The notes beneath the pieces were generated by a model. That model saw only the letters and a program-made list of their open reading frames with translations. It ran no database searches and was not told the DNA's origin. From positions 372,001-436,000 of the forward strand of contig NZ_SMBX01000002.1 in assembly GCF_004342005.1 (NCBI RefSeq): a DNA stretch of 64,000 bases, written 5' to 3'. The stretch's first letter is position 1. Every line of letters begins with the position of its first letter. Source of the stretch: Paracandidimonas soli. Lineage in GTDB: Bacteria; Pseudomonadota; Gammaproteobacteria; Burkholderiales; Burkholderiaceae_B. This document shows, piece after piece, positions 1-64,000 of the stretch. A program made the translations under genes and the position numbers.

Positions 1-474
1 CCGCTGTTCCGTATCCAGGACGAAGCCGGCGAAAGACAGGCGCCGGTGTCCGATGCTCCCTGGCGCTTGAGCGGCCACTGTCCGCCTGAGCAGGGTTTTC
101 GCGCGTGCAAGCAGGAGCCGAGGGTTGAAAGGCTTTGTGACATAGTCGTCGGCGCCCACTTCCAGGCCCACGATCTTGTCGATGTCTTCCGTGCGGCTGG
201 TGACGAGGATGATGCCGATGCCCGCATTGCGGGCCCGGATCTCGCGCGCCAGGGAAATGCCGTCCTGGCCGGGAAGATTGATGTCCAGCAGGATCAGCGC
301 GACGGGAGATGACGCCAGTATGCTCCACATCCCCGATCCGTCCTCGGCTGCAAGCACGCGGTAGCCCTCTTTGGAAAAATAGGCGTGCAGGCGCTGCCGC
401 ATGACGGCGTCGTCATCCACGACGAGGACGGTGGCGGGAGCGCTGGACGGTGTCGCAAGGATGGAACTGTGCAT
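1..474 (-). CDS. OmpR-family response regulator (C-terminus beyond window)
   Basis: The 158 visible residues form a CheY-like receiver followed by the start of a winged-helix effector domain. The acidic pocket is at residues 20-22 (VVDDDAVMR), the likely phosphoacceptor is Asp64 in LILLDINLPG, and the conserved Lys lies in YVTKPF. After about residue 130 the sequence GHRRLSFAGF is typical of the first strands of an OmpR/PhoB DNA-binding domain, which runs off the left edge. The ATG at 474 lies 7 nt beyond the radC stop on the same strand, so the two could be co-transcribed. No histidine kinase is visible, so the signal is unknown. Family assignment is firm; the specific regulator is not identified. 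Confidence 0.85.
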   Translation of the reverse strand, partial: MHSSILATPSSAPATVLVVDDDAVMRQRLHAYFSKEGYRVLAAEDGSGMWSILASSPVALILLDINLPGQDGISLAREIRARNAGIGIILVTSRTEDIDKIVGLEVGADDYVTKPFNPRLLLARAKTLLRRTVAAQAPGSIGHRRLSFAGFVLDTEQR

Positions 475-481
475 GCGGGAA

Positions 482-1162
482 TTATGCCATGTCGCCGCGC
501 TCCGCCAGGGATGTCACGGTGTCGGGCGTGACGATCATGTGATCCAGCAGCCGCACGTCGATGAGCTGCAGGGCATTGCGCAGGTGGCGGGTCAGCGCCA
601 GGTCGGCGTGGCTGGGATCACGGACGCCGGACGGGTGATTGTGCGACAGGATGACTGCGGCGGCATGATGGGCCAGGGCGGCCTTGACCACCTCGCGAGG
701 GTAGACCGACGCCTGGCTGAGCGTGCCGCGGGACAGGGTTTCGTGGCAGATCAGCCTGTGCTGGCTGTCGAGGAAGAGGGCCATGCAGTGCTCGACCTTC
801 AGGTGGGCCAGGTGCGCCGCGCAGAATTGCTTGACCTTGCCGGGCTGATCCAGGCAGTGCCCGTTGGCCAGGGTCTCTCCCAGCGAGCGGCGGGCAAGTT
901 CGCTGACGGCGAGCAGTTCGCAGGTTTTGGCCTTGCCCAGGCCGCGCGTGCGCATCAGGCTGCCTGCGTCGGCTGACAGCAGGCCTCGTAAACCGTTAAA
1001 CTGCTGCATCAGCGCGTGGCCCAGGGCCACGGCGTCACAACCGGGAATGCCGGTGCGCAGGATGATGGCCAGCAGTTCCGGCGATGTCAGGGCGGAAGGC
1101 CCGTGGGCCAGCAGGCGTTCGCGGGGACGCTCGTGCAACGGGACGATTGCTTGGTTTTTCAT
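482..1162 (-). CDS. radC: RadC-family JAB/MPN metal-binding protein
   Basis: A 226-residue RadC-type protein. The N-terminal half has a helix-hairpin-helix-like segment (RTRGLGKAKTCELLA, about residues 70-84). The C-terminal half is a JAB1/MPN+ domain with the zinc motif HNHPSGVRDPSHAD. Family knowledge: the old label DNA repair protein RadC is not well supported experimentally and the biochemical role is unsettled. The length matches the family norm. It is transcribed away from fkpB, with 71 nt between the two start codons, and is followed directly by a response regulator. Start chosen: ATG at 1162, which begins the conserved segment ending in RPRERLLAHG. Confidence 0.93.
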   Translation of the reverse strand: MKNQAIVPLHERPRERLLAHGPSALTSPELLAIILRTGIPGCDAVALGHALMQQFNGLRGLLSADAGSLMRTRGLGKAKTCELLAVSELARRSLGETLANGHCLDQPGKVKQFCAAHLAHLKVEHCMALFLDSQHRLICHETLSRGTLSQASVYPREVVKAALAHHAAAVILSHNHPSGVRDPSHADLALTRHLRNALQLIDVRLLDHMIVTPDTVTSLAERGDMA

Positions 1163-1233
1163 GATTGTGCCGCAGGCAGTGTTTCATCCGGTGACTTTCA
1201 AACTACCCGCTACAGTGACAGAATTAGATTGCC

Positions 1234-1701
1234 ATGTCTGAACCAGTGAATGCTTTTGTCCTTGCAGATTCCTACCTGACCCTGCACTATCGCGTGACGC
1301 TCCTGAGCGGCTCCGCCGCCGGTTCGGTCTTTGCCGATACGTTCACCGGCAGGCCGGGCACCCTGCAGATGGGCGACGGCCAATGGGCCCCGGCCATGGA
1401 AGCGCCGCTGGTCGGCCGGCAGGAAGGCGAGGCCTTCAGCTATGAGATTCCGGCGGCGCAGGCCTACGGCGAGCGCAACCCCGAGCTGCTCCAGCGCGTG
1501 TCGCTGAGCCTGCTGGCCGAGCACGGCGGCGAGGATGCGAACTTCCAGCCCGGGGACCTGGTCGAGTTCTCCGCGCCCAATGGGGGAAGCTATTCGGGCG
1601 TGCTCAAGGAGCTGGGCGACGACTGGGCGCTGTTCGATTTCAACCATCCGCTGGCGGGCGCGGACCTGAAGCTGGATGTTTCCATCCTCGGAGTGCTGTA
1701 A
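1234..1701 (+). CDS. fkpB: FKBP-type peptidyl-prolyl isomerase (SlpA/FkpB-like)
   Basis: A 155-residue SlyD/FkpB-like prolyl isomerase without a signal peptide, so cytoplasmic. It starts with an FKBP half-domain ([15 protein letters not shown]). The conserved [14 protein letters not shown] segment at about residues 79-92 leads into the insert-in-flap domain, and the FKBP fold resumes at [10 protein letters not shown]. Known role of the family: prolyl isomerisation and chaperone-like binding of folding intermediates. Its TAA shares one base with the ATG of ispH, so the two genes are translationally coupled. The fkpB-ispH pair is a widespread proteobacterial arrangement. Confidence 0.93.
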
Positions 1702-2696
1702 TGGCGCAGTCATCCAATACCGATATGCATGCGGAAATCGTGCTGGCGCAGCCGCGCGGTTTTTGCGCCGGGGTGGACAGGGCCATCGATATCGTCGAGC
1801 GCGCGCTCGAACTGCATGGCGCGCCCATTTATGTCCGCCATGAAATCGTGCATAACCGCTACGTGGTGCAGGACCTGAGGGCGAAAGGCGCCGTGTTCAT
1901 CCAGGAACTCGAGGAAGCGCCGAAAGGCTCTATCGTCGTGTTTTCCGCGCACGGCGTCTCCAGGAAGGTGCGGGAGGATGCCGAGCGCATGGGGCTCAAG
2001 GTATTCGATGCTACATGCCCCCTGGTGACCAAGGTGCATATCGAGGTGTCGCGCATGCGCGCGGCAGGCCGCGAAATCATCATGATCGGCCATAAGGGTC
2101 ATCCCGAGGTCGAAGGGACGCTGGGGCAGGCCGATGGCGGCATGCACTTGGTGGAAACGCCGGAAGACGTGCTGGAGCTCGAAGTCCAGGATCCCGGCAA
2201 TCTGGCGTTCGTGACGCAGACGACACTCTCCGTGGACGATGCGCAGCGCGTGGCGCAAGCCCTGCGCGACCGCTTCCCCGGCATCGCCGAGCCCAAGAAA
2301 AGCGATATCTGCTATGCCACGCAGAACCGCCAGGACGCCGTCAAGATCATGGCGCCGACGTGCGATCTGGTGATCGTGGTGGGCAGTACGAACAGTTCGA
2401 ATTCCAACCGCCTGAGGGAAGTTGCCGAGCGCAAGGGCGCGGCCGCTTACCTCGTGGACGACCCGGGCATGATCGATCCGGCATGGCTGGAAGGCGCGAA
2501 GCGCGTCGGGGTGACGGCGGGCGCGTCCGCGCCCGAGGTGCTGGTGGAGCAAGTGATAGGCCGCCTGAAGGAACTGGGCGCAATTTCCGTGCGCACGCTG
2601 GAGGGAGCGGAGGAAAACGTATCGTTCCCCCTGCCCAGGGAGCTGTCGCGCAAGCTGGCGGACGAATCCGTTTCCAAGAGCGGGTCCGGCAAGTAA
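1701..2696 (+). CDS. ispH: 4-hydroxy-3-methylbut-2-enyl diphosphate reductase
   Basis: Last enzyme of the MEP isoprenoid pathway. It reduces HMBPP to IPP and DMAPP using a [4Fe-4S] cluster. The three cluster cysteines are visible in [21 protein letters not shown] and [11 protein letters not shown]. Other landmarks are [12 protein letters not shown] near the N-terminus and [11 protein letters not shown], with [11 protein letters not shown] near the end. At 331 residues it has a slightly extended N-terminus; the inner Met10 ([10 protein letters not shown]) is an alternative start, but the ATG at 1701 overlaps the fkpB stop, suggesting coupling. No quality concerns. Confidence 0.96.
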
Positions 2697-2736
2697 TCCC
2701 AGATCATCCATTGTTTCAAACCAAGGAAATCTTTCT

Positions 2737-4140
2737 ATGAAAAAAAGTACAGCCGTCGTTGCGGTGGTGGCAGCGCTTGTCCTGGCTTATGGCGGGGCAT
2801 CCTGGTACATTGGCAAGCAGGCCCAGACCAAGGTGACGCAGGCGGTCGAAGAGGCCAACCAGAAGCTGATTACCGTGCTCGGACCGGATTTTTCCGGCGA
2901 AGACCTGAAGATTTCCATTCTGGAGTACCAGCGCGGAATCTTTTCGTCGGATGTGAAGTATTCGCTGCAATTGCGCGATGCCGACGGCGAGGCCATCGAG
3001 CTGCTGCTGCAGGACGACCTGCAGCACGGGCCTTTCCCCTGGGGAGCGTTGGCGTCCGGCACTCTCAAGCCGCTGCTGGCCTATAGCCAGTCCAAGCTCA
3101 TCCCCACCGAAACGCTCAAGCCGTGGTTCGATTCGGCCAAGGGCGAGCCGATGCGGGTGCGTACCAGCATCGGCCTGGGCGGCGAGGGCGTATCCGACTG
3201 GCGCTTCGCGCCTGTCGATCTGGCCAAGGACGATGTGCGCATCAGCTTCAGCGGCGCCGATCTGAACATGAATTTCGCCGGCAATTGGGAAGAAGGTACG
3301 GCCGATGGCGGATTCGCGCTGCTGGACATCAAGGACGATACCGGCCAGTTGCTGATTCGCGATGTCGTCCTGGAAAGCAATGCGAAGCGCAATGACGAGA
3401 ATGTGTTGCAGTCGGAGAGCAAGGCATCCGTCGGCCTGGTGCAGGTTTCAGGATCGGAACTTGCCGACGTCGAGCTCGGCAAGCTGGAGGTTGCGCTGAG
3501 CAGCGAGCAGCAGGGCGACATCATCGATGGCGATCTGCGCTATACCTTTGGTTCGGTCAAGGCGTCTGGCATGGATCTGGGCACCATCGGCCTGCGCGTG
3601 AGCGCGACCGGGCTGGATGCCAAAGTACTCGGAGAGCTGGCCGCGCTGTTGGAGCAAAGCGATCCGGAAGAGGTCGGCATGGGCACGGAAGCTTCCGGCG
3701 CGCTGGCCGCCAAGTTCGTGGAGCTGTTCAAGACCGCTCCCAGCATTTCGATCGATCCCCTGTCCTGGAGGAACGATAAGGGAGAAAGCCGCCTGATCCT
3801 GAACGTGGACCTGAAGGACGGCAGCGCCCAGGAAGCCGAAATCGCCGAGCTGGCCTATCTGGACAAGGCTAACCTGGATGTGATGATCTCCCGCGACATG
3901 TTCCTGCGTCTCTTCAGCCAGGCACAGGGCGGCGAAGGCGGCGATGCGGAAGCCATGGAAAGCTTCGGCGGCATGCTGTTCGACCAGTACACGGCAAGGC
4001 TGCACGGTGCGGGTCTCGTGGCGCAGGAGAGCGGGGATATCGCCATCAAGATTTCGTACACGGATGGCAATATCGATCTCAATGGCCAGACCATGCCCGT
4101 CGAGGAATTCATTCAGCGTGCGATGATGGCCGCAATGTAA
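2737..4140 (+). CDS. YdgA-like DUF945 protein, membrane-anchored periplasmic
   Basis: A 467-residue protein with one N-terminal hydrophobic segment (residues about 5-24, VVAVVAALVLAYGGASWYIG) followed by a long soluble region. Domain order and size match the DUF945/YdgA family, whose biochemical role is poorly defined. It probably acts as an uncleaved signal-anchor protein facing the periplasm. The ATG at 2737 follows AAGGAA. It lies 40 nt downstream of ispH and ends at a strong bidirectional hairpin. Function beyond the family label cannot be deduced. Confidence 0.8.
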   Translation: MKKSTAVVAVVAALVLAYGGASWYIGKQAQTKVTQAVEEANQKLITVLGPDFSGEDLKISILEYQRGIFSSDVKYSLQLRDADGEAIELLLQDDLQHGPFPWGALASGTLKPLLAYSQSKLIPTETLKPWFDSAKGEPMRVRTSIGLGGEGVSDWRFAPVDLAKDDVRISFSGADLNMNFAGNWEEGTADGGFALLDIKDDTGQLLIRDVVLESNAKRNDENVLQSESKASVGLVQVSGSELADVELGKLEVALSSEQQGDIIDGDLRYTFGSVKASGMDLGTIGLRVSATGLDAKVLGELAALLEQSDPEEVGMGTEASGALAAKFVELFKTAPSISIDPLSWRNDKGESRLILNVDLKDGSAQEAEIAELAYLDKANLDVMISRDMFLRLFSQAQGGEGGDAEAMESFGGMLFDQYTARLHGAGLVAQESGDIAIKISYTDGNIDLNGQTMPVEEFIQRAMMAAM

Positions 4141-4191
4141 ACCGAAAGTGGTGTTGGGCGGCGACGCCGCCTTCAACCCGATGCGCAATGG

Positions 4192-4227
4192 AAAGCGGCG
4201 CTTCCCGTGGATGGGAAGCGCCGCTTT
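4192..4227. terminator. Bidirectional rho-independent terminator
   Basis: A perfect 15-bp inverted repeat (arms 4192-4206 and 4213-4227) has a 6-nt loop, A residues on the left and T-rich sequence on the right. It sits exactly between the converging ydgA-like gene and the carboxynorspermidine dehydrogenase gene, so it can end both transcripts. Confidence 0.9.
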
Positions 4228-4230
4228 CTT

Positions 4231-5490
4231 TCATTCGGCGAAGGATTCGGCGCAGAGTTCCAGCAACTGGTCCGATTCGCCCTCCTGGATGCGTGTGGGC
4301 AGGCCGATGTCGTTGAGCAGTTCCAGCAGAGGTTCGGGAGGCAGTTCCTCCACGTTGGCCATCGTCTTGACGTCCCAGTCTCCGCGGGCGATCAGCAATG
4401 CGGCGGCCGCCGCTGGAACGCCGGCCGTGTAGGAAATGGCCTGGCTGCCGGTTTCCGCATAGCTTTCCTCGTGGCTGCAGATGTTGTAGATGAAAATCTC
4501 GCGATGCCTGCCGTCCTTTTCTCCCTTGACGAGATTGCCGATGCAGGTCTTGCCGGTGTAGTCGGGCGCAAGGGACGCGGGATCGGGCAGGATGGCCTTG
4601 ACGACTTGCAGGGGGACGACGGACTGCCCGTCGTCCAGGCGCACAGGCTTTTCCGAGAGCAGGCCCAGATTGTTCAGGACATTGAATACATTGATGTAGT
4701 GTTCGCCGAAGCCCATCCAGAAGCGTATGTTCGGTACTTTCAGGTGATGGGACAGGCTGTGGATCTCGTCATGGCCGGTCAGGTAGGTGGTCTGCGTGCC
4801 GACGACGGGGAGGAAGTCCGTGCGGTGGACTTCGAACATGCTGTTGGCTACCCAGGCATTGTTCTGCCACGTCCATGCGCGCCCAGTGAATTCCCGGAAG
4901 TTGATTTCCGGGTTGAAGTTCGTGGCGAAGTAGCGGCCGTGGCTGCCGGCGTTGACGTCGATGATGTCGATGGAGTCCACGCGGTCGAAATAGGATTTGC
5001 AGGCCAGCGCGGCGTAGGCGTTGACGACGCCGGGATCGAAGCCGATGCCGAGGATGGCGGTAATGCCGTTTTCCCTGCAGGCGTCGCGGCGCTTCCATTC
5101 ATAGTTGGCATACCACGGAGGCTGTTCGCAGACCTTGGCCGGGTCTTCGTGGATGGCAGTGTCGATGTAGGCGGCGCCTGTTTCGATGCAGGCCTGCAGC
5201 ACCGGCATGTTGACGAAAGCGGATCCGACATTGATGACGATCTGTGCATTGGTGCTGGATATAAGGGATTTGACCGCCTCGATGTCCAGCGCATCCAGTG
5301 CATGAGCCTGCAGCACGCCTGGAGCCTTCAGGCTGCGTTTTTCATGGATGCTGTCAATGATGGCCTGGCATTTCTCGACCGTGCGCGAGGCGATATGGAT
5401 GTCGCCCAGCGTATCGTTGTGTTGAGCGCATTTGTGCGCAGCGACCTGGCCTACACCGCCAGCGCCGATAATGAGGACATTTCTTTTCAT
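4231..5490 (-). CDS. Carboxynorspermidine/carboxyspermidine dehydrogenase
   Basis: A 419-residue member of the saccharopine dehydrogenase family. The N-terminal Rossmann motif is NVLIIGAGGVGQVAAHKCA (residues 3-21). IASRTVEKCQAIID and a catalytic-domain signature around GFDPGVVNAYAALA match carboxynorspermidine synthase (CASDH). Known reaction: NADPH-dependent condensation of putrescine or diaminopropane with aspartate semialdehyde to carboxy(nor)spermidine. The decarboxylase for the next step lies 45 nt upstream on the same strand, so together they form the SpeD/SpeE-independent spermidine route. Which polyamine is made cannot be read from the sequence. Confidence 0.9.
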   Translation of the reverse strand: MKRNVLIIGAGGVGQVAAHKCAQHNDTLGDIHIASRTVEKCQAIIDSIHEKRSLKAPGVLQAHALDALDIEAVKSLISSTNAQIVINVGSAFVNMPVLQACIETGAAYIDTAIHEDPAKVCEQPPWYANYEWKRRDACRENGITAILGIGFDPGVVNAYAALACKSYFDRVDSIDIIDVNAGSHGRYFATNFNPEINFREFTGRAWTWQNNAWVANSMFEVHRTDFLPVVGTQTTYLTGHDEIHSLSHHLKVPNIRFWMGFGEHYINVFNVLNNLGLLSEKPVRLDDGQSVVPLQVVKAILPDPASLAPDYTGKTCIGNLVKGEKDGRHREIFIYNICSHEESYAETGSQAISYTAGVPAAAAALLIARGDWDVKTMANVEELPPEPLLELLNDIGLPTRIQEGESDQLLELCAESFAE

Positions 5491-5535
5491 GTCGGTTCGG
5501 ACTCTCGTGATAGTGGTTAGTGGGGGCAGGGATGG

Positions 5536-6636
5536 TCAGGAAAGACTCTGTACGTAATCATCGAAAACGAACTCCTTGACGAGTTGAGTGGTGCCGTCGA
5601 GGCGCTTGACGGCGATGGACGGCATGTTGACGCCGTTGAACCAGTTTTTCTTTACCATGGTGTAGCCGGCCGCGTCCTGTATGGAGATGCGGTCGCCGAC
5701 CCGCAGCGGCCGATCGAAGCGGAATTCGCCGAAGATGTCGCCCGCCAGGCAGGACTTGCCGCAGACCATGTAGGCATGTTCGCCTGCGTCGGGCTCGATC
5801 CTGGCGCTCAGCCGGTAGATCAGCAGGTCCAGCATATGGGCTTCGATCGAGCTGTCGACGATGGCCAGCTTCTTGCCGCCGTTTTCCAGCACATCCAGCA
5901 CCGAGACTTCCAGCGTAGCGCTGTTGGTGATGGCTGCTTCGCCGGGTTCCAGGTAGACCTGGACGCCGTAGGTTTCGGCGAAGGCCTTCAGGCGGTCGGC
6001 GAAGGCATCCAGGGGATAGTCCTTGCCCGTGAAGTGGATGCCGCCGCCCAGGCTGACCCATTCTACTTTATGCAGCAAATGGCCGAAGCGGGATTCGATC
6101 TGCGACAGCATTTCGTCGAACAGGGCGAAGTCGCGGTTTTCGCAATTGTTGTGAATCATGAAGCCCGAGATCCGGTCGATGACCGAGGCGATGCGCTCGG
6201 GATCGGATTCGCCCAGCCTGCTGTGAGGGCGTGAGGGATCCGCCAGCAGGTAGGGGGAGTTGCTGGCCTGCGGGTTGACGCGCAGCCCGCGCACGTGACC
6301 GGAAGATGCCTGCTCGAAGCGCTCGAGCTGACTGATGGAGTTGAAAATGATCTTGTCCGAATGCGCCAGCACTTCGCCGATTTCGTGATCGGCATAGGCG
6401 ACGCTGTAGGCGTGGGTTTCTCCACCGAACTTCTGGTGGCCCAGCTTGACTTCGTACAGCGAGGAGGATGTGGTGCCATCCATGTACTGGCGCATGAGGC
6501 CGAAGGCGGACCAGGTGGCGAAGCACTTCAGGGCCAGCAGCGTCTTGGCGCCGGAGCGCTCCCGGAGGCGCTGCATGATGCGCAGGTTCTCCAGGAGACG
6601 GGATTCATCGATCAGGTAGTAGGGTGTCTGCAGCAT
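5536..6636 (-). CDS. nspC: Carboxynorspermidine decarboxylase
   Basis: A 366-residue PLP-dependent decarboxylase of the alanine-racemase-fold group. The PLP lysine lies in LLALKCFATWS (about residue 37). Substrate-site features include VSLGGGIHFTG and LEPGEAA, and CGKSCLAGDIFGEF is the Cys/Asp signature near the C-terminus. Known role: decarboxylation of carboxynorspermidine or carboxyspermidine to the polyamine. It is transcribed ahead of the dehydrogenase gene, so both steps are in one unit. The length is normal for NspC and clearly shorter than DAP decarboxylase LysA, its closest confusable relative. Confidence 0.92.
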   Translation of the reverse strand: MLQTPYYLIDESRLLENLRIMQRLRERSGAKTLLALKCFATWSAFGLMRQYMDGTTSSSLYEVKLGHQKFGGETHAYSVAYADHEIGEVLAHSDKIIFNSISQLERFEQASSGHVRGLRVNPQASNSPYLLADPSRPHSRLGESDPERIASVIDRISGFMIHNNCENRDFALFDEMLSQIESRFGHLLHKVEWVSLGGGIHFTGKDYPLDAFADRLKAFAETYGVQVYLEPGEAAITNSATLEVSVLDVLENGGKKLAIVDSSIEAHMLDLLIYRLSARIEPDAGEHAYMVCGKSCLAGDIFGEFRFDRPLRVGDRISIQDAAGYTMVKKNWFNGVNMPSIAVKRLDGTTQLVKEFVFDDYVQSLS

Positions 6637-6732
6637 ATGTGATGGTCTGCTCGCCTGTTCCAGGACAGTGCGTTCGGTTGCTGGGCGGGCCGGATGCCTG
6701 TTTTCGCGATCCGGATAACTGCGGCCCTCGGG

Positions 6733-6752
6733 GGCGGAGGTATTCCTCCGCC
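6733..6752 (-). terminator. Hairpin after the TetR gene, weak terminator
   Basis: An 8-bp perfect inverted repeat (6733-6740 and 6745-6752, loop TATT) begins 2 nt beyond the TetR stop codon. It lacks a U-tract, so it may be only a transcript-end stabiliser, with readthrough into nspC possible. Confidence 0.35.
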
Positions 6753-6754
6753 GG

Positions 6755-7369
6755 CTAGTGTTGGAAACCTTCGGCGGGAGCCTTGGGCTCCAGGCAGGGA
6801 TAGTCCTTCGGACGCGTGGTCATGGCGCGCAGTTCTTCCAGGACTGCCTTGCGCCTTTGCGGCTGGTTTTGCCGGCCCTCGACCAGGTCGGACAGCCAGA
6901 GGCCGTCGGCCGCCAGCCGCACGATCCAGGTTGCCGGAGAAGCGTCGATATCCCCGTTCTGGCGTAGGCGGCCTTCGACCCAGTCGTGCCAGCGCCTGCG
7001 CCATTCCGGCTCGGAGAACAGCATGACGGACAGCACTGCCCATTGGCCATTTCCCGCCATCCAGTCGCGGCTGGCCATGGCATCGAGATAGGCGCGGGCA
7101 AAGCGGCCGGTTTCGATTTCGTCCTGGGCCATCGCCTGGGCGATGCGCTCTTCCAGGCGCCGCAGGAATTCGTCGCAAAGGGCTTCGAGCAGGGCGTGCT
7201 TGCTGGGGAAGTGGTGCAGCAGGCCGCCCTTGCTGACGCCGGCGGCGCGAGCGACCGCCTCCAGGGTCAGGCCGGTAAGGCCTTGCTCCACGGCCAATGC
7301 CGCAGCCTCGTCCAGCAACTGCCGGCGGACTACGACGGGTTGTTTTTTGCGATGATGGGCTTCGGACAT
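6755..7369 (-). CDS. TetR/AcrR-family transcriptional regulator
   Basis: A 204-residue regulator. The N-terminal helix-turn-helix is clear (LTLEAVARAAGVSKGGLLHH, then FPSKHALLEAL; residues about 33-64). The C-terminal ligand domain resembles the common TetR_C group with a YCPLEPKA-poor, divergent tail, so no ligand can be proposed. It precedes nspC by 118 nt on the same strand and could regulate the polyamine genes or the divergent unit, but neither is shown. There is 395 nt between it and ahpC. Confidence 0.88.
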   Translation of the reverse strand: MSEAHHRKKQPVVVRRQLLDEAAALAVEQGLTGLTLEAVARAAGVSKGGLLHHFPSKHALLEALCDEFLRRLEERIAQAMAQDEIETGRFARAYLDAMASRDWMAGNGQWAVLSVMLFSEPEWRRRWHDWVEGRLRQNGDIDASPATWIVRLAADGLWLSDLVEGRQNQPQRRKAVLEELRAMTTRPKDYPCLEPKAPAEGFQH

Positions 7370-7658
7370 CGTAGAAAGATACCGCCTGGACGGTTTCTTG
7401 TCAAGAAAAGAGATGACAAGATGCTACGGCGGCGAGGCGGTCGGGCACGCATCAGAACATGCGTCTTCGCTGGGCGGCGTCATCCGCGGATGGGCCCGAA
7501 GGGTAGGGGTATTGCGGGCAGGCGCGGATCTGTGCCATGTTGCGGCCGGAGTTTGACGTCAGATTGTCATGGAGTCAGACTAGTCTTTCGTCGGGCGAAA
7601 TCTCAGGAATGAATCTCCCTGCGGGCCGGCTCTTGAAATATGGCTTTCCGCCCCAATC

Positions 7659-7695
7659 ATAGAATTTACATATCTGCTTTATAAAATTAATCAAT
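7659..7695 (+). promoter_or_regulatory. Candidate OxyR binding site upstream of ahpC
   Basis: The sequence fits the OxyR pattern of four ATAG/CTAT tetranucleotides spaced by 7 nt: ATAG at 7659, ATAT at 7670, ATAA at 7681, CAAT at 7692. This is 13 of 16 positions with exact spacing. It lies in an AT-rich block of the 395-nt gap before ahpC and overlaps an 8-bp inverted repeat (7684-7691 / 7699-7706). AT-richness raises the chance of a false match. The rest of the gap (7370-7650) shows nothing recognisable. Confidence 0.5.
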
Positions 7696-7724
7696 TTTAT
7701 TAATTTCCAGATATTGTTTATTCT
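7696..7724 (+). promoter_or_regulatory. Putative ahpC promoter
   Basis: TATTCT at 7719-7724 is a plausible -10. The -35 region 17 bp upstream (TTTATT, 7696-7701) is poor, as expected of an activator-dependent promoter abutting the OxyR-like site. The predicted leader is about 35 nt, ending in AAAGGA before the ATG. Confidence 0.4.
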
Positions 7725-7764
7725 ACGGTTTTCCTCAACACGACTTAGCAAAAGGATATCTGCA

Positions 7765-8328
7765 ATGTCTCTGATCAACACCCAGGTTCTACCATTCAAG
7801 GCAACGGCTTACCAGAACGGCAAGTTCATCGAAGTTACCGACGAGTCGCTCAAGGGCAAGTGGTCGGTCGTCGTGTTCTACCCCGCCGACTTCACGTTCG
7901 TGTGCCCGACCGAACTGGAAGACCTGGCTGACAACTATGCCGAGTTCCAGAAGCTGGGCGTCGAAGTCTACGGCGTTTCCACCGATACGCACTTCTCGCA
8001 CAAAGCATGGCACGACACTTCGGACGCCATCAAGAAAGTCCAGTACCCGCTGGTCGGCGACCCCACCGCAACGCTGGCGCGCAACTTCGACGTGCTGATC
8101 GAAGAAGAAGGCCTGGCGCTGCGCGGCACCTTCCTGATTAACCCCGAAGGCCAGATCAAGCTGTGCGAAATCCATGACAACGGCATCGGCCGCGATGCTT
8201 CCGAACTGCTGCGCAAGGTCAAGGCCGCCCAGTACGTCGCTTCGCACCCCGGCGAAGTCTGCCCCGCCAAGTGGAAGGAAGGCGCTGAAACGCTGAAGCC
8301 TTCGCTGGATCTGGTCGGCAAGATCTAA
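7765..8328 (+). CDS. ahpC: Alkyl hydroperoxide reductase peroxidase subunit (2-Cys peroxiredoxin)
   Basis: A 187-residue AhpC that reduces peroxides in the cytoplasm and is re-reduced by AhpF. The peroxidatic Cys is in [17 protein letters not shown] (about residue 47), and the resolving Cys is in [13 protein letters not shown] (about residue 166). The start was set at the ATG at 7765, preceded by AAAGGA, giving the standard MSLINTQV N-terminus; a longer reading frame upstream has no such support. ahpF follows 169 nt downstream on the same strand. Confidence 0.97.
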
Positions 8329-8497
8329 ATCCAGGCGCCAAGCCTGAAACATTGAATTGGATCAGGAACACCTGCTGGGCCGATGCGGTGCCTTATCCGG
8401 CACTGCATCGGTCGGGCGGGATGCGCCCGGGCGCGACATGCCCGGAGCCGCAGCAAAGACAAGACAATAGCAAAACCGCATCATTCAAGGAGTCGTC

Positions 8498-10081
8498 ATG
8501 CTGGACGCATCGCTGAAGTCACAATTGCAATCCTATCTGGAACGGGTCACCTTTCCAATCGAGCTGCGGGCGTCGCTGGATGACTCGGCAAAAGCGGGTG
8601 AACTGCACGGACTGCTGCAGGACATCGCGACTCTGTCGGACAAGATTACATACGTCGAGAATGCGCCGGAAGGCCAGCGCAAGCCTTCGTTTACCATCCA
8701 GCGCGCGGGCACCGATATCGGCGTCCAGTTCGCGGGCATCCCGATGGGACACGAATTCACATCGCTGGTACTGGCATTGCTGCAGGTCGGCGGACATCCC
8801 ATCAAGCTGGAACAGGATGTCATCGACCACGTGCGCGAGCTCGACGGCGACTACCGCTTCGAAGTCTATATCTCCCTTTCCTGCCAGAACTGCCCCGACG
8901 TGGTGCAGGCGCTGAACGCGCTTTCCGTCATCAACCCCCGCATCCAGGTGGTCACGATCGACGGTGCGCTGTTCCAGGATGAGGTCGAGAAGCGCGAGAT
9001 CCAGTCGGTGCCCACGGTCTACCTGAACGGCGAACTGTTCGGCCAGGGCCGCAGCAGCGCCGAGGAGATCCTGGCAAAGCTGGATACCGGAGCGGCCGAG
9101 CGCGAGGCGGAAAAGATCAACGCCAGGGCGCCCTACGACCTGCTGGTGGTCGGCGGCGGCCCGGCCGGCGCGGCTGCGGCCATCTATGCCGCCCGCAAGG
9201 GTATCCGCACGGGTGTCGTTGCGGAGCGTTTCGGCGGCCAGGTGCTGGACACGCTGGCAATCGAGAATTTCATTTCCGTGCCGCATACCGAAGGTCCGAA
9301 GTTTGCCGCGGCGCTGGAACAGCACGTGCGCGAATATGACGTCGACATCATCAACCTGCAGACGGCGACCGCGCTGAAGACGGCAGGCAATCTGCACGAA
9401 GTCTCGTTGGCAAGCGGCGCAACGCTGAAGGCGCGCACTGTCATCCTGGCTACGGGAGCCCGCTGGCGCGAGGTCAACGTGCCGGGCGAGCGCGAGTATC
9501 GCAACCATGGCGTGGCCTACTGCCCGCACTGCGACGGTCCTCTGTTCAAGGGTAAGCGTGTCTCTGTCATCGGCGGAGGCAACTCCGGCGTCGAGGCCGC
9601 CATCGACCTGGCCGGCGTGGCCAGCGAAGTCACGTTGCTGGAATTCGGCGATGCCCTCAGGGCGGACCAGGTCCTGCAGGACAAGTTGCGCAGCCTGCCC
9701 AACGTCAAGGTCTTCGTCAGCGCCCAGACCACGGAAATCACGGGCGACGGCAAGAAGGTCAACGGGCTGGACTACAAGGATCGCGTCACGGGCGAACAGC
9801 ATCACATCGAACTGGAAGGCGTGTTCGTCCAGATCGGGCTGATGCCGAATACCGAATGGCTGAAGGGAACGCTGGATCTCAGCCGTCATGGCGAGATCGA
9901 GGTCGATGCCAGGGGCCAGACCTCGCTGCCCGGCGTATTCGCCGCAGGCGACGTGACGACCGTGCCGTACAAGCAGATCATCATCGCCACGGGCGAGGGC
10001 GCGAAGGCCTCGCTGTCGGCCTTCGACTACCTTATCCGTCATTCGGTGGAGACCGCTGTCGAGGAAACCGTCGCGGCCTGA
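8498..10081 (+). CDS. ahpF: Alkyl hydroperoxide reductase flavoprotein subunit
   Basis: A 527-residue FAD- and NADH-dependent disulfide reductase that recycles AhpC. The N-terminal domain is a double thioredoxin fold with the CxxC in LSCQNCPDV (about residue 130). A Rossmann FAD motif follows ([18 protein letters not shown], about residues 214-231), then the thioredoxin-reductase-like CxxC in AYCPHCDG (about 345) and the NAD motif [31 protein letters not shown] closes the flavin site. The start codon at 8498 follows AAGGAG. Full length, with no missing catalytic residue. Confidence 0.97.
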
Positions 10082-10170
10082 TGGCGTATTTGCCGGGCCC
10101 AGAGACAGTCAGACCTTGGTCCGGATACCTGCGTCCCCGTCATGAGAGATTCATCATGGCGGGGCCTTTT

Positions 10171-10332
10171 TGCCGCCGGGCCGCTCCCTAGGAAAAAAGC
10201 GCCCTCCTTGGGAGGGCAGCAAGCCGAAGGCGCAGCGTGGGAGGCCTTTTTTGCCGCCGGGCCGCTCCCTAGGAAAAAAGCGCCCTCCTTGGGAGGGCAG
10301 CAAGCCGAAGGCGCAGCGTGGGGGCTTCTTTG
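10171..10332 (+). repeat. Two tandem 81-bp copies of an intergenic repeat
   Basis: Two nearly identical units (10171-10251 and 10252-10332) lie between ahpF and the IclR gene. Each begins TGCCGCCGGGCCGC, contains the palindrome CCCTCCTTGGGAGGG, and ends with AAGGCGCAGCGTGGG followed by a purine-rich then T-rich end. Related copies occur at about 24434-24521, 53146-53234, 53903-53940 and 56987-57080. The structured, T-ended sequence suggests a terminator or REP-like role. The remaining gap sequence up to 10403 shows nothing else. Confidence 0.85.
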
Positions 10333-10403
10333 TTTCCGTATGTAGGCAGCCGTCCGTTCCGCAGATTGTGTTTTGCGGGAGAGATGCGGTTTTCCCGCAA
10401 GGA

Positions 10404-11210
10404 TCAGAAGCCGGCGGAGTGCGAGATGCGCTCCGATATCTGCCTGGCCGTCGCCAGAAGCTTGGGCAGGATGTGTTGTTGCATGCCTTCGACGGATTGC
10501 CGGCTTTTGTGCATGCTGACATTGATGGCAGCGACCACGTGGCCGCTGCGTGAGCGTATGGGGGCCGCTAGCGATATCAGGCCTTCTTCCAGCTCTTCAT
10601 TGATCAGGGCCCAGCCTTGCTGGCGCACGCGCAGGATTTCCTCGCGCAATGCCGCGCGATCGGTCAGTGTGTGGGGCGTTCTCGCCAGTAGCTCGGTGCT
10701 GGCCAACTGCTGTTCCAGCGATGCGTCGTCCAGGCCGGCCAGAAGCACGCGGCCCATGGAGGAGCAGTAGGCTGGCAGCCGGCTGCCTATGCCCAGTGTG
10801 ATCGACATGATCTTCTTGGTCGGCACCCGCAGCACGTAGACGATTTCCTTGTCGTCCAGGACGGCGGCGGACGAGGATTCCTGCACTTCCTGGACGAAGC
10901 TCTCCATGAACGGTTCGGCCAGGCTCCAGAGCGGCAAGGAGCTGAGATAGGCGAAGCCCAGGTCCAGGACCTTGGCTGTCAGCCGGAACTGGCGCCCATT
11001 GATATCCACATAGCCCAAGCCGTGGAGCGTATGCAGGATTCGCCTGGCCCCGGCCCTGGTCAGGCCTGTGCGCTGGGCGACTTCAGTCATGGTCTGAGAG
11101 GGATGCTGGGCGCTGAAGCTGCGGATGACGGCAAGGCCGCGGGCAAAAGACTGCACATAGCTGTCGCCAGGAGTCTTTTTGCCTTCCGTGCTGGGAGTGG
11201 TGTCGGTCAT
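10404..11210 (-). CDS. IclR-family regulator of the neighbouring pca-like operon
   Basis: A 268-residue IclR-type regulator with an N-terminal winged helix (TEVAQRTGLTRAGARRILHT, residues about 41-60) and a C-terminal effector domain (SITLGIGSRLPAYCSSMGR). The closest recognised type is PcaR/PobR/CatR, regulators of protocatechuate and 3-oxoadipate genes, which fits its position at the end of an operon with pcaI, pcaJ and pcaF. The start was placed at the ATG at 11210 (MTDTTPS), since further N-terminal sequence looks non-homologous. A candidate operator lies at 16879-16924. Confidence 0.88.
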   Translation of the reverse strand: MTDTTPSTEGKKTPGDSYVQSFARGLAVIRSFSAQHPSQTMTEVAQRTGLTRAGARRILHTLHGLGYVDINGRQFRLTAKVLDLGFAYLSSLPLWSLAEPFMESFVQEVQESSSAAVLDDKEIVYVLRVPTKKIMSITLGIGSRLPAYCSSMGRVLLAGLDDASLEQQLASTELLARTPHTLTDRAALREEILRVRQQGWALINEELEEGLISLAAPIRSRSGHVVAAINVSMHKSRQSVEGMQQHILPKLLATARQISERISHSAGF

Positions 11211-11330
11211 GAAACAGGAAGCGGACGCCTGCGGGCGCCGGGCGGGAGGTTCGGAGGATCGCAAATTATAAGCGAGCCGTCGGGCAGGCAGTGAATGAAG
11301 AACTCCGGTCCGGGGAACAGAGCTTCTCCG

Positions 11331-12251
11331 TCACTGTTCGGCATGCCCTTCAGTTTCGGACTCCCGGAGCAGAGACACCAGGCGGCGCAGCGCGGCATCT
11401 TTGCGCCGCAGCGACCGGCGTTGCTCCGGCTGGTCCCAGTCGTAGAAGCCGTGCCCGCTTTTGACGCCGAGACGGCCTTGCTCGACCTTTTCCGCCAGGA
11501 TGCGCAGAGGCTGCCGGGAGCTTTCCAGATTTTCGTAAAGATAGCCGGCAATGGCGTGATGGATGTCGAGTCCGTTGATGTCGCGCTGCTCCAGGGGGCC
11601 GGTGAGCGCCAGCCGCACTCCCAGGCTCCATTTCGCGACAGTGTCTATGTCCCGGGCGGAAGCGACGCCTTTTTCCAGTAGCGACATGGCTTCGCGCGCC
11701 AGGGCGTGCTGCAGGCGGTTGGCGATGAATCCCGGAATGTCCTGCTTCAGCAGAACCGGCAGCTTGCCAGTGCCGCGCAGGACGGCCAGCATGTATTCGC
11801 CGGTTTCCGGGGCGGTGAGCAGGGATGGCACGATTTCGACCAGGGGGATGATGTCCGCCGGCGTGAAAAAATGAGCGCCGATGAACCGCTCAGGACGGGA
11901 CAGGGCCTGCGCGAGCATGTTGATCGGTATGCCGGAGGTATTGCTCGCCAGGATGGTCTGCGGCGAACAGATGTCTTCGAGCTGCCGGAATATCTCTGTT
12001 TTCAGCTCCAGGTTTTCCGGTGCGGCTTCGATGACCAGCTCGGCGTCATGCGCGGCGGCCAGACTGGCATGCCAGGAGATGCGCGAATCGTCCTCCGATC
12101 CGCCGGCCTGAGCGCCCAGCACTTTGCGCCGGGACGATAGCCGCGCCTGCTCGGAGGGATCGATCAGGCGTGCCTGCCAGCCATGAAGCAAGAACAGGCT
12201 GGCAATGGCGCTGCCCATGTTGCCGGCGCCTATGATGGAGAGGCGCTTCAT
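11331..12251 (-). CDS. 3-hydroxyacyl-CoA dehydrogenase (single domain)
   Basis: A 306-residue NAD-dependent dehydrogenase. The N-terminal Rossmann motif is LSIIGAGNMGSAIASLFL (residues 4-21). Catalytic features include ASNTSGIPI, the catalytic His in FIGAHFFTPA, and PGFIANRLQHALAREA. It is shorter than FadB-type fusions and similar in size to PaaH/FadB2 enzymes. The ATG at 12251 overlaps the thiolase stop (ATGA). Inference from context: oxidation of 3-hydroxyadipyl-CoA or a related 3-hydroxyacyl-CoA to the substrate of the adjacent thiolase. Confidence 0.9.
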   Translation of the reverse strand: MKRLSIIGAGNMGSAIASLFLLHGWQARLIDPSEQARLSSRRKVLGAQAGGSEDDSRISWHASLAAAHDAELVIEAAPENLELKTEIFRQLEDICSPQTILASNTSGIPINMLAQALSRPERFIGAHFFTPADIIPLVEIVPSLLTAPETGEYMLAVLRGTGKLPVLLKQDIPGFIANRLQHALAREAMSLLEKGVASARDIDTVAKWSLGVRLALTGPLEQRDINGLDIHHAIAGYLYENLESSRQPLRILAEKVEQGRLGVKSGHGFYDWDQPEQRRSLRRKDAALRRLVSLLRESETEGHAEQ

Positions 12252-13453
12252 ACGCGTTCCAGAAGGATTGCAATGCCTTGTCCCACGCCGATGCACATGG
12301 TGCAGAGCGCATAGCGGCCGGAGGTGCGGTGCAACTGGTTGACCGCAGTCGTCGCCAGCCTGGCGCCGCTGGCTCCCAGCGGATGGCCGAGCGCAATAGC
12401 GCCGCCATTCGGATTGACGCGAGGATCGTCGTCCGGCAGGCCCAATTGCCTGAGTACGGCCAGGCCTTGCGCGGCAAAGGCTTCATTCAGCTCGATCACG
12501 TCGAGCTGGTCCAGGGAAATGCCGGTTTGCGCCAGCAGTTTCCTGGTGGCGGGCGCGGGACCGATGCCCATGATGCGGGGTGGGACGCCGGCGACCGCCA
12601 TGCCGACAATGCGTGCGCGCGGCGTCAGTCCGTGCCGCGCGGCGCTGGCCTCATCGGCCAGAAGCAAGGCGCAGGCGCCATCGTTGACGCCGCTGGCGTT
12701 GCCGGCCGTGACGGTGCCGTCCGGACGGACGACGCCTTTCAGACGGGCAAGCGCCTCCATTGAGGTCTGGCGTGGATGTTCATCGTGCGCGACGATGATG
12801 GGATCGCCTTTGCGTTGCGGGATGCCGACAGGCGTGATTTCCTCGGCGAGAATGCCGGCCTGCTGCGCGGCCAGTGCCTTGGTCTGGCTGGCCAGCGCCA
12901 TGCGATCCTGGGCTTCGCGCTCGATACCGAAATCGGTGGCGACGTTTTCGGCAGTTTCCGGCATGGAATCGACGCCATATAGCGCCTTCATGCGTGCATT
13001 GACGAACCGCCAGCCGATGGTCGTATCGTGGATGGCCGCGTTGCGCGTAAAGGCGCTGTCCGCCTTGGGTATGACGAATGGCGCACGGCTCATGCTTTCC
13101 GTGCCGCCGGCCAGCATGAGCGTGGCGTCGCCGGCGCGAATGGCGCGCGCCGCGGAGCCGATGGCATCCAGCCCGGAACCGCAAAGGCGGTTGATGGTGG
13201 CGCCTGGAGCCTCGACGGGAAGCCCCGCCAGCAGGCCGGACATGCGGGCGACGTTGCGGTTGTCTTCGCCGGCCTGGTTGGCGCAGCCGAACAGGATGTC
13301 GTCCAGCGCCTGCCAGTCGACGCCTGTATTGCGCTCCATAAGCGCCTTGATGACAGCGGCGCCCAGATCATCGGGGCGTACGCTGGAAAGCGCGCCGCCG
13401 TAGCGGCCGAAGGGCGTTCGAATGGCATCGCAGATGAAAGCTTGCGGATTCAT
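12248..13453 (-). CDS. pcaF: 3-oxoadipyl-CoA thiolase-like acetyl-CoA acyltransferase
   Basis: A 401-residue thiolase. The nucleophilic Cys is in INRLCGSGLDAIG (about residue 90), the catalytic His in GHPLGASGARL (about 357), and the second Cys in CTMCIGVGQG (about 387). The N-terminus ICDAIRTPFGRYGGALS and the long IGWRFVNARMKALYG loop are typical of PcaF/PaaJ. Known reaction: CoA-dependent cleavage of 3-oxoadipyl-CoA to succinyl-CoA and acetyl-CoA. It is coupled to the downstream dehydrogenase by a 4-nt overlap and separated from the Bug receptor by 15 nt. A general thiolase role is the alternative. Confidence 0.88.
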   Translation of the reverse strand: MNPQAFICDAIRTPFGRYGGALSSVRPDDLGAAVIKALMERNTGVDWQALDDILFGCANQAGEDNRNVARMSGLLAGLPVEAPGATINRLCGSGLDAIGSAARAIRAGDATLMLAGGTESMSRAPFVIPKADSAFTRNAAIHDTTIGWRFVNARMKALYGVDSMPETAENVATDFGIEREAQDRMALASQTKALAAQQAGILAEEITPVGIPQRKGDPIIVAHDEHPRQTSMEALARLKGVVRPDGTVTAGNASGVNDGACALLLADEASAARHGLTPRARIVGMAVAGVPPRIMGIGPAPATRKLLAQTGISLDQLDVIELNEAFAAQGLAVLRQLGLPDDDPRVNPNGGAIALGHPLGASGARLATTAVNQLHRTSGRYALCTMCIGVGQGIAILLERV

Positions 13454-13468
13454 GTTGTCTTTCCTGTA

Positions 13469-14497
13469 TCAATCGACGCTGGCACCGGACGCTTGCACGA
13501 CGCCAGCCCATTTTTCATGCTCGCTCGCGATGAATTTGGCAAAGGATTCGGGTGTTTCACTGTAAACCTGGGCGCCTTGCGCGGTGAATTTTTCGATGAC
13601 TTCGGGGTTCTTCAGGGCTTCCACGATGGCGGTATTCAGCGTGCCGATGATGTCCGCCGGCGTGCCAGCCGGAGCGAACATACCGAACCATGAAGTGGCC
13701 TCGTAGCGGGGCAGGCCCGATTCGGCAATGGTCGGGATTTCAGGGAGTTCCGGCGAACGCTCCGCGGTCGTCACGGCTATGGGAACCAGGGTGCCGCCGC
13801 GCACATGCTGCATGGCTGAGGGCAGGTTGTCGAACATGATGTCCACCTGGTTACCAAGCAGATCCGTGACGGCTGGCGCGCTGCCTCGGTAGGGAACGTG
13901 CTGCATGTCGATTTCGGCCAGTTGCTTGAAAAGCTCGCCCGACAAGTGAATGGAGCTGCCGTTGCCGGAGGAGGCGAAATTGATCTTGCCCGGGTTTGCC
14001 TTGGCGTATTCGATGAGCTCCTTGACGGTGCGGTAGGGCTGCGCCGGATTGGTCACCAGCAGGTTGGGAACCAGCGCGACGCGGGTCAGGGGAGCGAAGT
14101 CCTTGATTGGATCGAACGGCATGTTGCGGTACAGGCTGGCGTTGATGGCATGGGTGCCGACTGTTCCCATGAAAAGGGTATAGCCGTCCGCAGCCGCGCG
14201 GGCGGCGGCCTGTCCGCCGATATTGCCGCCGGCGCCGGCCCGGTTGTCGATGACGACGCTTTGCCCGAACTTGGCGGCGAGGTATTGACCGACGATGCGC
14301 GCCAGAATATCGGTGGTTCCACCCGCGGAGAACGGCACGATGATGGTGATCGGCTTCTGTGGGAATGCCTGGGCGGCCGAGGCGCTGGGGGCCGTCGCGG
14401 TCATTCCGGTGAATGCTAGCGCACCGGTCAAGCCGAGCGCGCGCAGGATGGAGCGGCGGGCCCTGCCGGAGAAAAAGGTGTTTGCTTGCTTTTGCAT
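13469..14497 (-). CDS. Bug-type tripartite tricarboxylate transporter receptor
   Basis: A 342-residue periplasmic solute-binding protein of the TctC/Bug family. It has a twin-arginine-like basic N-terminus (RARRSILRALGLTG) followed by a hydrophobic core and an AxA cleavage region near residue 42. The mature start (FPQKPITIIVPFSAGGTTD) and the loop RAGAGGNIGG are hallmark Bug sequences. The ATG at 14497 is preceded by AAGGAG; the reading frame continues upstream without support. Bug receptors often sit in catabolic operons without their membrane partners, as here. The ligand is unknown; an aromatic or dicarboxylic acid feeding the operon is plausible. Confidence 0.9.
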   Translation of the reverse strand: MQKQANTFFSGRARRSILRALGLTGALAFTGMTATAPSASAAQAFPQKPITIIVPFSAGGTTDILARIVGQYLAAKFGQSVVIDNRAGAGGNIGGQAAARAAADGYTLFMGTVGTHAINASLYRNMPFDPIKDFAPLTRVALVPNLLVTNPAQPYRTVKELIEYAKANPGKINFASSGNGSSIHLSGELFKQLAEIDMQHVPYRGSAPAVTDLLGNQVDIMFDNLPSAMQHVRGGTLVPIAVTTAERSPELPEIPTIAESGLPRYEATSWFGMFAPAGTPADIIGTLNTAIVEALKNPEVIEKFTAQGAQVYSETPESFAKFIASEHEKWAGVVQASGASVD

Positions 14498-14600
14498 GTC
14501 AGGCTCCTTGGATAATGCATTATGGTTATGAGGGTGCCGGCAATCCTGTCCTGCGCATCCCTGCCGGTTCGTGGCCGGCAAGGCGGGCGCGGAAGGGGGT

Positions 14601-15335
14601 TCAGATGGCGGCCGTGCCGAGCGTCGTGCCGCCGCATACGTACAGGACTTGTCCTGTAACGAAACCGTTGTCAGGGGAAAGGAAGAACATGGCCGCGCGG
14701 GCAACGTCCTCGGGCGTGCCGAGGCGTTTGACGGCGATGCTGTCGATGATGCGCTGCGTCCTGGGCGCGCCTTCCGGGTTGCTGTTGCGAAACAATTCTG
14801 TTGCGATGGGGCCGGGTCCGATCGCGTTGACCGTGATTCCGTCGCCGCCCAGCTCCATGGCCAGCGTGCGGGTCATGCCGATGAGGCCGGCCTTCGTCGC
14901 GGAATAGACGATGCGCTCGGGCTTGCCCAGCGCGGCGCGGGAACTGATGTTGACGATGCGGCCATTGCCGCAGGCGCGCAGCGATGGCAGAACCGCTTGA
15001 GTCAGGAGGATGCTGGCCTGGAAGTGCAGCGCGACGACATAGTCGAGATCGGCGAGGCTGGCGGTATCGATCGTCCCCGGACGCGTGGCTCCGGCATTGT
15101 TGACCAGAGCCGTGACGGCATATTGCTGCGTGATGCTGCGCGCCTGCGCCTGGGTTTGCTCCGCGTTCGTCAGATCGGCCTGAAAAAAGGCCAGCTTGGG
15201 ATGCTGCCAGTCTGGACGAACATAATCCAGGTTGATGACGGTCCGTCCTTCGGCCAGAAGCATTTCGCAGATGGCTCGGCCGATGCCGGCGCTGCCTCCA
15301 GTGACAAGAGTGGCGGTTTTCAGAGTCATGGTCAT
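14601..15335 (-). CDS. Short-chain dehydrogenase/reductase in the pca-like operon
   Basis: A 244-residue classical SDR. The cofactor motif is TLVTGGSAGIGRAI (residues about 9-22), NNAG is present (ALVNNAGATRP), and the catalytic residues are in NISSRAALG and YSATKAGLIGM (Ser, Tyr, Lys). The C-terminal VTGQVLYVCGGTT is typical of FabG-like enzymes. It lies between pcaJ and the Bug receptor gene, so it probably oxidises or reduces an intermediate of the same pathway; the substrate cannot be told. The ATG at 15335 was preferred; a second ATG lies 6 nt inside. Confidence 0.85.
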   Translation of the reverse strand: MTMTLKTATLVTGGSAGIGRAICEMLLAEGRTVINLDYVRPDWQHPKLAFFQADLTNAEQTQAQARSITQQYAVTALVNNAGATRPGTIDTASLADLDYVVALHFQASILLTQAVLPSLRACGNGRIVNISSRAALGKPERIVYSATKAGLIGMTRTLAMELGGDGITVNAIGPGPIATELFRNSNPEGAPRTQRIIDSIAVKRLGTPEDVARAAMFFLSPDNGFVTGQVLYVCGGTTLGTAAI

Positions 15336-15367
15336 GTCCGTTGCATGTGGAGGATGTCGATGTTCGC

Positions 15368-16018
15368 TCAGGCTGCGTCGGCGATCGGAAGTGCGATGAT
15401 GCGCTCCAGCTCCGCTTTGTCCAGTCCCGGAACCAGATCGATCAGTACGAGCCCGCGGGGTGTGCATTCCAACGTGGCAAGGTCGCTGTAGACTCTCGAA
15501 ACGCAGCCGACGCCGGTCAGGGGGTAGGCGCATTGTTCGACGATCTTGCTGTCGCCGTTGCGTGTCAACAGATTGGTCATGACCCAGGTCTGTTTTGCCC
15601 CGATGGCCAGATCCATGGCGCCTCCGACCGCCGGGATGGCGCCGGATTCGCCCGTGCTCCAGTTGGCCAGATCGCCGGTGGCCGATACCTGAAATGCGCC
15701 CAGCACGCAGATGTCCAGGTGGCCGCCGCGCATCATGGCGAAACTGTCGGAGTGATGGAAATAGGCGCCGCCTGGCAGCAGGGTGACGGGCTGCTTGCCG
15801 GCATTGATGAGGTCGTAGTCCTCGTCGCCTTCCGCCGGCGCAGGCCCCATTCCGAGAATACCGTTTTCGCTGTGCAGCACGACCTCGCGATCCGGTGGCA
15901 GATAGTTGGCGACCAGGGTGGGCATGCCGATGCCGAGATTGACATAGGCCCCTTCATGGATGTCCTGCGCGATGCGCTGGGCGAGTTCATCTCTGGAGCG
16001 TGGTCGGTAGTTGGCCAT
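15368..16018 (-). CDS. pcaJ: 3-oxoacid CoA-transferase subunit B (3-oxoadipate type)
   Basis: A 216-residue beta subunit of a class I CoA-transferase. The catalytic Glu lies in LHSENGILGMGP (about residue 51), and VNLGIGMPTLVANYLP marks the N-terminus. It pairs with the alpha subunit 87 nt upstream. Known PcaIJ reaction: transfer of CoA from succinyl-CoA to 3-oxoadipate, making 3-oxoadipyl-CoA. ScoAB (acetoacetate) or AtoDA are possible alternatives; the nearby PcaF-type thiolase and IclR regulator favour 3-oxoadipate. Confidence 0.88.
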   Translation of the reverse strand: MANYRPRSRDELAQRIAQDIHEGAYVNLGIGMPTLVANYLPPDREVVLHSENGILGMGPAPAEGDEDYDLINAGKQPVTLLPGGAYFHHSDSFAMMRGGHLDICVLGAFQVSATGDLANWSTGESGAIPAVGGAMDLAIGAKQTWVMTNLLTRNGDSKIVEQCAYPLTGVGCVSRVYSDLATLECTPRGLVLIDLVPGLDKAELERIIALPIADAA

Positions 16019-16105
16019 GTGTATTCCTTTTGCTGCAATGTGCGGCCGCGTCTGCGCGGTGGCGGTCATCATTTGTTGGTACGGATTCGGTACGGCTGGC
16101 GCGGC

Positions 16106-16801
16106 TCAACGCACGAAGCCGCCGGCCGTAGTCGCGCGACGTTCGATCTTGACGATGCGATCGACATAGATGCCCGGCGTCACGATGGCTTCCGGATCCA
16201 GTTCGCCCAGTTCAACGATGTCATGCACGGAGGCGACGGTCAGGCGCGCGGCGGTTGCCATGACAGGTCCGAAATTGCGCGCCGATTTTCGATACAGCAG
16301 ATTGCCCCAGCGGTCGCCGCGCTCGGCCTTGATGAGCGCGACATCGCCATGGATGGGCTCTTCCAGTACGTAATGGCGGCCATTGATTTCCCGTGTTTCG
16401 CGATTGCCGGCCAGCTCGGTGCCGTAGCCGGTCGGGCAGAAGAATGCGCCGATGCCTGCGCCCGCCGCGCGCAGCCTTTCGGCCAGCGTGCCTTGTGGAA
16501 CCAGTTCGAGCTCGATCTTTCCTGCGCGGTAGAGCGCATCGAATACGTGTGAATCCGCTTGTCGTGGAAAGCTGCAGATGATTTTGCGTACTTTGCCGGA
16601 CTTCAGCAGGGCGGCCAGCCCCGTATCGCCATTGCCGGCATTGTTGTTGACAACGGTAAGGTCGCGCACGGGCATTGCGCACAGCCCGTCGATCAGTTCA
16701 ACCGGAATGCCGGCCGTGCCGAAGCCCCCGATGAGGACGGTGGCGCCATCCTGAATGCCTTCCAGAGCCTGGGCCACGGATGCCGAGATCTTATTGATCA
16801 A
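16106..16801 (-). CDS. pcaI: 3-oxoacid CoA-transferase subunit A (3-oxoadipate type)
   Basis: A 231-residue alpha subunit with the N-terminal GATVLIGGFGTAGIP glycine-rich motif, LTVVNNNAGNG and ELELVPQGTLAERLRAAGAG, all typical of PcaI/ScoA. It opens the minus-strand catabolic operon. The start codon at 16801 is TTG, supported by AGGAG six nucleotides upstream and by the conserved INKISASV N-terminus; no ATG lies close by. A rare start plus a strong SD may set expression. Upstream lies a 495-nt gap with a candidate IclR operator. Confidence 0.88.
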   Translation of the reverse strand: MINKISASVAQALEGIQDGATVLIGGFGTAGIPVELIDGLCAMPVRDLTVVNNNAGNGDTGLAALLKSGKVRKIICSFPRQADSHVFDALYRAGKIELELVPQGTLAERLRAAGAGIGAFFCPTGYGTELAGNRETREINGRHYVLEEPIHGDVALIKAERGDRWGNLLYRKSARNFGPVMATAARLTVASVHDIVELGELDPEAIVTPGIYVDRIVKIERRATTAGGFVR

Positions 16802-16878
16802 GAGTGTCTCCTGCGGATGCGAGATTGACTTGACGGACCGGAAAAGCGGTCCTGCTCAAGCTGTTATCGATTCTGGTA

Positions 16879-16924
16879 TTCTATTAAAAATTCGAATATA
16901 GAACAATAGTTTTTATATAGAACA
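16879..16924 (-). promoter_or_regulatory. Candidate IclR-type operator and AT-rich promoter region
   Basis: The 10-mer ATATAGAACA occurs twice as a direct repeat (16896-16905 and 16915-16924, 19-bp period). TTCTAT at 16879 is an inverted half-site to the first copy. This AT-rich block (16870-16940) stands out from the GC-rich surroundings and sits 80-120 nt upstream of the pcaI start. Regulation by the IclR protein of the same operon is inference. The rest of the gap (16940-17190) shows no convincing gene. Confidence 0.45.
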
Positions 16925-17192
16925 AATTTAAGGGTATATACGGAGATGAATGCGCCGGTCGAATTGTGAGAGATCGTGTCAGCTTGGATCGCCGGATATG
17001 CTGTTGTCGCGTGCGCGATGGCTGAGCAGGCTGGCTTGGGTGGTAAGCGGGACGTTGCAAGCCGGCGGCGCTTCGGATGCTTCTGGCACCGAAGACCGCG
17101 GCTGTGGCGCAGGGAATTGGCCTGTGGAGAGCGGGCCGGAATGAGAAGGTGTGGAGCTGGGAGAGGGGCGGGCGGATGGGGAAACGCAAAAA

Positions 17193-17213
17193 GGGACGCA
17201 TAAATAGCGTCCC
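17193..17213 (-). terminator. rho-independent terminator of rpsT
   Basis: On the minus strand GGGACGC, a 7-nt loop and GCGTCCC are followed by TTTTT (17188-17192), about 85 nt beyond the rpsT stop. This is a textbook intrinsic terminator. Confidence 0.85.
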
Positions 17214-17272
17214 ATTCCAGCGGCGCGATGGCTGCCGCTTGCGGCGTTGCCCCGATGTCTGTGTTCAGGGCA

Positions 17273-17292
17273 AGGCGGGCCGAGGCCCGCCT
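17273..17292 (-). terminator. Hairpin directly after rpsT stop
   Basis: An 8-bp inverted repeat (17273-17280 / 17285-17292, 4-nt loop) starts 4 nt after the rpsT stop. It lacks a U-run, so it may protect the mRNA 3' end rather than terminate. Confidence 0.45.
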
Positions 17293-17296
17293 GGAA

Positions 17297-17560
17297 TCAG
17301 GCCAGTGCCTTCAGGGCAGCAGCCAGGCGGCTCTTGTGGCGAGCGGCCTTGTTCTTGTGGATGATGTTCTTGTCAGCCACGCGATCGATGATGCTGGTCG
17401 TCTTGCGATAGACTTCGGCGGCAGCGGTCTTGTCGCCAGCTGCAATGGCCTGGCGCACGCGCTTGATGGACGTGCGCAGCATGGAGCGCAGGCTGGCATT
17501 GTGCGAGTTGCGGGCAACCGATTGACGGGCGCGTTTGCGTGCTTGGGCGGTGTTGGCCAT
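17297..17560 (-). CDS. rpsT: 30S ribosomal protein S20
   Basis: An 87-residue, very basic protein with the S20 pattern: [18 protein letters not shown] at the N-terminus, [12 protein letters not shown] in the middle and [17 protein letters not shown] at the end. It binds 16S rRNA in the small-subunit body. It is monocistronic in appearance, with its own terminator to the left, and lies 111 nt after murJ on the same strand. The length is standard. Confidence 0.98.
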
Positions 17561-17671
17561 AGTTGTGTATCTGCTGTAGTTCTGTTGCGTTGGTGTATTG
17601 AGCCGGGCTTGCGTACAACGTATAGTGCAGTTGTAGTATATGCGAGGTTCGGCAAAGACAATAATTCTATC

Positions 17672-19228
17672 CTACCTGCCGCGCCGTGTAAAGTCTTTTG
17701 GCCTAAAACCTGTAATCCACAGTGTCGTGAAATAGACGGCCATGCATGCGGCGATGACGCCCGCCAGCCAGGCGGCGCGCAGCAGGGGGGTATTGCCCAG
17801 CGCGATCCAGTCCAGTTCGCGGGAGGCCAGCAGCAGGGTGGCGGCAAGCGCGCACAGCGGCAAGGCCAGGCGCAGCAGGAAGGCCGGCCAGCCGGGAGAG
17901 GGCCGATAGATGCGCCTGCGATGAAGGATGACGAGCAGCATGGCGGCATTGCACATGGCCCCCAGTCCGACGGACAGCGCCAGGCCGGCATGGGCGAACA
18001 GGGGAACGAACGCCAGGTTCATCAATTGCGTCAGGACCAGGACGATAATGGCGACGCGCACGGGCGTGCGGATGTCCTGCTTGGCATAGAAGCCCGGGGC
18101 CAGTATCTTGATCGACAGCAGGCCCAGCAGCCCGGCGGCATAGGCGGTGACCGCCAGCCGCGTCTGCGCCACGTCCGAAGCGGAGAATGCGCCGTAGTGG
18201 AAGAGGGTGGCGACCAGCGCGTCCGACAACAGCGCCAGCCCCAGCATGGCGGGCAGGCCCAGCAGCAGAACGAGGCGCAGTCCCCAGTCCATCAGGGCGC
18301 TGTAGCCCGCCGCGTCCGAGCGCGCATTGGCGGCGGACAGGCTGGGCAGCAGTACGGTGCCGAGGGCGATGCCCAGCAGAGCGGTGGGGAATTCCATCAG
18401 GCGGTCGGCGAACGACAGCCACGTCACGCTGCCCGGCGTCAGCCAGGTGGCGATATTGGTGTTGATCAGCAGGGAGATCTGGGCCACGGACACGCCCAGG
18501 ATGGCGGGCGCCATCTGTTTCAGCACGCGCCGGACACGGCTGTCGCGCCAGGCGTCCCCGACGGAGCCGCCGATGCGGGGCCGCATGCCCAGCCGGACCA
18601 GCGCGGTCCATTGCACGGCAAGCTGCAGGATGCCGCCGATCATGACGCCGACGGCCAGGGAGTGGATGGGCGTCTCGAACAGGGGCGCCAGCCACAGGCT
18701 GGCGCCTATCATGGACAGGTTGAGCAGGACTGGCGTGAAGGCCGGTACCGCGAATCGGCTCCAGGTGTTCAGCACGCCGGATGCCAGTGCGACCAGCGAC
18801 ATGCAGACGATATAGGGGAACATCACCCGAGTCATCCACACGGCGGAGAGGAATTCCTCCTGCCTGTCCGGCGCGCGCATGCCGCTGCCCATGGCGCTGA
18901 CGACCAAGGGGGCTGCTAGAATGCCCAGCAGGGTGACCACCATCAGCGCCAGCGTCAGCAGGCGCGCGACGCGATCGAGCAGCAATCTGACCTGGTGTTC
19001 ATCTTCCGTGGTACGGGCCTGGCCCAGGATGGGAACGAAGGCCTGCGAGAAAGCGCCTTCGGCGAACAGGCGGCGCAGCAGGTTGGGGATGCGGAAGGCC
19101 ACCCAGAAGGCATCGGTCAGCGGGCCCGCGCCGTGCGTGGCCGCGATGACAATGTCCCGCACCAGACCTGTGATGCGGGAAAGCAGAGTGAAGCCGCTGA
19201 CGGTGGCGGCGGACCTGAACAGACCCAT
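17672..19228 (-). CDS. murJ: Lipid II flippase MurJ
   Basis: A 518-residue polytopic membrane protein of the MOP superfamily with about 13-14 hydrophobic segments. The N-terminus GFTLLSRITGLVRDIVIA and the following DAFWVAFRIPNLLRRLFAEG are the MurJ signature, including the functionally important Arg residues. Known role: translocation of lipid II across the inner membrane for peptidoglycan synthesis. It precedes rpsT, a pairing common in betaproteobacteria, and starts 17 nt from the end of the dehydrogenase gene upstream. Confidence 0.95.
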   Translation of the reverse strand: MGLFRSAATVSGFTLLSRITGLVRDIVIAATHGAGPLTDAFWVAFRIPNLLRRLFAEGAFSQAFVPILGQARTTEDEHQVRLLLDRVARLLTLALMVVTLLGILAAPLVVSAMGSGMRAPDRQEEFLSAVWMTRVMFPYIVCMSLVALASGVLNTWSRFAVPAFTPVLLNLSMIGASLWLAPLFETPIHSLAVGVMIGGILQLAVQWTALVRLGMRPRIGGSVGDAWRDSRVRRVLKQMAPAILGVSVAQISLLINTNIATWLTPGSVTWLSFADRLMEFPTALLGIALGTVLLPSLSAANARSDAAGYSALMDWGLRLVLLLGLPAMLGLALLSDALVATLFHYGAFSASDVAQTRLAVTAYAAGLLGLLSIKILAPGFYAKQDIRTPVRVAIIVLVLTQLMNLAFVPLFAHAGLALSVGLGAMCNAAMLLVILHRRRIYRPSPGWPAFLLRLALPLCALAATLLLASRELDWIALGNTPLLRAAWLAGVIAACMAVYFTTLWITGFRPKDFTRRGR

Positions 19229-19245
19229 GCGCGGCCGGGATCGCC

Positions 19246-20004
19246 TTACTTCGGCCCCATGCGGATGGCGCCATCGAGACGGATGGTTTCGCCATTGAGC
19301 ATGTCGTTGGTCAGAATGCTGTGGACCAGCTTCGCGTAGTCTTCAGGCGTGCCGAGGCGCGAGGGGAAGGGGATGCTGGCGGCCAGCGAATCCTGGACTT
19401 CCTGGGGCATGCCGAACATCATGGGCGTGCCGAAGATGCCCGGGGCGATGGTGACGTTGCGGATGCCGTCCCTGGCGAGATCGCGGGCGATGGGCAGTGT
19501 CATTCCGACGACGCCTCCCTTGGAGGCGGCATAGGCCGCCTGGCCGATCTGGCCGTCGTAGGCGGCGACGGAGGCTGTATTGACGATGACGCCGCGTTCG
19601 CCCGTTGGTTCGGGCGTGTTGCGGCTCATGGCGGCGGCGGCCAGCCGGATCATGTTGAATGTGCCGATCAGGTTGATGGAAATGACTTTCTGAAAGAGAT
19701 CCAGCGCATGCGGACCGTTCTTTCCCACTGTACGCGAGGCTGGCGCGATGCCGGCGCAGTTGATCAGGCCGAACAGCGGACCGATGGCGGTAGCGGCATC
19801 CACGGCAGCCTGTCCGTCGGCCTCGCTGGTGACGTCGCAATGGACGTAGGCCTGTCCAAGCTCGCTCGCCAGCGCCCGGCCGGCCTCGTCCTGCAGGTCC
19901 GCCAGCACGACGCTGGCTCCTTGCGAAACGAGCATCTTTGCGGTGCCGGCGCCCAGCCCTGATGCCGCTCCCGTGACGAGAAATACCTTGTCCTTGATTT
20001 CCAT
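19246..20004 (-). CDS. HSD10-like 3-hydroxyacyl-CoA dehydrogenase (SDR)
   Basis: A 252-residue SDR. The cofactor motif is [18 protein letters not shown] (residues about 8-25), with [13 protein letters not shown], and the catalytic Ser/Tyr/Lys in [20 protein letters not shown]. The pattern [16 protein letters not shown] near residue 190 is typical of type II 3-hydroxyacyl-CoA/17-beta-hydroxysteroid dehydrogenases. It probably acts in short- or branched-chain acyl-CoA oxidation. The ATG at 20004 follows GGGGAA; an in-frame ATG 24 nt further upstream is less likely. It sits between adk and murJ. Confidence 0.87.
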
Positions 20005-20030
20005 TGCTTCCCCTGGTTGCGTACCCATTG

Positions 20031-20054
20031 AAAACAGGGGCTAGAAAGCCCCTG
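20031..20054 (-). terminator. Terminator after adk
   Basis: An 8-bp inverted repeat (20035-20042 / 20047-20054) is followed on the minus strand by TTTTC. It lies 4 nt beyond the adk stop and before the SDR gene, so the SDR gene may need readthrough or its own promoter. Confidence 0.7.
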
Positions 20055-20058
20055 TGGA

Positions 20059-20751
<693 letters not shown>

Positions 20752-20887
20752 TTATGCCGCAATGCAGCATGTCTTGCATGGAACAGATCGGACGCGGCGC
20801 GGGACGATGCCGGGCAAGGGCGCCGGAACGCCATGCAGGTGCGGGAAAGCCGCGTACCGTGCGCTGTGAAATCTGGCCGAGAACGAT

Positions 20888-21676
20888 TTATAACCGATTT
20901 GCAAAAACCTGGCGCACCCGGCCGAGATCTTCCCGGGTATCGACGCCGGCGGCCGGGTGCGAGTCGGCAATGTGCACGGCAATGCCGTGGCCGTGCTCCA
21001 GCGCGCGCAGTTGTTCCAGGGATTCGCGTTTTTCCAGATGCCCTTCGGGAAGGGCCGGAAAGCGGCGCAGGAACTCCGCCCGGTACGCGTACAGGCCGAT
21101 ATGGTGCAATGCGGGAAGCCCGTCGTCCAGCGCCTGCTGTGCTTTTTCGAGGATGTTGTCGCGCGTCTGCCCGTAGGCGTCGCGGGCCCAGGGAATGGGC
21201 GCGCGGGAGAAGAACAGGGCCAGTCCGGCGGCGTTCAGGACGACTTTGACGGCATTGGGGTTGAACAGGGTTTCCGCCTGCGTGATGCGCGCCGCGCAGG
21301 TGGCGATGGCCGCTTCAGGCGTGCGGGACAGCAGTTCTGCGACCGAGCGCACGAGCGCAGGGTCGATCAGAGGTTCGTCGCCCTGTACATTGACGATGAT
21401 CGCGTCATCGGGCAGGCCGAGGATGTCCACGGCTTCCGCCAGCCGGTCGGTGCCGGTGGGATGGTCCCGTCGCGTCAGCACGGCGTGCACGCCGTGGGAT
21501 TGCGCCGCATCGAGGATGCGTGTGTCGTCAGTGGCGATGACGACCCGCAGCGCGCCGGACTTCAGGGCCTGCTCCGCCGTGCGGACGACCATGGGCTTGC
21601 CGGCGATGTCCAGCAGCGGCTTGTCGGGCAGGCGCGTGGATGCGGCCCGCGCGGGAACTATGGCGGTGAAGTTCAT
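20888..21676 (-). CDS. kdsB: 3-deoxy-manno-octulosonate cytidylyltransferase
   Basis: A 262-residue nucleotidyltransferase that activates Kdo as CMP-Kdo for LPS inner-core synthesis. The N-terminal CTP-binding motif is [17 protein letters not shown] (residues 5-21). [23 protein letters not shown] and [12 protein letters not shown] are conserved, with a C-terminal [11 protein letters not shown]. The ATG overlaps the stop of the Trm112 gene (ATGA). It belongs to the exbB-exbD-lpxK-trm112-kdsB unit. Confidence 0.97.
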
Positions 21677-21852
21677 TGTGCGTCGGCGTCGTCCAGTCGG
21701 CGCGCTTCGCTTTCCAGCAGGATGGGGATGCCGTCGCGGATCGGAAATGCCAGCTTGGCGGCCTGGCTGATCAGTTCCTGGCGGTCGCGGTCATAGCGCA
21801 GCCGGCCTTTGGTGACGGGGCAGACCAGAATTTCTAGCAGACGGGTTTGCAT
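21673..21852 (-). CDS. Trm112 family protein (YcaR-like)
   Basis: A 59-residue ORF reading [18 protein letters not shown] at its start. It has a single Cys-Pro motif (VCPVTKG), then [20 protein letters not shown], the standard Trm112/YcaR ending. The family is a small zinc-ribbon-like fold, in eukaryotes a methyltransferase activator; the bacterial role is unclear. It is coupled to kdsB by ATGA and lies 46 nt after lpxK. The lpxK-ycaR-kdsB order is widely conserved, which supports it as a real gene despite its size. Confidence 0.92.
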
Positions 21853-21898
21853 AAGCGGTCCTGTGGAGTGAAATTGCGTATGGCGTGAGTGTAGCGCG

Positions 21899-22957
21899 CT
21901 AATGCGGGCTGCGCAGGCCTAGAAGGCGCTGGTGGACGGAGTCCGGCCAGCCCGGATCGGAGAACACCGTTTCGGTCTGCACCGACCACAGCCGGTCGTC
22001 CGCGAGATGCTGGCATTTGACGGCGTCCTTTGGCGTGATCAGTATCGGGGCCGCGCCGAAGCCATCGAATGGAGACTCCCGGTAGCCATAATGGTCGGGA
22101 AGCGGCAGAGTTGGATCCGGCGCCAGGCCGGACCGGCGCAGCATGTCGAAAAACCTGGCCGGATTGCCGATGGCTGCCGCTGCGGCGGGACGCTGGCCGG
22201 CGTGCTTTTCCACCCAGGCGTACCAGTCCATTTCTTCGCCCGAAATCAAGTGGACGACACGTACGGGGCGCATGCACATGCCGATAGACAGAGGGCGCAT
22301 CTCGGCCCGCACGGCGTCCTGCGATTCAGACAGCTGCAGTTGTTGCGTGACCAGGTAATCGACCGATGACAGGCGTTCGGCCGGTTCGCGCAGCGGGCCT
22401 GCCGGCAGGAGCCTGCCGTTGCCTGCGCCGCGCTCGTCCTGGACGACGATTTCGATGTCGCGGGCCAGTTCCAGATGCTGGAGACCGTCGTCGGAAATAA
22501 GCACGTCGACTTCCGGGCAGGCCTGCAGCAATGCCTGCGCCGCCAGCTTGCGGCGCGGATGTACCGCGATCGGCGTCGCTGCTGCGCGGGCGATCAGGGC
22601 GGGTTCGTCCCCGACCAGGGCCGGATCGGGCATGCCCTGCGCGACGCGTGGCTCGGCTCCGGTCTCGATGCCGTAGCCCCGGCTGATGACGCCGGGGCGC
22701 CAGCCGTGCCTGTGCAGCGCCTGCGCCAGCGCGATGACGACCGGCGTCTTGCCCGTGCCGCCGATGAATATATTGCCGACCACGATGACGGGAGTCGGGG
22801 CGCGCCAGGCCAGGCCGGGGCTGTCGCGGTAGCGCCTGCGTTTGCGCTCGACCGCCAGTGCGGTGAGCCAGGACAGGGGCAGCAGCAGCGTGCTGACGAT
22901 GCCTTTCCCGCGCCATACGCCATGGGCGAAGGCGGCCAGACGGGCACCGAAGCTCAA
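21899..22957 (-). CDS. lpxK: Tetraacyldisaccharide 4'-kinase
   Basis: A 352-residue lipid A kinase, associated with the inner membrane through its N-terminal hydrophobic segment (residues about 10-38). The P-loop is [16 protein letters not shown] (about residues 60-75). [16 protein letters not shown] and [13 protein letters not shown] are the LpxK signature sequences. It phosphorylates the lipid A precursor. The start is TTG at 22957, overlapping the exbD stop (TTGA); no ATG precedes the conserved [14 protein letters not shown] segment, so coupling to exbD is likely. Confidence 0.94.
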
Positions 22958-23364
22958 GGCGTCCCCTGCGTGGCGAAGCTGACGCGGCTGATGCCCGCCT
23001 GCCGCGCCGCCTGCATGGCGCGGACGACGGACTCATGCGTGGCCTTGGCGTCGGCGTAGATGACAAGCAGCGGATTTTCCATCCCGGCGGCGGCTTTGCG
23101 CAGCTCGGCCGCCATTTCGTCGACATTGGCGCCGGACAGCCATTGCGCTTCCAGGGCGTACTGATTGTCCTGGCTGACGGCAAGCGTCAGCGCCTGGGGT
23201 TCGGCCGCCTCGGCCTGCGCCTGGGGCAGCGCCAGCTGCATCTGCTGGTAGCGCACGAACGAGGTGCTGGCGGCAAGGAAGATCAGGATGACCAGCAGCA
23301 CATCGATGAGCGGAATCAGGTTGATTTCCAGCTCATCCTCGCGCAGCGTTCGGCGAAAATTCAT
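22954..23364 (-). CDS. exbD: Biopolymer transport protein ExbD/TolR family
   Basis: A 136-residue single-span protein. LEINLIPLIDVLLVILIFLA (residues about 11-30) is the ExbD/TolR transmembrane helix, with the essential Asp in PLIDVLL. The C-terminal part is a periplasmic domain. It pairs with the ExbB-type protein encoded upstream with an ATGA overlap. Known role: a proton-driven motor for TonB or Tol systems. The position next to lpxK is a common betaproteobacterial arrangement; the energised partner is not in the window. Confidence 0.93.
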   Translation of the reverse strand: MNFRRTLREDELEINLIPLIDVLLVILIFLAASTSFVRYQQMQLALPQAQAEAAEPQALTLAVSQDNQYALEAQWLSGANVDEMAAELRKAAAGMENPLLVIYADAKATHESVVRAMQAARQAGISRVSFATQGTP

Positions 23365-24032
23365 TGCCGGGGCTCCCGGGAGGCGTCGGCCAGGTCGTCC
23401 AATAGCCGGTCCAATGCGGAGGCATCCCGCTCCATCCGGTGCAGATAGCCGTCCACGCGAGTGCGGAACAGGCGGTGAAACACCAGGGCGGGGATGGCGA
23501 TGATGATGCCGAAGGCCGTGTTGTAGAGCGCAACGGAGATGCCGCGCGCCAACTGGGCGGGGTCTCCTCCCTCGGGGGTGAAGGAGGCGAAGATCTCGAT
23601 CATGCCGACCACCGTGCCGAACAGCCCCAGCAACGGAGCGACGACGGCGATGGTGCCCAGCGCGGGCAGGTAGCGGTTCAGCCGCATGGCCATGTCGCGG
23701 CCCGTGCTCTCGATGGCGGCGATGCGGTACGATTCCGGTTTGTCGCGTTGAAGAAAGACTTCGGCCAGCACGCGCCCCAGCGCGGAATTGTCGGACAGCT
23801 TGCGCAGCGCCTCCGGCGAGGGCGTGCGGCGTAGGGCAAGCTCGGCCACGTGCTCGGCCAGCCTTGCGGGCGCGATGCGTGCTTGCCGCAGCGACAGCAG
23901 GCGTTCCAGGATCAGTGCAAGGCAGATGACGGAAGCGGCAATAAGCAGCCAGATCGGCCAGCCGGCGGCGTCGATGATTTCAAGCAAGGTGGGCTCCGTC
24001 TCGGGTTCGGGTGGCACGGGCGATGGAAGCAT
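23361..24032 (-). CDS. exbB: MotA/TolQ/ExbB proton channel family protein
   Basis: About 223 residues with three transmembrane helices: IWLLIAASVICLALILERLL, LGTIAVVAPLLGLFGTVVGM and the helix containing YNTAFGIIIAIPALVFHRLF. APLLGLFGTVVGMI is the family signature. It forms the pentameric motor with ExbD. The start is uncertain: the ATG at 24032 is the nearest to the conserved region but lacks a clear SD, and the reading frame remains open another 53 codons with Pro-rich sequence unlike the family. Confidence 0.88.
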   Translation of the reverse strand: MLPSPVPPEPETEPTLLEIIDAAGWPIWLLIAASVICLALILERLLSLRQARIAPARLAEHVAELALRRTPSPEALRKLSDNSALGRVLAEVFLQRDKPESYRIAAIESTGRDMAMRLNRYLPALGTIAVVAPLLGLFGTVVGMIEIFASFTPEGGDPAQLARGISVALYNTAFGIIIAIPALVFHRLFRTRVDGYLHRMERDASALDRLLDDLADASREPRQ

Positions 24033-24183
24033 CGCAATGTGGTCTGGCGGTATTTTACGAGGTAAAGGCTGCGGTGAGGGAAAAGGCGGACGGGGCGGCT
24101 GTTGCCAGTTCCTGATCCTCGGATCAGGCCTGTTTACGCCATTTCCGGAGGGCAAATCCGCGATGGTGCTGGCTTTGCGCAGG

Positions 24184-24218
24184 GTATCCACAGAATCTGT
24201 GGATAATTCTGTGCATAA
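24184..24218. promoter_or_regulatory. Cluster of three DnaA-box-like sequences
   Basis: Within 35 bp there are GTATCCACA (24184-24192, plus), TTATCCACA (24198-24206, minus) and TTATGCACA (24210-24218, minus). The latter two fit TTATNCACA exactly. The first two form a perfect 9-bp inverted repeat with a 3-bp centre. An AT-rich stretch (about 24284-24370) follows. This lies in the 489-nt gap between exbB and xseA, which otherwise holds only a degenerate copy of the window's repeat family. DnaA binding is inference. Confidence 0.5.
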
Positions 24219-24433
24219 AAGAGCGGGAGTGCAGTCTTTGTGGCGTTTTGCGGTCCGTTGGGCATTTCTCGAACACCGGACCAGGTTTATTTAAATTATT
24301 TTAAAATCATGTACTTGCTGATTTTGTTTAAAGTTTTTACGCATCATTGGGCAGAATCGGATTGATATTTCGATGATTTGACAAAAGGCCGTTTTCTGTG
24401 GACAGCATGGACACCCGGCATTGGTGAACAAGG

Positions 24434-24521
24434 TTTTTACCGCCGGTCGGATCAAGGTTAAGGACGTCCCCTTGGGGATGGCAAGCGGGCGGCAGGCCCG
24501 CGCAGCGTGGGAGTTTTTTTT
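24434..24521 (+). repeat. Degenerate copy of the intergenic repeat, forming the xseA leader
   Basis: TTTTTACCGCCGGTCGG at the left end resembles the unit start seen at 10171. CCCCTTGGGG, then a GGCAAGC run and CGCAGCGTGGGAGTTTTTTTT give the unit end. It ends exactly at the xseA ATG, and its GTGGGAG supplies the only SD-like sequence for that gene. Confidence 0.65.
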
Positions 24522-25859
24522 ATGGTGGATGCTGCATCCGGCGTCATTTTCTCCGTAGGGCAGCTCAATCGCGCCGTAGGGCGCTTGCTGGCCTCGGAGT
24601 TTCCCCAGGTCTGGGTGCGTGGAGAGATCTCCAATTTCACCCAGGCGGCTTCGGGGCATTGGTACTTTTCGATCAAGGACGAGGCGGCCGCGGTCAGGGC
24701 TGTCATGTTCAGGAACAGGGCCAGGCTGGTCGGCCTGACGCCCAGGCCCGGCGAGCAGTTCGAGTTCCGGGCCACGGTCACGCTGTACGAGCCGCGGGGA
24801 GACTACCAGCTCCAGGTCGATGCCATGCGGCGCGCGGGACTGGGCAATCTGCATGAGCAGTTCCTGCGCCTGAAGGAGCAGTTGACGGCCGAGGGCCTGT
24901 TCGACAGCGGACGCAAGCGCGAGCCCGTGGCCATGCCCAGGGCGGTCGGAATAGTGACTTCGCTGGCTGCGGCGGCGCTCAGAGACGTGCTGACCACGCT
25001 GAGGCGCAGGGCGCCGCATGTCCGGGTGGTGATCTACCCCAGCCCGGTCCAGGGCGCCGAGGCTGCTTCAGGCCTGCTGGCGGCCCTGGAGGCGGCGGGA
25101 ACGCGCGGCGAGGTGGATACGATCCTGCTTGTGCGCGGCGGCGGCAGCCTGGAAGATCTGTGGTGCTTCAATGACGAGCGCGTGGTGCGGGCGGTGGCCG
25201 CCAGTCCCTTGCCCGTGATCAGCGGCGTCGGACATGAGACGGATGTGACGCTGGCGGATTTCGCCGCCGACGTCCGGGCGGCGACGCCGACGGCCGCGGC
25301 GGAACTGTGCTGCCGCTCGCGCAGCCGCTGCCTGGCCCAGCTCCAGGCACTGGCCAGGAATCTGCACGCTTTGCAGACGCGCCACCTGCAAATGGCGTCC
25401 CTGCGGCTGGACAGGGCGGCGGCAATGCTGGTGTCGCCCGGACAGCGCCTGGCGCAGCGGCGCCAGTCCCTGGCTTCGTTGCAGCAGCGCTTGTTGCGCC
25501 TGATGCGCCAGCCTGCCCAGGGGCGGGGGCGGCTGGAGGTCCTGGCGGGACGCTTGCGGCAGGCCTCTCCGGATCTCCAGGATCGGCGCTTGCAGGTGCA
25601 GCGTCTTTCCGGAGATCTGCAGCGCCTGCTGGAGCATCGCCTGCAGCGGCAGCGGGCGCGCCTTTCGACGCTGGCGCAGATGCTGGAGGCCCTGAACCCC
25701 GAGGGGGTGCTGGAGCGCGGCTATGCCCTGGTATGGGACGCGGAAGGCAGGGTGGTGCGCAGCATGGGGCAGGTGCGTCCGGGCCAGGCGCTGGAGTTGC
25801 AGTTCAGCGACGGCCGCGTCCGGGCCCAGGCGGGCGGCCGGGAGAGTGATACGCGCTAG
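24522..25859 (+). CDS. xseA: Exodeoxyribonuclease VII large subunit
   Basis: A 445-residue nuclease subunit for single-stranded DNA. The N-terminal OB fold begins IFSVGQLNRAVGRLLASEF (residues about 8-26), with WVRGEISNFTQAASGHWYF. The catalytic-domain motifs are GIVTSLAAAALRDVLTTL, LLVRGGGSLEDLWCFNDE and ISGVGHETDVTLADFAADVR. A long Gln/Arg/Leu-rich coiled-coil region precedes the C-terminal ERGYALVWD. The ATG at 24522 sits 8 T residues after GGGAG of a repeat element. It ends overlapping the convergent DUF192 gene by 4 nt. Confidence 0.95.
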   Translation: MVDAASGVIFSVGQLNRAVGRLLASEFPQVWVRGEISNFTQAASGHWYFSIKDEAAAVRAVMFRNRARLVGLTPRPGEQFEFRATVTLYEPRGDYQLQVDAMRRAGLGNLHEQFLRLKEQLTAEGLFDSGRKREPVAMPRAVGIVTSLAAAALRDVLTTLRRRAPHVRVVIYPSPVQGAEAASGLLAALEAAGTRGEVDTILLVRGGGSLEDLWCFNDERVVRAVAASPLPVISGVGHETDVTLADFAADVRAATPTAAAELCCRSRSRCLAQLQALARNLHALQTRHLQMASLRLDRAAAMLVSPGQRLAQRRQSLASLQQRLLRLMRQPAQGRGRLEVLAGRLRQASPDLQDRRLQVQRLSGDLQRLLEHRLQRQRARLSTLAQMLEALNPEGVLERGYALVWDAEGRVVRSMGQVRPGQALELQFSDGRVRAQAGGRESDTR

Positions 25860-26347
25860 TTGGCCGCCGGCAGGCCCTCGACCTTGTCGCCCGCCTCGAT
25901 GCCGGCATCGCGGAACCATCCCTTGGGCATTTCCAGCGCATAACGCATGGCGCTTTCGGGGCAATGGTTGTCCAGGCTATGAGGCTGCATGTCCAGTATG
26001 TTGATGATCCTGCCTGTTCCGTCGATGAAGGCGATCGACAGCGGGATCAGCGTGTTCTTCATCCAGAAGCAGGTCCGGCTCGGCGTATCGAACGCAAACA
26101 GCATGCCGTGATCGGGAGGCAGACTGGTGCGGAACATCAGGCCCTGGTTCCGGCTGGCGTCCGTGGCGGCGACTTCGACCCGTATTTCACGTTGCTTCAG
26201 CGTCAGCGAGGCGGTGGGCAGCAGCATCGCCTGGCGAGCATGCGCGCGATCCGCCTGCGACAGGAACAGGAAAACGAGAAGAAGGAACAATAGAAAGCCG
26301 GGGCTTTTCTGCCCCGGCTTCGGGAATGGAATTTGTCGCGTCATCAT
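25856..26347 (-). CDS. DUF192 family secreted protein
   Basis: A 163-residue protein with a basic N-terminus, a hydrophobic core (FLLFLLLVFLFLSQ, residues about 18-31) and an AHA/ARQA cleavage region, so probably periplasmic. The mature part is DUF192: NQGLMFRTSLPPDHGMLFAF, CFWMKNTLIPLSIAFID and ALEMPKGWFRDAGIEAGD. Family function is undefined. The segment encoding residues about 10-18 forms a perfect 10-bp GC hairpin, unusual inside a signal-peptide region. Two adjacent ATGs (26347, 26344) are possible starts. Confidence 0.85.
   Translation of the reverse strand: MMTRQIPFPKPGQKSPGFLLFLLLVFLFLSQADRAHARQAMLLPTASLTLKQREIRVEVAATDASRNQGLMFRTSLPPDHGMLFAFDTPSRTCFWMKNTLIPLSIAFIDGTGRIINILDMQPHSLDNHCPESAMRYALEMPKGWFRDAGIEAGDKVEGLPAAN
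26295..26320 (-). terminator. Terminator-like hairpin, possibly ending the cold-shock transcript
   Basis: AAGCCGGGGC (26295-26304) and its perfect complement (26311-26320) flank a 6-nt loop. On the minus strand it lies about 105 nt beyond the cold-shock gene stop, but inside the DUF192 coding start, and the U-run after it is weak. Confidence 0.4.
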
Positions 26348-26423
26348 ACTGTTGGCTGGAACAGAATGCAGGCGCCGTCAATGCACCTGCGGTGTGGAGG
26401 TGCACTCAACCCGTCGGATCAGT

Positions 26424-26669
26424 TCAGGCAGCGTTGATATTCAGCGCCTGCTTGCCTTTCGGACCCTGTGCGATCTCGAACGAGACCTTCTGGCCTTCTT
26501 TCAGGGTTTTGAAGCCGCTCATCTGGATGGAGGAGAAATGAGCGAACAGGTCCTCGCCCCCGTTGTCGGGAGTAATGAAGCCAAAGCCTTTGGCGTCATT
26601 GAACCATTTGACGGTCCCGGTCAGCTTTTCGGCGTCGCCGGGCGTGGGGGTTGCGGTTGAATCGGACAT
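26424..26669 (-). CDS. CspA-family cold-shock protein
   Basis: An 81-residue protein with one cold-shock domain preceded by a short Thr/Pro-rich tail ([12 protein letters not shown]). The RNA-binding motifs are KGFGFITP (RNP1) and LFAHFSSI (RNP2; Leu-Phe-Ala instead of the common Val-Phe-Val). [16 protein letters not shown] and [17 protein letters not shown] complete the fold. It binds single-stranded nucleic acid and is an RNA chaperone by family. The ATG at 26669 follows GAGAGG; the frame upstream has no support. Confidence 0.95.
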
Positions 26670-26892
26670 TCTGACTGCCTCTCGACTAGAGTGTTGAGTT
26701 GAAGCTGGACTACAAGTCATACTTTAACCTTTAGCCAACGCATTCCGGAGCCGGGGGAAAAAACAAGACTTGCCCGGCTCCGGAACAGTGTGATAATGCG
26801 CAATTCCAGCCGATATGGTCAACTATGGAAATTACTTAGTTTTCAGCTTTTTGCCGCGGGCTTGGCCCAGGACAAAAGCGCTTTGATCTTTT

Positions 26893-27222
26893 ATGGTTAT
26901 TACGCAGATCACGATGAATCAGGATACCGCGCTGGCAAAGGCTCCCGCGCGCATATCGCCGCCGCCGCTGTACCAGGTGCTGCTGCTCAATGACGATTAC
27001 ACGCCGATGGACTTCGTCGTCAGCGTATTGCAGCGTATTTTTGGCAAATCCGAGGAAGAAGCCTCGCAAATCATGCTAAAAGTTCATCACGAGGGACGCG
27101 GCATCTGCGGGATCTATCCGCGCGATATCGCGGCTACCCGCGTTGAAATGGTGCGCCAGCTGGCGTATGCCAGGCAGCACCCGCTGCAATGCGTCATGGA
27201 ACCGGTGCCCGCCGGCAATTGA
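26893..27222 (+). CDS. clpS: ATP-dependent Clp protease adaptor
   Basis: A 109-residue adaptor that delivers N-degron substrates to ClpA. The core [20 protein letters not shown] contains the Asn-Asp/Met pocket residues; [20 protein letters not shown] covers the ClpA-contact helix. The N-terminal tail ([12 protein letters not shown]) is variable in the family; the inner ATG at 26914 is an equally possible start, and neither has a strong SD. clpA follows after 177 nt, the usual arrangement. Confidence 0.94.
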
Positions 27223-27399
27223 ACTGCCGCCCGGTGCATGCCGCAATGAGGTTTTAGTCATAGAATAGGAACTGTGGATATCGTTCATGTCGTCGAGCGA
27301 TATCGGCGCCGGAAGCCGGGAGCATGATCCGGCAAGTCCGAAGGCGCGGGATGAGGGCATGATACCGTTGTGTCCGCTTCGAAATGTAATGGAGGAAGC

Positions 27400-29721
27400 G
27401 TGATTTCCGAAGAACTTGAAGTCAGCCTGCACATGGCTTTTGTCGATGCCCGCGCGGCGCGGCATGAGTTCATCACGGTCGAGCATCTGCTGTTGTCGCT
27501 GCTCGATAATGCTGCCGCCGTCGAGGTGCTGCGCGCCTGCGCCGCCGATATCGAAGCCTTGCGCCGCGATCTGCGCAAATTCATTTCCGAGAACACGCCG
27601 GTGTTTCCCGGAGAGGACGAAGTCGACACGCAACCCACGTTGGGGTTCCAGCGCGTCATCCAGAGGGCGATCATGCACGTGTCCTCGGGCAACAGCGCCA
27701 AGAACTCGGTCACGGGCGCCAACGTACTGGTCGCCATGTACGGCGAAAAGGACTCGCACGCGGTCTATTATCTGCTGCAGCAGGGCGTGACGCGGCTGGA
27801 CGTGGTGAATTTCCTGTCCCATGGCATCACCAAGACGCAGGACACGCCGCCCGTGCTGGAACAATCGAAGGGCGGTGCGCAGAATACGGTCGAGACCAAA
27901 TCCGACCAGCAGAAGTCTCCGCTGGAGCTGTACGCGATCGACCTCAACGCCGAGGCCAGGCGCGGCCGCATTGATCCGCTCATCGGACGCGAATCCGAAG
28001 TCGAGCGCGTCATCCAGGTGCTGTGCCGCAGGCGCAAGAACAACCCCCTGCTGGTGGGCGAGGCAGGTGTGGGCAAGACCGCCATCGCCGAAGGCCTGGC
28101 CCGCCGCATCACGCGCGGCGAAGTGCCCGACATCCTGCTCAAGGCGCAGGTCTATGCGCTGGACATGGGCGCCTTGCTGGCCGGCACCAAGTACAGGGGC
28201 GATTTCGAGCAGCGCCTCAAGGGCGTGCTGAAGTCCCTGCAGGACAACGCGCATGCGGTGTTGTTCATCGATGAGATCCATACGCTGATCGGGGCCGGTT
28301 CGGCTTCGGGCGGCACGCTGGATGCTTCCAACCTGCTCAAGCCCGCGCTGTCGTCGGGACAGATGAAGTGCATGGGAGCCACCACCTACAACGAATACCG
28401 CGGCATTTTCGAGAAGGACCACGCGCTGTCGCGCCGGTTCCAGAAAATTGACGTGGCCGAGCCCACGGTGGCACAGACCATCCAGATCCTGCGCGGCCTC
28501 AAGACGCACTTCGAGGCGCACCACGGCGTACGCTATTCCGCCGCGGCCCTGACGGCGGCGGTGGAACTGGCGGCCAGGCACATCAACGACCGCTTCCTGC
28601 CGGACAAGGCCATCGATGTCATCGACGAGGCGGGCGCCGCCCAGCGGCTGCTGCCGCGTTCACGCCAGAAGAAGGTCATCGGCAAGGCCGAGATCGAGGC
28701 GACGGTGGCCAAGATCGCGCGCATTCCGCCGCAGACGGTCTCCACGGACGACCGCAACCGCCTGGCCACGCTTGAGCGCGACCTCAAGACGGTGGTGTTC
28801 GGCCAGGATCAGGCCATCGAGGCGCTGGCGGCATCGATCAAGATGGCGCGCTCCGGCCTGGGCAAACCAGAGAAGCCCATCGGCGCCTTCCTCTTTTCCG
28901 GCCCGACCGGTGTCGGGAAGACCGAAGTCGCGCGCCAACTGGCATTCATGCTGGGCGTGGAGCTGCTGCGCTTCGACATGTCGGAATACATGGAGCGCCA
29001 TGCCGTATCCCGGCTGATCGGCGCGCCGCCGGGCTATGTCGGATTCGACCAGGGCGGACTGCTGACCGAGGCCGTCAGCAAGCAGCCGCATTGCGTGCTG
29101 CTGCTCGATGAAATCGAGAAGGCGCATCCCGATGTCTACAACATCCTGCTGCAGGTCATGGACCATGGCACGCTGACGGACAACAACGGGCGCAAGACCG
29201 ACTTCCGCAACGTAATCATCGTCATGACGACCAATGCCGGCGCCGACACCCTGAACCGCAACAGCATCGGCTTTGCCGCGGCCTCGCGTTCGGGGGACGA
29301 GATGGCGGAGATCAAGCGCGCATTCACGCCCGAATTCCGCAACAGGCTGGACGCCATCATCGGCTTCACGCCGCTGTCGCGGGAAATCATCCTGCGGGTG
29401 GTCGACAAGTTCCTGATGCAGTTGGAAGACCAGCTTCACGAAAAGCGCGTGGATGTCGTCTTCACGCAGGCGCTGCGCGACTACCTTGCCAGCAACGGCT
29501 TCGACCCGGCGATGGGGGCAAGGCCCATGCAGCGGCTCATCCAGGATACGATCCGCCGCGCTCTGGCGGACGAACTGCTCTTCGGCAGGCTGGTTTCCGG
29601 GGGCAGCGTGACGGTTGACCTGGACGAGGCTTCGAAGGTGGTGCTGCGCTTCGATGACAAGGACGGCGGCAGCGCGCAGAAACCAGCTTCGATACAGCCG
29701 GAACCCGAACTGGTAGATTGA
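27400..29721 (+). CDS. clpA: ATP-dependent Clp protease ATP-binding subunit ClpA
   Basis: A 773-residue AAA+ unfoldase. Two N-terminal Clp repeats come first (ISEELEVSLHMAFVDARAAR), then AAA-1 with Walker A GEAGVGKT and Walker B VLFIDEIHTL, and AAA-2 with Walker A GPTGVGKT and LLLDEIEKAHPDVYN. IGAPPGYVGFDQGG is the ClpA pore region. The start is GTG at 27400, preceded by GGAGGA, matching the conserved ISEELEVS N-terminus. It works with ClpP and the ClpS adaptor encoded just upstream. The stop TGA overlaps the ATG of pqiA. Confidence 0.96.
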   Translation: MISEELEVSLHMAFVDARAARHEFITVEHLLLSLLDNAAAVEVLRACAADIEALRRDLRKFISENTPVFPGEDEVDTQPTLGFQRVIQRAIMHVSSGNSAKNSVTGANVLVAMYGEKDSHAVYYLLQQGVTRLDVVNFLSHGITKTQDTPPVLEQSKGGAQNTVETKSDQQKSPLELYAIDLNAEARRGRIDPLIGRESEVERVIQVLCRRRKNNPLLVGEAGVGKTAIAEGLARRITRGEVPDILLKAQVYALDMGALLAGTKYRGDFEQRLKGVLKSLQDNAHAVLFIDEIHTLIGAGSASGGTLDASNLLKPALSSGQMKCMGATTYNEYRGIFEKDHALSRRFQKIDVAEPTVAQTIQILRGLKTHFEAHHGVRYSAAALTAAVELAARHINDRFLPDKAIDVIDEAGAAQRLLPRSRQKKVIGKAEIEATVAKIARIPPQTVSTDDRNRLATLERDLKTVVFGQDQAIEALAASIKMARSGLGKPEKPIGAFLFSGPTGVGKTEVARQLAFMLGVELLRFDMSEYMERHAVSRLIGAPPGYVGFDQGGLLTEAVSKQPHCVLLLDEIEKAHPDVYNILLQVMDHGTLTDNNGRKTDFRNVIIVMTTNAGADTLNRNSIGFAAASRSGDEMAEIKRAFTPEFRNRLDAIIGFTPLSREIILRVVDKFLMQLEDQLHEKRVDVVFTQALRDYLASNGFDPAMGARPMQRLIQDTIRRALADELLFGRLVSGGSVTVDLDEASKVVLRFDDKDGGSAQKPASIQPEPELVD

Positions 29722-31052
29722 TGGAGGGATTCCATCCCCGTGTGGCTTGCCCGCACTGCGGCAGTATGCATGAGCGGGTTCCCATCGCGGTGCGCGCCCA
29801 GGCCAACTGCCGCCAGTGCGGCTATGTGCTCTATCACAGGAGCAGCATTTCCCTGACGGGCTGGATCGCGCTGGTGCTGGCCGCGCTGATGGTGTTCGCC
29901 ATCGCCAATCTGTCGCCGCTCGGCTCGCTGACGCTGGCCGGCAAGGAAGTCCATGCGACGCTGCCGCAGGCGCTGCGCATGACATGGGTGCAGGGGCATA
30001 TCGGCCTGTCCCTGATGACAGGGTTGTTCGCTTTCCTGATTCCATTGACGCAGCTGCTGTTTCTGTTGTGGGCGCTGCTTTGCCTGGCCAAGGGGCGCCT
30101 GCCCTGGGATTTCCGCCATGGCATGCGGATACTGCGCCATCTGGCTCCCTGGAGCATGATGCCGGTCCTGCTGCTCGCCATCGTCGTCGCCATCGTCAAA
30201 CTGGCGGGCATGGCGAGGCTGGAGCCGGGTCCAGCCATCTGGGCGTTTGCCGTGCTGTCCATCCTGATGACCATGCTCAGCCGTGTTACCGCGCTGTCGC
30301 TCTGGCGCGAGGCGGAGGATGCCGGCCTGGCGCCGGTATCGGGACGCAGGCTGAAAGACCGGCAGATGGCTGCGTCGTGTTCCGATTGCGGCTATGTCCA
30401 GCCGGCCGGCCTGGCGCATTGCGGCCGTTGCGGCGCCCGGGTGCATCGCCGCAAGCCGGACAGCCTGTCCAGGGCCGCCGCACTGGTGGTTGCCGCGACG
30501 ATCCTCTATATTCCCGCAAACATCCTGCCTGTGATGTGGGTGCGCACGCCCGCCGGACTGAGTTCCCACACCATCATCGGCGGCGTGATCGAGCTGTGGC
30601 AGCTCGGCTCCTGGGACCTGGCCGTCATCGTATTCATCGCCAGCGTCGTGGTGCCCATGACCAAGCTGCTTGCGCTGTCTGTACTTATGTTAAAACGGCG
30701 ATGGGCCAACGCCGCCACGCAGCGCCAGCGCACGCGCTTGTACGAATTGGTCGAGTTCATCGGGCAATGGTCCATGCTGGACGTGTTCGTGGTGGTACTG
30801 CTTTCAGCCATGGCGGATTTCCCGGGCATATCCCAGGTCCAAGCGGGCTCGGGAGCCTTCAGCTTCGGTCTGGTCGTGGTGCTGACCATGCTGGCCGCGC
30901 TGAGCTTCGATCCGCGCAAGGGCTGGGACGCCAGGCCGGCGCAGGCGCACAGCGTCCCGGATGCCGGCAGGCCGGTTCCCGGCAATCGGACAGGGGCGGC
31001 AGGCCGCGCAATCATTCCACAAATCACTCATGACGCAAGACAAGATGACTGA
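29721..31052 (+). CDS. pqiA: Paraquat-inducible protein A (PqiA), inner membrane
   Basis: A 443-residue protein with two PqiA domains, each a four-Cys zinc ribbon followed by four transmembrane helices. The ribbons are CPHCG...CRQCG (residues about 11-36) and CSDCG...CGRCG (about 218-238). The membrane helices contain the family's ANLSPL/ANILPV-type turns and EFIGQWSMLDVFVV. Known role: with PqiB and PqiC, lipid trafficking across the envelope. Its ATG overlaps the clpA stop and its end overlaps pqiB. Confidence 0.94.
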   Translation: MEGFHPRVACPHCGSMHERVPIAVRAQANCRQCGYVLYHRSSISLTGWIALVLAALMVFAIANLSPLGSLTLAGKEVHATLPQALRMTWVQGHIGLSLMTGLFAFLIPLTQLLFLLWALLCLAKGRLPWDFRHGMRILRHLAPWSMMPVLLLAIVVAIVKLAGMARLEPGPAIWAFAVLSILMTMLSRVTALSLWREAEDAGLAPVSGRRLKDRQMAASCSDCGYVQPAGLAHCGRCGARVHRRKPDSLSRAAALVVAATILYIPANILPVMWVRTPAGLSSHTIIGGVIELWQLGSWDLAVIVFIASVVVPMTKLLALSVLMLKRRWANAATQRQRTRLYELVEFIGQWSMLDVFVVVLLSAMADFPGISQVQAGSGAFSFGLVVVLTMLAALSFDPRKGWDARPAQAHSVPDAGRPVPGNRTGAAGRAIIPQITHDARQDD

Positions 31053-32700
31053 AGACAAGAGCGGAGCGCCGGAAGCGGCGCCCGCGCAGGAGCCGGAAGT
31101 GGTCCAGCGGGAGAAGGGACGCATTTCCTGGATATGGCTGGTGCCTCTGGTCGCGCTGCTGGCAGGCGCGTCGCTGCTGGTCAGGGACTGGCTGCAGACC
31201 GGGCCCGAAGTCACCGTCAGTTTCGAGTCGGCGGAAGGGCTGGAGGTAGGGCAGACCAAATTGCGCTATCGCGACGTGGCCGTCGGCGCCGTATCGGATA
31301 TCCGGGTTGCGCCGGACCGCTCGCGCGTGCTCGTGAAGATACAGCTGGACCGCGAAGGTTCAGAGCACATCACCCGCCCGGAAACCAGGTTCTGGGTTGT
31401 CCGGCCCCGTCTGGGTGTCAGCGGCGTCTCCGGGCTGGGAACGCTGCTGTCGGGGCCGTATATCAGCGTGGATATTCCCCGGGCCGACGACAGTGCGTCG
31501 GCAGATGCCGTGTATGAATTCGAGGGGCTGGAAAAACCGCCCGAGGTGGTCAGCACGCGCGCGGGATCGCGCTTCACCCTGAAAGCGTCGGAGCTGGGCG
31601 CGTTCGAAGTAGGATCTCCCGTCTATTACCGCCGCATCGAAGTGGGGCGGGTCATCGGCTATGCGCTCGAGGATAGCGGGGCTTCCGTGGACATACAGGT
31701 GTTCATCGATGCGCCGCACGATCGCCTGGTGACCAGGGATGCGCGCTTCTGGAACGCCAGCGGGCTGCAGGCTTCGGTTGGCGCCGACGGCTTCAATATG
31801 GAGGCGGTGTCGCTGGCATCCATCGTTGCCGGGGCCATTTCCTTCGCACCGGGAGGAGAGGACGATACTGCCCGCGCCGAGCCGGAGGCCGTGTTCAAGC
31901 TGGCGAGAAGCAAGGAAGAAGCGCTTGCCAAGCCGGATGGAGAACCGATAGAGATCGAGATGGAACTGCGCCACTCCATACGCGGGCTGAAGATCGGCGC
32001 GCCCGTCGATTTCAGGGGGCTGGAACTGGGCCATGTGACGGAAATCGATATGGCGTTCGATTACAACACCATGCGCTTCTACGCGCTGGTGAGCGCCGAT
32101 ATCTACCCTGCGCGTCTGGGAGAGCTTTTCGAGCAGCAGTTGGCGCGCATGAAGGGCCAGATGAGCGAGGATACGGTCGCCGCCCTGTTCAAGCCCATGG
32201 TGGAAAATGGGCTGCGGGCGCAGATGCGGGCGGGCAACCTGCTGACGGGGCAGCAGTACATTGCCCTGGATTTCTTCCCGAAGGCCGAAAAGGTCACGTT
32301 CAACGATGCCTACCGGCCGTTGCAGATTCCGGTCATATCCGGCGATTTCGACCGCTTGCAGCAGCAGATCAGCAGCATCGTGTCGAAGATTGATGCCATA
32401 CCGTTCGACGGCATCAGTCAGGACCTGCGCAGCAGTCTGCAGTCGTTCGGCAAGCTTGCCGACAGCATGGACAAGACATTGACGCCGCAGGCGGCTGAAA
32501 TGCTGAAGTCGGCCAGGAAGTCCCTGGACGCGGTCTCGGGGCTGCTGGCTCCGGACTCCGGCATCACGGGGTCCATGGATACCGTCCTCAAGGAGCTCAA
32601 CAGCGCGGCGCGTTCCATGCGTGCGCTGGCGGACTACCTGCAGACCAATCCCGGGGCATTGCTGCGCGGCAGGCCGCGCGATGCCGTCCTGACCGACTGA
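31030..32700 (+). CDS. pqiB: PqiB, MCE-domain intermembrane transport protein
   Basis: A 556-residue protein with an N-terminal transmembrane helix (WIWLVPLVALLAGASLLV, residues about 35-52) and three MCE domains in series. These begin about PEVTVSFESAEGLEVGQTKL, FTLKASELGAFEVGSPVYYR and IEIEMELRHSIRGLKIGAPV. A long helical region at the C-terminus forms the needle in the known PqiB structure. It spans the periplasm to carry lipids. The start could be 31030 or 31045; both overlap pqiA. Confidence 0.95.
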   Translation: MTQDKMTEDKSGAPEAAPAQEPEVVQREKGRISWIWLVPLVALLAGASLLVRDWLQTGPEVTVSFESAEGLEVGQTKLRYRDVAVGAVSDIRVAPDRSRVLVKIQLDREGSEHITRPETRFWVVRPRLGVSGVSGLGTLLSGPYISVDIPRADDSASADAVYEFEGLEKPPEVVSTRAGSRFTLKASELGAFEVGSPVYYRRIEVGRVIGYALEDSGASVDIQVFIDAPHDRLVTRDARFWNASGLQASVGADGFNMEAVSLASIVAGAISFAPGGEDDTARAEPEAVFKLARSKEEALAKPDGEPIEIEMELRHSIRGLKIGAPVDFRGLELGHVTEIDMAFDYNTMRFYALVSADIYPARLGELFEQQLARMKGQMSEDTVAALFKPMVENGLRAQMRAGNLLTGQQYIALDFFPKAEKVTFNDAYRPLQIPVISGDFDRLQQQISSIVSKIDAIPFDGISQDLRSSLQSFGKLADSMDKTLTPQAAEMLKSARKSLDAVSGLLAPDSGITGSMDTVLKELNSAARSMRALADYLQTNPGALLRGRPRDAVLTD

Positions 32701-32856
32701 CCACGGGTCAAAGCGCAAGCCTCGTCGTTCACGACGAGGTCAAGCGAGGCAGTGTTCATGTGGCGCCGCAGGCGCCCCCGTATTGTGGCGAGGAAGCTCC
32801 CGACTTCAGGCGGGAGTGACTCACGAGCGCTTCGGCAAAGGATTTGGAGAAAAGAG

Positions 32857-33513
32857 ATGAAGCAATCTTTCCGATTACTGGCGGCGATTCCAGCCCTGTT
32901 GCTGGCCGCTTGCGCAACGACGCCGGCAAGCCGTTATTTTTCGCTGGTTTCACCGCAGAATGGACAGTCGGCCTCCGGCCGCGCGGCGGCCTCGCAGGCG
33001 ATTGCCATCCATCTGCAGCCCGTAGGCCTTCCCGCTCAGGTGGACCGGCCCCAGATCGTCCTGTCCAGGCCGGATTCCGATGCGCTGCTGCTGCTGCTCA
33101 ACGAAAGTGTCTGGGCAGCTCCGCTGGCCGATGAGATACGGCAGGCGCTGTCGCTGTCGCTGGCAGACCGGTTGGATGCCTTGTCGATCGACGGCATGCG
33201 TGCGCCGCAGGGGCTCGCAGTCTGGACGATAGGTTTTACGGTCAATCGCTTCGAGATGCGCAACGGCGATGGCGCAACGCTGGAGGCGACCTGGCGGCTG
33301 TCCCCGCCTTCGGCGACGACAGGAGCGCGCTTCTGCCGCGCAATGGCCACGCAGCCTGTCGACACAGCGGGCGTGGAACCGCTGGTCGAGGCGCAGAAGG
33401 CACTGCTGGAGCGTTTCTCGCAGGCCATTGCTTCAAGCGTGAAGGGAGAAGCTTTGTCGCGGGATGCCGGCCTGCAGAGCCTGCGCTGCAGTACCGCGAG
33501 CGCCGCCGGCTGA
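32857..33513 (+). CDS. pqiC: PqiC-type outer-membrane lipoprotein
   Basis: A 218-residue lipoprotein of the ABC-type transport auxiliary (PqiC/YmbA) family. The signal peptide ends in the lipobox LLAAC (Cys18-ish), followed by the mature SRYFSLVSP motif typical of PqiC. It anchors the PqiB needle at the outer membrane. The ATG at 32857 follows GGAGA; the frame upstream is unlikely coding. The 156 nt separating it from pqiB contains two hairpins (32720-32739, perfect 8-bp arms, and one near 32799-32818), possibly lowering pqiC expression. Confidence 0.92.
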   Translation: MKQSFRLLAAIPALLLAACATTPASRYFSLVSPQNGQSASGRAAASQAIAIHLQPVGLPAQVDRPQIVLSRPDSDALLLLLNESVWAAPLADEIRQALSLSLADRLDALSIDGMRAPQGLAVWTIGFTVNRFEMRNGDGATLEATWRLSPPSATTGARFCRAMATQPVDTAGVEPLVEAQKALLERFSQAIASSVKGEALSRDAGLQSLRCSTASAAG

Positions 33514-33608
33514 GAACCGGGGCCGCCGTGAATTCCCTGCGGACATGTCTGCAGCGGGGATGCGTATAAAATACCGTTCCTCTTCATACGCCGAACCTTT
33601 CATCCATC

Positions 33609-34931
33609 ATGCCTCCGGCCTGCGTATTGCACATAGACTCCCTGGATATCGAAGGAAGGGGAGTGGCAAGGCATGACGGCAAGGTATTTTTCGTCGAGGG
33701 CGCCTTGCCCGGCGAACTGGTACGGGCCAGCGTGCTCCAGGAAAAGGCGCGATATGCGCTGGCCAGACTGGACCAGGTGCTGAAGCCTTCGCCGCAGCGC
33801 AGGCGGGCGCCGTGCCTGTATGCGGATACCTGTGGCGGCTGCAGCATGCAGCATCTAGAACCTTCGGCCCAGGTGGCGACAAAGCAGCGCGTGCTGGAGG
33901 ATACTCTGCGGCGGATCGGAGGTGTGAAGCCTGAGCAGATACTGCCGCCGCTGCACGGTCCCGAATGGGCCTACCGCCATCGCGCCCGGCTGGCCGTGCG
34001 CGCAGCGGCGGGCGTCGTGCGCATAGGCTATCGCGAGCAGGGCAGCCATCGTATCGCCGATGTGCAAAGCTGCGCCGTATTGCCGGCCCACGTCTCGAGT
34101 CTGCTGCCGGCGCTGCATGCAATGGTTGCCAGTCTGTCGATGCCGCAGTCGATCCGGGAAATCGGCGTGGCGGCGGGCAGCGCTGCAACCGCCCTGGTGC
34201 TGCACCATGAGCATGCGCTGAGCCGTGAGGATATTGCCCTTCTGCGCGAATTCGCGGCGCGGCACGGCATCCTCTGGTGGCTGCAGCCGCCGTCGAGGCG
34301 CGAACTGCATCCGCTGAACCCTGGCGACCGGGATGCGCTGTCCTATGCTCTGCCTGCGTTTGGCTTGCGCATGCCGTATTTCCCGACGGATTTCACCCAG
34401 GCCAATCCGGGACTTAATCAGGTCATGGTGTCGAAGGCGCTGCAATTGCTGGATGCCAGGCCGACGGACCGGGTGGCGGATTTCTTCTGTGGCCTGGGAA
34501 ATTTCTCGCTGCCGCTGGCCATTCAGGCAAGACAGGTGCTTGGCGTCGAAGGCAGCCGCGCCTTGACCGAGCGCGCGATGCAGGCTGCACAGGACAACCA
34601 TCTGCAGGAAAAAGTGCGCTTTGCGACGACGGACCTGTTTGCTGTTGACGCGCACTGGCTGCGCCGGCAAAAGCGCTTCGACCGCGTGCTCCTGGACCCT
34701 CCGCGCGACGGCGCCCAGGCGCTTTGCCTGGCGCTCGCCGGCCTGGCGCCGGGAGAGGCGCCGGAGCGCATCGTCTATGTGTCCTGTAATCCGGCGACGC
34801 TGGCCAGGGATGCGGGCATCCTTGCCAAGTCCTATCGGCTGCTTGCCGCCGGCGTCATCAACATGTTTCCGCATACGGGGCATGTCGAATCGCTGGCGGT
34901 ATTCGAGCGTATCTACACAGGCCGTCCGTAG
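33609..34931 (+). CDS. rlmD: 23S rRNA (uracil-5-)-methyltransferase RlmD
   Basis: A 440-residue RumA/RlmD-type enzyme. A TRAM-like N-terminus is followed by the Fe-S Cys set in PCLYADTCGGCSMQH with a further Cys at about residue 154 (VQSCAVLP). The SAM site is VADFFCGLGNFSLPLA, and the catalytic Cys is in IVYVSCNPATLARD. It methylates U1939 of 23S rRNA by family knowledge. The C-terminus overlaps the convergent aldo/keto reductase gene by 19 nt. No defects seen. Confidence 0.93.
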   Translation: MPPACVLHIDSLDIEGRGVARHDGKVFFVEGALPGELVRASVLQEKARYALARLDQVLKPSPQRRRAPCLYADTCGGCSMQHLEPSAQVATKQRVLEDTLRRIGGVKPEQILPPLHGPEWAYRHRARLAVRAAAGVVRIGYREQGSHRIADVQSCAVLPAHVSSLLPALHAMVASLSMPQSIREIGVAAGSAATALVLHHEHALSREDIALLREFAARHGILWWLQPPSRRELHPLNPGDRDALSYALPAFGLRMPYFPTDFTQANPGLNQVMVSKALQLLDARPTDRVADFFCGLGNFSLPLAIQARQVLGVEGSRALTERAMQAAQDNHLQEKVRFATTDLFAVDAHWLRRQKRFDRVLLDPPRDGAQALCLALAGLAPGEAPERIVYVSCNPATLARDAGILAKSYRLLAAGVINMFPHTGHVESLAVFERIYTGRP

Positions 34932-35929
34932 AAGGGATGGCCGGGGTCGTTGTAGCCCGGCGTGGAAGGATGTCCGGGCGAGACGAGCGCATCGACCATG
35001 GCTTCTTCTTCGGGCGAAATCGCGATGTCCAGCGCGCCGTAGTAGTCTTCCATCTGCGCCAGGGTGCGCGGGCCCGCGATGACGGAGGTGACGATGGGAT
35101 TGGCCAGCACCCAGGCGGTGGCGAACTGACCCGGGTTCACGCCCCGCTGGCGCGCATGCTCCGCAATGGTCTGGGCGATGGCCAGGGACTCTTCGCGAAA
35201 CTCCGTCTCGCGAATGCGGACGTCGCCGCGGCCCATGCGCGTATCTGCATCGGGCTGTGCGCCGGGCTGGTATTTGCCGGTCAGCACGCCGCGCGCGATC
35301 GGGCTGTATGGCACCACGCCCAGTCCGTAGTGTTCGCAGGCCGGCAAGACCTCGACCTCGGGCCCCCGGTTGAGCAGGTTGTAGCAGGGCTGCAGCACGA
35401 CGGGCTGCGGCACGTGCAACTGTCTGCAAAGATGGACCATCTCGGCAATGCGCCAGCCGCGGAAATTGGACAGGCCGAAACTGCGGATTTTCCCGGCCCG
35501 GATCAGGTCGCCCAGCGCCAGGGCGGTTTCTTCCAGGTTTTCCCGGTGAAAGTCGCGGTGCAGGTAGAGGATGTCGATATAGTCCGTGCGCAGGCGGCGC
35601 AGGCTGTTCTCCACACCGCGAACCAGCCATTGGCGGGAATAGCGGGACTCGTTCGGAATGTCGGGGCGGGCCGCATTGCCGATCTTGGTGGCCAGCACCC
35701 AGCTGTCGCGCTGGCCGTCCAGCAGTTCGCCCACGACCTCTTCCGAGGCGCCCTGGTTGTAGATGTCGGCCGTGTCGATGAAATTCAGGCCGCGCTCGCG
35801 CGCCGAGGCGACGATACGGCCGGATTCGGCCTTGTCGGTCGCGCCGCCGAACATCATGGCGCCCAGGCACAGCCTGGAGACGCGCAGATTGCTGGCGCCG
35901 AGGCGCCGATAGAGTGATGTGCTGGACAA
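34913..35929 (-). CDS. Aldo/keto reductase
   Basis: A 338-residue NADPH-dependent AKR of the YajO/MocA-like group. The catalytic tetrad is visible: Asp and Tyr in NFIDTADIYNQG, Lys in VLATKIG, and His in ILYLHRDFH. The cofactor loop is SNFRGW and later VIAGPRTLAQMEDY. The start was placed at TTG 35929, which has a perfect AGGAGG SD (35935-35940) and keeps the family's normal N-terminus; an ATG 48 nt upstream has none. Substrate unknown. It converges on rlmD. Confidence 0.9.
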   Translation of the reverse strand: MSSTSLYRRLGASNLRVSRLCLGAMMFGGATDKAESGRIVASARERGLNFIDTADIYNQGASEEVVGELLDGQRDSWVLATKIGNAARPDIPNESRYSRQWLVRGVENSLRRLRTDYIDILYLHRDFHRENLEETALALGDLIRAGKIRSFGLSNFRGWRIAEMVHLCRQLHVPQPVVLQPCYNLLNRGPEVEVLPACEHYGLGVVPYSPIARGVLTGKYQPGAQPDADTRMGRGDVRIRETEFREESLAIAQTIAEHARQRGVNPGQFATAWVLANPIVTSVIAGPRTLAQMEDYYGALDIAISPEEEAMVDALVSPGHPSTPGYNDPGHPFYGRPV

Positions 35930-36030
35930 GGCTTCCTCCTGTGCGGTAGCGGATCGTGGCGCGGATGCGCATTGCATGCGCGCAGGTAAGACAGTCTACC
36001 GCAAGGCGGGGCCGGGCGGCCCGCGGCCGC

Positions 36031-36480
36031 TCAGCCGCGTCCGGTGCTGCCGAAGCCGCCGCTGCCGCGCTCGCTGTCCTCGAAGCTGTCGACGACGTCG
36101 AACTGGACCTGAGCGACGGGAACCACGACCAGTTGCGCCAGCCTTTCCATGGGTTCGAGCACGAACGGCGTATTGCCGCGATTCCAGACGGACACCATCA
36201 GGGGGCCCTGATAGTCGGAGTCGATCAGGCCGACCAGATTGCCCAGCACGATGCCGTGCTTGTGGCCCAGCCCTGAGCGGGGCAGGATGACGGCGGCGTA
36301 GCCCGGATCGGCCAGGTGGATGGAAAGTCCTGTGGATACGAGTTCTGTCTGGCCCGGCTGCAGTGTGATGGCTTCATCCAGGCAGGCGCGCAGATCAAGG
36401 CCGGCCGAGCCGGAGGTGGCATAGGCGGGCAGATTGTCCCGCATGCGCGGATCCAGGATTTTCAGTGCTACACGCTTCAT
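36031..36480 (-). CDS. dut: dUTP pyrophosphatase
   Basis: A 149-residue trimeric dUTPase. The five family motifs appear in order: [11 protein letters not shown] (I), [13 protein letters not shown] (II), [13 protein letters not shown] (III), [10 protein letters not shown] (IV) and the C-terminal [12 protein letters not shown] (V). It converts dUTP to dUMP and keeps uracil out of DNA. The ATG at 36480 overlaps the coaBC stop (ATGA), so it is the last gene of the ribF-ileS-lspA-coaBC-dut unit. Confidence 0.97.
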
Positions 36481-37727
36481 TTGCGATGGGTTCCTTGCGA
36501 TTTTGCCTGTATGGAAGAGTGCCGCTGCGCAATGGCGAGTATCAGCTCGCGCGCGGCGGACAGTTTGGGCTGCGCGGGCAGTGCCTGGTGACCCTTGTCG
36601 TCGAACAGAACGAACTGGGTCGTATCGGCGTTCATGGCGTGCTGGGCCAGGTTGCCGACCAGCAGGGGGATGCCTTTGCGCTTGCGCTTGGCTTCGGCAT
36701 GCTCGTGCAGGTTTTCGGTCTCGGCGGCGAAGCCCACGCACCAGGGGCCGTCACTGAGCCTGGCGACTTCGGCGAGAATGTCGGGGTTGGGGGCGAACTG
36801 CAATTCGGGCAGTCCCTGGCCTTGTTCCGTCTTCTTCAGTTTTTGCTGGCTGCTGTTGATGACATGCCAGTCGGCGACGGCGGCGACGGAGATGAAAATA
36901 TCAGCCTGCGTAGCCTCGTTCATCACGATGGCATGCATGTCTATGGCGCTTTCGGTATCGATGCGCAGGACATGCCGGGGGCAGGGAAGCGAAGTGGGGC
37001 CGGAAACGAGGACGACCTGCGCGCCGGCTTCACGCGCCGCCTGAGCGATGGCGTAGCCTGTTTTTCCCGACGAGCGGTTGGTGATGACGCGCACGGGATC
37101 GATGGCCTCCGAAGTCGGGCCTGCCGTGATGAGCACGCGCTTGCCTGCCAGGTGCTTGGGCTGGAAGTGATCGATCAGGTCGGACAGGAGCTCATGCGGC
37201 TCCAGCATGCGGCCGTCGCCGGTCTCCCCGCAGGCCTGGCTGCCCGAGCCCGGGCCGAGAATAACGACGCCGTCAGCCCGCAACTGGGCGACATTGCGCT
37301 GCGTGGCGGGATGCGCCCACATTTCGCGGTTCATGGCGGGAGCCACCAGCAGGGGACACTGCCCGCGCGCCAGGCATAGCGTGGACAGCAGATCGTCGGC
37401 CATGCCGTGCGCCAGCTTGGCGATGAAGTCGGCGCTGGCCGGCGCGATGAGGATGGCATCGGCGCTGCGGCCCAGGTTGATGTGCGCCATGCTGTTCGAA
37501 ACCCTGCCGTCATCGGTATCGATGAAAACGGGATTGCCCGACAGCGCCTGCATGGTGGTCGGTGTGATGAAATGCGTGGCGGCGGGCGTCATGACGACAT
37601 CGACGACGGCGCCGTGATCCTGGGCTCGCCGCAGGAACTCGGCCGACTTGTAGCAGGCGATGCCGCCGGTCAGTCCGAGGACGATGCGCTTGCCGGCAAG
37701 GTCGGGGATGGACGTTACCTGTTTCAT
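36477..37727 (-). CDS. coaBC: Bifunctional phosphopantothenoylcysteine decarboxylase / phosphopantothenate-cysteine ligase
   Basis: A 416-residue fusion. The N-terminal flavodoxin-like CoaC part begins [20 protein letters not shown] and contains the catalytic His region [16 protein letters not shown] and [16 protein letters not shown]. The CoaB part starts near residue 186 with [20 protein letters not shown], followed by [15 protein letters not shown]. It carries out two consecutive steps of CoA synthesis from 4'-phosphopantothenate. It lies between lspA (18-nt gap) and dut (overlap). Confidence 0.96.
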
Positions 37728-37745
37728 TTGATGAAGGGCCCGTGT

Positions 37746-38288
37746 TTATTGGTCGCTGGCGCCGGCCGCCTGCTTCCTGTCGCGGCGCATGCGCAGCAGC
37801 TCGTCCAGTATGAGGAGGGCCGCGCCGCACGTAATGGCGATATCCGCCACGTTGAAGGCCGGGAAATACCAGTCGTTCCAGTAGAAAAGCAGGAAATCGA
37901 CGACATGACCATGATACAGGCGATCCGCGAGATTGCCGATGGCCCCGCCAAGGATGAGACTGAGCGACGTGCAGAACAGGGTCTGCCCGGGATGTCTGCG
38001 CAGCAGATGCAGGATCAGCACCGACGCGCCCAGCGCGATGCCGGTGAACAGCCAGCGCTGCCAGCCTTCGCCCGACGCCAGGAAGCTGAAGGCGGCGCCC
38101 CTGTTGTAGAGCAGCGTGAAGTCGAAGACCGGCAGCAGCGGCCAGCGCTCGCCATATGCCAGCTGCGTGTCGAAATACAGCTTGGTCAATTGATCGAGGA
38201 CGATGATGCCGAGCGCGACGAGCAGCCAGAACAGGAAGGGTTTTCCTGTCGCTGCCCGCTCATCGCGGGGAGATGCCTGGTCAGGCAT
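37746..38288 (-). CDS. lspA: Lipoprotein signal peptidase
   Basis: A 180-residue signal peptidase II with four transmembrane helices. The catalytic aspartates are in [11 protein letters not shown] and [10 protein letters not shown], and the N-terminal [11 protein letters not shown] motif and [11 protein letters not shown] are conserved. It removes signal peptides from prolipoproteins in the inner membrane. The ATG at 38288 overlaps the end of ileS by 8 nt, giving translational coupling. Confidence 0.95.
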
Positions 38289-41124
38289 GGCTGCGGTCTT
38301 CCGTCTTGCCATTCAGCGTATCGGCGCAGCGGCCGCAGAGTTCCGGATGCTCCGGATCCTGGCCGACCTCGGGACGGTGGTGCCAGCAGCGGCCGCACTT
38401 GTCGTGCGACGAGGGCGTGACCACGATGCGCGGCGTTTCGTCTTCGCTGCGATGCACGGTGGCGCGCGACGTGATCAGGACGAAGCGCAGATCGTCTTCC
38501 AGTGCTGCCAGGACATCGTAGTCCTCGCCGCCAGCATGGATGTCGATTTCCGCGGCCAGGGACGAGCCGATATTGCCGGCGGAGCGGACGTCCTCGATAC
38601 TGCGCATGACGTTGGCGCGGATGGCGCGCAGGCGCTCCCAGGCGGCAATCAGCGCAGTGTCGCTTGCCGGGTCGGGCAAGGGTTGGAACAGCTCGGTGAA
38701 GATCGTGGCGCCGGCCTTTTCGCCGTGCAGCGCTTTCCAGGCTTCTTCGGCCGTAAACGACAGGATGGGCGCCAGCAGCTTCAGCAGGGCCTGCGTCAGC
38801 TGATACAACGCGGTCTGGGCCGAGCGGCGGGCCAGGCTGTCCTTGCCCGTGATGTAGAGCCTGTCCTTCAGCACGTCGAGGTAGAACGCGCCCAGGTCCT
38901 CCGAACAGAAGATCTGCAGCCGGGCCACGGCGGGGTGGAACTCGTAGCGTTCGTACAGGGGCAGGACCTCGGCCTGCATCTGCGCAGTCATCAGCAGGGC
39001 GTAGCGGTCGATGTCGAACAATTGCCCGTAGGGAACCGCATGCTGCTCGGGATCGAAGTCGGCCAGGTTGCCCAGCAGGAACTTCAGCGTATTGCGGATG
39101 CGGCGATAGCCTTCGACCACGCGCTTGAGGATTTCGTCGGAGATGGACAGCTCGCCGGAGTAGTCCGTGGATGCGGTCCACAGGCGCAGGATCTCCGCGC
39201 CCAGGGAGTCGGCGATCTTCTGCGGGAAAATGACGTTGCCGATCGATTTGCTCATCTTGCGGCCGTCCCCGTCCACCACGAAGCCGTGCGTCAACAAGGC
39301 CTTGTAGGGCGGGCGGCCATACAGCATGCAGCCGGTCAGCAGCGAGGAGTGGAACCAGCCGCGATGCTGGTCCGACCCTTCCAGGTAGAGGTCGGCGGGC
39401 CATTGCAGCGATTCGCCATGCGAACCCTTGATGGCGTGGTCCTGGCCGCCCAGCACGGTGGCGTGGGTCGTGCCGGAATCGAACCAGACGTCCAGCGTGT
39501 CGCGGTTTTTTTCGTACTGGTCGGCTTCGTCGCCCAGCAGTTCGCGCGGATCCAGGGATTGCCAGGCTTCGATGCCATGGGCTTCGATGCGTTGCGCCAC
39601 CTGTTCGATCAGCTCGGGAGTACGGGGATGGAGCTGGCCGGTTTCCTTGTGCACGAAGAATGCCATGGGCACGCCCCACTGGCGCTGGCGCGACAAGGTC
39701 CAGTCGGGCCGGTTGGCGATCATGGCGTGCAGGCGGGCCTTGCCCCAGGCGGGGTAGAAGGCGGTCGCCTCGATGCCTTCGAGCGCGGATTCACGCAGGC
39801 TCTTGCCGCCGTCGGCCGGCGTGCGGTCCATGCCTGCGAACCACTGGCTGGTGGCGCGGTAGATGACGGGAGACTTGTGGCGCCAGCAATGCATGTAGCT
39901 GTGCACGTGGTTTTCGGACTTGAGCAGGACACCGGCGGTTTGCAGCGCATGCACGATCCTGGGGTTGGCGTCCCAGATGGTCAGGCCGCCGAACAGCGGC
40001 AGGCTTTCGGCATAGCGGCCGTCGGCCAGGACTGGGCTGATGATGTCGTCGTCGGCCAGGCCGTGCTGCTTGCAGGAAATGAAGTCTTCCACGCCATAGG
40101 CGGGCGCCGAGTGCACGATGCCGGTACCCGTGTCCAGCGTGACGTAGTCCGCGAGGTAGATGGGCGAGGTGCGGCGGTAGCCTTCGTGGACGTCGTGCAG
40201 CGGATGGCGGAAGCGGATGCCGTCGAGCGCCGCGCCTGGCGCCGTGGCGATGACGCTGGCCGACAGCTTCCACTCGTCCAGGCAGGCTGCGACGCGATCT
40301 TCGGCGATCAGCAGCAACTCTCCCGTTTCGCGGGGCTGGTCCAGCCTGACCAGCGCGTAGCTGATCTCGGGATGCACATTCAGCGCCTGGTTGGCGGGAA
40401 TGGTCCAGGGCGTTGTGGTCCATATGACCAGCGCGCCGTCGGCAACGGACGGCAAGCCGAATGCAGCGGCCAGGCGTGCCGGTTCGTCGAACGGGAATGC
40501 AGTATGGATGGCGGGATCCTTGCGGTCTGCGTATTCGACTTCTGCCTCGGCCAGCGCGGAAGCGCAGTCGAAGCACCAGTTGACGGGTTTCAGGCCGCGG
40601 TAGACGTAGCCTTTTTCCAGGATCTTGCCCAGCGCGCGAAGCTCGTCGGCTTCGTTGCTGAAGTTCATGGTCAGGTAGGGATGGTCCCAGTCGGCCAGCA
40701 CGCCCAGGCGCTTGAAGTCCTTGCGCTGGCGGTCGATCTGCTCCAGCGCATAGGCGCGGGCCTTGGCCTGGACTTCGGCGACCGGCAGGTGCTTGCCGTA
40801 TTTCTTTTCGATCTGGATCTCGATGGGCATGCCGTGGCAGTCCCAGCCGGGCACGTAGTGCGCGTCATAGCCGGCCATGTTGCGGCTCTTGACGATGATG
40901 TCCTTCAGTATCTTGTTGACTGCATGGCCAATGTGGATGTCGCCGTTCGCATAGGGAGGACCATCGTGCAGCACGAAGCGCGGGCGGCCCTTGCAGGCGG
41001 CGCGGATGGCTGCGTAGATCTTGTTGCTCTCCCATTCGGCAATCCAGCCGGGTTCGCGTTTGGCCAGATCGCCCCGCATGGGAAACGGGGAATCGGGAAG
41101 GTTCAGCGTGTTTTTATAGTCCAT
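38281..41124 (-). CDS. ileS: Isoleucyl-tRNA synthetase
   Basis: A 947-residue class I synthetase. The HIGH signature is in [19 protein letters not shown] (residues about 58-76), and KMSKS in [18 protein letters not shown]. The editing domain starts around [14 protein letters not shown]. The C-terminal zinc motif [12 protein letters not shown]...[10 protein letters not shown] is present. The start at 41124 ([12 protein letters not shown]) is standard; it overlaps ribF by 11 nt. A very long open frame on the opposite strand is a shadow of codon bias. Confidence 0.97.
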
Positions 41125-42079
41125 GGATGGCGAAATAGTCGCGTGCGCCACGCACATCGCTGGCAATGGCGGCAGTCAGTGTGGGAAGGTCGGGGAATTT
41201 CTCTTCGTCCCGCAGGTATCTGAGGAATTCTACAGACGCGAGTTTACCGTATGCGTCCAGGCTGCGGTCGAGCAAGTGTGTTTCCAGCAGCAATGCGCCG
41301 CCGTCGGCCACCGTGGGGCGCACGCCAAGGCTGGCCACGCCGGCCAGCGGCTCGTCGGCCAGTCCGTGCACGCGCACCACGTAGATGCCGGAGCGTGCCG
41401 CGCAGGGGTCGGGAACCCGCAGGTTCAGCGTGGGGAAGCCGATGGTGCGTCCCAGCTTGCGGCCGTGAATGACGTGGCCGCTGATGCGGAACGGCGCTCC
41501 CAGCAGGGCCCGGGCCCGCTCCAGTTCGCCCACGGCCAGCGCAGTCCGCACATCGGTGCTGGAAATGCGGCGCTCGTGGCTGTCGGTGACGTCGGCAATG
41601 GTCTGGACGGAAAAACCGTAGCGTTCGCCGGCCTGGCGCAGAAGGGCGATGTCGCCGGCTCGCTTGTTGCCGAAGCGGAAATCCTCGCCGACCAGCAGCC
41701 AGCGGGTGTTGAGTCCGTCGACCAGCAGGCGCGAAATGAAGGTTTCCGGCGAAAGCTCGGCGAAGGCCTGGTTGAAGCGGACGAGCGCAATCTGTTCGAT
41801 GCCTTCGCCCGCCAGCAGCGCGACCTTGTCGCGCAGGCTGCTGATCTGCGTGGGGATCAGCTCGGGCCGCTGGGCCCGCCGGGCAAAGAAAGCCCGGGGA
41901 TGAGGGGAGAACGTCATGACGGTCGGGCAGAGCGAGTGCTCGGCGGCCGCAGCGCGCAGACAGGAGAGGATGGCGCGGTGCCCCAGGTGAACGCCGTCGA
42001 AATTGCCGATCGTCACGGCGCTGGGGCGGCGTGTGTCGTGGCGGGGGAGATGGCGGTAGATGCTCGGCGTAGGTTTCAC
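41114..42079 (-). CDS. ribF: Bifunctional riboflavin kinase / FAD synthetase
   Basis: A 321-residue enzyme making FMN and FAD. The N-terminal nucleotidyltransferase domain has [20 protein letters not shown] (residues about 22-41). The kinase domain has [20 protein letters not shown] (about 196-215). The start is a GTG at 42079 without a clear SD; no better start fits the conserved N-terminus. It is the first gene of the ribF-ileS-lspA-coaBC-dut unit and diverges from purN with only 46 nt between start codons. Confidence 0.94.
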
Positions 42080-42125
42080 GGCAAAAGATTACAATCCCGT
42101 TTTTGCTGAATCTGGAATTGTAGTC

Positions 42126-42818
42126 TTGGACGCAACAAATTCTGAAACACGGCGGTTCGTGATCCTGATTTCCGGCCGCGGATCGAATATGCAGGCGCTG
42201 GTGAAGGTTCTGGCCGATCCCGCGCTGAAGGCCCGGGTGTGCGCGGTCATCTCCAACCGGCCGGATGCTTCGGGCCTGGAGTGGGCGCGCCGGCAGGGAC
42301 TGGAAACCGTGGCGCTGGATCACCGCGCCTATGCTTCGCGCGAGCTGTTCGATGCCGCCCTGGGGGATGCGGTTGCGTCCTTCCGGCCGGACTACATTCT
42401 GCTGGCAGGCTTCATGCGGGTGCTGACCGATGCCTTCGTGCAGCGCTTCGAGCGCCGCATCGTCAACATCCATCCTTCGCTGCTGCCCGCGTTTCCGGGC
42501 ATGCATACCCATCGCCAGGCGCTGGCGGCGGGCGTGGCATGGCACGGCTGCACGGTGCATTTCGTCACTCCCGTGCTGGATCACGGTCCCATCATCGCCC
42601 AGGCGGCAGTGCCGGTCGAGGCGCACGACAGCGAGGAAACCCTGGCGCAGCGCGTGCTGCAAGTGGAGCACCCCCTCTATGCACGTGCGGCGCGCTGGCT
42701 CGCGCAGGGCAGTGTATCGCTGGACGGTCAGGGCAGGGTATCGATCACAGGAAATCCGATGCGGTCCTTCTGGCTGGCGGCGGACGAAGGGCGCATTGCG
42801 CCGGGAGAGCAGGAATGA
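42126..42818 (+). CDS. purN: Phosphoribosylglycinamide formyltransferase
   Basis: A 230-residue formyltransferase for step 3 of purine synthesis. It begins RRFVILISGRGSNMQALV (phosphate loop) and contains LLAGFMRVLTDAFVQRF, NIHPSLLPAFPGMHTHRQAL (catalytic Asn/His) and VLDHGPIIAQAAVPV. The start is uncertain: TTG at 42126 gives a normal short N-terminus, while an ATG at 42060 would overlap ribF. The stop overlaps the rsmB ATG (ATGA). Confidence 0.94.
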   Translation: MDATNSETRRFVILISGRGSNMQALVKVLADPALKARVCAVISNRPDASGLEWARRQGLETVALDHRAYASRELFDAALGDAVASFRPDYILLAGFMRVLTDAFVQRFERRIVNIHPSLLPAFPGMHTHRQALAAGVAWHGCTVHFVTPVLDHGPIIAQAAVPVEAHDSEETLAQRVLQVEHPLYARAARWLAQGSVSLDGQGRVSITGNPMRSFWLAADEGRIAPGEQE

Positions 42819-44230
42819 GCCGTACGACGACAGACAAGGGCAGGGATCGCCGCAGGCTGGCGGGAAAGCCCGCTCCAGGAAAATCGATGCGCCGTACCGG
42901 TGCCGCTGACGCGGGCGCGGAACGCAGGGACATCGTGGCGGTTCGCATCGAGCAGGTGCGCGAAGTACTGGGCGAGGTGCTGCAATGGAGCCTGCCCGCG
43001 GACGCGGTATTGTCGCGCTGGCTGCGCCAGAATCCCAAGCTGGGTTCCAGGGATCGCAGCGAGGTGGCCGACGCGGTATTCGACGTGCTGCGCCATCTGC
43101 GCCGCTACAGGCACTATGCGCAAAGCGGCTCGGGGCCGGCGGCCCGCCGCCTGGCCGTTCTGGGGCTGGCGAGTACGCTGGGCGCCGAGCGCCTGATGCA
43201 GAGCCTGGGCGATGCGGAGCAGGGCTGGCTGTCGCATGTGCTTGCCATACGTCCCGATACGCTGCCTCGCGGGGTCAGATACAGTCTGCCGGACTGGCTG
43301 GACGAGAAACTGGGCGGCATGGCCGATGCCGAGGCTCTGATGGAGGCGCTGAATCAGAATGCGCCGCTGGACATCCGGGTCAATCCCCTGAAAACCTCAC
43401 GGGACGAAGTTCTGGGGCAGTTGCAGGAAGACGCTTACGCGGCCTGCGCGGCGCAGGCCACGCCTTATTCACCCTGGGGCATCCGTCTGCAGGGCAGGCC
43501 GCCCCTTAACCGCTGGAAGCTGTTCGAGAAGGGCGAGATCGAGGTGCAGGACGAGGGCAGCCAGCTCCTGGCGGCCCTGGTGGCGCCGAAGCGTGGCGAA
43601 ATGATCATCGATTATTGCGCGGGCGCGGGCGGAAAGACGCTCCTGATCGGCGCCCTGATGCGTTCGACCGGACGGCTGTATGCATTTGACGTGTCCGCGC
43701 CCAGGCTGGCGCGCGCCAAGCCCAGGCTGGCGCGCAGCGGGCTGTCCAATGTGGTGCCGGTCGTCATCAGCACGGGCAACGACACCCGGGTGGGACGCCT
43801 GCGGGGCAAGGCGCATCGCGTGCTGGTGGATGCGCCCTGCAGCGGCATCGGCACCCTGAGGCGGAATCCCGACCTGAAGTGGCGCCAGCACCCGGAATCG
43901 GTGGGAGAACTGCTGAAGACGCAGGCGCAGATCCTGCGCCAGGCGGCCCGCTGCGTGAAGCCGGGAGGGCGCCTGGTCTATGCGACCTGCAGTCTCCTGC
44001 CGGAGGAAAACGAGCAGCAGGTGATGCGCTTCCTTGAGGAAAACCCCGCATTTCGCCTGCGCAACGCGGGCGAAATCCTTGCGGACCGCTGCCAGGGCCT
44101 GGCAATGGAGGACGATTTCCTGCGCCTGCGGCCGGATGCGCATGGCACGGACGGCTTTTTTGCCGCTGTGCTGGAGCGTACGCAGGAGAGCACGCAGGTT
44201 GTTGATTTTGAAGAAAAAACAACAAATTAA
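42815..44230 (+). CDS. rsmB: RsmB-type RNA (cytosine-5-)-methyltransferase
   Basis: A 471-residue RsmB/NSUN family methyltransferase. A basic N-terminus leads into a helical NusB-like region. The SAM motif is IIDYCAGAGGKTLLIGAL (residues about 264-281). The catalytic Cys pair is in VDAPCSGIGTLRRNPDLKW and YATCSLLPEENEQQV. The likely target is 16S rRNA C967 if orthologous to RsmB, but other m5C methyltransferases are alternatives. It is translationally coupled to purN. Confidence 0.88.
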   Translation: MSRTTTDKGRDRRRLAGKPAPGKSMRRTGAADAGAERRDIVAVRIEQVREVLGEVLQWSLPADAVLSRWLRQNPKLGSRDRSEVADAVFDVLRHLRRYRHYAQSGSGPAARRLAVLGLASTLGAERLMQSLGDAEQGWLSHVLAIRPDTLPRGVRYSLPDWLDEKLGGMADAEALMEALNQNAPLDIRVNPLKTSRDEVLGQLQEDAYAACAAQATPYSPWGIRLQGRPPLNRWKLFEKGEIEVQDEGSQLLAALVAPKRGEMIIDYCAGAGGKTLLIGALMRSTGRLYAFDVSAPRLARAKPRLARSGLSNVVPVVISTGNDTRVGRLRGKAHRVLVDAPCSGIGTLRRNPDLKWRQHPESVGELLKTQAQILRQAARCVKPGGRLVYATCSLLPEENEQQVMRFLEENPAFRLRNAGEILADRCQGLAMEDDFLRLRPDAHGTDGFFAAVLERTQESTQVVDFEEKTTN

Positions 44231-44348
44231 GAGAGTGTCGCAGGGGGTGTGGGGAAAAACTGCCTGAACTTGACCGTCATTCCATTGTCATAGAGGCTGT
44301 TAACGGGATACACTTTTCCTGTTCTTCTATTAAAGGCCCATCAGCCCT

Positions 44349-45557
44349 ATGGACTCCATCCTTGCGTTCCTTTCCGGCGGCCTGCTTCAGTTGGCTTGGT
44401 GGAAAGTTGTCATCATCACCCTGGTGCTGACGCATATCACCATCATCTCCGTCACGGTCTTCCTGCATCGCAGCCAGGCGCACCGCGGGCTCGACCTGCA
44501 TCCCGCCGTCATGCATTTCTTCAGGTTCTGGCTCTGGATGACGACGGGCATGGTTACCAAGGAATGGGTTGCCATCCACCGCAAGCACCACGCCAAGGTG
44601 GAGCGCGAAGGCGATCCCCATTCGCCCATGGTGTTCGGGCTGAGCAAAGTCTTCTTCCGCGGCGCCGAGCTGTACCGCGAAGAGGCGACCAATCCGGAAA
44701 CGCTCAAGCGCTTCGGCCACGGCACTCCCGACGACTGGATCGAGCGCAAGCTGTATTCGCGCCACAGCCTGCTGGGCATCATGATCATGCTGGGCATCGA
44801 CCTGGCGCTCTTCGGCGTGCTGGGCCTGGCGGTATGGGCCGTGCAGATGGCATGGATTCCGTTCTGGGCCGCCGGCGTGGTCAACGGTCTGGGCCACTTC
44901 TGGGGCTACCGCAACTATGCCAGCCCGGACACCAGCACCAATGTCGCTCCCTGGGGCATCATCATCGGCGGCGAAGAACTGCACAACAACCACCATGCCT
45001 ACGGCACGTCGGCCAAGTTTTCCGCCAAGTGGTACGAATTCGACCTGGGCTGGGGCTATATCCGCGCCCTGGAGCTCCTCGGCCTTGCCAAGGTGAAGAA
45101 GCGTGCACCCAAGCTCAAGCTGGAGCCGGTGACGGACGCCGACCCCATCAGCCTCAACACCCTGAATGGCGTCATCACGCACCGTTACGAGATCCTGGCC
45201 CGCTATACCAGGCTGATCAAGAAGGCCGTCAGCGAGGAACTCGAGCGCCTGAAGCCGGCAGACCAGATGAACAACGCTTTCGTCTCGCTCAAGCAGGCGG
45301 GCAAGTGGCTGACCCAGCCGGACGCCAGCGAACTGGCACCGGAACAGCGTGTCGCGGTCGACACCGTGCTGGCGCAGAACAAGTCGCTGTCCACCCTGGT
45401 GCAGATGCGCCAGGAGCTGGAGCGCGTCTGGGAAAGCTCCAGCGCCACCAGCGAGCAGCTCCTGCATGACCTCCAGGCCTGGTGCCAGCGCGCGCAGCAA
45501 AGCGGCATCGAAAGCCTGCAGGAATTCGCCAGCCGCCTGCGCCGCTACGCGGCATGA
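44349..45557 (+). CDS. Membrane fatty acid (acyl-CoA) desaturase
   Basis: A 402-residue di-iron desaturase. The three His boxes are HRSQAH (about residue 40), HRKHH (about 78) and HNNHH (about 215), separated by hydrophobic helices. WGYRNYASPDTSTN marks the acyl-CoA desaturase family. It introduces a double bond using oxygen, probably in membrane acyl chains. The C-terminal 120 residues are helical and Gln/Glu-rich, longer than in minimal desaturases. The stop overlaps the helicase ATG. Confidence 0.92.
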   Translation: MDSILAFLSGGLLQLAWWKVVIITLVLTHITIISVTVFLHRSQAHRGLDLHPAVMHFFRFWLWMTTGMVTKEWVAIHRKHHAKVEREGDPHSPMVFGLSKVFFRGAELYREEATNPETLKRFGHGTPDDWIERKLYSRHSLLGIMIMLGIDLALFGVLGLAVWAVQMAWIPFWAAGVVNGLGHFWGYRNYASPDTSTNVAPWGIIIGGEELHNNHHAYGTSAKFSAKWYEFDLGWGYIRALELLGLAKVKKRAPKLKLEPVTDADPISLNTLNGVITHRYEILARYTRLIKKAVSEELERLKPADQMNNAFVSLKQAGKWLTQPDASELAPEQRVAVDTVLAQNKSLSTLVQMRQELERVWESSSATSEQLLHDLQAWCQRAQQSGIESLQEFASRLRRYAA

Positions 45558-47845
45558 TCGAAGGGCTCAATCCCCAGCAACAGGCCGCCGTTACTCTTTC
45601 CTCCGAGCACGCGCTGGTTCTCGCCGGCGCGGGCAGCGGCAAGACGCGTGTGCTGACGACACGCATGGCGTGGCTCATCCAGACGGGGCAGGCAAGTCCT
45701 TACAGCCTGCTGGCCGTCACATTCACGAACAAAGCGGCGCGCGAGATGCTGACCAGGCTCTCGGCCATGCTGCCCATTCATACCCGCGGGCTTTGGGTAG
45801 GCACGTTCCACGGGCTGTGCAATCGCCTGCTGCGGGCGCACCATCGCGACGCGGGCCTGTCGCAGACCTTCCAGATACTAGACAGCGCCGATCAGCTGTC
45901 GGCGATCAAGCGCCTGCTGAAGAACGAAGGCATCGACGATGAAAAGTACCCTCCCAGGGATATGCAGTATTTCATCAACGGGGCCAAGGAACAGGGCGAG
46001 CGTCCGGACGACATGGAGGCCTGGGATCCGCACCGCAGGCGCCAGATCGACATCTATCGCCTGTACCAGGAGCAGTGCGAGCGCGAGGGCGTGGTCGATT
46101 TCGCCGAGCTGCTGCTGCGAGCCTATGAACTGCTGGTGCGCAATGCGCCGATCCGCGAGCATTACCAGCGCCGCTTCAGCCATATCCTGGTCGACGAGTT
46201 CCAGGACACCAATGCCCTGCAGTATCGCTGGCTGACGCTGCTTGCCGGCGCAGGCGCGCCGATCTTCGCCGTCGGCGACGATGATCAGTCCATCTACGCC
46301 TTCCGCGGAGCCGACGTCGGCAACATGAAGGATTTCGAGCGCAATTACGCCAGGGGCCGTGTGATACGCCTGGAGCAGAATTATCGCTCTTCGGGCCACA
46401 TCCTCGATTGCGCGAATGCGCTGATCTCCAACAACGAGGACAGGCTGGGCAAGAATCTCTGGACCGACTCGGGCCATGGCGAACCGGTGCGCATCATTGA
46501 GCAGCCGTCGGACCAGCTCGAGGCGCAATGGATCGTGGATGAGATCAAGGCGCAGATCGATGATGGCAGCCTGCGCCAGGAAATTGCCGTGCTGTACCGC
46601 AGCAATGCGCAGTCGCGCATGGTCGAGCATGCGCTGTTCCGCGCCGCCATTCCCTATAAGGTCTATGGCGGCCTGCGTTTCTTCGAGCGGCAGGAGATCA
46701 AGCATGCGCTGGCCTATCTGCGGCTGCTGGATAATCCGCACGACGACACTTCTTGGTTGCGGGTCGTCAATTTTCCGGCGCGCGGCATCGGCGCACGCAC
46801 GCTGGAGCAGCTTGGCGATCTGGCGCGCGAGCACGGTATCAGCCTGTTCCGCGCAGTGCCGTTCGTGCCCGGGAAGGGCGGCGGCAATCTGGCGGCGTTC
46901 GTGCAGCGCATCCAGGAAATGCGTTTCGAGGCGCAATCCCTGAGCCTGCCGGAGCTGATCGAGCATGTGTTGCACCATAGCGGCCTGCTGACGCACTACT
47001 TGAACGACAAAGAGGGCGCGGACCGCATCGAGAACCTGAAGGAACTGGTGAATGCCGCGGCCATGTTCGCGGCCGAAGAGAACATGGAGGGCTTGCCTGC
47101 TGGCGTTGCCGTGCAGATGCCCGGAGTCGGCGCCGAGCCTTCGGACACTGAGGACGATCCTTTCGGCCTGGCGGACAGCGGGCTCACGGTGGCGGCGGCG
47201 CTTTCGCCGCTGGCGGCGTTCCTGACGCATGCTTCGCTGGAGGCCGGAGAAAACCAGGCGCAGGCGGGTCAGGACGCGATCCAGCTGATGACTGTCCACG
47301 CGGCGAAGGGGCTGGAGTTCGATACGGTGTTCGTCACCGGCCTGGAAGAGGGGCTGTTCCCGCATGAGAACAGCATTCTGGAGCAGGGAGGGCTGGAGGA
47401 GGAGCGCCGGCTGATGTATGTGGCCATTACGCGCGCCCGCAAGAAGCTGTATGTCACGCTGGCGCAAAGCCGAATGCTGCATGGCAAGACGCGCTATGCG
47501 ATGCGTTCGCGCTTCCTGGATGAGCTGCCCGATGCGCATGTGAAGTGGCTGAGTCCGAAGGTTCGGCAGCGGATGCCGGAGAGCGGCTGGCACGGCGATG
47601 CGTATAGTCGGCCGTCGACGAATGCGATTGCGCCGATGGCGCCCAGGAGGGCGAGCTCGGGTGTGACGGTGGGCGAGCAGCATTTCCGCATCGGCACGGG
47701 GGTGGCGCATCCTCGGTTTGGCGAGGGCACTGTCATTGGTTTGAGCGGCAGCGGCCAGGATGCGCAGGCGCAGATCCAGTTCCGGGATGTGGGGCTGAAG
47801 ACGCTCGCGCTGGGCGTGGCCAAGCTGACGATACTGGTGGCCTGA
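45554..47845 (+). CDS. uvrD: UvrD/PcrA-type SF1 DNA helicase
   Basis: A 763-residue 3'-5' helicase. Motif I is LVLAGAGSGKTRVL (residues about 21-34), Ia VTFTNKAAREM, II VDEFQDTN, III GDDDQSIYAFRGA, IV RLEQNYRSS, V TVHAAKGLEFDTVFVTGLEE, and VI RRLMYVAITRARK. It acts in nucleotide excision and mismatch repair or in replication-fork maintenance. The ATG at 45554 overlaps the desaturase stop (ATGA), which is an odd pairing. The C-terminal FGEGTVIGLSGSG domain resembles the UvrD tail that binds partner proteins. PcrA/Rep are alternatives. Confidence 0.93.
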   Translation: MIEGLNPQQQAAVTLSSEHALVLAGAGSGKTRVLTTRMAWLIQTGQASPYSLLAVTFTNKAAREMLTRLSAMLPIHTRGLWVGTFHGLCNRLLRAHHRDAGLSQTFQILDSADQLSAIKRLLKNEGIDDEKYPPRDMQYFINGAKEQGERPDDMEAWDPHRRRQIDIYRLYQEQCEREGVVDFAELLLRAYELLVRNAPIREHYQRRFSHILVDEFQDTNALQYRWLTLLAGAGAPIFAVGDDDQSIYAFRGADVGNMKDFERNYARGRVIRLEQNYRSSGHILDCANALISNNEDRLGKNLWTDSGHGEPVRIIEQPSDQLEAQWIVDEIKAQIDDGSLRQEIAVLYRSNAQSRMVEHALFRAAIPYKVYGGLRFFERQEIKHALAYLRLLDNPHDDTSWLRVVNFPARGIGARTLEQLGDLAREHGISLFRAVPFVPGKGGGNLAAFVQRIQEMRFEAQSLSLPELIEHVLHHSGLLTHYLNDKEGADRIENLKELVNAAAMFAAEENMEGLPAGVAVQMPGVGAEPSDTEDDPFGLADSGLTVAAALSPLAAFLTHASLEAGENQAQAGQDAIQLMTVHAAKGLEFDTVFVTGLEEGLFPHENSILEQGGLEEERRLMYVAITRARKKLYVTLAQSRMLHGKTRYAMRSRFLDELPDAHVKWLSPKVRQRMPESGWHGDAYSRPSTNAIAPMAPRRASSGVTVGEQHFRIGTGVAHPRFGEGTVIGLSGSGQDAQAQIQFRDVGLKTLALGVAKLTILVA

Positions 47846-47921
47846 GCGCTTTCTGGAACACAGGGCCTTGGCCGCTCGGTTTATTAGTCAGGCCATGTCT
47901 TCAGGCGGAAGTGCTAACCCG

Positions 47922-48044
47922 CCTGCTGTCGGGCAGTGCCATCCAGGCCCAGTCGGTCGGCTCGGGCGCGCCAGCAGGCGCCCTCGGCCCCGTTGGGGCT
48001 TCCCTCCCTCCAATGTGCCTGGATGGCACTGCCCGACAGCAGGC
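47922..48044. repeat. Long perfect inverted repeat (28-bp arms)
   Basis: Arms 47922-47949 and 48017-48044 are perfectly complementary over 28 bp and separated by 67 nt. The spacer contains a second smaller palindrome (GGGCGC...GCGCCC). It sits in the 270-nt gap between the convergent uvrD and the membrane-protein gene, ending 72 nt from the latter's stop. It could be a transcription terminator pair, a REP/MITE-type element or a cruciform. No flanking target duplication is obvious. Confidence 0.9.
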
Positions 48045-48115
48045 TAGACATCGGTGGCCAGGCGGGCCAGGCGCTCGCTGGCATCGATCAGCACACTTAT
48101 GCCTTCGATTCTCGC

Positions 48116-49414
48116 CTACTGCAGGCTTTGCAACGCTGCGCGGTAAATGCGCAGCGCCCGCCACAGATTGGCGCACAGCCATAGCACGGATGCCAGCATC
48201 GCCAGGGCGGCGGGTCGGGCAAGATATGCGGGATACAGCGTAGCGCCGGCCAGCAGGGCCAGGGCGGCAATATGTAATCCGCATTGCCGGCGCGCCTGGC
48301 GCAGGGGAATGATGTCGCGCATTTTCGGCATGATGGGTCTGCGCTGTTTTGCCTGGTGATGCGCATGCAGCCAGATCAGGAAAGGAACTATCTGGTACAG
48401 CATGCCGTTGATGGCGGAAAAGGCGGCGCCGGCCAGCAGCACGCCGGCCAGCAGGGGCGTGTCGGCTGCCATCCATGAGAAGCAGGCCAGGATCAGGAAG
48501 GCCATGGCCGCTTGCCAGAAGCCAGTGGTGCCGTCGGGCTCGGCGCGCTTGCGCGTTTTCAGGGTTTTCAGCGTCAGCAGGGCGAATGCCAGGCAGGCCA
48601 GCAGTATTGCGGCCACGGCCGTCTGCCGTATCCACGAGAATGCGGGCAGCAACGCGCAAAGCAGCCAGGACAGCAGGACCAGGGCGAACAGGATGGGGAG
48701 TCGCCATTCCGATCGGTAGGGATAGGGTTCGGTGGCCTGGAACATGGGAATGACTTGCGGTGCGACCGCCATGATCATCATTGCGATCCATCCCAGCAGT
48801 CCGAGCACGGCATGCGCATCCGTCAGAGCTCCGGGAGCCAGCCATGCGATGGAGGACAGCCATTGATGAGTAGCGAGAGAGCCGCTGCGCAGCATGGCGT
48901 TGACGACGCCGCTCAATAGTGCGAACGACAGGAAGCACAGTGCGAGCGCCAGGGTCCGGAACATGGGTTTCGCGCCTTCGGGCAGAGGAGGACGCGGACT
49001 GGCGAGCGCATGCAGGCAGCCCAGCAGGAAGAGGGTCAGGCCTCCGCCGGCTGTGACGGCGGCCATGGGGAACAACTGGCGCGTGCCGGACAGGAAGGCC
49101 AGTGCCAGCAGCAGCGCGCCGGCCGAGATACAGGCCAGGATGGTGTTGGCGTAGAGGTTTCCTCCAGGAAGGGAGCGCCCGCCGACGACGGGAAACAGTT
49201 GGAACAGGGCGCCGATGATGGTCAGGGTGAAGCAGCCCAGCAGCCAGAGGTGGGTCATGGCCAGCACGGCTGGCGTCCAGCGGGATGACAGGGCCTGAGG
49301 ACCGGCCCAGAGCAGCAGCAGGCTCGCCAGCAGGGCGAAGATCAGGGCGGACAGGAAAAAACGCAGGGGAACCGAAAGCGCCGGAGTCAGGTCATAGTTC
49401 AGGGCGCGTTGCAT
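48116..49414 (-). CDS. Polytopic membrane protein, haem-copper-oxidase-I/NnrS-like
   Basis: A 432-residue protein with about 12 hydrophobic helices. Conserved-looking histidines lie in helices and turns: MTHLWLLGCF (residue about 55), LHALASP, ATHQWLSS, TDAHAVLGLLGW and WLHAHHQ. These resemble the haem-ligating helices of haem-copper subunit I and of NnrS-like proteins, but I do not recognise an exact family. It is co-transcribed with and overlaps a DUF2249 gene, a combination known near denitrification and nitric-oxide functions. A role under low oxygen or nitrosative stress is inference. Confidence 0.7.
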   Translation of the reverse strand: MQRALNYDLTPALSVPLRFFLSALIFALLASLLLLWAGPQALSSRWTPAVLAMTHLWLLGCFTLTIIGALFQLFPVVGGRSLPGGNLYANTILACISAGALLLALAFLSGTRQLFPMAAVTAGGGLTLFLLGCLHALASPRPPLPEGAKPMFRTLALALCFLSFALLSGVVNAMLRSGSLATHQWLSSIAWLAPGALTDAHAVLGLLGWIAMMIMAVAPQVIPMFQATEPYPYRSEWRLPILFALVLLSWLLCALLPAFSWIRQTAVAAILLACLAFALLTLKTLKTRKRAEPDGTTGFWQAAMAFLILACFSWMAADTPLLAGVLLAGAAFSAINGMLYQIVPFLIWLHAHHQAKQRRPIMPKMRDIIPLRQARRQCGLHIAALALLAGATLYPAYLARPAALAMLASVLWLCANLWRALRIYRAALQSLQ

Positions 49415-49647
49415 GAGCTATCTTGCCAAATGTGGATATCGAACCCTGTTTTTGTTGGAAAAACAGCATAAAAGTACCCATTGTTGCGCAAAATATCGTA
49501 CAGTGGATAAGGTTCCCGATGGATGCGCAGGCACAGTCTGCCATCGGGAGGCAGCCGGAAAATCGCTTCCATGGCGAGTTCCAGTGGTTCCGGCGGCGCC
49601 AGGTGGCGCACGTCCAATGTAATGGTGGGTTCAGGGTCTTTCGGCAT
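49399..49647 (-). CDS. DUF2249 domain protein
   Basis: An 82-residue protein with the DUF2249 core: TLDVRHLAPPEPLELAMEAI, then GRLCLRIHREPYPLYDILRN and a C-terminal IHIWQ. The family often accompanies nitrate/nitric oxide and hemerythrin-type genes; its exact role is not established. The ATG at 49647 lies about 41 nt from the centre of an FNR-like box, so a leaderless or very short-leader transcript is possible. It overlaps the membrane-protein gene by 16 nt. Confidence 0.82.
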   Translation of the reverse strand: MPKDPEPTITLDVRHLAPPEPLELAMEAIFRLPPDGRLCLRIHREPYPLYDILRNNGYFYAVFPTKTGFDIHIWQDSSCNAP

Positions 49648-49681
49648 GTCGTGATTCTGAAGCCATAAAATCTCCACATCT

Positions 49682-49695
49682 TTGATTTAAATTAA
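49682..49695. promoter_or_regulatory. FNR/Anr-like box between DUF2249 and the flavoprotein gene
   Basis: TTGATTTAAATTAA matches TTGAT-N4-ATCAA with one mismatch. It lies in the 132-nt divergent intergenic region; its centre (49688.5) is 41.5 nt from the DUF2249 ATG, with CAGAAT (49654-49659) as a possible -10. The plus-strand gene at 49780 could also respond. Confidence 0.6.
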
Positions 49696-49779
49696 AGAGC
49701 CCGGCCTCGTCTGGCGTCATAGTACATGACTGCTTTAGAATGGCTGGTCACAACTAGTCACTATCAGGATCAACTTATC

Positions 49780-51000
49780 GTGTTGCAGACCTTATTCGAA
49801 CGCGTCAAGCTCAAGGGCAAATCGCTGCTTCCCATCGTACAAGGCGGGATGGGCGTAGGCATCTCGGCGCATCGTCTGGCCGGCACCGTTGCGTCATATG
49901 GCGCGCTCGGCACCATTTCCAGCGTGGATCTGCGCCGGCATCACCCGGACCTGATGGCGCAGACCAACCTCACGAAAAACAAAGACAAGGAACTCATCAA
50001 TTCGGTCAACCTGATTGCGCTCGACCGCGAGATCAAGGCGGCCAAGCAGTTGTCGGGCGGAAACGGCGCCATCGCCGTCAACGTCATGCGCGCCGTGGCC
50101 GAATACGCTCCCTATGTGCGTCAGGCATGCGAAAGCGAGACCGACGCCGTGGTCGTCGGCGCGGGCCTGCCGCTCGACTTGCCGGACCTGACCGCCAATT
50201 TTCCCAAGGTCGCCCTGATTCCCATCCTGTCCGACGTGCGCGGCATCGGCGTCATTCTGAAGCGCTGGATGCGCAAGAATCGCCTTCCCGATGCCATCGT
50301 CATCGAGAATCCCAAGCACGCGGCGGGCCACCTGGGCGCGGCTTCGATCGCCGATATCGACAATCCCGCCTTCCAGTTCACCAGCGTCCTGCCGGGTGCC
50401 CGGCAATTGTTCAAGGACCTGGGCATCGAAGGCGAGAATATTCCGCTGATCGCAGCGGGCGGCGTTCATACTCACGAGCAGGTCGGTTCGCTGCTGGCGA
50501 TGGGTGCGGACGCGGTGCAACTGGGCTCGGCCTTTGCCGTCACGCAGGAAGGCGATGCCCACATCAATTTCAAGAGAGTGCTTGCCGAGGCCAAGCCGGA
50601 GGACATCGTCACGTTCATGAGCACCGCGGGCCTGCCCGCGCGCGCCGTGCGTACGCCCTGGCTGGAAAACTACCTCGACAAGGAAGCAAAGATGCAACGC
50701 ATTGCCAAGGTCAAGCCTTGCACGGCAGGTTTCGATTGCCTGCATCAGTGCGGCTGGCGCGACGGCAATGACAAGGCAGGCCAGTTCTGCATCGATACCC
50801 AGTTGGCGTTCGCGCTGGCGGGCGATGTCAAGCGCGGCCTGTTTTTCCGTGGCTCGGAAAAACTGCCGTTCGGCAGCGCCATCCGTCCTGTGCGGGAACT
50901 GATCGAATACATGATAGCGGGCCTCAAGCCCGCCTTCATGTCGGCTGCGGCGCCTACCGTCGTGCCGGCATATTCCTATACGGAATCGACGACTGTGTAA
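49780..51000 (+). CDS. Nitronate monooxygenase / NPD-family flavoprotein
   Basis: About 406 residues, with an FMN-binding TIM barrel. It starts LLPIVQGGMGVGISAHRLAG; AVVVGAGLPLDLPDL, NPKHAAGHLGAA, IPLIAAGGVHTHEQVGSLLA and GADAVQLGSAFAVTQEG follow. A C-terminal Cys set CTAGFDCLHQC...QFC (four Cys in about 24 residues) is beyond the minimal fold and may bind a metal or cluster. FabK-like enoyl reductases are related alternatives. The start is GTG at 49780 (preceded by AGGAT); longer readings are unsupported. It shares the FNR-box region with the DUF2249 gene. Confidence 0.82.
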   Translation: MLQTLFERVKLKGKSLLPIVQGGMGVGISAHRLAGTVASYGALGTISSVDLRRHHPDLMAQTNLTKNKDKELINSVNLIALDREIKAAKQLSGGNGAIAVNVMRAVAEYAPYVRQACESETDAVVVGAGLPLDLPDLTANFPKVALIPILSDVRGIGVILKRWMRKNRLPDAIVIENPKHAAGHLGAASIADIDNPAFQFTSVLPGARQLFKDLGIEGENIPLIAAGGVHTHEQVGSLLAMGADAVQLGSAFAVTQEGDAHINFKRVLAEAKPEDIVTFMSTAGLPARAVRTPWLENYLDKEAKMQRIAKVKPCTAGFDCLHQCGWRDGNDKAGQFCIDTQLAFALAGDVKRGLFFRGSEKLPFGSAIRPVRELIEYMIAGLKPAFMSAAAPTVVPAYSYTESTTV

Positions 51001-51009
51001 ACCACGACG

Positions 51010-51034
51010 CCCCGCCACCGAAGCAACGGCGGGG
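51010..51034 (+). terminator. Hairpin after the flavoprotein gene
   Basis: CCCCGCC and GGCGGGG (51010-51016 / 51028-51034) flank an 11-nt loop, 10 nt after the stop codon. No U-tract follows, so termination is weakly supported. Confidence 0.35.
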
Positions 51035-51088
51035 TAGACGAAGGCAGTGCCGGCGGCACGGGACAGGCAAGTCGATATACCCGTGTTA

Positions 51089-51107
51089 GCGACAATGGCA
51101 TTGTCGC
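51089..51107. promoter_or_regulatory. Perfect palindrome upstream of ubiU
   Basis: GCGACAAT-GGC-ATTGTCGC is a 19-nt sequence with 8-bp perfect arms, 78 nt before the ubiU start. The arms read opposite to an FNR box, so it is not a classical FNR site. It may be an unknown operator or a small hairpin. Confidence 0.45.
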
Positions 51108-51184
51108 CAGGTTTGCCGGCATCGAACTCCAGGACCAGGCGCAGCAGTCATTCGATTGTTGTCCTTGTTTCAGGAGTTCTGCCG

Positions 51185-52237
51185 ATGTTGCCTTCCAGCA
51201 GCGCATCCACGCATGCGCCCCCGCCCCAATCGTTCGCCAAACCCGAGCTGCTTTGTCCCGCGGGCAGTCTTCCCGGCCTGAAGGCCGCGATAGACAACGG
51301 GGCGGACAGCGTCTATCTGGGGTTTCGCGACGCTACCAATGCCCGCAATTTCGCGGGGCTCAATTTCGACGAAGCCGCGATCAACGAAGGTATCTGCTAT
51401 GCCCATGCGCGCGGCCGCAAGGTACTGCTGGCGCTCAATACCTACCCCCAGGGCAATGCATGGCAGCAATGGCACGCGGCAGTCGATCGCGCCGCGCGCG
51501 CCGACATTGACGCTATCCTGCTGGCGGATCCGGGGCTGATGCGCTATGCGCGCACGCATTATCCGCATCTCGAACTGCATCTGTCGGTGCAGGGATCGGC
51601 CACCAACTACGAGGCCATCAACTTCTATCAGGAGCATTTCGGCGTAACGCGCGCCGTATTGCCCCGTGTGCTTTCCATGGCCCAGGTGGAAATGGTCTGC
51701 GAGAAGACCGACATCGAAATCGAAGTGTTCGGTTTCGGCAGCCTGTGCGTAATGGTGGAAGGGCGCTGCGCACTATCGTCCTACGTGACTGGCGAGTCCC
51801 CCAATACCAAGGGTGTCTGCTCTCCGGCCAAATACGTGCGCTGGCAGCAGACGGGCAAGGGCCTGGAGTCGCGCCTGAACGGCGTCCTGATCGACCGCTA
51901 CGAAGAAGGAGAAAACGCGGGCTATCCCACATTATGCAAAGGCCGTTTCGACGTCGCGGATGAAAACTACTATGCGCTGGAAGAGCCTACCAGCCTGAAT
52001 ACGCTGGAATTGCTGCCCAGGCTGATGCAGCTTGGCATCAGCGCCGTCAAGATTGAAGGCAGGCAACGCAGTCCGGCCTACGCCGGACAGGTGGCCAGGG
52101 TATGGCGCGAGGCCATCGATCAGTGCGCGGCCAACATGGCCCGTTATTCCGTGAAGCCCGCCTGGATGGCGGAATTGAACAAGGTTGCCGAGGGGCAGCA
52201 GCACACACTCGGAGCGTATCACAGGCCATGGAAATGA
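51185..52237 (+). CDS. ubiU: Oxygen-independent ubiquinone hydroxylation protein UbiU (U32 peptidase family)
   Basis: A 350-residue U32-family protein. PELLCPAGSLPGLKAAIDNG opens the domain, and VYLGFRDATNARNFAGLNF and VQGSATNYEAINFY are UbiU/YhbU-typical. Candidate [4Fe-4S] ligands are the Cys residues in FGSLCVMVEGRCALS, GVCSPAKY and YPTLCKGRF. With UbiV it hydroxylates the quinone ring without oxygen. The start is ATG at 51185, after AGGAG. Its stop overlaps ubiV, so the two are coupled. Confidence 0.94.
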   Translation: MLPSSSASTHAPPPQSFAKPELLCPAGSLPGLKAAIDNGADSVYLGFRDATNARNFAGLNFDEAAINEGICYAHARGRKVLLALNTYPQGNAWQQWHAAVDRAARADIDAILLADPGLMRYARTHYPHLELHLSVQGSATNYEAINFYQEHFGVTRAVLPRVLSMAQVEMVCEKTDIEIEVFGFGSLCVMVEGRCALSSYVTGESPNTKGVCSPAKYVRWQQTGKGLESRLNGVLIDRYEEGENAGYPTLCKGRFDVADENYYALEEPTSLNTLELLPRLMQLGISAVKIEGRQRSPAYAGQVARVWREAIDQCAANMARYSVKPAWMAELNKVAEGQQHTLGAYHRPWK

Positions 52238-53130
52238 AGACACAACTGAAACTGGCCGTCGGGCCGCTGCAGTACTACTGGTCGCGCGTCGAGGTGCTGC
52301 AATTCTATGAAAGTCTGCGCGATTCCTGTGCCGACATCGTCTACCTGGGCGAAACCGTTTGTTCCCGAAGGCACGAGCTGCGTCTTGCCGATTGGCTGGA
52401 AGTTGCGGAAATGCTGGACGAAGCGGGCAAGAAAGTGATCCTGTCGACGCAGGTCCTGCTGGAATCCGGCCAGGACCTGACGACACTGCGCAAGATTGCC
52501 GAGAACACGCGCTATCAGGTCGAAGCCAACGATATGGGAGCCGTACGCCTGATGCAAGGCAGGCCGTTCATCGCGGGGCCTTTCCTGAACATCTACAATG
52601 CGCCTACGCGTGATTTGCTGGCTGGCCTCGGCGCCGTGCGCTGGGTCATGCCGCTGGAAATGGGCAGGGATACGCTGGGCCAGATCCAGTCCGAGGGCGA
52701 GCGGCGCATTCCGGCGGAGATTTTCTCCTACGGCAAGCTGCCGCTGGCGTTCTCTGCCCGCTGCTTCACGGCGCGCAATCGCAACATTCCCAAGGACAAC
52801 TGCCAGTATGTCTGCATGGATCATCCCGACGGGCTGCTCATGCGCACGAAAGAAGGGCAGCCGTTCCTGACCATCAACGGCATCCAGACGCAGTCGGCGC
52901 TGGTCTACACCTTGCTGGACCAATTGCATGCGTTCGGCGCCCTGGGCGCCGAGGTGGTGCGTATCAGCCCGCAGTCCAGGCATACGCTGGAGATCCTGTC
53001 CATCTTCCGCAAGGTGATGGATGGAACGCTGGGGCTCGCCGAAGCCAACGACCAGTTGTTGCCGCTGATGCCCGAGGGGCCCTGCAACGGGTACTGGTTC
53101 GGCCGGCCTGGCCTGGAAATGGCGGCCTGA
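52234..53130 (+). CDS. ubiV: Oxygen-independent ubiquinone hydroxylation protein UbiV (U32 peptidase family)
   Basis: A 298-residue partner of UbiU. It begins KLAVGPLQYYWSRVEVLQFY and contains DIVYLGETVCSRRHELR. The Cys set for its Fe-S cluster is in AFSARCFTARNRN and DNCQYVCMDHP plus the early Cys. The start at 52234 uses the ATGA overlap with ubiU and is 8 nt from an AGG; an ATG at 52228 is an alternative. The pair, followed by ubiT, fully matches the anaerobic ubiquinone set. A repeat copy follows the stop. Confidence 0.94.
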   Translation: MKTQLKLAVGPLQYYWSRVEVLQFYESLRDSCADIVYLGETVCSRRHELRLADWLEVAEMLDEAGKKVILSTQVLLESGQDLTTLRKIAENTRYQVEANDMGAVRLMQGRPFIAGPFLNIYNAPTRDLLAGLGAVRWVMPLEMGRDTLGQIQSEGERRIPAEIFSYGKLPLAFSARCFTARNRNIPKDNCQYVCMDHPDGLLMRTKEGQPFLTINGIQTQSALVYTLLDQLHAFGALGAEVVRISPQSRHTLEILSIFRKVMDGTLGLAEANDQLLPLMPEGPCNGYWFGRPGLEMAA

Positions 53131-53145
53131 AGCGTCCAGAGGCGT

Positions 53146-53234
53146 CCCGGCGGCAAAAAATGCCCCCACGCTGCGCCTTCGGCTTGCTGCCCCCGAAAGG
53201 GGGCCTTTTTGCTTAAGGCGGCCCGGCAGCAAAA
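53146..53234 (-). repeat. Intergenic repeat copy after ubiV
   Basis: In reverse orientation to the 10171 units: the minus strand reads TTTTGCTGCCGGGCCGCC, a CCCCC/GGGGG palindrome, AGCAAGCCGAAGGCGCAGCG, then TGGGGGCATTTTTT. Its position right after ubiV fits a terminator-like role. The rest of the 283-nt gap before ubiT holds only weak signals, including a poor FNR-like match at 53236. Confidence 0.8.
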
Positions 53235-53413
53235 CCTGATGCAGATCATGCCGGGACGAAATACGTTGCGGCCCGGCTTTGATTATTGAGGCAGATCATG
53301 GCGTGCGAATGTGAGCGAGGGCATCATGCGTGGCACGCCCACTTCGCCGCATCCCCGGATAGCGGTCCCGCGCGAAGGTGGAGCACATTCACCTTTCGAA
53401 GGAGCTTACGGCC

Positions 53414-53902
53414 ATGACGACACCAGGTTATCAGGTACCGGCCCCGGTACGACAAGCCTTTTCCGTTCTGCCTGCCTATCCCGGTTCGGTACTGTTCGTC
53501 CTGGGGCTGAACCTTGCCCTGGCAAGGCATCTGCAGCCAGACATCCTGCTATTGCTGGAGAACCGGACCTTGCGCATCCAGGTGCGCGATGCCGGAGTCG
53601 CATTCGATTTCATCTGGCGCAACCGGGCGTTCATCGCCGCGCGCCACGAGGGCGAAGTGGATCTGGCGATCTGTGCCAGCCTGCATGATTTTTTCCTGCT
53701 TGCCATGCGGAAGGAGGATCCCGATACGCTGTTCTTCAGCCGCAGGCTGGTGCTGGAAGGGGATACCGAGCTGGGTCTGCTGGTCAAGAACACACTGGAT
53801 GCCATCGACCTGTCGTCGCTGGTTCCGCAGCACCTGTTGCCCATGGCGCTGATGCAGCGCCTGCGCGCCAGGGGCCTGCCTCTGCCAGGAAGGCTGAGAT
53901 AG
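53414..53902 (+). CDS. ubiT: SCP2 sterol-binding domain protein UbiT (anaerobic ubiquinone synthesis)
   Basis: A 162-residue SCP2-domain protein: VPAPVRQAFSVLPAYPG leads in, RTLRIQVRDAGVAFDFIWR forms part of the fold, and RRLVLEGDTELGLLVKNTLD is the UbiT/YhbT signature. UbiT is the lipid-binding accessory protein of the anaerobic pathway, replacing UbiJ. The ATG at 53414 follows AAGGAG; a GTG at 53378 is less likely. It is 283 nt after ubiV with a repeat between, so it may have its own promoter. Confidence 0.9.
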   Translation: MTTPGYQVPAPVRQAFSVLPAYPGSVLFVLGLNLALARHLQPDILLLLENRTLRIQVRDAGVAFDFIWRNRAFIAARHEGEVDLAICASLHDFFLLAMRKEDPDTLFFSRRLVLEGDTELGLLVKNTLDAIDLSSLVPQHLLPMALMQRLRARGLPLPGRLR

Positions 53903-53940
53903 CCCGGCGGTAAAAAAGCCCCCACGCCGCCGCTTGCCCC
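53903..53940 (-). repeat. Partial intergenic repeat copy after ubiT
   Basis: The minus strand reads CGTGGGGGCTTTTTTACCGCCGGG near the ubiT stop, matching the T-rich end of the window's repeat family; the other half is missing. Together with copies after ubiV and ahpF this places the family at gene ends. Confidence 0.65.
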
Positions 53941-53981
53941 ATAAGAAAGAAGAAGGCCGGAATTTGGCCGAGAACCCGAAC

Positions 53982-54695
53982 TCAGCCTTCCCGAAACGTA
54001 AAGCGGGGAAACAGGCCGCGCACGGTATCGATCAGGGACTTGCCGGGGTAGTCGTGCATCGGTGCGCGCAGCAACCCGCTGTCGCTGCAGCCCTGCTTGC
54101 GGAACAATTGCAACGCGTAGTTCTCCACTTCCATATCGGCCAGCGATCTGGCGAGGCGCAGGATATCGTCCGGCGCAAGCAGCGAGGGATGCAGCGTGGT
54201 GCGGCATTCGAGGTCCGTGCCGTGCGACAGTATCATTTCGAGACTGCGCAGGGCAGGCTGGCTGCTGCCGCTGACCTGTGTGACGGTATCGTAGACGTCG
54301 AAGGGGGCCTTGATGTCCAGTCCCACCCAATCGACGAGCGGGAGCACATCGGCCAGGCGGTCGGGGTAGATGCCGCCGGTATGCAGGCCGATGCGGAACC
54401 CCAGGCCGCGCACGTCGTCCATGGCGCTGCGCAGTCCGGGGTCTATGGTCGGCTCTCCGCCGCTGAAGACGACGGCATCGATCAGGCCGCGCCTGCGCTG
54501 CAGCAGGTCCATGATGTCATGCCAGGCGATGGCATGGTCTGTGCCGCGCGGTTGCAGGTGCGGGTTGTGGCAATAGCCGCAACGCCAGGGACAGCCCTGG
54601 ACGAACAGGACTGCGGAAAACACACCCGGATAGTCGGTGGCGCTGAAAGGCGCCAGCCCACCGATCCGGATCGCACGGCAGGCTTCTTCGGTCAT
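53982..54695 (-). CDS. nrdG: Anaerobic ribonucleotide reductase activating enzyme (radical SAM)
   Basis: A 237-residue radical SAM protein. The cluster motif is in VQGCPWRCGYCHNPHLQPRG (CxxxCxxC, about residues 32-39), preceded by FSATDYPGVFSAVLF. VVFSGGEPTIDP and GLDIKAPFDVY are conserved. It generates the glycyl radical on the class III reductase. The ATG at 54695 overlaps the stop of the small glycyl-radical ORF (ATGA), supporting one operon and a shared function. A pyruvate-formate-lyase activator is the alternative, less likely in this context. Confidence 0.92.
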   Translation of the reverse strand: MTEEACRAIRIGGLAPFSATDYPGVFSAVLFVQGCPWRCGYCHNPHLQPRGTDHAIAWHDIMDLLQRRRGLIDAVVFSGGEPTIDPGLRSAMDDVRGLGFRIGLHTGGIYPDRLADVLPLVDWVGLDIKAPFDVYDTVTQVSGSSQPALRSLEMILSHGTDLECRTTLHPSLLAPDDILRLARSLADMEVENYALQLFRKQGCSDSGLLRAPMHDYPGKSLIDTVRGLFPRFTFREG

Positions 54696-54889
54696 GCGGC
54701 TTTGGACAGCGCTTTGGCGCGCCCTTCGACGAAGTACTTGCGTTCGTGGAACTCGCCTTTCTTGCCGATATTGAACGACGACATGGGGCGATGGTATCCC
54801 ATGACGCGCGTCCAGATTTCGCAAGGCTGGCGCTCGTCGTCGCGCAGTGTGATGGTGTCGGTCGATTGCATGGCTTGTGTCTGGATCAT
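54692..54889 (-). CDS. Separate glycyl-radical domain of anaerobic ribonucleotide reductase
   Basis: A 65-residue ORF reading CEIWTRVMGYHRPMSSFNIG in its middle. This is the C-terminal radical loop of NrdD enzymes of the Thermotoga/Pyrococcus-like type (usual form S/T-R-V-x-G-Y-x-R-P-V), with the radical Gly in RVMGY, followed by GKKGEFHERKYF. In most class III reductases it is fused to the large chain; here the large chain ends before it. It has its own ATG with GAGG six bases upstream and is in a different frame, and it overlaps nrdG. It probably acts as a detachable radical subunit, analogous to YfiD for PFL. Confidence 0.85.
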   Translation of the reverse strand: MIQTQAMQSTDTITLRDDERQPCEIWTRVMGYHRPMSSFNIGKKGEFHERKYFVEGRAKALSKAA

Positions 54890-54929
54890 GATAGGCCTCG
54901 TATGGTTGGTTGGGTGGGGGATGCGATGT

Positions 54930-56738
54930 TCAGGCGACCGCCTGCTGCCTTTTTTGCGCCAGCAGTTCCTCGTCGCACTTGGGGCAGAAGGGATGCTTGC
55001 CGGCCAGGTAGCCGTGCTTGGGGCAGATGGAAAAGGTCGGCGTGACGGTAATGTAGGGCAGCGAAAAGCGGCTCAGCGCGCGCTTGACCAGATTGCGGCA
55101 GGCATCGGCGCTGGAGATGGGCTCCGTCATGTACAGGTGCAGTACCGTTCCACCGGTGTACTTGCGCTGCAGCTCGTCCTGGCGTTCTAGCGCCTCGAAC
55201 GGATCGTCGGTGAAGCCCACGGGCAATTGCGACGAGTTCGTGTAGTAGGGCATGTCCTCGGTGCCCGCCTGCAGGATATCGGGGAAGCGCTTGCGGTCTT
55301 CCTTGGCGAAGCGGTAGGTCGTGCCTTCGGCTGGCGTGGCCTCGAGGTTGTACATGTGGCCGGTTTCTTCCTGGAATTGCACCATGCGCATGCGCACGTG
55401 ATCCAGCAGGCGCACGGCCAGCGCATAGCCTTCGGCGGTTGTGATATCGTGCCGGTCGCGCGTGAAGTTGCGGATCATTTCGTTGATACCGTTGACGCCC
55501 AGTGTGGAGAAATGATTGCGCAAGGTGCCCAGGTAGCGCTTGGTATAGGGGAACAGCCCGTTGTCCATGTATTCCTGGATGACGGTGCGCTTGATTTCCA
55601 GGCTGCGTTTGCCCAGTTCGAGCAGCTCGTCCAGACGCCGCAGCAGGGCGGGCTCGTCTCCCGCATGCAGGTAGCCCAGGCGCGCGCAGTTGATGGTGAC
55701 TACGCCCAGCGATCCGGTCTGCTCGGCGGAGCCGAACAGACCGTTGCCGCGCTTGAGCAGTTCGCGCAGGTCCAGTTGCAGGCGGCAGCACATCGAGCGG
55801 ATCATGTTGGGGGACAGCTCGGAGTTGATGAAGTTCTGGAAATACGGCAGGCCGTAGCGGGCCGTCATTTCGAACAGCAGATCGGCATTCGGGCTGTGCC
55901 AGTCGAAATCCGCCGTGATGTTGTAGGTGGGAATGGGAAAGGTGAAGACCCGGCCCTTGGCGTCGCCCGCCGTCATGATCTCGATGTAGGCGCGATTGAT
56001 CATGTCCATTTCGGACTGGAGCTCGCCATAGGTGAAAGGCATCTCCTCGCCGCCGATGACGGGAACCTGCTCGCGCAGATCTTCCGGGCAGACCCAGTCG
56101 AATGTGAGGTTGGTGAATGGCGTCTGCGTGCCCCAGCGCGAAGGAACGTTGAGGTTGTAGATCAGCTCCTGCATGTACTGCTTGACCTCTTCGTAGCGCA
56201 GATCGTCCTTGCGGATGAAGGGCGCCATGTAGGTGTCGAAGGAGCTGAACGCCTGGGCGCCGGCCCATTCGTTCTGCAGCGTGCCCAGGAAGTTGACGAT
56301 CTGGCCGATCGCGCTGGACATATGCCTGGGCGCGATGGATTCCACCTTGCCGGGAACGCCGTTCAGGCCTTCGTTGAGCAGGGTGCGCAGGGACCATCCG
56401 GCGCAATAGCCCGAAAGCATGTCGAGGTCGTGGATGTGCAGATCGGCTTCGCGGTGGGCGTTGCCGATTTCCGCCGGATAGACATGGCTGAGCCAGTAAT
56501 TGGCGATGACCTTGCCGGAGACGTTCAGGATAAGCCCGCCCAGGGAATAGCCCTGGTTGGCGTTGGCGTTGACCCGCCAATCCTGCTGCGCCAGGTATTC
56601 GTTGACGGACGTTGCGACGTCGATGAGGGGCGGGGATTCGTGCCCGGCGGGTTTGCCGGCATGAGATGCGCCTTGCCCGGACGGCGCGCTGGTTTGTCGA
56701 TTGCGATGCTGAGACAGCGAAATGGCATCTGGCGCCAT
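54930..56738 (-). CDS. nrdD: Class III anaerobic ribonucleoside-triphosphate reductase, catalytic part
   Basis: A 602-residue NrdD. The 10-strand barrel core is recognisable from HDLDMLSGYCAGWSLRTLL, through QTPFTNLTFDWVCPEDL, SPNMIRSMCCRLQLDL and VTINCARLGYLHAGD. The chain ends shortly after the zinc-site motif CPKHGYLAGKHPFCPKCDEE with AQKRQQAVA; the glycyl-radical loop that normally follows is absent. It is encoded 40 nt downstream in another frame. The N-terminal ATP-cone seems missing or very short. The ATG at 56738 has a strong GGAGG. It makes dNTPs without oxygen. Confidence 0.93.
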   Translation of the reverse strand: MAPDAISLSQHRNRQTSAPSGQGASHAGKPAGHESPPLIDVATSVNEYLAQQDWRVNANANQGYSLGGLILNVSGKVIANYWLSHVYPAEIGNAHREADLHIHDLDMLSGYCAGWSLRTLLNEGLNGVPGKVESIAPRHMSSAIGQIVNFLGTLQNEWAGAQAFSSFDTYMAPFIRKDDLRYEEVKQYMQELIYNLNVPSRWGTQTPFTNLTFDWVCPEDLREQVPVIGGEEMPFTYGELQSEMDMINRAYIEIMTAGDAKGRVFTFPIPTYNITADFDWHSPNADLLFEMTARYGLPYFQNFINSELSPNMIRSMCCRLQLDLRELLKRGNGLFGSAEQTGSLGVVTINCARLGYLHAGDEPALLRRLDELLELGKRSLEIKRTVIQEYMDNGLFPYTKRYLGTLRNHFSTLGVNGINEMIRNFTRDRHDITTAEGYALAVRLLDHVRMRMVQFQEETGHMYNLEATPAEGTTYRFAKEDRKRFPDILQAGTEDMPYYTNSSQLPVGFTDDPFEALERQDELQRKYTGGTVLHLYMTEPISSADACRNLVKRALSRFSLPYITVTPTFSICPKHGYLAGKHPFCPKCDEELLAQKRQQAVA

Positions 56739-56750
56739 GAGACCTCCGAT

Positions 56751-56766
56751 TCACTATATATAGTGT
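56751..56766 (-). promoter_or_regulatory. NrdR box 1 upstream of nrdD
   Basis: ACACTATATATAGTGA on the minus strand fits the NrdR consensus acaCwATATATwGtgt at 15 of 16 positions. It begins next to the predicted +1 of the nrdD promoter. Confidence 0.85.
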
Positions 56767-56773
56767 TTCATGT

Positions 56774-56802
56774 ATATTATTTTCAATATATAGTGTGGTC
56801 AA
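56774..56802 (-). promoter_or_regulatory. Sigma70-type promoter of nrdD
   Basis: TTGACC (56802-56797) and TAATAT (56779-56774) are separated by exactly 17 bp on the minus strand. The predicted start is near 56767, giving a leader of about 29 nt before the GGAGG-ATG. Confidence 0.75.
56781..56796 (-). promoter_or_regulatory. NrdR box 2 within the nrdD promoter spacer
   Basis: ACACTATATATTGAAA matches the NrdR box pattern and lies exactly between the -35 and -10. Its centre is 30 bp from that of box 1, the usual spacing for paired NrdR boxes. Confidence 0.85.
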
Positions 56803-56830
56803 GAAAGCATCGCGGGCATTTCGTTTTTTC

Positions 56831-56844
56831 TTGATCCAGATTAA
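56831..56844 (-). promoter_or_regulatory. FNR/Anr-like box upstream of nrdD
   Basis: The plus strand reads TTGATCCAGATTAA, one mismatch from TTGAT-N4-ATCAA. Its centre is about 70.5 nt upstream of the predicted nrdD start, a class I FNR position. The same TTGAT-N4-ATTAA variant occurs at 49682. Confidence 0.65.
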
Positions 56845-56945
56845 AAAGAGGGAAAAACAGGCGGGCACCTGGGTATTTCGGGTAAAGTGATGTTGTTCGC
56901 ATGGTCTTTCCGGTACGGCGGTACCGTTCTCATGGAGTCGATGTC

Positions 56946-57947
56946 ATGATGCTGTTGACGCCGGGAGCCTCCCGACGCCGTTCTTCTTTTGCCGCCGGGC
57001 CGCCCCTAGGCAAAAAGCGCCCCCTTGGGGGGAAGCAAGCAGGCGCCAGCCTGCGCAGCGTGGGGGCCTTTTTTGCCGCCAGGCTGGCTCCGTTGATGCT
57101 GGCGGCCTTCTGCGGTGCCGGCTCGGCCCAGACCCTGGAGTTCGAGCAGAGCTCGGTCAAGCCGGGCGGCATACCCTTCCCGTTCCTCGAGCTGGACGTG
57201 CCCTACGTGAAGACGGCGGACGGCGTGGTCGAGCGCATGCTGGACCTTGCCGGTGTCAACGAAGAGGACTACCTGATCGACCTGGGCTCCGGGGATGGCC
57301 GCATTCCCATCGCCGCCGTCAGGGACCGCAAGGCCAGGTATGGCTTTGGGGTGGAAATCGTTCCCGATCTGGTGGACAAGGCCCGCGAATCGGCCCGCGA
57401 GGCGGGTGTCGGCGATCGTGTGAGATTCGAAGTCCAGGACCTGTTCGAGACGGATATCTCGAGCGCCACGGTGCTGACCATGTACCTGCTGCCGGACGTC
57501 AACATGAAGCTGCGTCCGCGGATTCTGAGCGAGCTTGCGCCGGGAACGCGGGTGGTATCGCATGCTTTCGACATGGGCGAATGGGAAAGCGATGAAAGCG
57601 ATCACCGCGACGGCGCCAGCCTGTACCTCTGGATCGTCCCTGCCAATATCGAAGGCGAATGGAATGTCGATATCGACGGCGAGCCGCATCGGCTGAGCTT
57701 GCGGCAGACATTCCAGCGTCTCCAGGGGACGCTCGAGCGCAACGGAAGGGAGCTGCTGGTCGAGGCGGGAGCCATGCGAGGCACAGACGTGCATTTCCTG
57801 GTTCGCGACGGCGCCGAAGCGACGCAGTATATCGGCAGGGTGGCGGGAGACTCCATCATCGGCCTGAGCATGGACAGCAAGCACAGGCAGTGGCGTGCTT
57901 CGCGCGATGCCGGCAAGGTCGTGTCGACGGGGGCGGAGGGCGGCTAG
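56946..57947 (+). CDS. Secreted class I SAM-dependent methyltransferase-like protein
   Basis: About 333 residues. A signal-peptide core (LAPLMLAAFCGAGSAQ) precedes the mature domain, where DYLIDLGSGDGRIPIAAV is a canonical SAM motif I and FGVEIVPDLVDKARESA and VLTMYLLPDVNMKLRP follow. Substrate unknown. The N-terminus is odd: between MMLLTPGASRR and the signal core lie about 28 codons made from a copy of the window's intergenic repeat. The ATG at 56946 has GGAG eight bases upstream; a GTG inside the repeat (57060) would give an ordinary signal peptide instead. Confidence 0.75.
   Translation: MMLLTPGASRRRSSFAAGPPLGKKRPLGGKQAGASLRSVGAFFAARLAPLMLAAFCGAGSAQTLEFEQSSVKPGGIPFPFLELDVPYVKTADGVVERMLDLAGVNEEDYLIDLGSGDGRIPIAAVRDRKARYGFGVEIVPDLVDKARESAREAGVGDRVRFEVQDLFETDISSATVLTMYLLPDVNMKLRPRILSELAPGTRVVSHAFDMGEWESDESDHRDGASLYLWIVPANIEGEWNVDIDGEPHRLSLRQTFQRLQGTLERNGRELLVEAGAMRGTDVHFLVRDGAEATQYIGRVAGDSIIGLSMDSKHRQWRASRDAGKVVSTGAEGG
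56987..57080 (+). repeat. Intergenic repeat copy inside the methyltransferase leader
   Basis: One 84-nt unit flanked by the 10-bp direct repeat TTTTGCCGCC (56987-56996 and 57071-57080). It contains CCCCCTTGGGGGG and TGCGCAGCGTGGGGGCC. The 84-nt length keeps the reading frame. Confidence 0.85.
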
Positions 57948-57979
57948 GCTTTTTCCCGGCCTGGTCAGGGAATGCGGCC

Positions 57980-59389
57980 TTATCGAGGAGTATTGCGCAT
58001 TTGTATCCTGCTGGACAGCAGCATGCAGATGATGCTCATGGCTCCGCATGCGATCAGCCCCGCCTGAATTCCCGATGCGACCGAGCTCCTGGCGATGACG
58101 ATGCCGATGGCGGCTGTGCCCAGGGCGCTGCCGATGGCGCGGGTAGTCTGCACCAGGCCGGATGATACGCCGATGTCCCTGGGCTCGCTGAGCATCTGCA
58201 TGAACAGTGTCAGGTTGGGCAGGATAAAGCCGAGCCCGAAGCCGGCCATGGAAAAGCTGAGCAGTATCCAGAGCGCCCCTGAGTCGTTGCCGATGGTCAG
58301 TATCATCAGGCATCCGGCCAGCAAGGCGCTGAAGCCGAAGGTCAGCAGGCGCTGCGGCTGCTTCTGCAAGGGAAACAGCCTGCCGTTGACCAGGCTGCCC
58401 ACGGGGATGCCGACGACCAGCGGTGTCATCAGCAGCCCTGCTTTTCCGGGCCGCAGCCCCAGCGTGTCTTGCAGCATGAGCGGTGAATAGAAGATCAGAA
58501 TGAACATGATGGCGCCGACGAGAATGGCGCTGAGGTTCAGCAGGCGGGCATCGCGCGTGCCCAGCACGCGCGGCGGAAATATCGGCGATGCCGCGCGCTT
58601 GGTGTGCCATAGGAACAGCAGCGCGGCGACGAGGCCCGCCAGGGTCAGGAGCGCGGCCAGCACCGGCTTGCGATGCGCGCCGGAAGACAGGCCCAGTTCG
58701 AGGGCCGCCAGCGGCGAGGCAATGGCGACGACCAGCAGCGCGGCGCCGGGCCAGTCTATATGCCGGGCATCGCGCGGCGTGGGGCAGGCGATCCTGGGGA
58801 AGAAACGGAACAGCATGAACAGGGCGAATGCGCCTGCGGTAGGAGTGACGAAGAACGCGGCGCGCCAGCCCAGCTCCTGGGTGATGGCGCCGCCCAGGAC
58901 CGGACCTATGCCGCTGGCGATGGCGAAGGTGACGGAGACCAGGGCCATCCATTGCACGCGCTCGCGCACATCGGGGAACAGATCGGCCGGCGCGGCGAAC
59001 GCGGTAGCGATCATCATGCCCCCGCCTATGCCCTGGAAAGTACGCCACGCGATCAGTTGAGGCATGCTGTCGGCAAAGCCGCACATGAGCGATCCGAAGG
59101 CGACGATGGCCACGGACAGAAGCATGAGTTCGCGCCGCCCGTAGAGGTCGCCGATGCGGCCGAAGACGAGGATGGAGGCCGCCATCGACAACAGGTAGCC
59201 GGTGCCCGCCCACGCGTAGAGGCTCATGCCGCCCAGCGCCTGCGCCGCACGCGGCAGCATGTTGGCGACGATGGTGGAGTCGAATGCCACCAGCACCACG
59301 GTAGCCGCGACTCCGGCCATGGCGAGCAGGCGTGTCTTGTTCGTATTGGGAGGAAGAGGATTGCTGTCGGGGTGTTGCGCTTGTTCCAT
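57980..59389 (-). CDS. MFS transporter of the DHA2 (EmrB/QacA) drug-efflux family
   Basis: About 469 residues with 14 predicted helices. Family signatures are AFDSTIVANMLPRAAQAL in helix 1, YLLSMAASILVFGRIGDLYG (motif A) in helices 2-3, and GIGPVLGGAITQELGWRAAF (motif C) in helix 5. It probably exports drugs or other hydrophobic compounds with proton antiport. The start is ATG at 59389 or 59425. It is a monocistronic minus-strand gene between the convergent methyltransferase and the TRAP permease terminator. Confidence 0.9.
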   Translation of the reverse strand: MEQAQHPDSNPLPPNTNKTRLLAMAGVAATVVLVAFDSTIVANMLPRAAQALGGMSLYAWAGTGYLLSMAASILVFGRIGDLYGRRELMLLSVAIVAFGSLMCGFADSMPQLIAWRTFQGIGGGMMIATAFAAPADLFPDVRERVQWMALVSVTFAIASGIGPVLGGAITQELGWRAAFFVTPTAGAFALFMLFRFFPRIACPTPRDARHIDWPGAALLVVAIASPLAALELGLSSGAHRKPVLAALLTLAGLVAALLFLWHTKRAASPIFPPRVLGTRDARLLNLSAILVGAIMFILIFYSPLMLQDTLGLRPGKAGLLMTPLVVGIPVGSLVNGRLFPLQKQPQRLLTFGFSALLAGCLMILTIGNDSGALWILLSFSMAGFGLGFILPNLTLFMQMLSEPRDIGVSSGLVQTTRAIGSALGTAAIGIVIARSSVASGIQAGLIACGAMSIICMLLSSRIQMRNTPR

Positions 59390-59448
59390 CGACGTAAATA
59401 TACACCCTTGGGAGATATTGTCCATTGCAGGAAGGTCACGCGGAAAAG

Positions 59449-59477
59449 CACAGGGGCGGCATCCTGCCGCCCCTGTG
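59449..59477 (-). terminator. Terminator of the TRAP-TAXI operon
   Basis: A 13-bp perfect inverted repeat (59449-59461 / 59465-59477) with a 3-nt loop is followed on the minus strand by CTTTTCC, 22 nt beyond the permease stop. Confidence 0.85.
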
Positions 59478-59499
59478 TTCGATCCCCGATGAAGCGGGA

Positions 59500-62109
59500 T
59501 CAGGCTTCGGACTCCTTGCGCATCCGGCGGCCTTGCGCGAGCCAGATGGCGATCAGGATCAGAACCGCGGGCAGATAGGTCCAGAACTCGGACGGGCGGG
59601 ATGGATTGGGTATCTTGACTTCCTTGACGTCCCAGCCTTGTTCCCAGCCGGCGCGATAGGCGGCCGTGCTGAAACCCACGTTGGCGATCTGCACCTGGTC
59701 GCCGAGCGCCGACAGCGTGACTCCCGCATTGCGCAGGCGTTGCCGGCCGATGGCCTCGCCTTCCAGGTTGCTGTCCTCGGGCAGCGCCTGCAACGGCACG
59801 GCCACGGTCTTGACCAGTTCGTCACCCTCGATATTCATGCCTTCGAGGACGGCGACGATGCGCGCCTTGGGCGGCAGTTCCGTGGCGATCTGCAGGATTT
59901 CCGCGGCCGGCCTGGCGACGTGCTTGGGCGCCAGGTAGTTCATGAACCAGTCCGGACGGAACAGCATGAAGGTCACCAACAACAGCAGCAGCGTTTCGGT
60001 CCATGTGCAGCGAACGCGCATCCAGCGTATGGTTGCGGCGGCGAAGGTCAGCGAAGCCAGCGTTGCGCCGGCCACGACCAGGATCAGTTCCCAGGTGCCT
60101 TCGATGTCGATCAGCAGCAGCAGCGGATTGAAGATGAACATGAAGGGCAGCACGGCGGTACGCATGGCGTAGGTGACGCCCTGCACGCCCGTCTTGATCG
60201 GATCTTCTCCCGAAATGGCCGCCGCCGCGAATGTCGCGAGGCCCACCGGCGGCGTGATGTCCGCCATGATGCCGAAGTAGAACACGAACATGTGCACGGC
60301 GATCAGCGGAATGATCAGGCCGTTCTGCGCGCCCAGTTCGACGACGACGGGCGCCATCAGTGTCGCCATGAGGATATAGTTGGCTGTCGTGGGCATGCCC
60401 AGGCCGAGCACCAGGCAGACGGCCGCCGTGAACACCAGCATGAGCAGCACATTGCCCATGGAAACCAATTCCACGAACGAAGTCATGCGCAGCCCGAGGC
60501 CGGTCAGCGTGATGCCGCCCACGATCAGGCCGGCCGTGCCGCAGGCGATGGCGATGCCGATCATGTTGCGCGCGCCTTCCTGGAGCCCGACGATGGTTTC
60601 CTTCAGGCCGTGTTCCGCAGCGGGGCGAACGGCCTGTTTGCGGAACCAGGCGATCAGCGGACGCTGGGTCGCCATCAGGAACAGCATGGATGCGACGGCC
60701 CAGAATGCCGACAGCCCGGCGGACAGCATTTCCACCGTCAGGCACCAGACCAGGATGCCGATCGGGATCAGGAAATACAGGCCTGCGCGCACTGTGGGCC
60801 AGGTTTCGGGACGCTGCGGATTGGTGATGCTGATTTCTTCCGGCAGGTCGGGATGGCGCGAGGCGATATGCAGCAGCCACACATACAGCGCCAGCAGCAG
60901 TCCCAGCAGGATGGGCATGGCGGCATTGCCGGCCACCGCCTGCACGCCGACGCCGATCCAGTAGACCAGTCCCACGACGATCAGTGTGCCCGAGACCCCC
61001 ATGCCCCAGCCCGCCAGTTTCTGCATCGGCGTTTTGGGAGCGCCCGCCGACATCATGGGCTGGATGCCGAGTTTCAGCGCTTCCAGGTGCACGATGTAGA
61101 ACAGGGCGATGTAGGAGATGGAGGCGGGCAGCAGGGCGTGCTTGATGATGTCGGTATAGGGGATGCCGACGTATTCGATCATCAGGAAGGCCGCCGCGCC
61201 CATGACGGGAGGCATGATCTGTCCGTTGACCGACGATGCCGTTTCGATGGCGCCTGCGCGTATGCCGCCATAGCCCGCTTTTTTCATCAGCGGTATCGTG
61301 AAGATGCCGCCCGTGACGACGTTGGCCACGGAGGAGGCGGACACAATGCCGTTGACGGCGGACGATACGACGGCCACTTTCGCAGGGCCGCCGCGCAAGT
61401 GGCCGAGCAGGGCGAACGATACCTGCATCATGTAGTTGCCCGCGCCGCATTTGTCCAGCAGCGAGCCCAACATGACGAAGATGAAGATGTACGATACGGA
61501 TACGCCTAGCGCCACGCCGTACACGCCTTCGGTCGTCAGCCACATGTGGCTGACCATGCGCTCCAGCGATGCGCCGCGGTGCGCCAGTACGTCGGGCAGC
61601 CAGGGGCCCAGGAACACGTACAGGATGAATACGGTGCCCAGGATGGCCATGGGAGCGCCAAGGGCGCGCCGGGTCACTTCGAGCAGCAGCACCAGCCCGA
61701 TGGCGGCGACGGTGACGTCGAACGTGGTGGGCTGGCCGGGGCGCATGGCCAGCTGGTTGTATGCCAGATACAGGTAGGCGCCGCACAGGCCGGCCACGAT
61801 GGCCAGGACCCAGTCATGCAGGGGAATCCTGTCCTTGGGCGATGATTTGCGCGCGGGGAATGCCAGGTAGCCCAGGAACATTGCCAGGCCCAGGTGCAGG
61901 GAGCGCGCCTCGGTATCGTTGAAGATGCCCAGGCGCAGAGTAAACGGTAGGGGCGATGCGTACCACAGCTGGAACAGCGCCCAGACTACGGCGCCTCCGA
62001 ACAGGACAGCGCCAGCGAAGCCGGAAATGTCGCGGCCGCCACGGTCGACGTCGGCAACCAGCTGTTCGAGTTCTTCGTTCGTTGCGCTGGCGTTGGGTTT
62101 ATTGCTCAT
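59500..62109 (-). CDS. TRAP transporter fused permease (4TM + 12TM, TAXI type)
   Basis: An 869-residue inner-membrane protein combining DctQ- and DctM-like parts. Landmarks of the large subunit are GGPAKVAVVSSAVNGIVSAS, ANVVTGGIFTIPLMKKAGYG, ETASSVNGQIMPPVMGAAAF and LVLGLGMPTTANYILMATL. The C-terminal 150 residues form the DUF3394-like soluble extension common in this group. With the upstream TAXI receptor it makes a sodium- or proton-driven importer of an unknown organic acid. It ends at a strong terminator. Confidence 0.93.
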   Translation of the reverse strand: MSNKPNASATNEELEQLVADVDRGGRDISGFAGAVLFGGAVVWALFQLWYASPLPFTLRLGIFNDTEARSLHLGLAMFLGYLAFPARKSSPKDRIPLHDWVLAIVAGLCGAYLYLAYNQLAMRPGQPTTFDVTVAAIGLVLLLEVTRRALGAPMAILGTVFILYVFLGPWLPDVLAHRGASLERMVSHMWLTTEGVYGVALGVSVSYIFIFVMLGSLLDKCGAGNYMMQVSFALLGHLRGGPAKVAVVSSAVNGIVSASSVANVVTGGIFTIPLMKKAGYGGIRAGAIETASSVNGQIMPPVMGAAAFLMIEYVGIPYTDIIKHALLPASISYIALFYIVHLEALKLGIQPMMSAGAPKTPMQKLAGWGMGVSGTLIVVGLVYWIGVGVQAVAGNAAMPILLGLLLALYVWLLHIASRHPDLPEEISITNPQRPETWPTVRAGLYFLIPIGILVWCLTVEMLSAGLSAFWAVASMLFLMATQRPLIAWFRKQAVRPAAEHGLKETIVGLQEGARNMIGIAIACGTAGLIVGGITLTGLGLRMTSFVELVSMGNVLLMLVFTAAVCLVLGLGMPTTANYILMATLMAPVVVELGAQNGLIIPLIAVHMFVFYFGIMADITPPVGLATFAAAAISGEDPIKTGVQGVTYAMRTAVLPFMFIFNPLLLLIDIEGTWELILVVAGATLASLTFAAATIRWMRVRCTWTETLLLLLVTFMLFRPDWFMNYLAPKHVARPAAEILQIATELPPKARIVAVLEGMNIEGDELVKTVAVPLQALPEDSNLEGEAIGRQRLRNAGVTLSALGDQVQIANVGFSTAAYRAGWEQGWDVKEVKIPNPSRPSEFWTYLPAVLILIAIWLAQGRRMRKESEA

Positions 62110-62160
62110 GATTCGTCTCGATCTTGGTTATGCCGGGGCATTGCACCCCGGAGGATCTGC

Positions 62161-62189
62161 TCGGTCCCGGCGGAGTGCGCCGGGACCGA
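62161..62189 (-). promoter_or_regulatory. Intercistronic hairpin in the TRAP operon
   Basis: A perfect 12-bp stem (62161-62172 / 62178-62189) lies between the receptor and permease genes, without a U-tract. A likely use is to stabilise or favour the receptor message over the permease message. Confidence 0.6.
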
Positions 62190-62248
62190 TACCGAATTGT
62201 CCGCGCGCAGGCCCGTGGAGCCTGGTTGCGCGGATCTCTGCGAGCTGA

Positions 62249-63256
62249 TTACAGGAGACCCTGTTCCTTGAAGTACTTCTCGGCGCCCGGATGCAGCGGA
62301 GCGGACAGGCCGTTCTTGACCATCTCTTCCTTCTTCAGATGGGCGAAGGCGGGGTGCAGCTTCTTGAAGTCCTCGAAGTTTTCGAAGACAGCCTTCACGA
62401 TCTTGTAGACGGTGTCATCGGGAACCTTGGCCGATGTGACCATGGTGGCGAGCACGCCGTAGGTTTCAGTGTCGTTGGGATTGTTGGGATACAGGCCGCC
62501 GGGGATGGTTGCCTTGGCATAGTAGGGGTACTGCTCGACCAGCTTGTCCACGGCTTCGCCGGTGATGGAAACCAGCTGCGCGCCGCAGGTGGTGGTGGGG
62601 TCCTGGATGTTGGCGGACGGGTGACCCACACCGTAGAAGAAGCCGTCGATCTTGCCGTCGCAAGTGGCGGCGCCATGTTCATCGGGGCGCAGTTCGGAGG
62701 CCAGTGCGAAGTCCTTCAGCGTCCAGCCCTTGGCGGCGATCAACTGCTCCAGCGAGGCGCGAGTGCCCGAACCAGGGTTGCCGACGTTGAAGCGCTTGCC
62801 CTTCAGGTCGTCGAATGTCTTGACGTTGGATTCTTTGCGGACCACTGTGGTGAAAGGTTCGGGGTGCAGGGAAAAGACGGAGCGGAGGTCCTTGTAGGCG
62901 CCCGAATCCTTGAACTGGCCTTCGCCATTGTAGGAGTTGAACCCTACGTCGGACTGCACGACGCCCAGATCCAGTTCGCCAGCCTTGATGGTGTTCACGT
63001 TGAAGACGGAACCCCCGGTGGATTCGACGGAGCAGCGCACGCCGTGCTCCGCGCGGTCCTTGTTGACCAGACGGCAGATGGCGCCGCCGGCTGCGTAATA
63101 GACGCCCGTCACGCCGCCGGTGCCGATGCTAACGAATTTCTGCTGGGCCTGCGCGGGCTGGTGGAATACGCCCATTGCGCCGATGACTGCAGTAAGAGCC
63201 GCAGTGACGACGAAACGTTTGCCTTTCAGGGGGGATTTGAGCAGAGCTGCTGTCAT
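62249..63256 (-). CDS. TAXI-family TRAP transporter substrate-binding protein
   Basis: A 335-residue periplasmic receptor. The signal peptide runs [20 protein letters not shown] to an AQAQ cleavage region. The mature start [20 protein letters not shown] is the TAXI hallmark; [19 protein letters not shown] and [19 protein letters not shown] are also typical. The start was placed at the ATG at 63256, after AAGGAG; the two upstream ATGs lack it. The ligand is probably a dicarboxylate or amino acid by family; the aminotransferase gene upstream hints at an amine or amino acid (inference). Confidence 0.93.
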
Positions 63257-63367
63257 GGTGTTGTACTCCTTGGTCATTGTTGTAAACCGGTTTGTGGCCG
63301 GATGGATTATGGCGCACATGGCGCCGAAAACCGAATCCTGCTGGACAACGTGTCGGTCTGGGCCTGG

Positions 63368-64000
63368 TCAGGCCGGCAGACTTTCGATGGCAGCCTGGAT
63401 GGCGGCCGCCAAGCGTTGCACGAGCATGTCTATTTCGTTTTCCGTAATAATAAACGGAGGCGCAAGCAAAATGTGGTCTCCTTGACGTCCATCAATAGTT
63501 CCCCCCATAGGGTAAACCATGAGGCCACGGGCAAAAGCCTCGCGTTTGACGCGCGCATGCAGTTGCAGGGCGGGGTCGAATACCTGTTTCGTTGCGCGAT
63601 CTTTCACCAGTTCCAGGCCGAAGAACAGCCCGCGGCCGCGTATGTCCCCGACATGGGGATGGCCGCTGAAGCGTTCGCGCAGCTCTTGCTGCAGCACCAG
63701 GCTCAGCTGGCGTACGCGCTCCAGCAGGTTTTCGTCGCGGATGACGTTCTGCACGGCCAGCGCGGCGGCGCAGGCCGTGGCATGGCCAATGTAAGTGTGT
63801 CCGTGCTGGAAGAAGCCGGTGCCTTTCTGCATGGCATCGGCAATGCGCTTTTGCACGACGACGGCGCCGATGGGCTGGTAGCCGCCGCCCAGGCCCTTGG
63901 CGATGGTGATGAGATCGGGGACGATGTCTTCCTGTTCGACGGCATACAGCGTGCCGGTGCGGCCCATGCCGCACATGACTTCGTCGGCGATCAGCAGGAT
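63368..64000 (-). CDS. Class III PLP-dependent aminotransferase (N-terminus beyond window)
   Basis: The C-terminal 210 residues of a class III (omega) aminotransferase. LLIADEVMCGMGRTG carries the PLP-stacking Asp, ITIAKGLGGGYQPIGAVVV contains the Schiff-base Lys, and FFQHGHTYIGHATACAAALA and IRGRGLFFGLELVKD are family-typical. The N-terminal half lies off the right edge. It is encoded upstream of the TAXI-TRAP operon on the same strand with 111 nt between, so transport and transamination of one compound is plausible. Substrate unknown. Confidence 0.9.
   Translation of the reverse strand: MLLIADEVMCGMGRTGTLYAVEQEDIVPDLITIAKGLGGGYQPIGAVVVQKRIADAMQKGTGFFQHGHTYIGHATACAAALAVQNVIRDENLLERVRQLSLVLQQELRERFSGHPHVGDIRGRGLFFGLELVKDRATKQVFDPALQLHARVKREAFARGLMVYPMGGTIDGRQGDHILLAPPFIITENEIDMLVQRLAAAIQAAIESLPA

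Follow-up and report, generated by a model that had tools for sequence, protein, structure and literature searches.

The window, the whole 64,000-nucleotide stretch of Paracandidimonas soli DNA analyzed here (contig NZ_SMBX01000002.1), very likely encodes a class III (anaerobic) ribonucleotide reductase (RNR) made of two subunits, in which a small chain is the radical subunit, is inherited as a gene of its own and is also used by phages. Class III RNR is generally treated as a single chain with its own radical. In the window, nrdD, the small ORF and nrdG all lie on the minus strand (Table 1). Translation confirms the preliminary description, which had NrdD (602 aa) stopping right after its zinc motif without a radical loop, and the loop carried by a 65-aa ORF 40 nt downstream, in a different reading frame, with its own GAGG-ATG and a stop within which the start of nrdG sits (ATGA). 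NrdD harbors the barrel and a complete zinc hairpin (C-x2-H...C-x2-C) and terminates with CPKHGYLAGKHPFCPKCDEELLAQKRQQAVA and a stop, 14 residues beyond CPKC, while the small product begins with MIQTQ and contains DERQPCEIWTRVMGYHRPMSSFNIGKKGEFHERKYF.

Table 1. Features of the class III RNR locus and its upstream region in the window
Feature	Positions	Strand	Basis
nrdD, catalytic chain of class III ribonucleotide reductase, 602 aa	54930..56738	-	NRDD and PRK08270
Small glycyl-radical subunit (putative), 65 aa, RVMGYHRP loop and GKKGEF	54692..54889	-	Pfam NRDD 530-562
GAGG, ribosome-binding-like motif, ATG of the small ORF 6 nt further on	54896..54899	-	sequence
nrdG, radical-SAM activase, 237 aa, ATGA overlap with the small ORF	53982..54695	-	TIGR02495
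NrdR-box-like palindrome upstream of nrdD	56751..56766	.	1 mismatch to pattern used
Second, degenerate NrdR-box-like site	56781..56796	-	3 mismatches
FNR/ANR-like site TTGATCCAGATTAA	56831..56844	+	1 mismatch to pattern used

The two chains together tile the Pfam NRDD profile (PF13597, length 562): NrdD matches positions 2-529 (579.8 bits, gathering cut-off 26.2), and the small ORF positions 530-562, exceeding the gathering score by itself (30.3 vs 26.2 bits). NrdD also matches NCBIfam PRK08270 (1056 bits), and the nrdG product matches TIGR02495 (NrdG2) with 195 bits against a cut-off of 131. No ATP-cone match was found in NrdD by profile search; its best-matching families are anaerobic class III reductases, not class II (cobalamin) enzymes. 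The closest solved structures by sequence are of the Thermotoga maritima type (4coi/4u3e, E about 1e-32). A structure search (pdb_via) with the predicted NrdD model, itself mediocre (pLDDT 62, pTM 0.59), returned class III RNR chains (Z 13-17, rmsd 6.5-8, about 380-460 residues aligned), followed by other glycyl radical enzymes (9-11). NrdD is thus predicted to have the RNR barrel fold, the confidence of the model being moderate. The small chain alone, predicted without an alignment, gave a pLDDT of 56 and a pTM of 0.27.

The split is conserved among relatives. A scan of GTDB genome contigs, covering Pseudomonadota, identified at least 535 encoded relatives of the small ORF, the best 80 of which were read in detail together with the window (81 loci, including near-duplicates such as L037/L039 and L024/L026). 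NrdD ends ahead of the loop in 80 of these 81 loci and lies elsewhere in the remaining one. According to a script, NrdD and NrdG flank the small ORF in the order NrdD-small-NrdG in 78 of the 80 relatives; L060 shares this order, its NrdD being matched as three BLAST pieces, and in L055 NrdD is not nearby. Another genome (G811) contains the NrdD-small pair, and the 5 kb read there include no nrdG. A script choosing the best start detected an ATG preceded by a purine-rich motif of 3-6 nt in 79 of 80 split loci. The break is accompanied by conserved residues gained on either side. An Asp directly follows CPxC in all 80 close and all 56 survey split loci (Gly, Glu or Ser in four fusions), and an L-x-D-x-E-R motif of the small chain is clear in 78/80 close and 41/56 survey loci. 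Twenty-two columns are invariant in an alignment of 42 small chains, the window's included. Comparison of the small ORF with 80 relatives gave a median pN of 0.11 and a median pS of 0.63 (the medians give a ratio of 0.18; synonymous sites are close to saturated), indicating purifying selection at the sequence level; NrdD is also under purifying selection with respect to its relatives. The split concerns Cupriavidus necator H16 as well, where the small ORF is 66 aa long and whose nrdDG genes are reported to be essential for complete denitrification.

The Cys of the small chain (PCEIW) is invariant in 80/80 close bacterial copies, and the preliminary description had proposed that it completes the zinc site. 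This is unlikely, and the Cys was rejected as a needed ligand: the hairpin is already complete in NrdD, the fused L276 and L277 carry the same hairpin with a Thr at this position, and Val or Thr replaces it in 5 of 80 viral copies.

Small chains also occur on their own in prophage-like regions, on virus contigs and on one plasmid; plasmid tables that list the small ORF name it nrdD or hypothetical protein. Three bacteria with a split NrdD harbor extra lone copies, two of them in prophage-like regions; G267 is one genome with a prophage copy. A viral collection contained 147 relatives, and the 80 examined, whose core regions comprise 65 different DNA sequences, are all stand-alone, with no NrdD barrel above cut-off in their records, which may be fragments. 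Four of the 80 frames (L201, L253, L254 and L257) do not have the usual start upstream of the motif. The median pN/pS of 0.38, obtained from the 197 of 2080 pairs with a pS of 0.1-0.65, indicates that these viral copies are under purifying selection. The virus ANMV-1 has been said to encode an oxygen-sensitive RNR, and only the radical domain is present in its record. MT835493, at first taken for another virus with just the loop, was discarded, as its record contains a full fused NrdD.

Since it is a separate gene, the radical part can move independently. Lone copies would most likely supply or replace the radical subunit of a host enzyme and so sustain dNTP flow in anoxia. Chances appear about even that the radical centre is a tradeable module, through which viruses and prophages with a subunit of roughly 50-70 aa arm, re-arm or take over a host catalytic chain during anaerobic infection. 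To our knowledge, a viral radical subunit would, if true, be the first example of a nucleotide reductase "spare part" encoded by a phage. The viral copies could instead be decoys that sequester NrdG or NrdD and so shut down dNTP synthesis in the host, since an isolated radical domain could be a competitor for the activase or the docking site, and the missing barrel in the viral records would fit such a role. This seems unlikely, however, as viruses usually need dNTPs and the radical glycine motif is kept in 80/80 viral copies, an outcome that the search patterns and the motif definition favour.

In the window's genome, the only NRDD matches are NrdD and the small ORF, which is also the single loop match; the NRDD search revealed no other RNR glycyl domain and no second NrdD elsewhere. 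Since NrdD itself lacks a glycine loop, the main carrier of the radical in this host has to be the small chain. This makes it quite improbable that the small protein is a mere spare part for an oxygen-damaged enzyme rather than an obligate subunit, even though lone and viral copies exist and YfiD and the T4 protein Y06I offer precedents (PMC8683613); the argument does not bear on viral copies in hosts with a fused NrdD. The parallel with YfiD drawn in the preliminary description is apt in terms of function and does not extend to the spare-part role here, nor to the family, as a Pfam scan up to E = 1 matched the small ORF to NRDD only and not to the YfiD-type Gly_radical family.

Three genomes, each with one NrdD and one loop, show that the halves do not depend on linkage. 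In G799, an ORF coding for a 622-aa B12-binding radical-SAM protein lies between the two halves; in G661, 9.5 kb separates nrdD from the small ORF, and their order is reversed; and in G791, by coordinates the same genome as L055 (G879), the two are on different contigs. Such separation implies that the small chain acts in trans. Co- or post-translational joining of the halves into one chain (by programmed frameshift, hop or trans-splicing) would agree with their adjacency in all but one of the 80 closest loci, but is even less probable than a spare-part role given these arrangements, a frame offset that is not constant (0, 1 and 2 in 21, 34 and 25 loci), the overlap of 10/80 NrdD-small pairs at the script-chosen start, and NrdD tails of only 11-49 aa past the hairpin, which leave scant space for an intein half. 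As all three offsets occur with varied spacing, there is no shared frameshift, in agreement with the earlier remark that a single one could not explain the locus. Least credible of all, and refuted by the relatives, is one gene broken by sequencing error or decay: the window's halves do lie in different frames with a stop between them, but the shared break with its varied frames and spacing, the selection on both genes, the residues gained at the break and the unlinked halves strongly support the initial view of a real two-part enzyme.

Fused homologs whose large chain contains the radical Gly, named in the preliminary description as evidence that would tell against the split, do exist: L171, L172, L276 and L277 are contiguous natural fusions with 81, 80, 74 and 58% identity to the window's NrdD. 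They belong to other branches, however, and the split in the window's clade stands. Two long open frames, G156 (773 aa) and G259 (658 aa), were rejected as fusions, since in both of them NrdD occupies a different frame and ends at a stop of its own; they are split. In trees of 61 and 48 rows, which include 33 and 20 hand-picked members of L001-L080, respectively, fused relatives are interspersed among split ones, with four fused/split changes needed in the former and three in the latter. The starred branches force only one change, and 0/200 bootstrap trees of the 48-row set give one. The base of the trees is unsure owing to long branches (L277 and L279, joined by L290 in the 61-row tree). Rows shorter than 480 residues were excluded, along with four rows of distant fused relatives, and L290 was also omitted from the 48-row tree; the distant fused NrdDs L280, L281, L283 and L285 are in neither tree.

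Putative regulatory sites precede nrdD (Table 1). The NrdR-box pattern with one mismatch has three matches in the window, corresponding to two sites as the palindrome is counted on both strands, against 0.16 expected. FNR/ANR-like sites are a weak signal (three in the window vs about one expected).

In the two-subunit enzyme, NrdD would provide the barrel, the active-site cysteines and the zinc hairpin, and the 65-aa chain the glycine, Gly31, on which NrdG would install the radical. The small chain would dock with its loop within the barrel, adjoining the hairpin, and the joining would be non-covalent, probably via short conserved extensions formed at the break. Candidates are the acidic start of the NrdD tail after CPxC and the L-x-D-x-E-R ahead of the loop. 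A conserved two-chain version parts radical storage from catalysis and permits tests barred to a single chain, such as forming the radical on an isolated 7-kDa protein, exchanging oxygen-damaged radical subunits or swapping subunits across species; the viral copies make the spare-part idea directly testable for an enzyme needed in DNA synthesis. Annotation is affected too, with small ORFs listed as nrdD or hypothetical protein and an RNR claimed for ANMV-1 where only the radical domain occurs. No description of this NrdD split or of viral stand-alone copies was found in the titles, abstract openings and passages covered by our literature search. The NrdD described by Siedow in 1999 is said to be 76.2 kDa, fitting a 676-aa chain alone.

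Among known systems, the T. maritima NrdD shares the fold (by the predicted model), a zinc hairpin ahead of the radical loop and an NrdG partner, but its radical glycine, Gly621 according to PMC4493059, is on the same chain, whereas in the window it resides on a protein of its own, 65 aa long. Like the small ORF, YfiD/GrcA (E. coli) and Y06I (phage T4) are small detached radical domains, possibly phage-encoded and in need of an activase (PMC8683613). They are repair parts for pyruvate formate-lyase, whereas the small ORF matches NRDD, not Gly_radical, and would serve a loopless large chain. Spare parts were considered possible for other glycyl radical enzymes by Andorfer et al. 2021 (PMC8683613), with only two validated, both for pyruvate formate-lyase. 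The class II RNR NrdJa/NrdJb is likewise split, with catalysis on one chain and a C-terminal part on another (PMC9669993), but it is cobalamin-dependent and its second chain comprises zinc-finger and IscU-like domains without a radical glycine. Finally, phage nrdD genes occur in pieces through introns, inteins or unknown events (PMC3653736 and PMC12363816); these are mobile-element insertions or isolated fragmentations, in contrast to the conserved relocation of the radical domain onto a separate gene described here.

In the window, the class III ribonucleotide reductase is encoded as two chains, each carrying part of the NRDD family of Pfam (positions 2-529 on the large chain, NrdD, and 530-562 on the small chain, each above the gathering score); these are the only two NRDD matches in the whole genome. 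The arrangement given in the preliminary description, with NrdD ending after its zinc motif and the radical loop on a separate ORF with its own GAGG-ATG and an overlap with nrdG, was confirmed in the sequence: GAGG lies six bases before the ATG, and the start of nrdG overlaps the stop of the small ORF as ATGA. The activase is of the NrdG2 type. The predicted model of NrdD, of moderate confidence (pLDDT 62), resembles class III reductase chains (Z 13-17) more than other glycyl radical enzymes (Z 9-11). An ATP-cone match is absent from this NrdD, whereas it is present in the NrdD of another locus (L164) and of C. necator H16; many other relatives are likewise short, about 566-616 aa as judged from frame length only, and overall dATP control of the window enzyme may have been lost.

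Coordinates of the features discussed, in the window and in other records
Feature	Record	Position	Strand	Description
nrdD	window	56738-54930	minus	602 aa; last residue 14 past CPKC
small ORF	window	54889-54692	minus	65 aa; starts 40 nt after nrdD
ubiU, ubiV, ubiT	window	51047-53902		oxygen-independent ubiquinone synthesis genes; adjoining nrdD-small ORF-nrdG and convergent with them
two NrdR-box-like sites	window	56751-56796		upstream of nrdD; pattern presumed
FNR-like site	window	56831-56844		one site upstream of nrdD; pattern presumed
RNR large chain (phrog_84) and lone class III radical subunit	G267, L165	8215-11073		prophage-like region
lone small subunit	A. vinosum plasmid pALVIN01, L087	4001-4222
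RNR island	Azospira pAZI09, L089	1-6046		class I alpha, split class III NrdD, small subunit, NrdG, class I beta
lone radical domain	archaeal virus ANMV-1, L294	2686-3120		144 aa; own CxxC pairs and radical loop

The 65-aa protein, scanned against GTDB genome contigs, gave at least 535 encoded relatives, of which the best 80 were kept; by record title these belong to Pseudomonadota, betaproteobacteria for the most part with some alphaproteobacteria. Among these 80 loci and the window, the NrdD frame stops before the loop in 80 of 81, the exception (L055) having no NrdD hairpin near the small ORF. The order NrdD-small ORF-NrdG was found by tblastn and a simple rule in 78 of the 80; L060 has the same order with NrdD in three tblastn pieces, and in L047 nrdG lies 3.8 kb away. 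The small ORF is in frame offset 0, 1 or 2 relative to NrdD at 21, 34 and 25 loci, and its best-scored start follows the NrdD stop by a median of 34.5 nt (range -274 to 376; ten overlap). A broader survey, which took an alignment of 42 small radical domains (A1) as search profile at E 0.001, drew 150 genomes from the order, 369 from the class and 398 from the phylum, with overlap between the draws, and gave matches in 40, 36 and 18 of them, respectively; most genomes in each draw had no match. The 42 matches within the order (that of the window counted) comprise 39 in frames of 63-355 aa, two fused cases (G854 and G815) and one distant fused NrdD (G871). Reading 70 survey loci (L092-L161) by motif gave 56 split and four fused cases, five without an NrdD hairpin within reach upstream and five without the motif. 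A widespread two-subunit class III reductase is well supported.

The claim that a single frameshift would not explain the split is upheld by loci where the halves are apart (INDEPENDENCE). A 622-aa ORF with radical-SAM and B12-binding Pfam matches lies on the same strand between them in G799; in G661 nrdD is 9.5 kb from the small ORF and nrdG, which precede it in reading order, and the intervening genes include a Crp-family regulator and a HemN-like protein. The two halves in G791 are on different contigs, nrdD on C144 and the small ORF on C41, 3.7 kb from the end of the latter; the 5.8 kb read upstream of the small ORF contains no NrdD. G791 and G879, the home of L055, are one genome, with identical match coordinates. 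In all three genomes, G661, G791 and G799, NrdD and the loop each occur once, and a frameshift or hop is excluded there.

Purifying selection acts on the small ORF (median pN 0.11 and pS 0.63 against 80 relatives), and NrdD has a median pN of 0.085 and pS of 0.52 over 66 relatives aligning without gaps at >75%, synonymous sites being near saturation. In fused relatives (L171, L172, L276-L279, L282), C-x(1,2)-C is followed by 3-9 residues, then by [C/T]-[E/K]-[I/V]-[W/Y] and the loop. At split loci, the NrdD tail after the hairpin has a median of 15 residues in the closest loci and 16 in the survey, beginning with Asp in 80/80 and 56/56, respectively; before the motif the small chain runs for a median of 23 residues (19.5 in the survey), and L-x-[D/N/E]-x-E-R stands ahead of the loop in 78/80 and 41/56, both depending on the start chosen by the script. 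These extensions at the break probably dock the two chains. The suggestion that a Cys of the small chain could complete the zinc site is not supported: the hairpin is complete within the large chain, and this Cys, constant in 80/80 bacterial copies, is Val or Thr in five of 80 viral ones.

Radical subunits also occur alone. In three genomes (G267, G811 and G837) a lone copy exists besides the single NrdD and its own small ORF; the NrdD match of G837 reads through a TAG into the adjacent small ORF, and the region read around the G811 pair has no nrdG. In G837 the lone copy has an endolysin on one side and an Rz-like spanin on the other; genes near that of G267 include RecT, a RecE-like exonuclease and a ribonucleotide reductase. 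The lone copy is identical to the host copy at 49/50 residues and 141/150 bases in G267, and at 37/50 residues in G811. Plasmid pALVIN01 carries a lone subunit; NrdD is absent from the entire plasmid, and tblastn over the 8 kb read showed no NrdG. Another plasmid, pAZI09, bears a split system within a reductase island.

The A1 search of a viral collection gave 147 relatives, of which 80 were kept; these records may be fragments. NrdD and NrdG were absent by tblastn from the fetched DNA at all 80 loci, and in every one of the 80 records the NRDD matches that pass the cut-off span no more than 29-34 positions at the end of the profile; two have a sub-threshold second piece, that of G922 at 486-538. 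The frames range from 29 to 228 aa, four without a usual start ahead of the motif. Of ten hand-picked likely phage genes beside six copies, eight matched phage families (integrase twice, endolysin, baseplate, structural protein, tail tape measure, tail fibre and thymidylate synthase) and two matched none; the other 74 loci are viral by the classing of IMG/VR itself. The 80 copies comprise 65 distinct core sequences and are under purifying selection (median pN/pS 0.38 over 197 of 2080 pairs, those with pS 0.1-0.65), and viruses likely use the radical subunit. Their loci have a GC content of 26-70% (41/80 below 45%), wider and lower than the 47-70% of the 80 bacterial loci, so that viral hosts likely reach beyond the surveyed bacteria. 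Among 50,697 phage records, three tblastn queries matched only MT835493, rejected as a lone-loop virus because a full NrdD is present, and ANMV-1, whose record has no NrdD barrel match and whose domain is described in its paper as an oxygen-sensitive ribonucleotide reductase (PMC4372165). By eye, 29 viral NrdD loci comprised 20 fused, seven with a split-type CPxCD end, three of these with a loop ORF nearby, and two called neither. Positions 117-153 of phrog_4132, a viral PHROG family without assigned function, match the small subunit.

Split and fused forms show clustering in the best trees without making up one clade; the history may have been one ancient split with subsequent fusions, or several splits. 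The two-chain split was not found described in the literature searched, where the accessible parts of RNR papers mention only split NrdJ or phage cases. An RNR phylogeny in eLife left out sequences of <400 residues (PMC9531940), which may be one reason why the split was missed. The split nrdDG of C. necator H16 is reported to be essential for complete denitrification; this concerns nrdDG as a whole and indicates that a split locus works in vivo.
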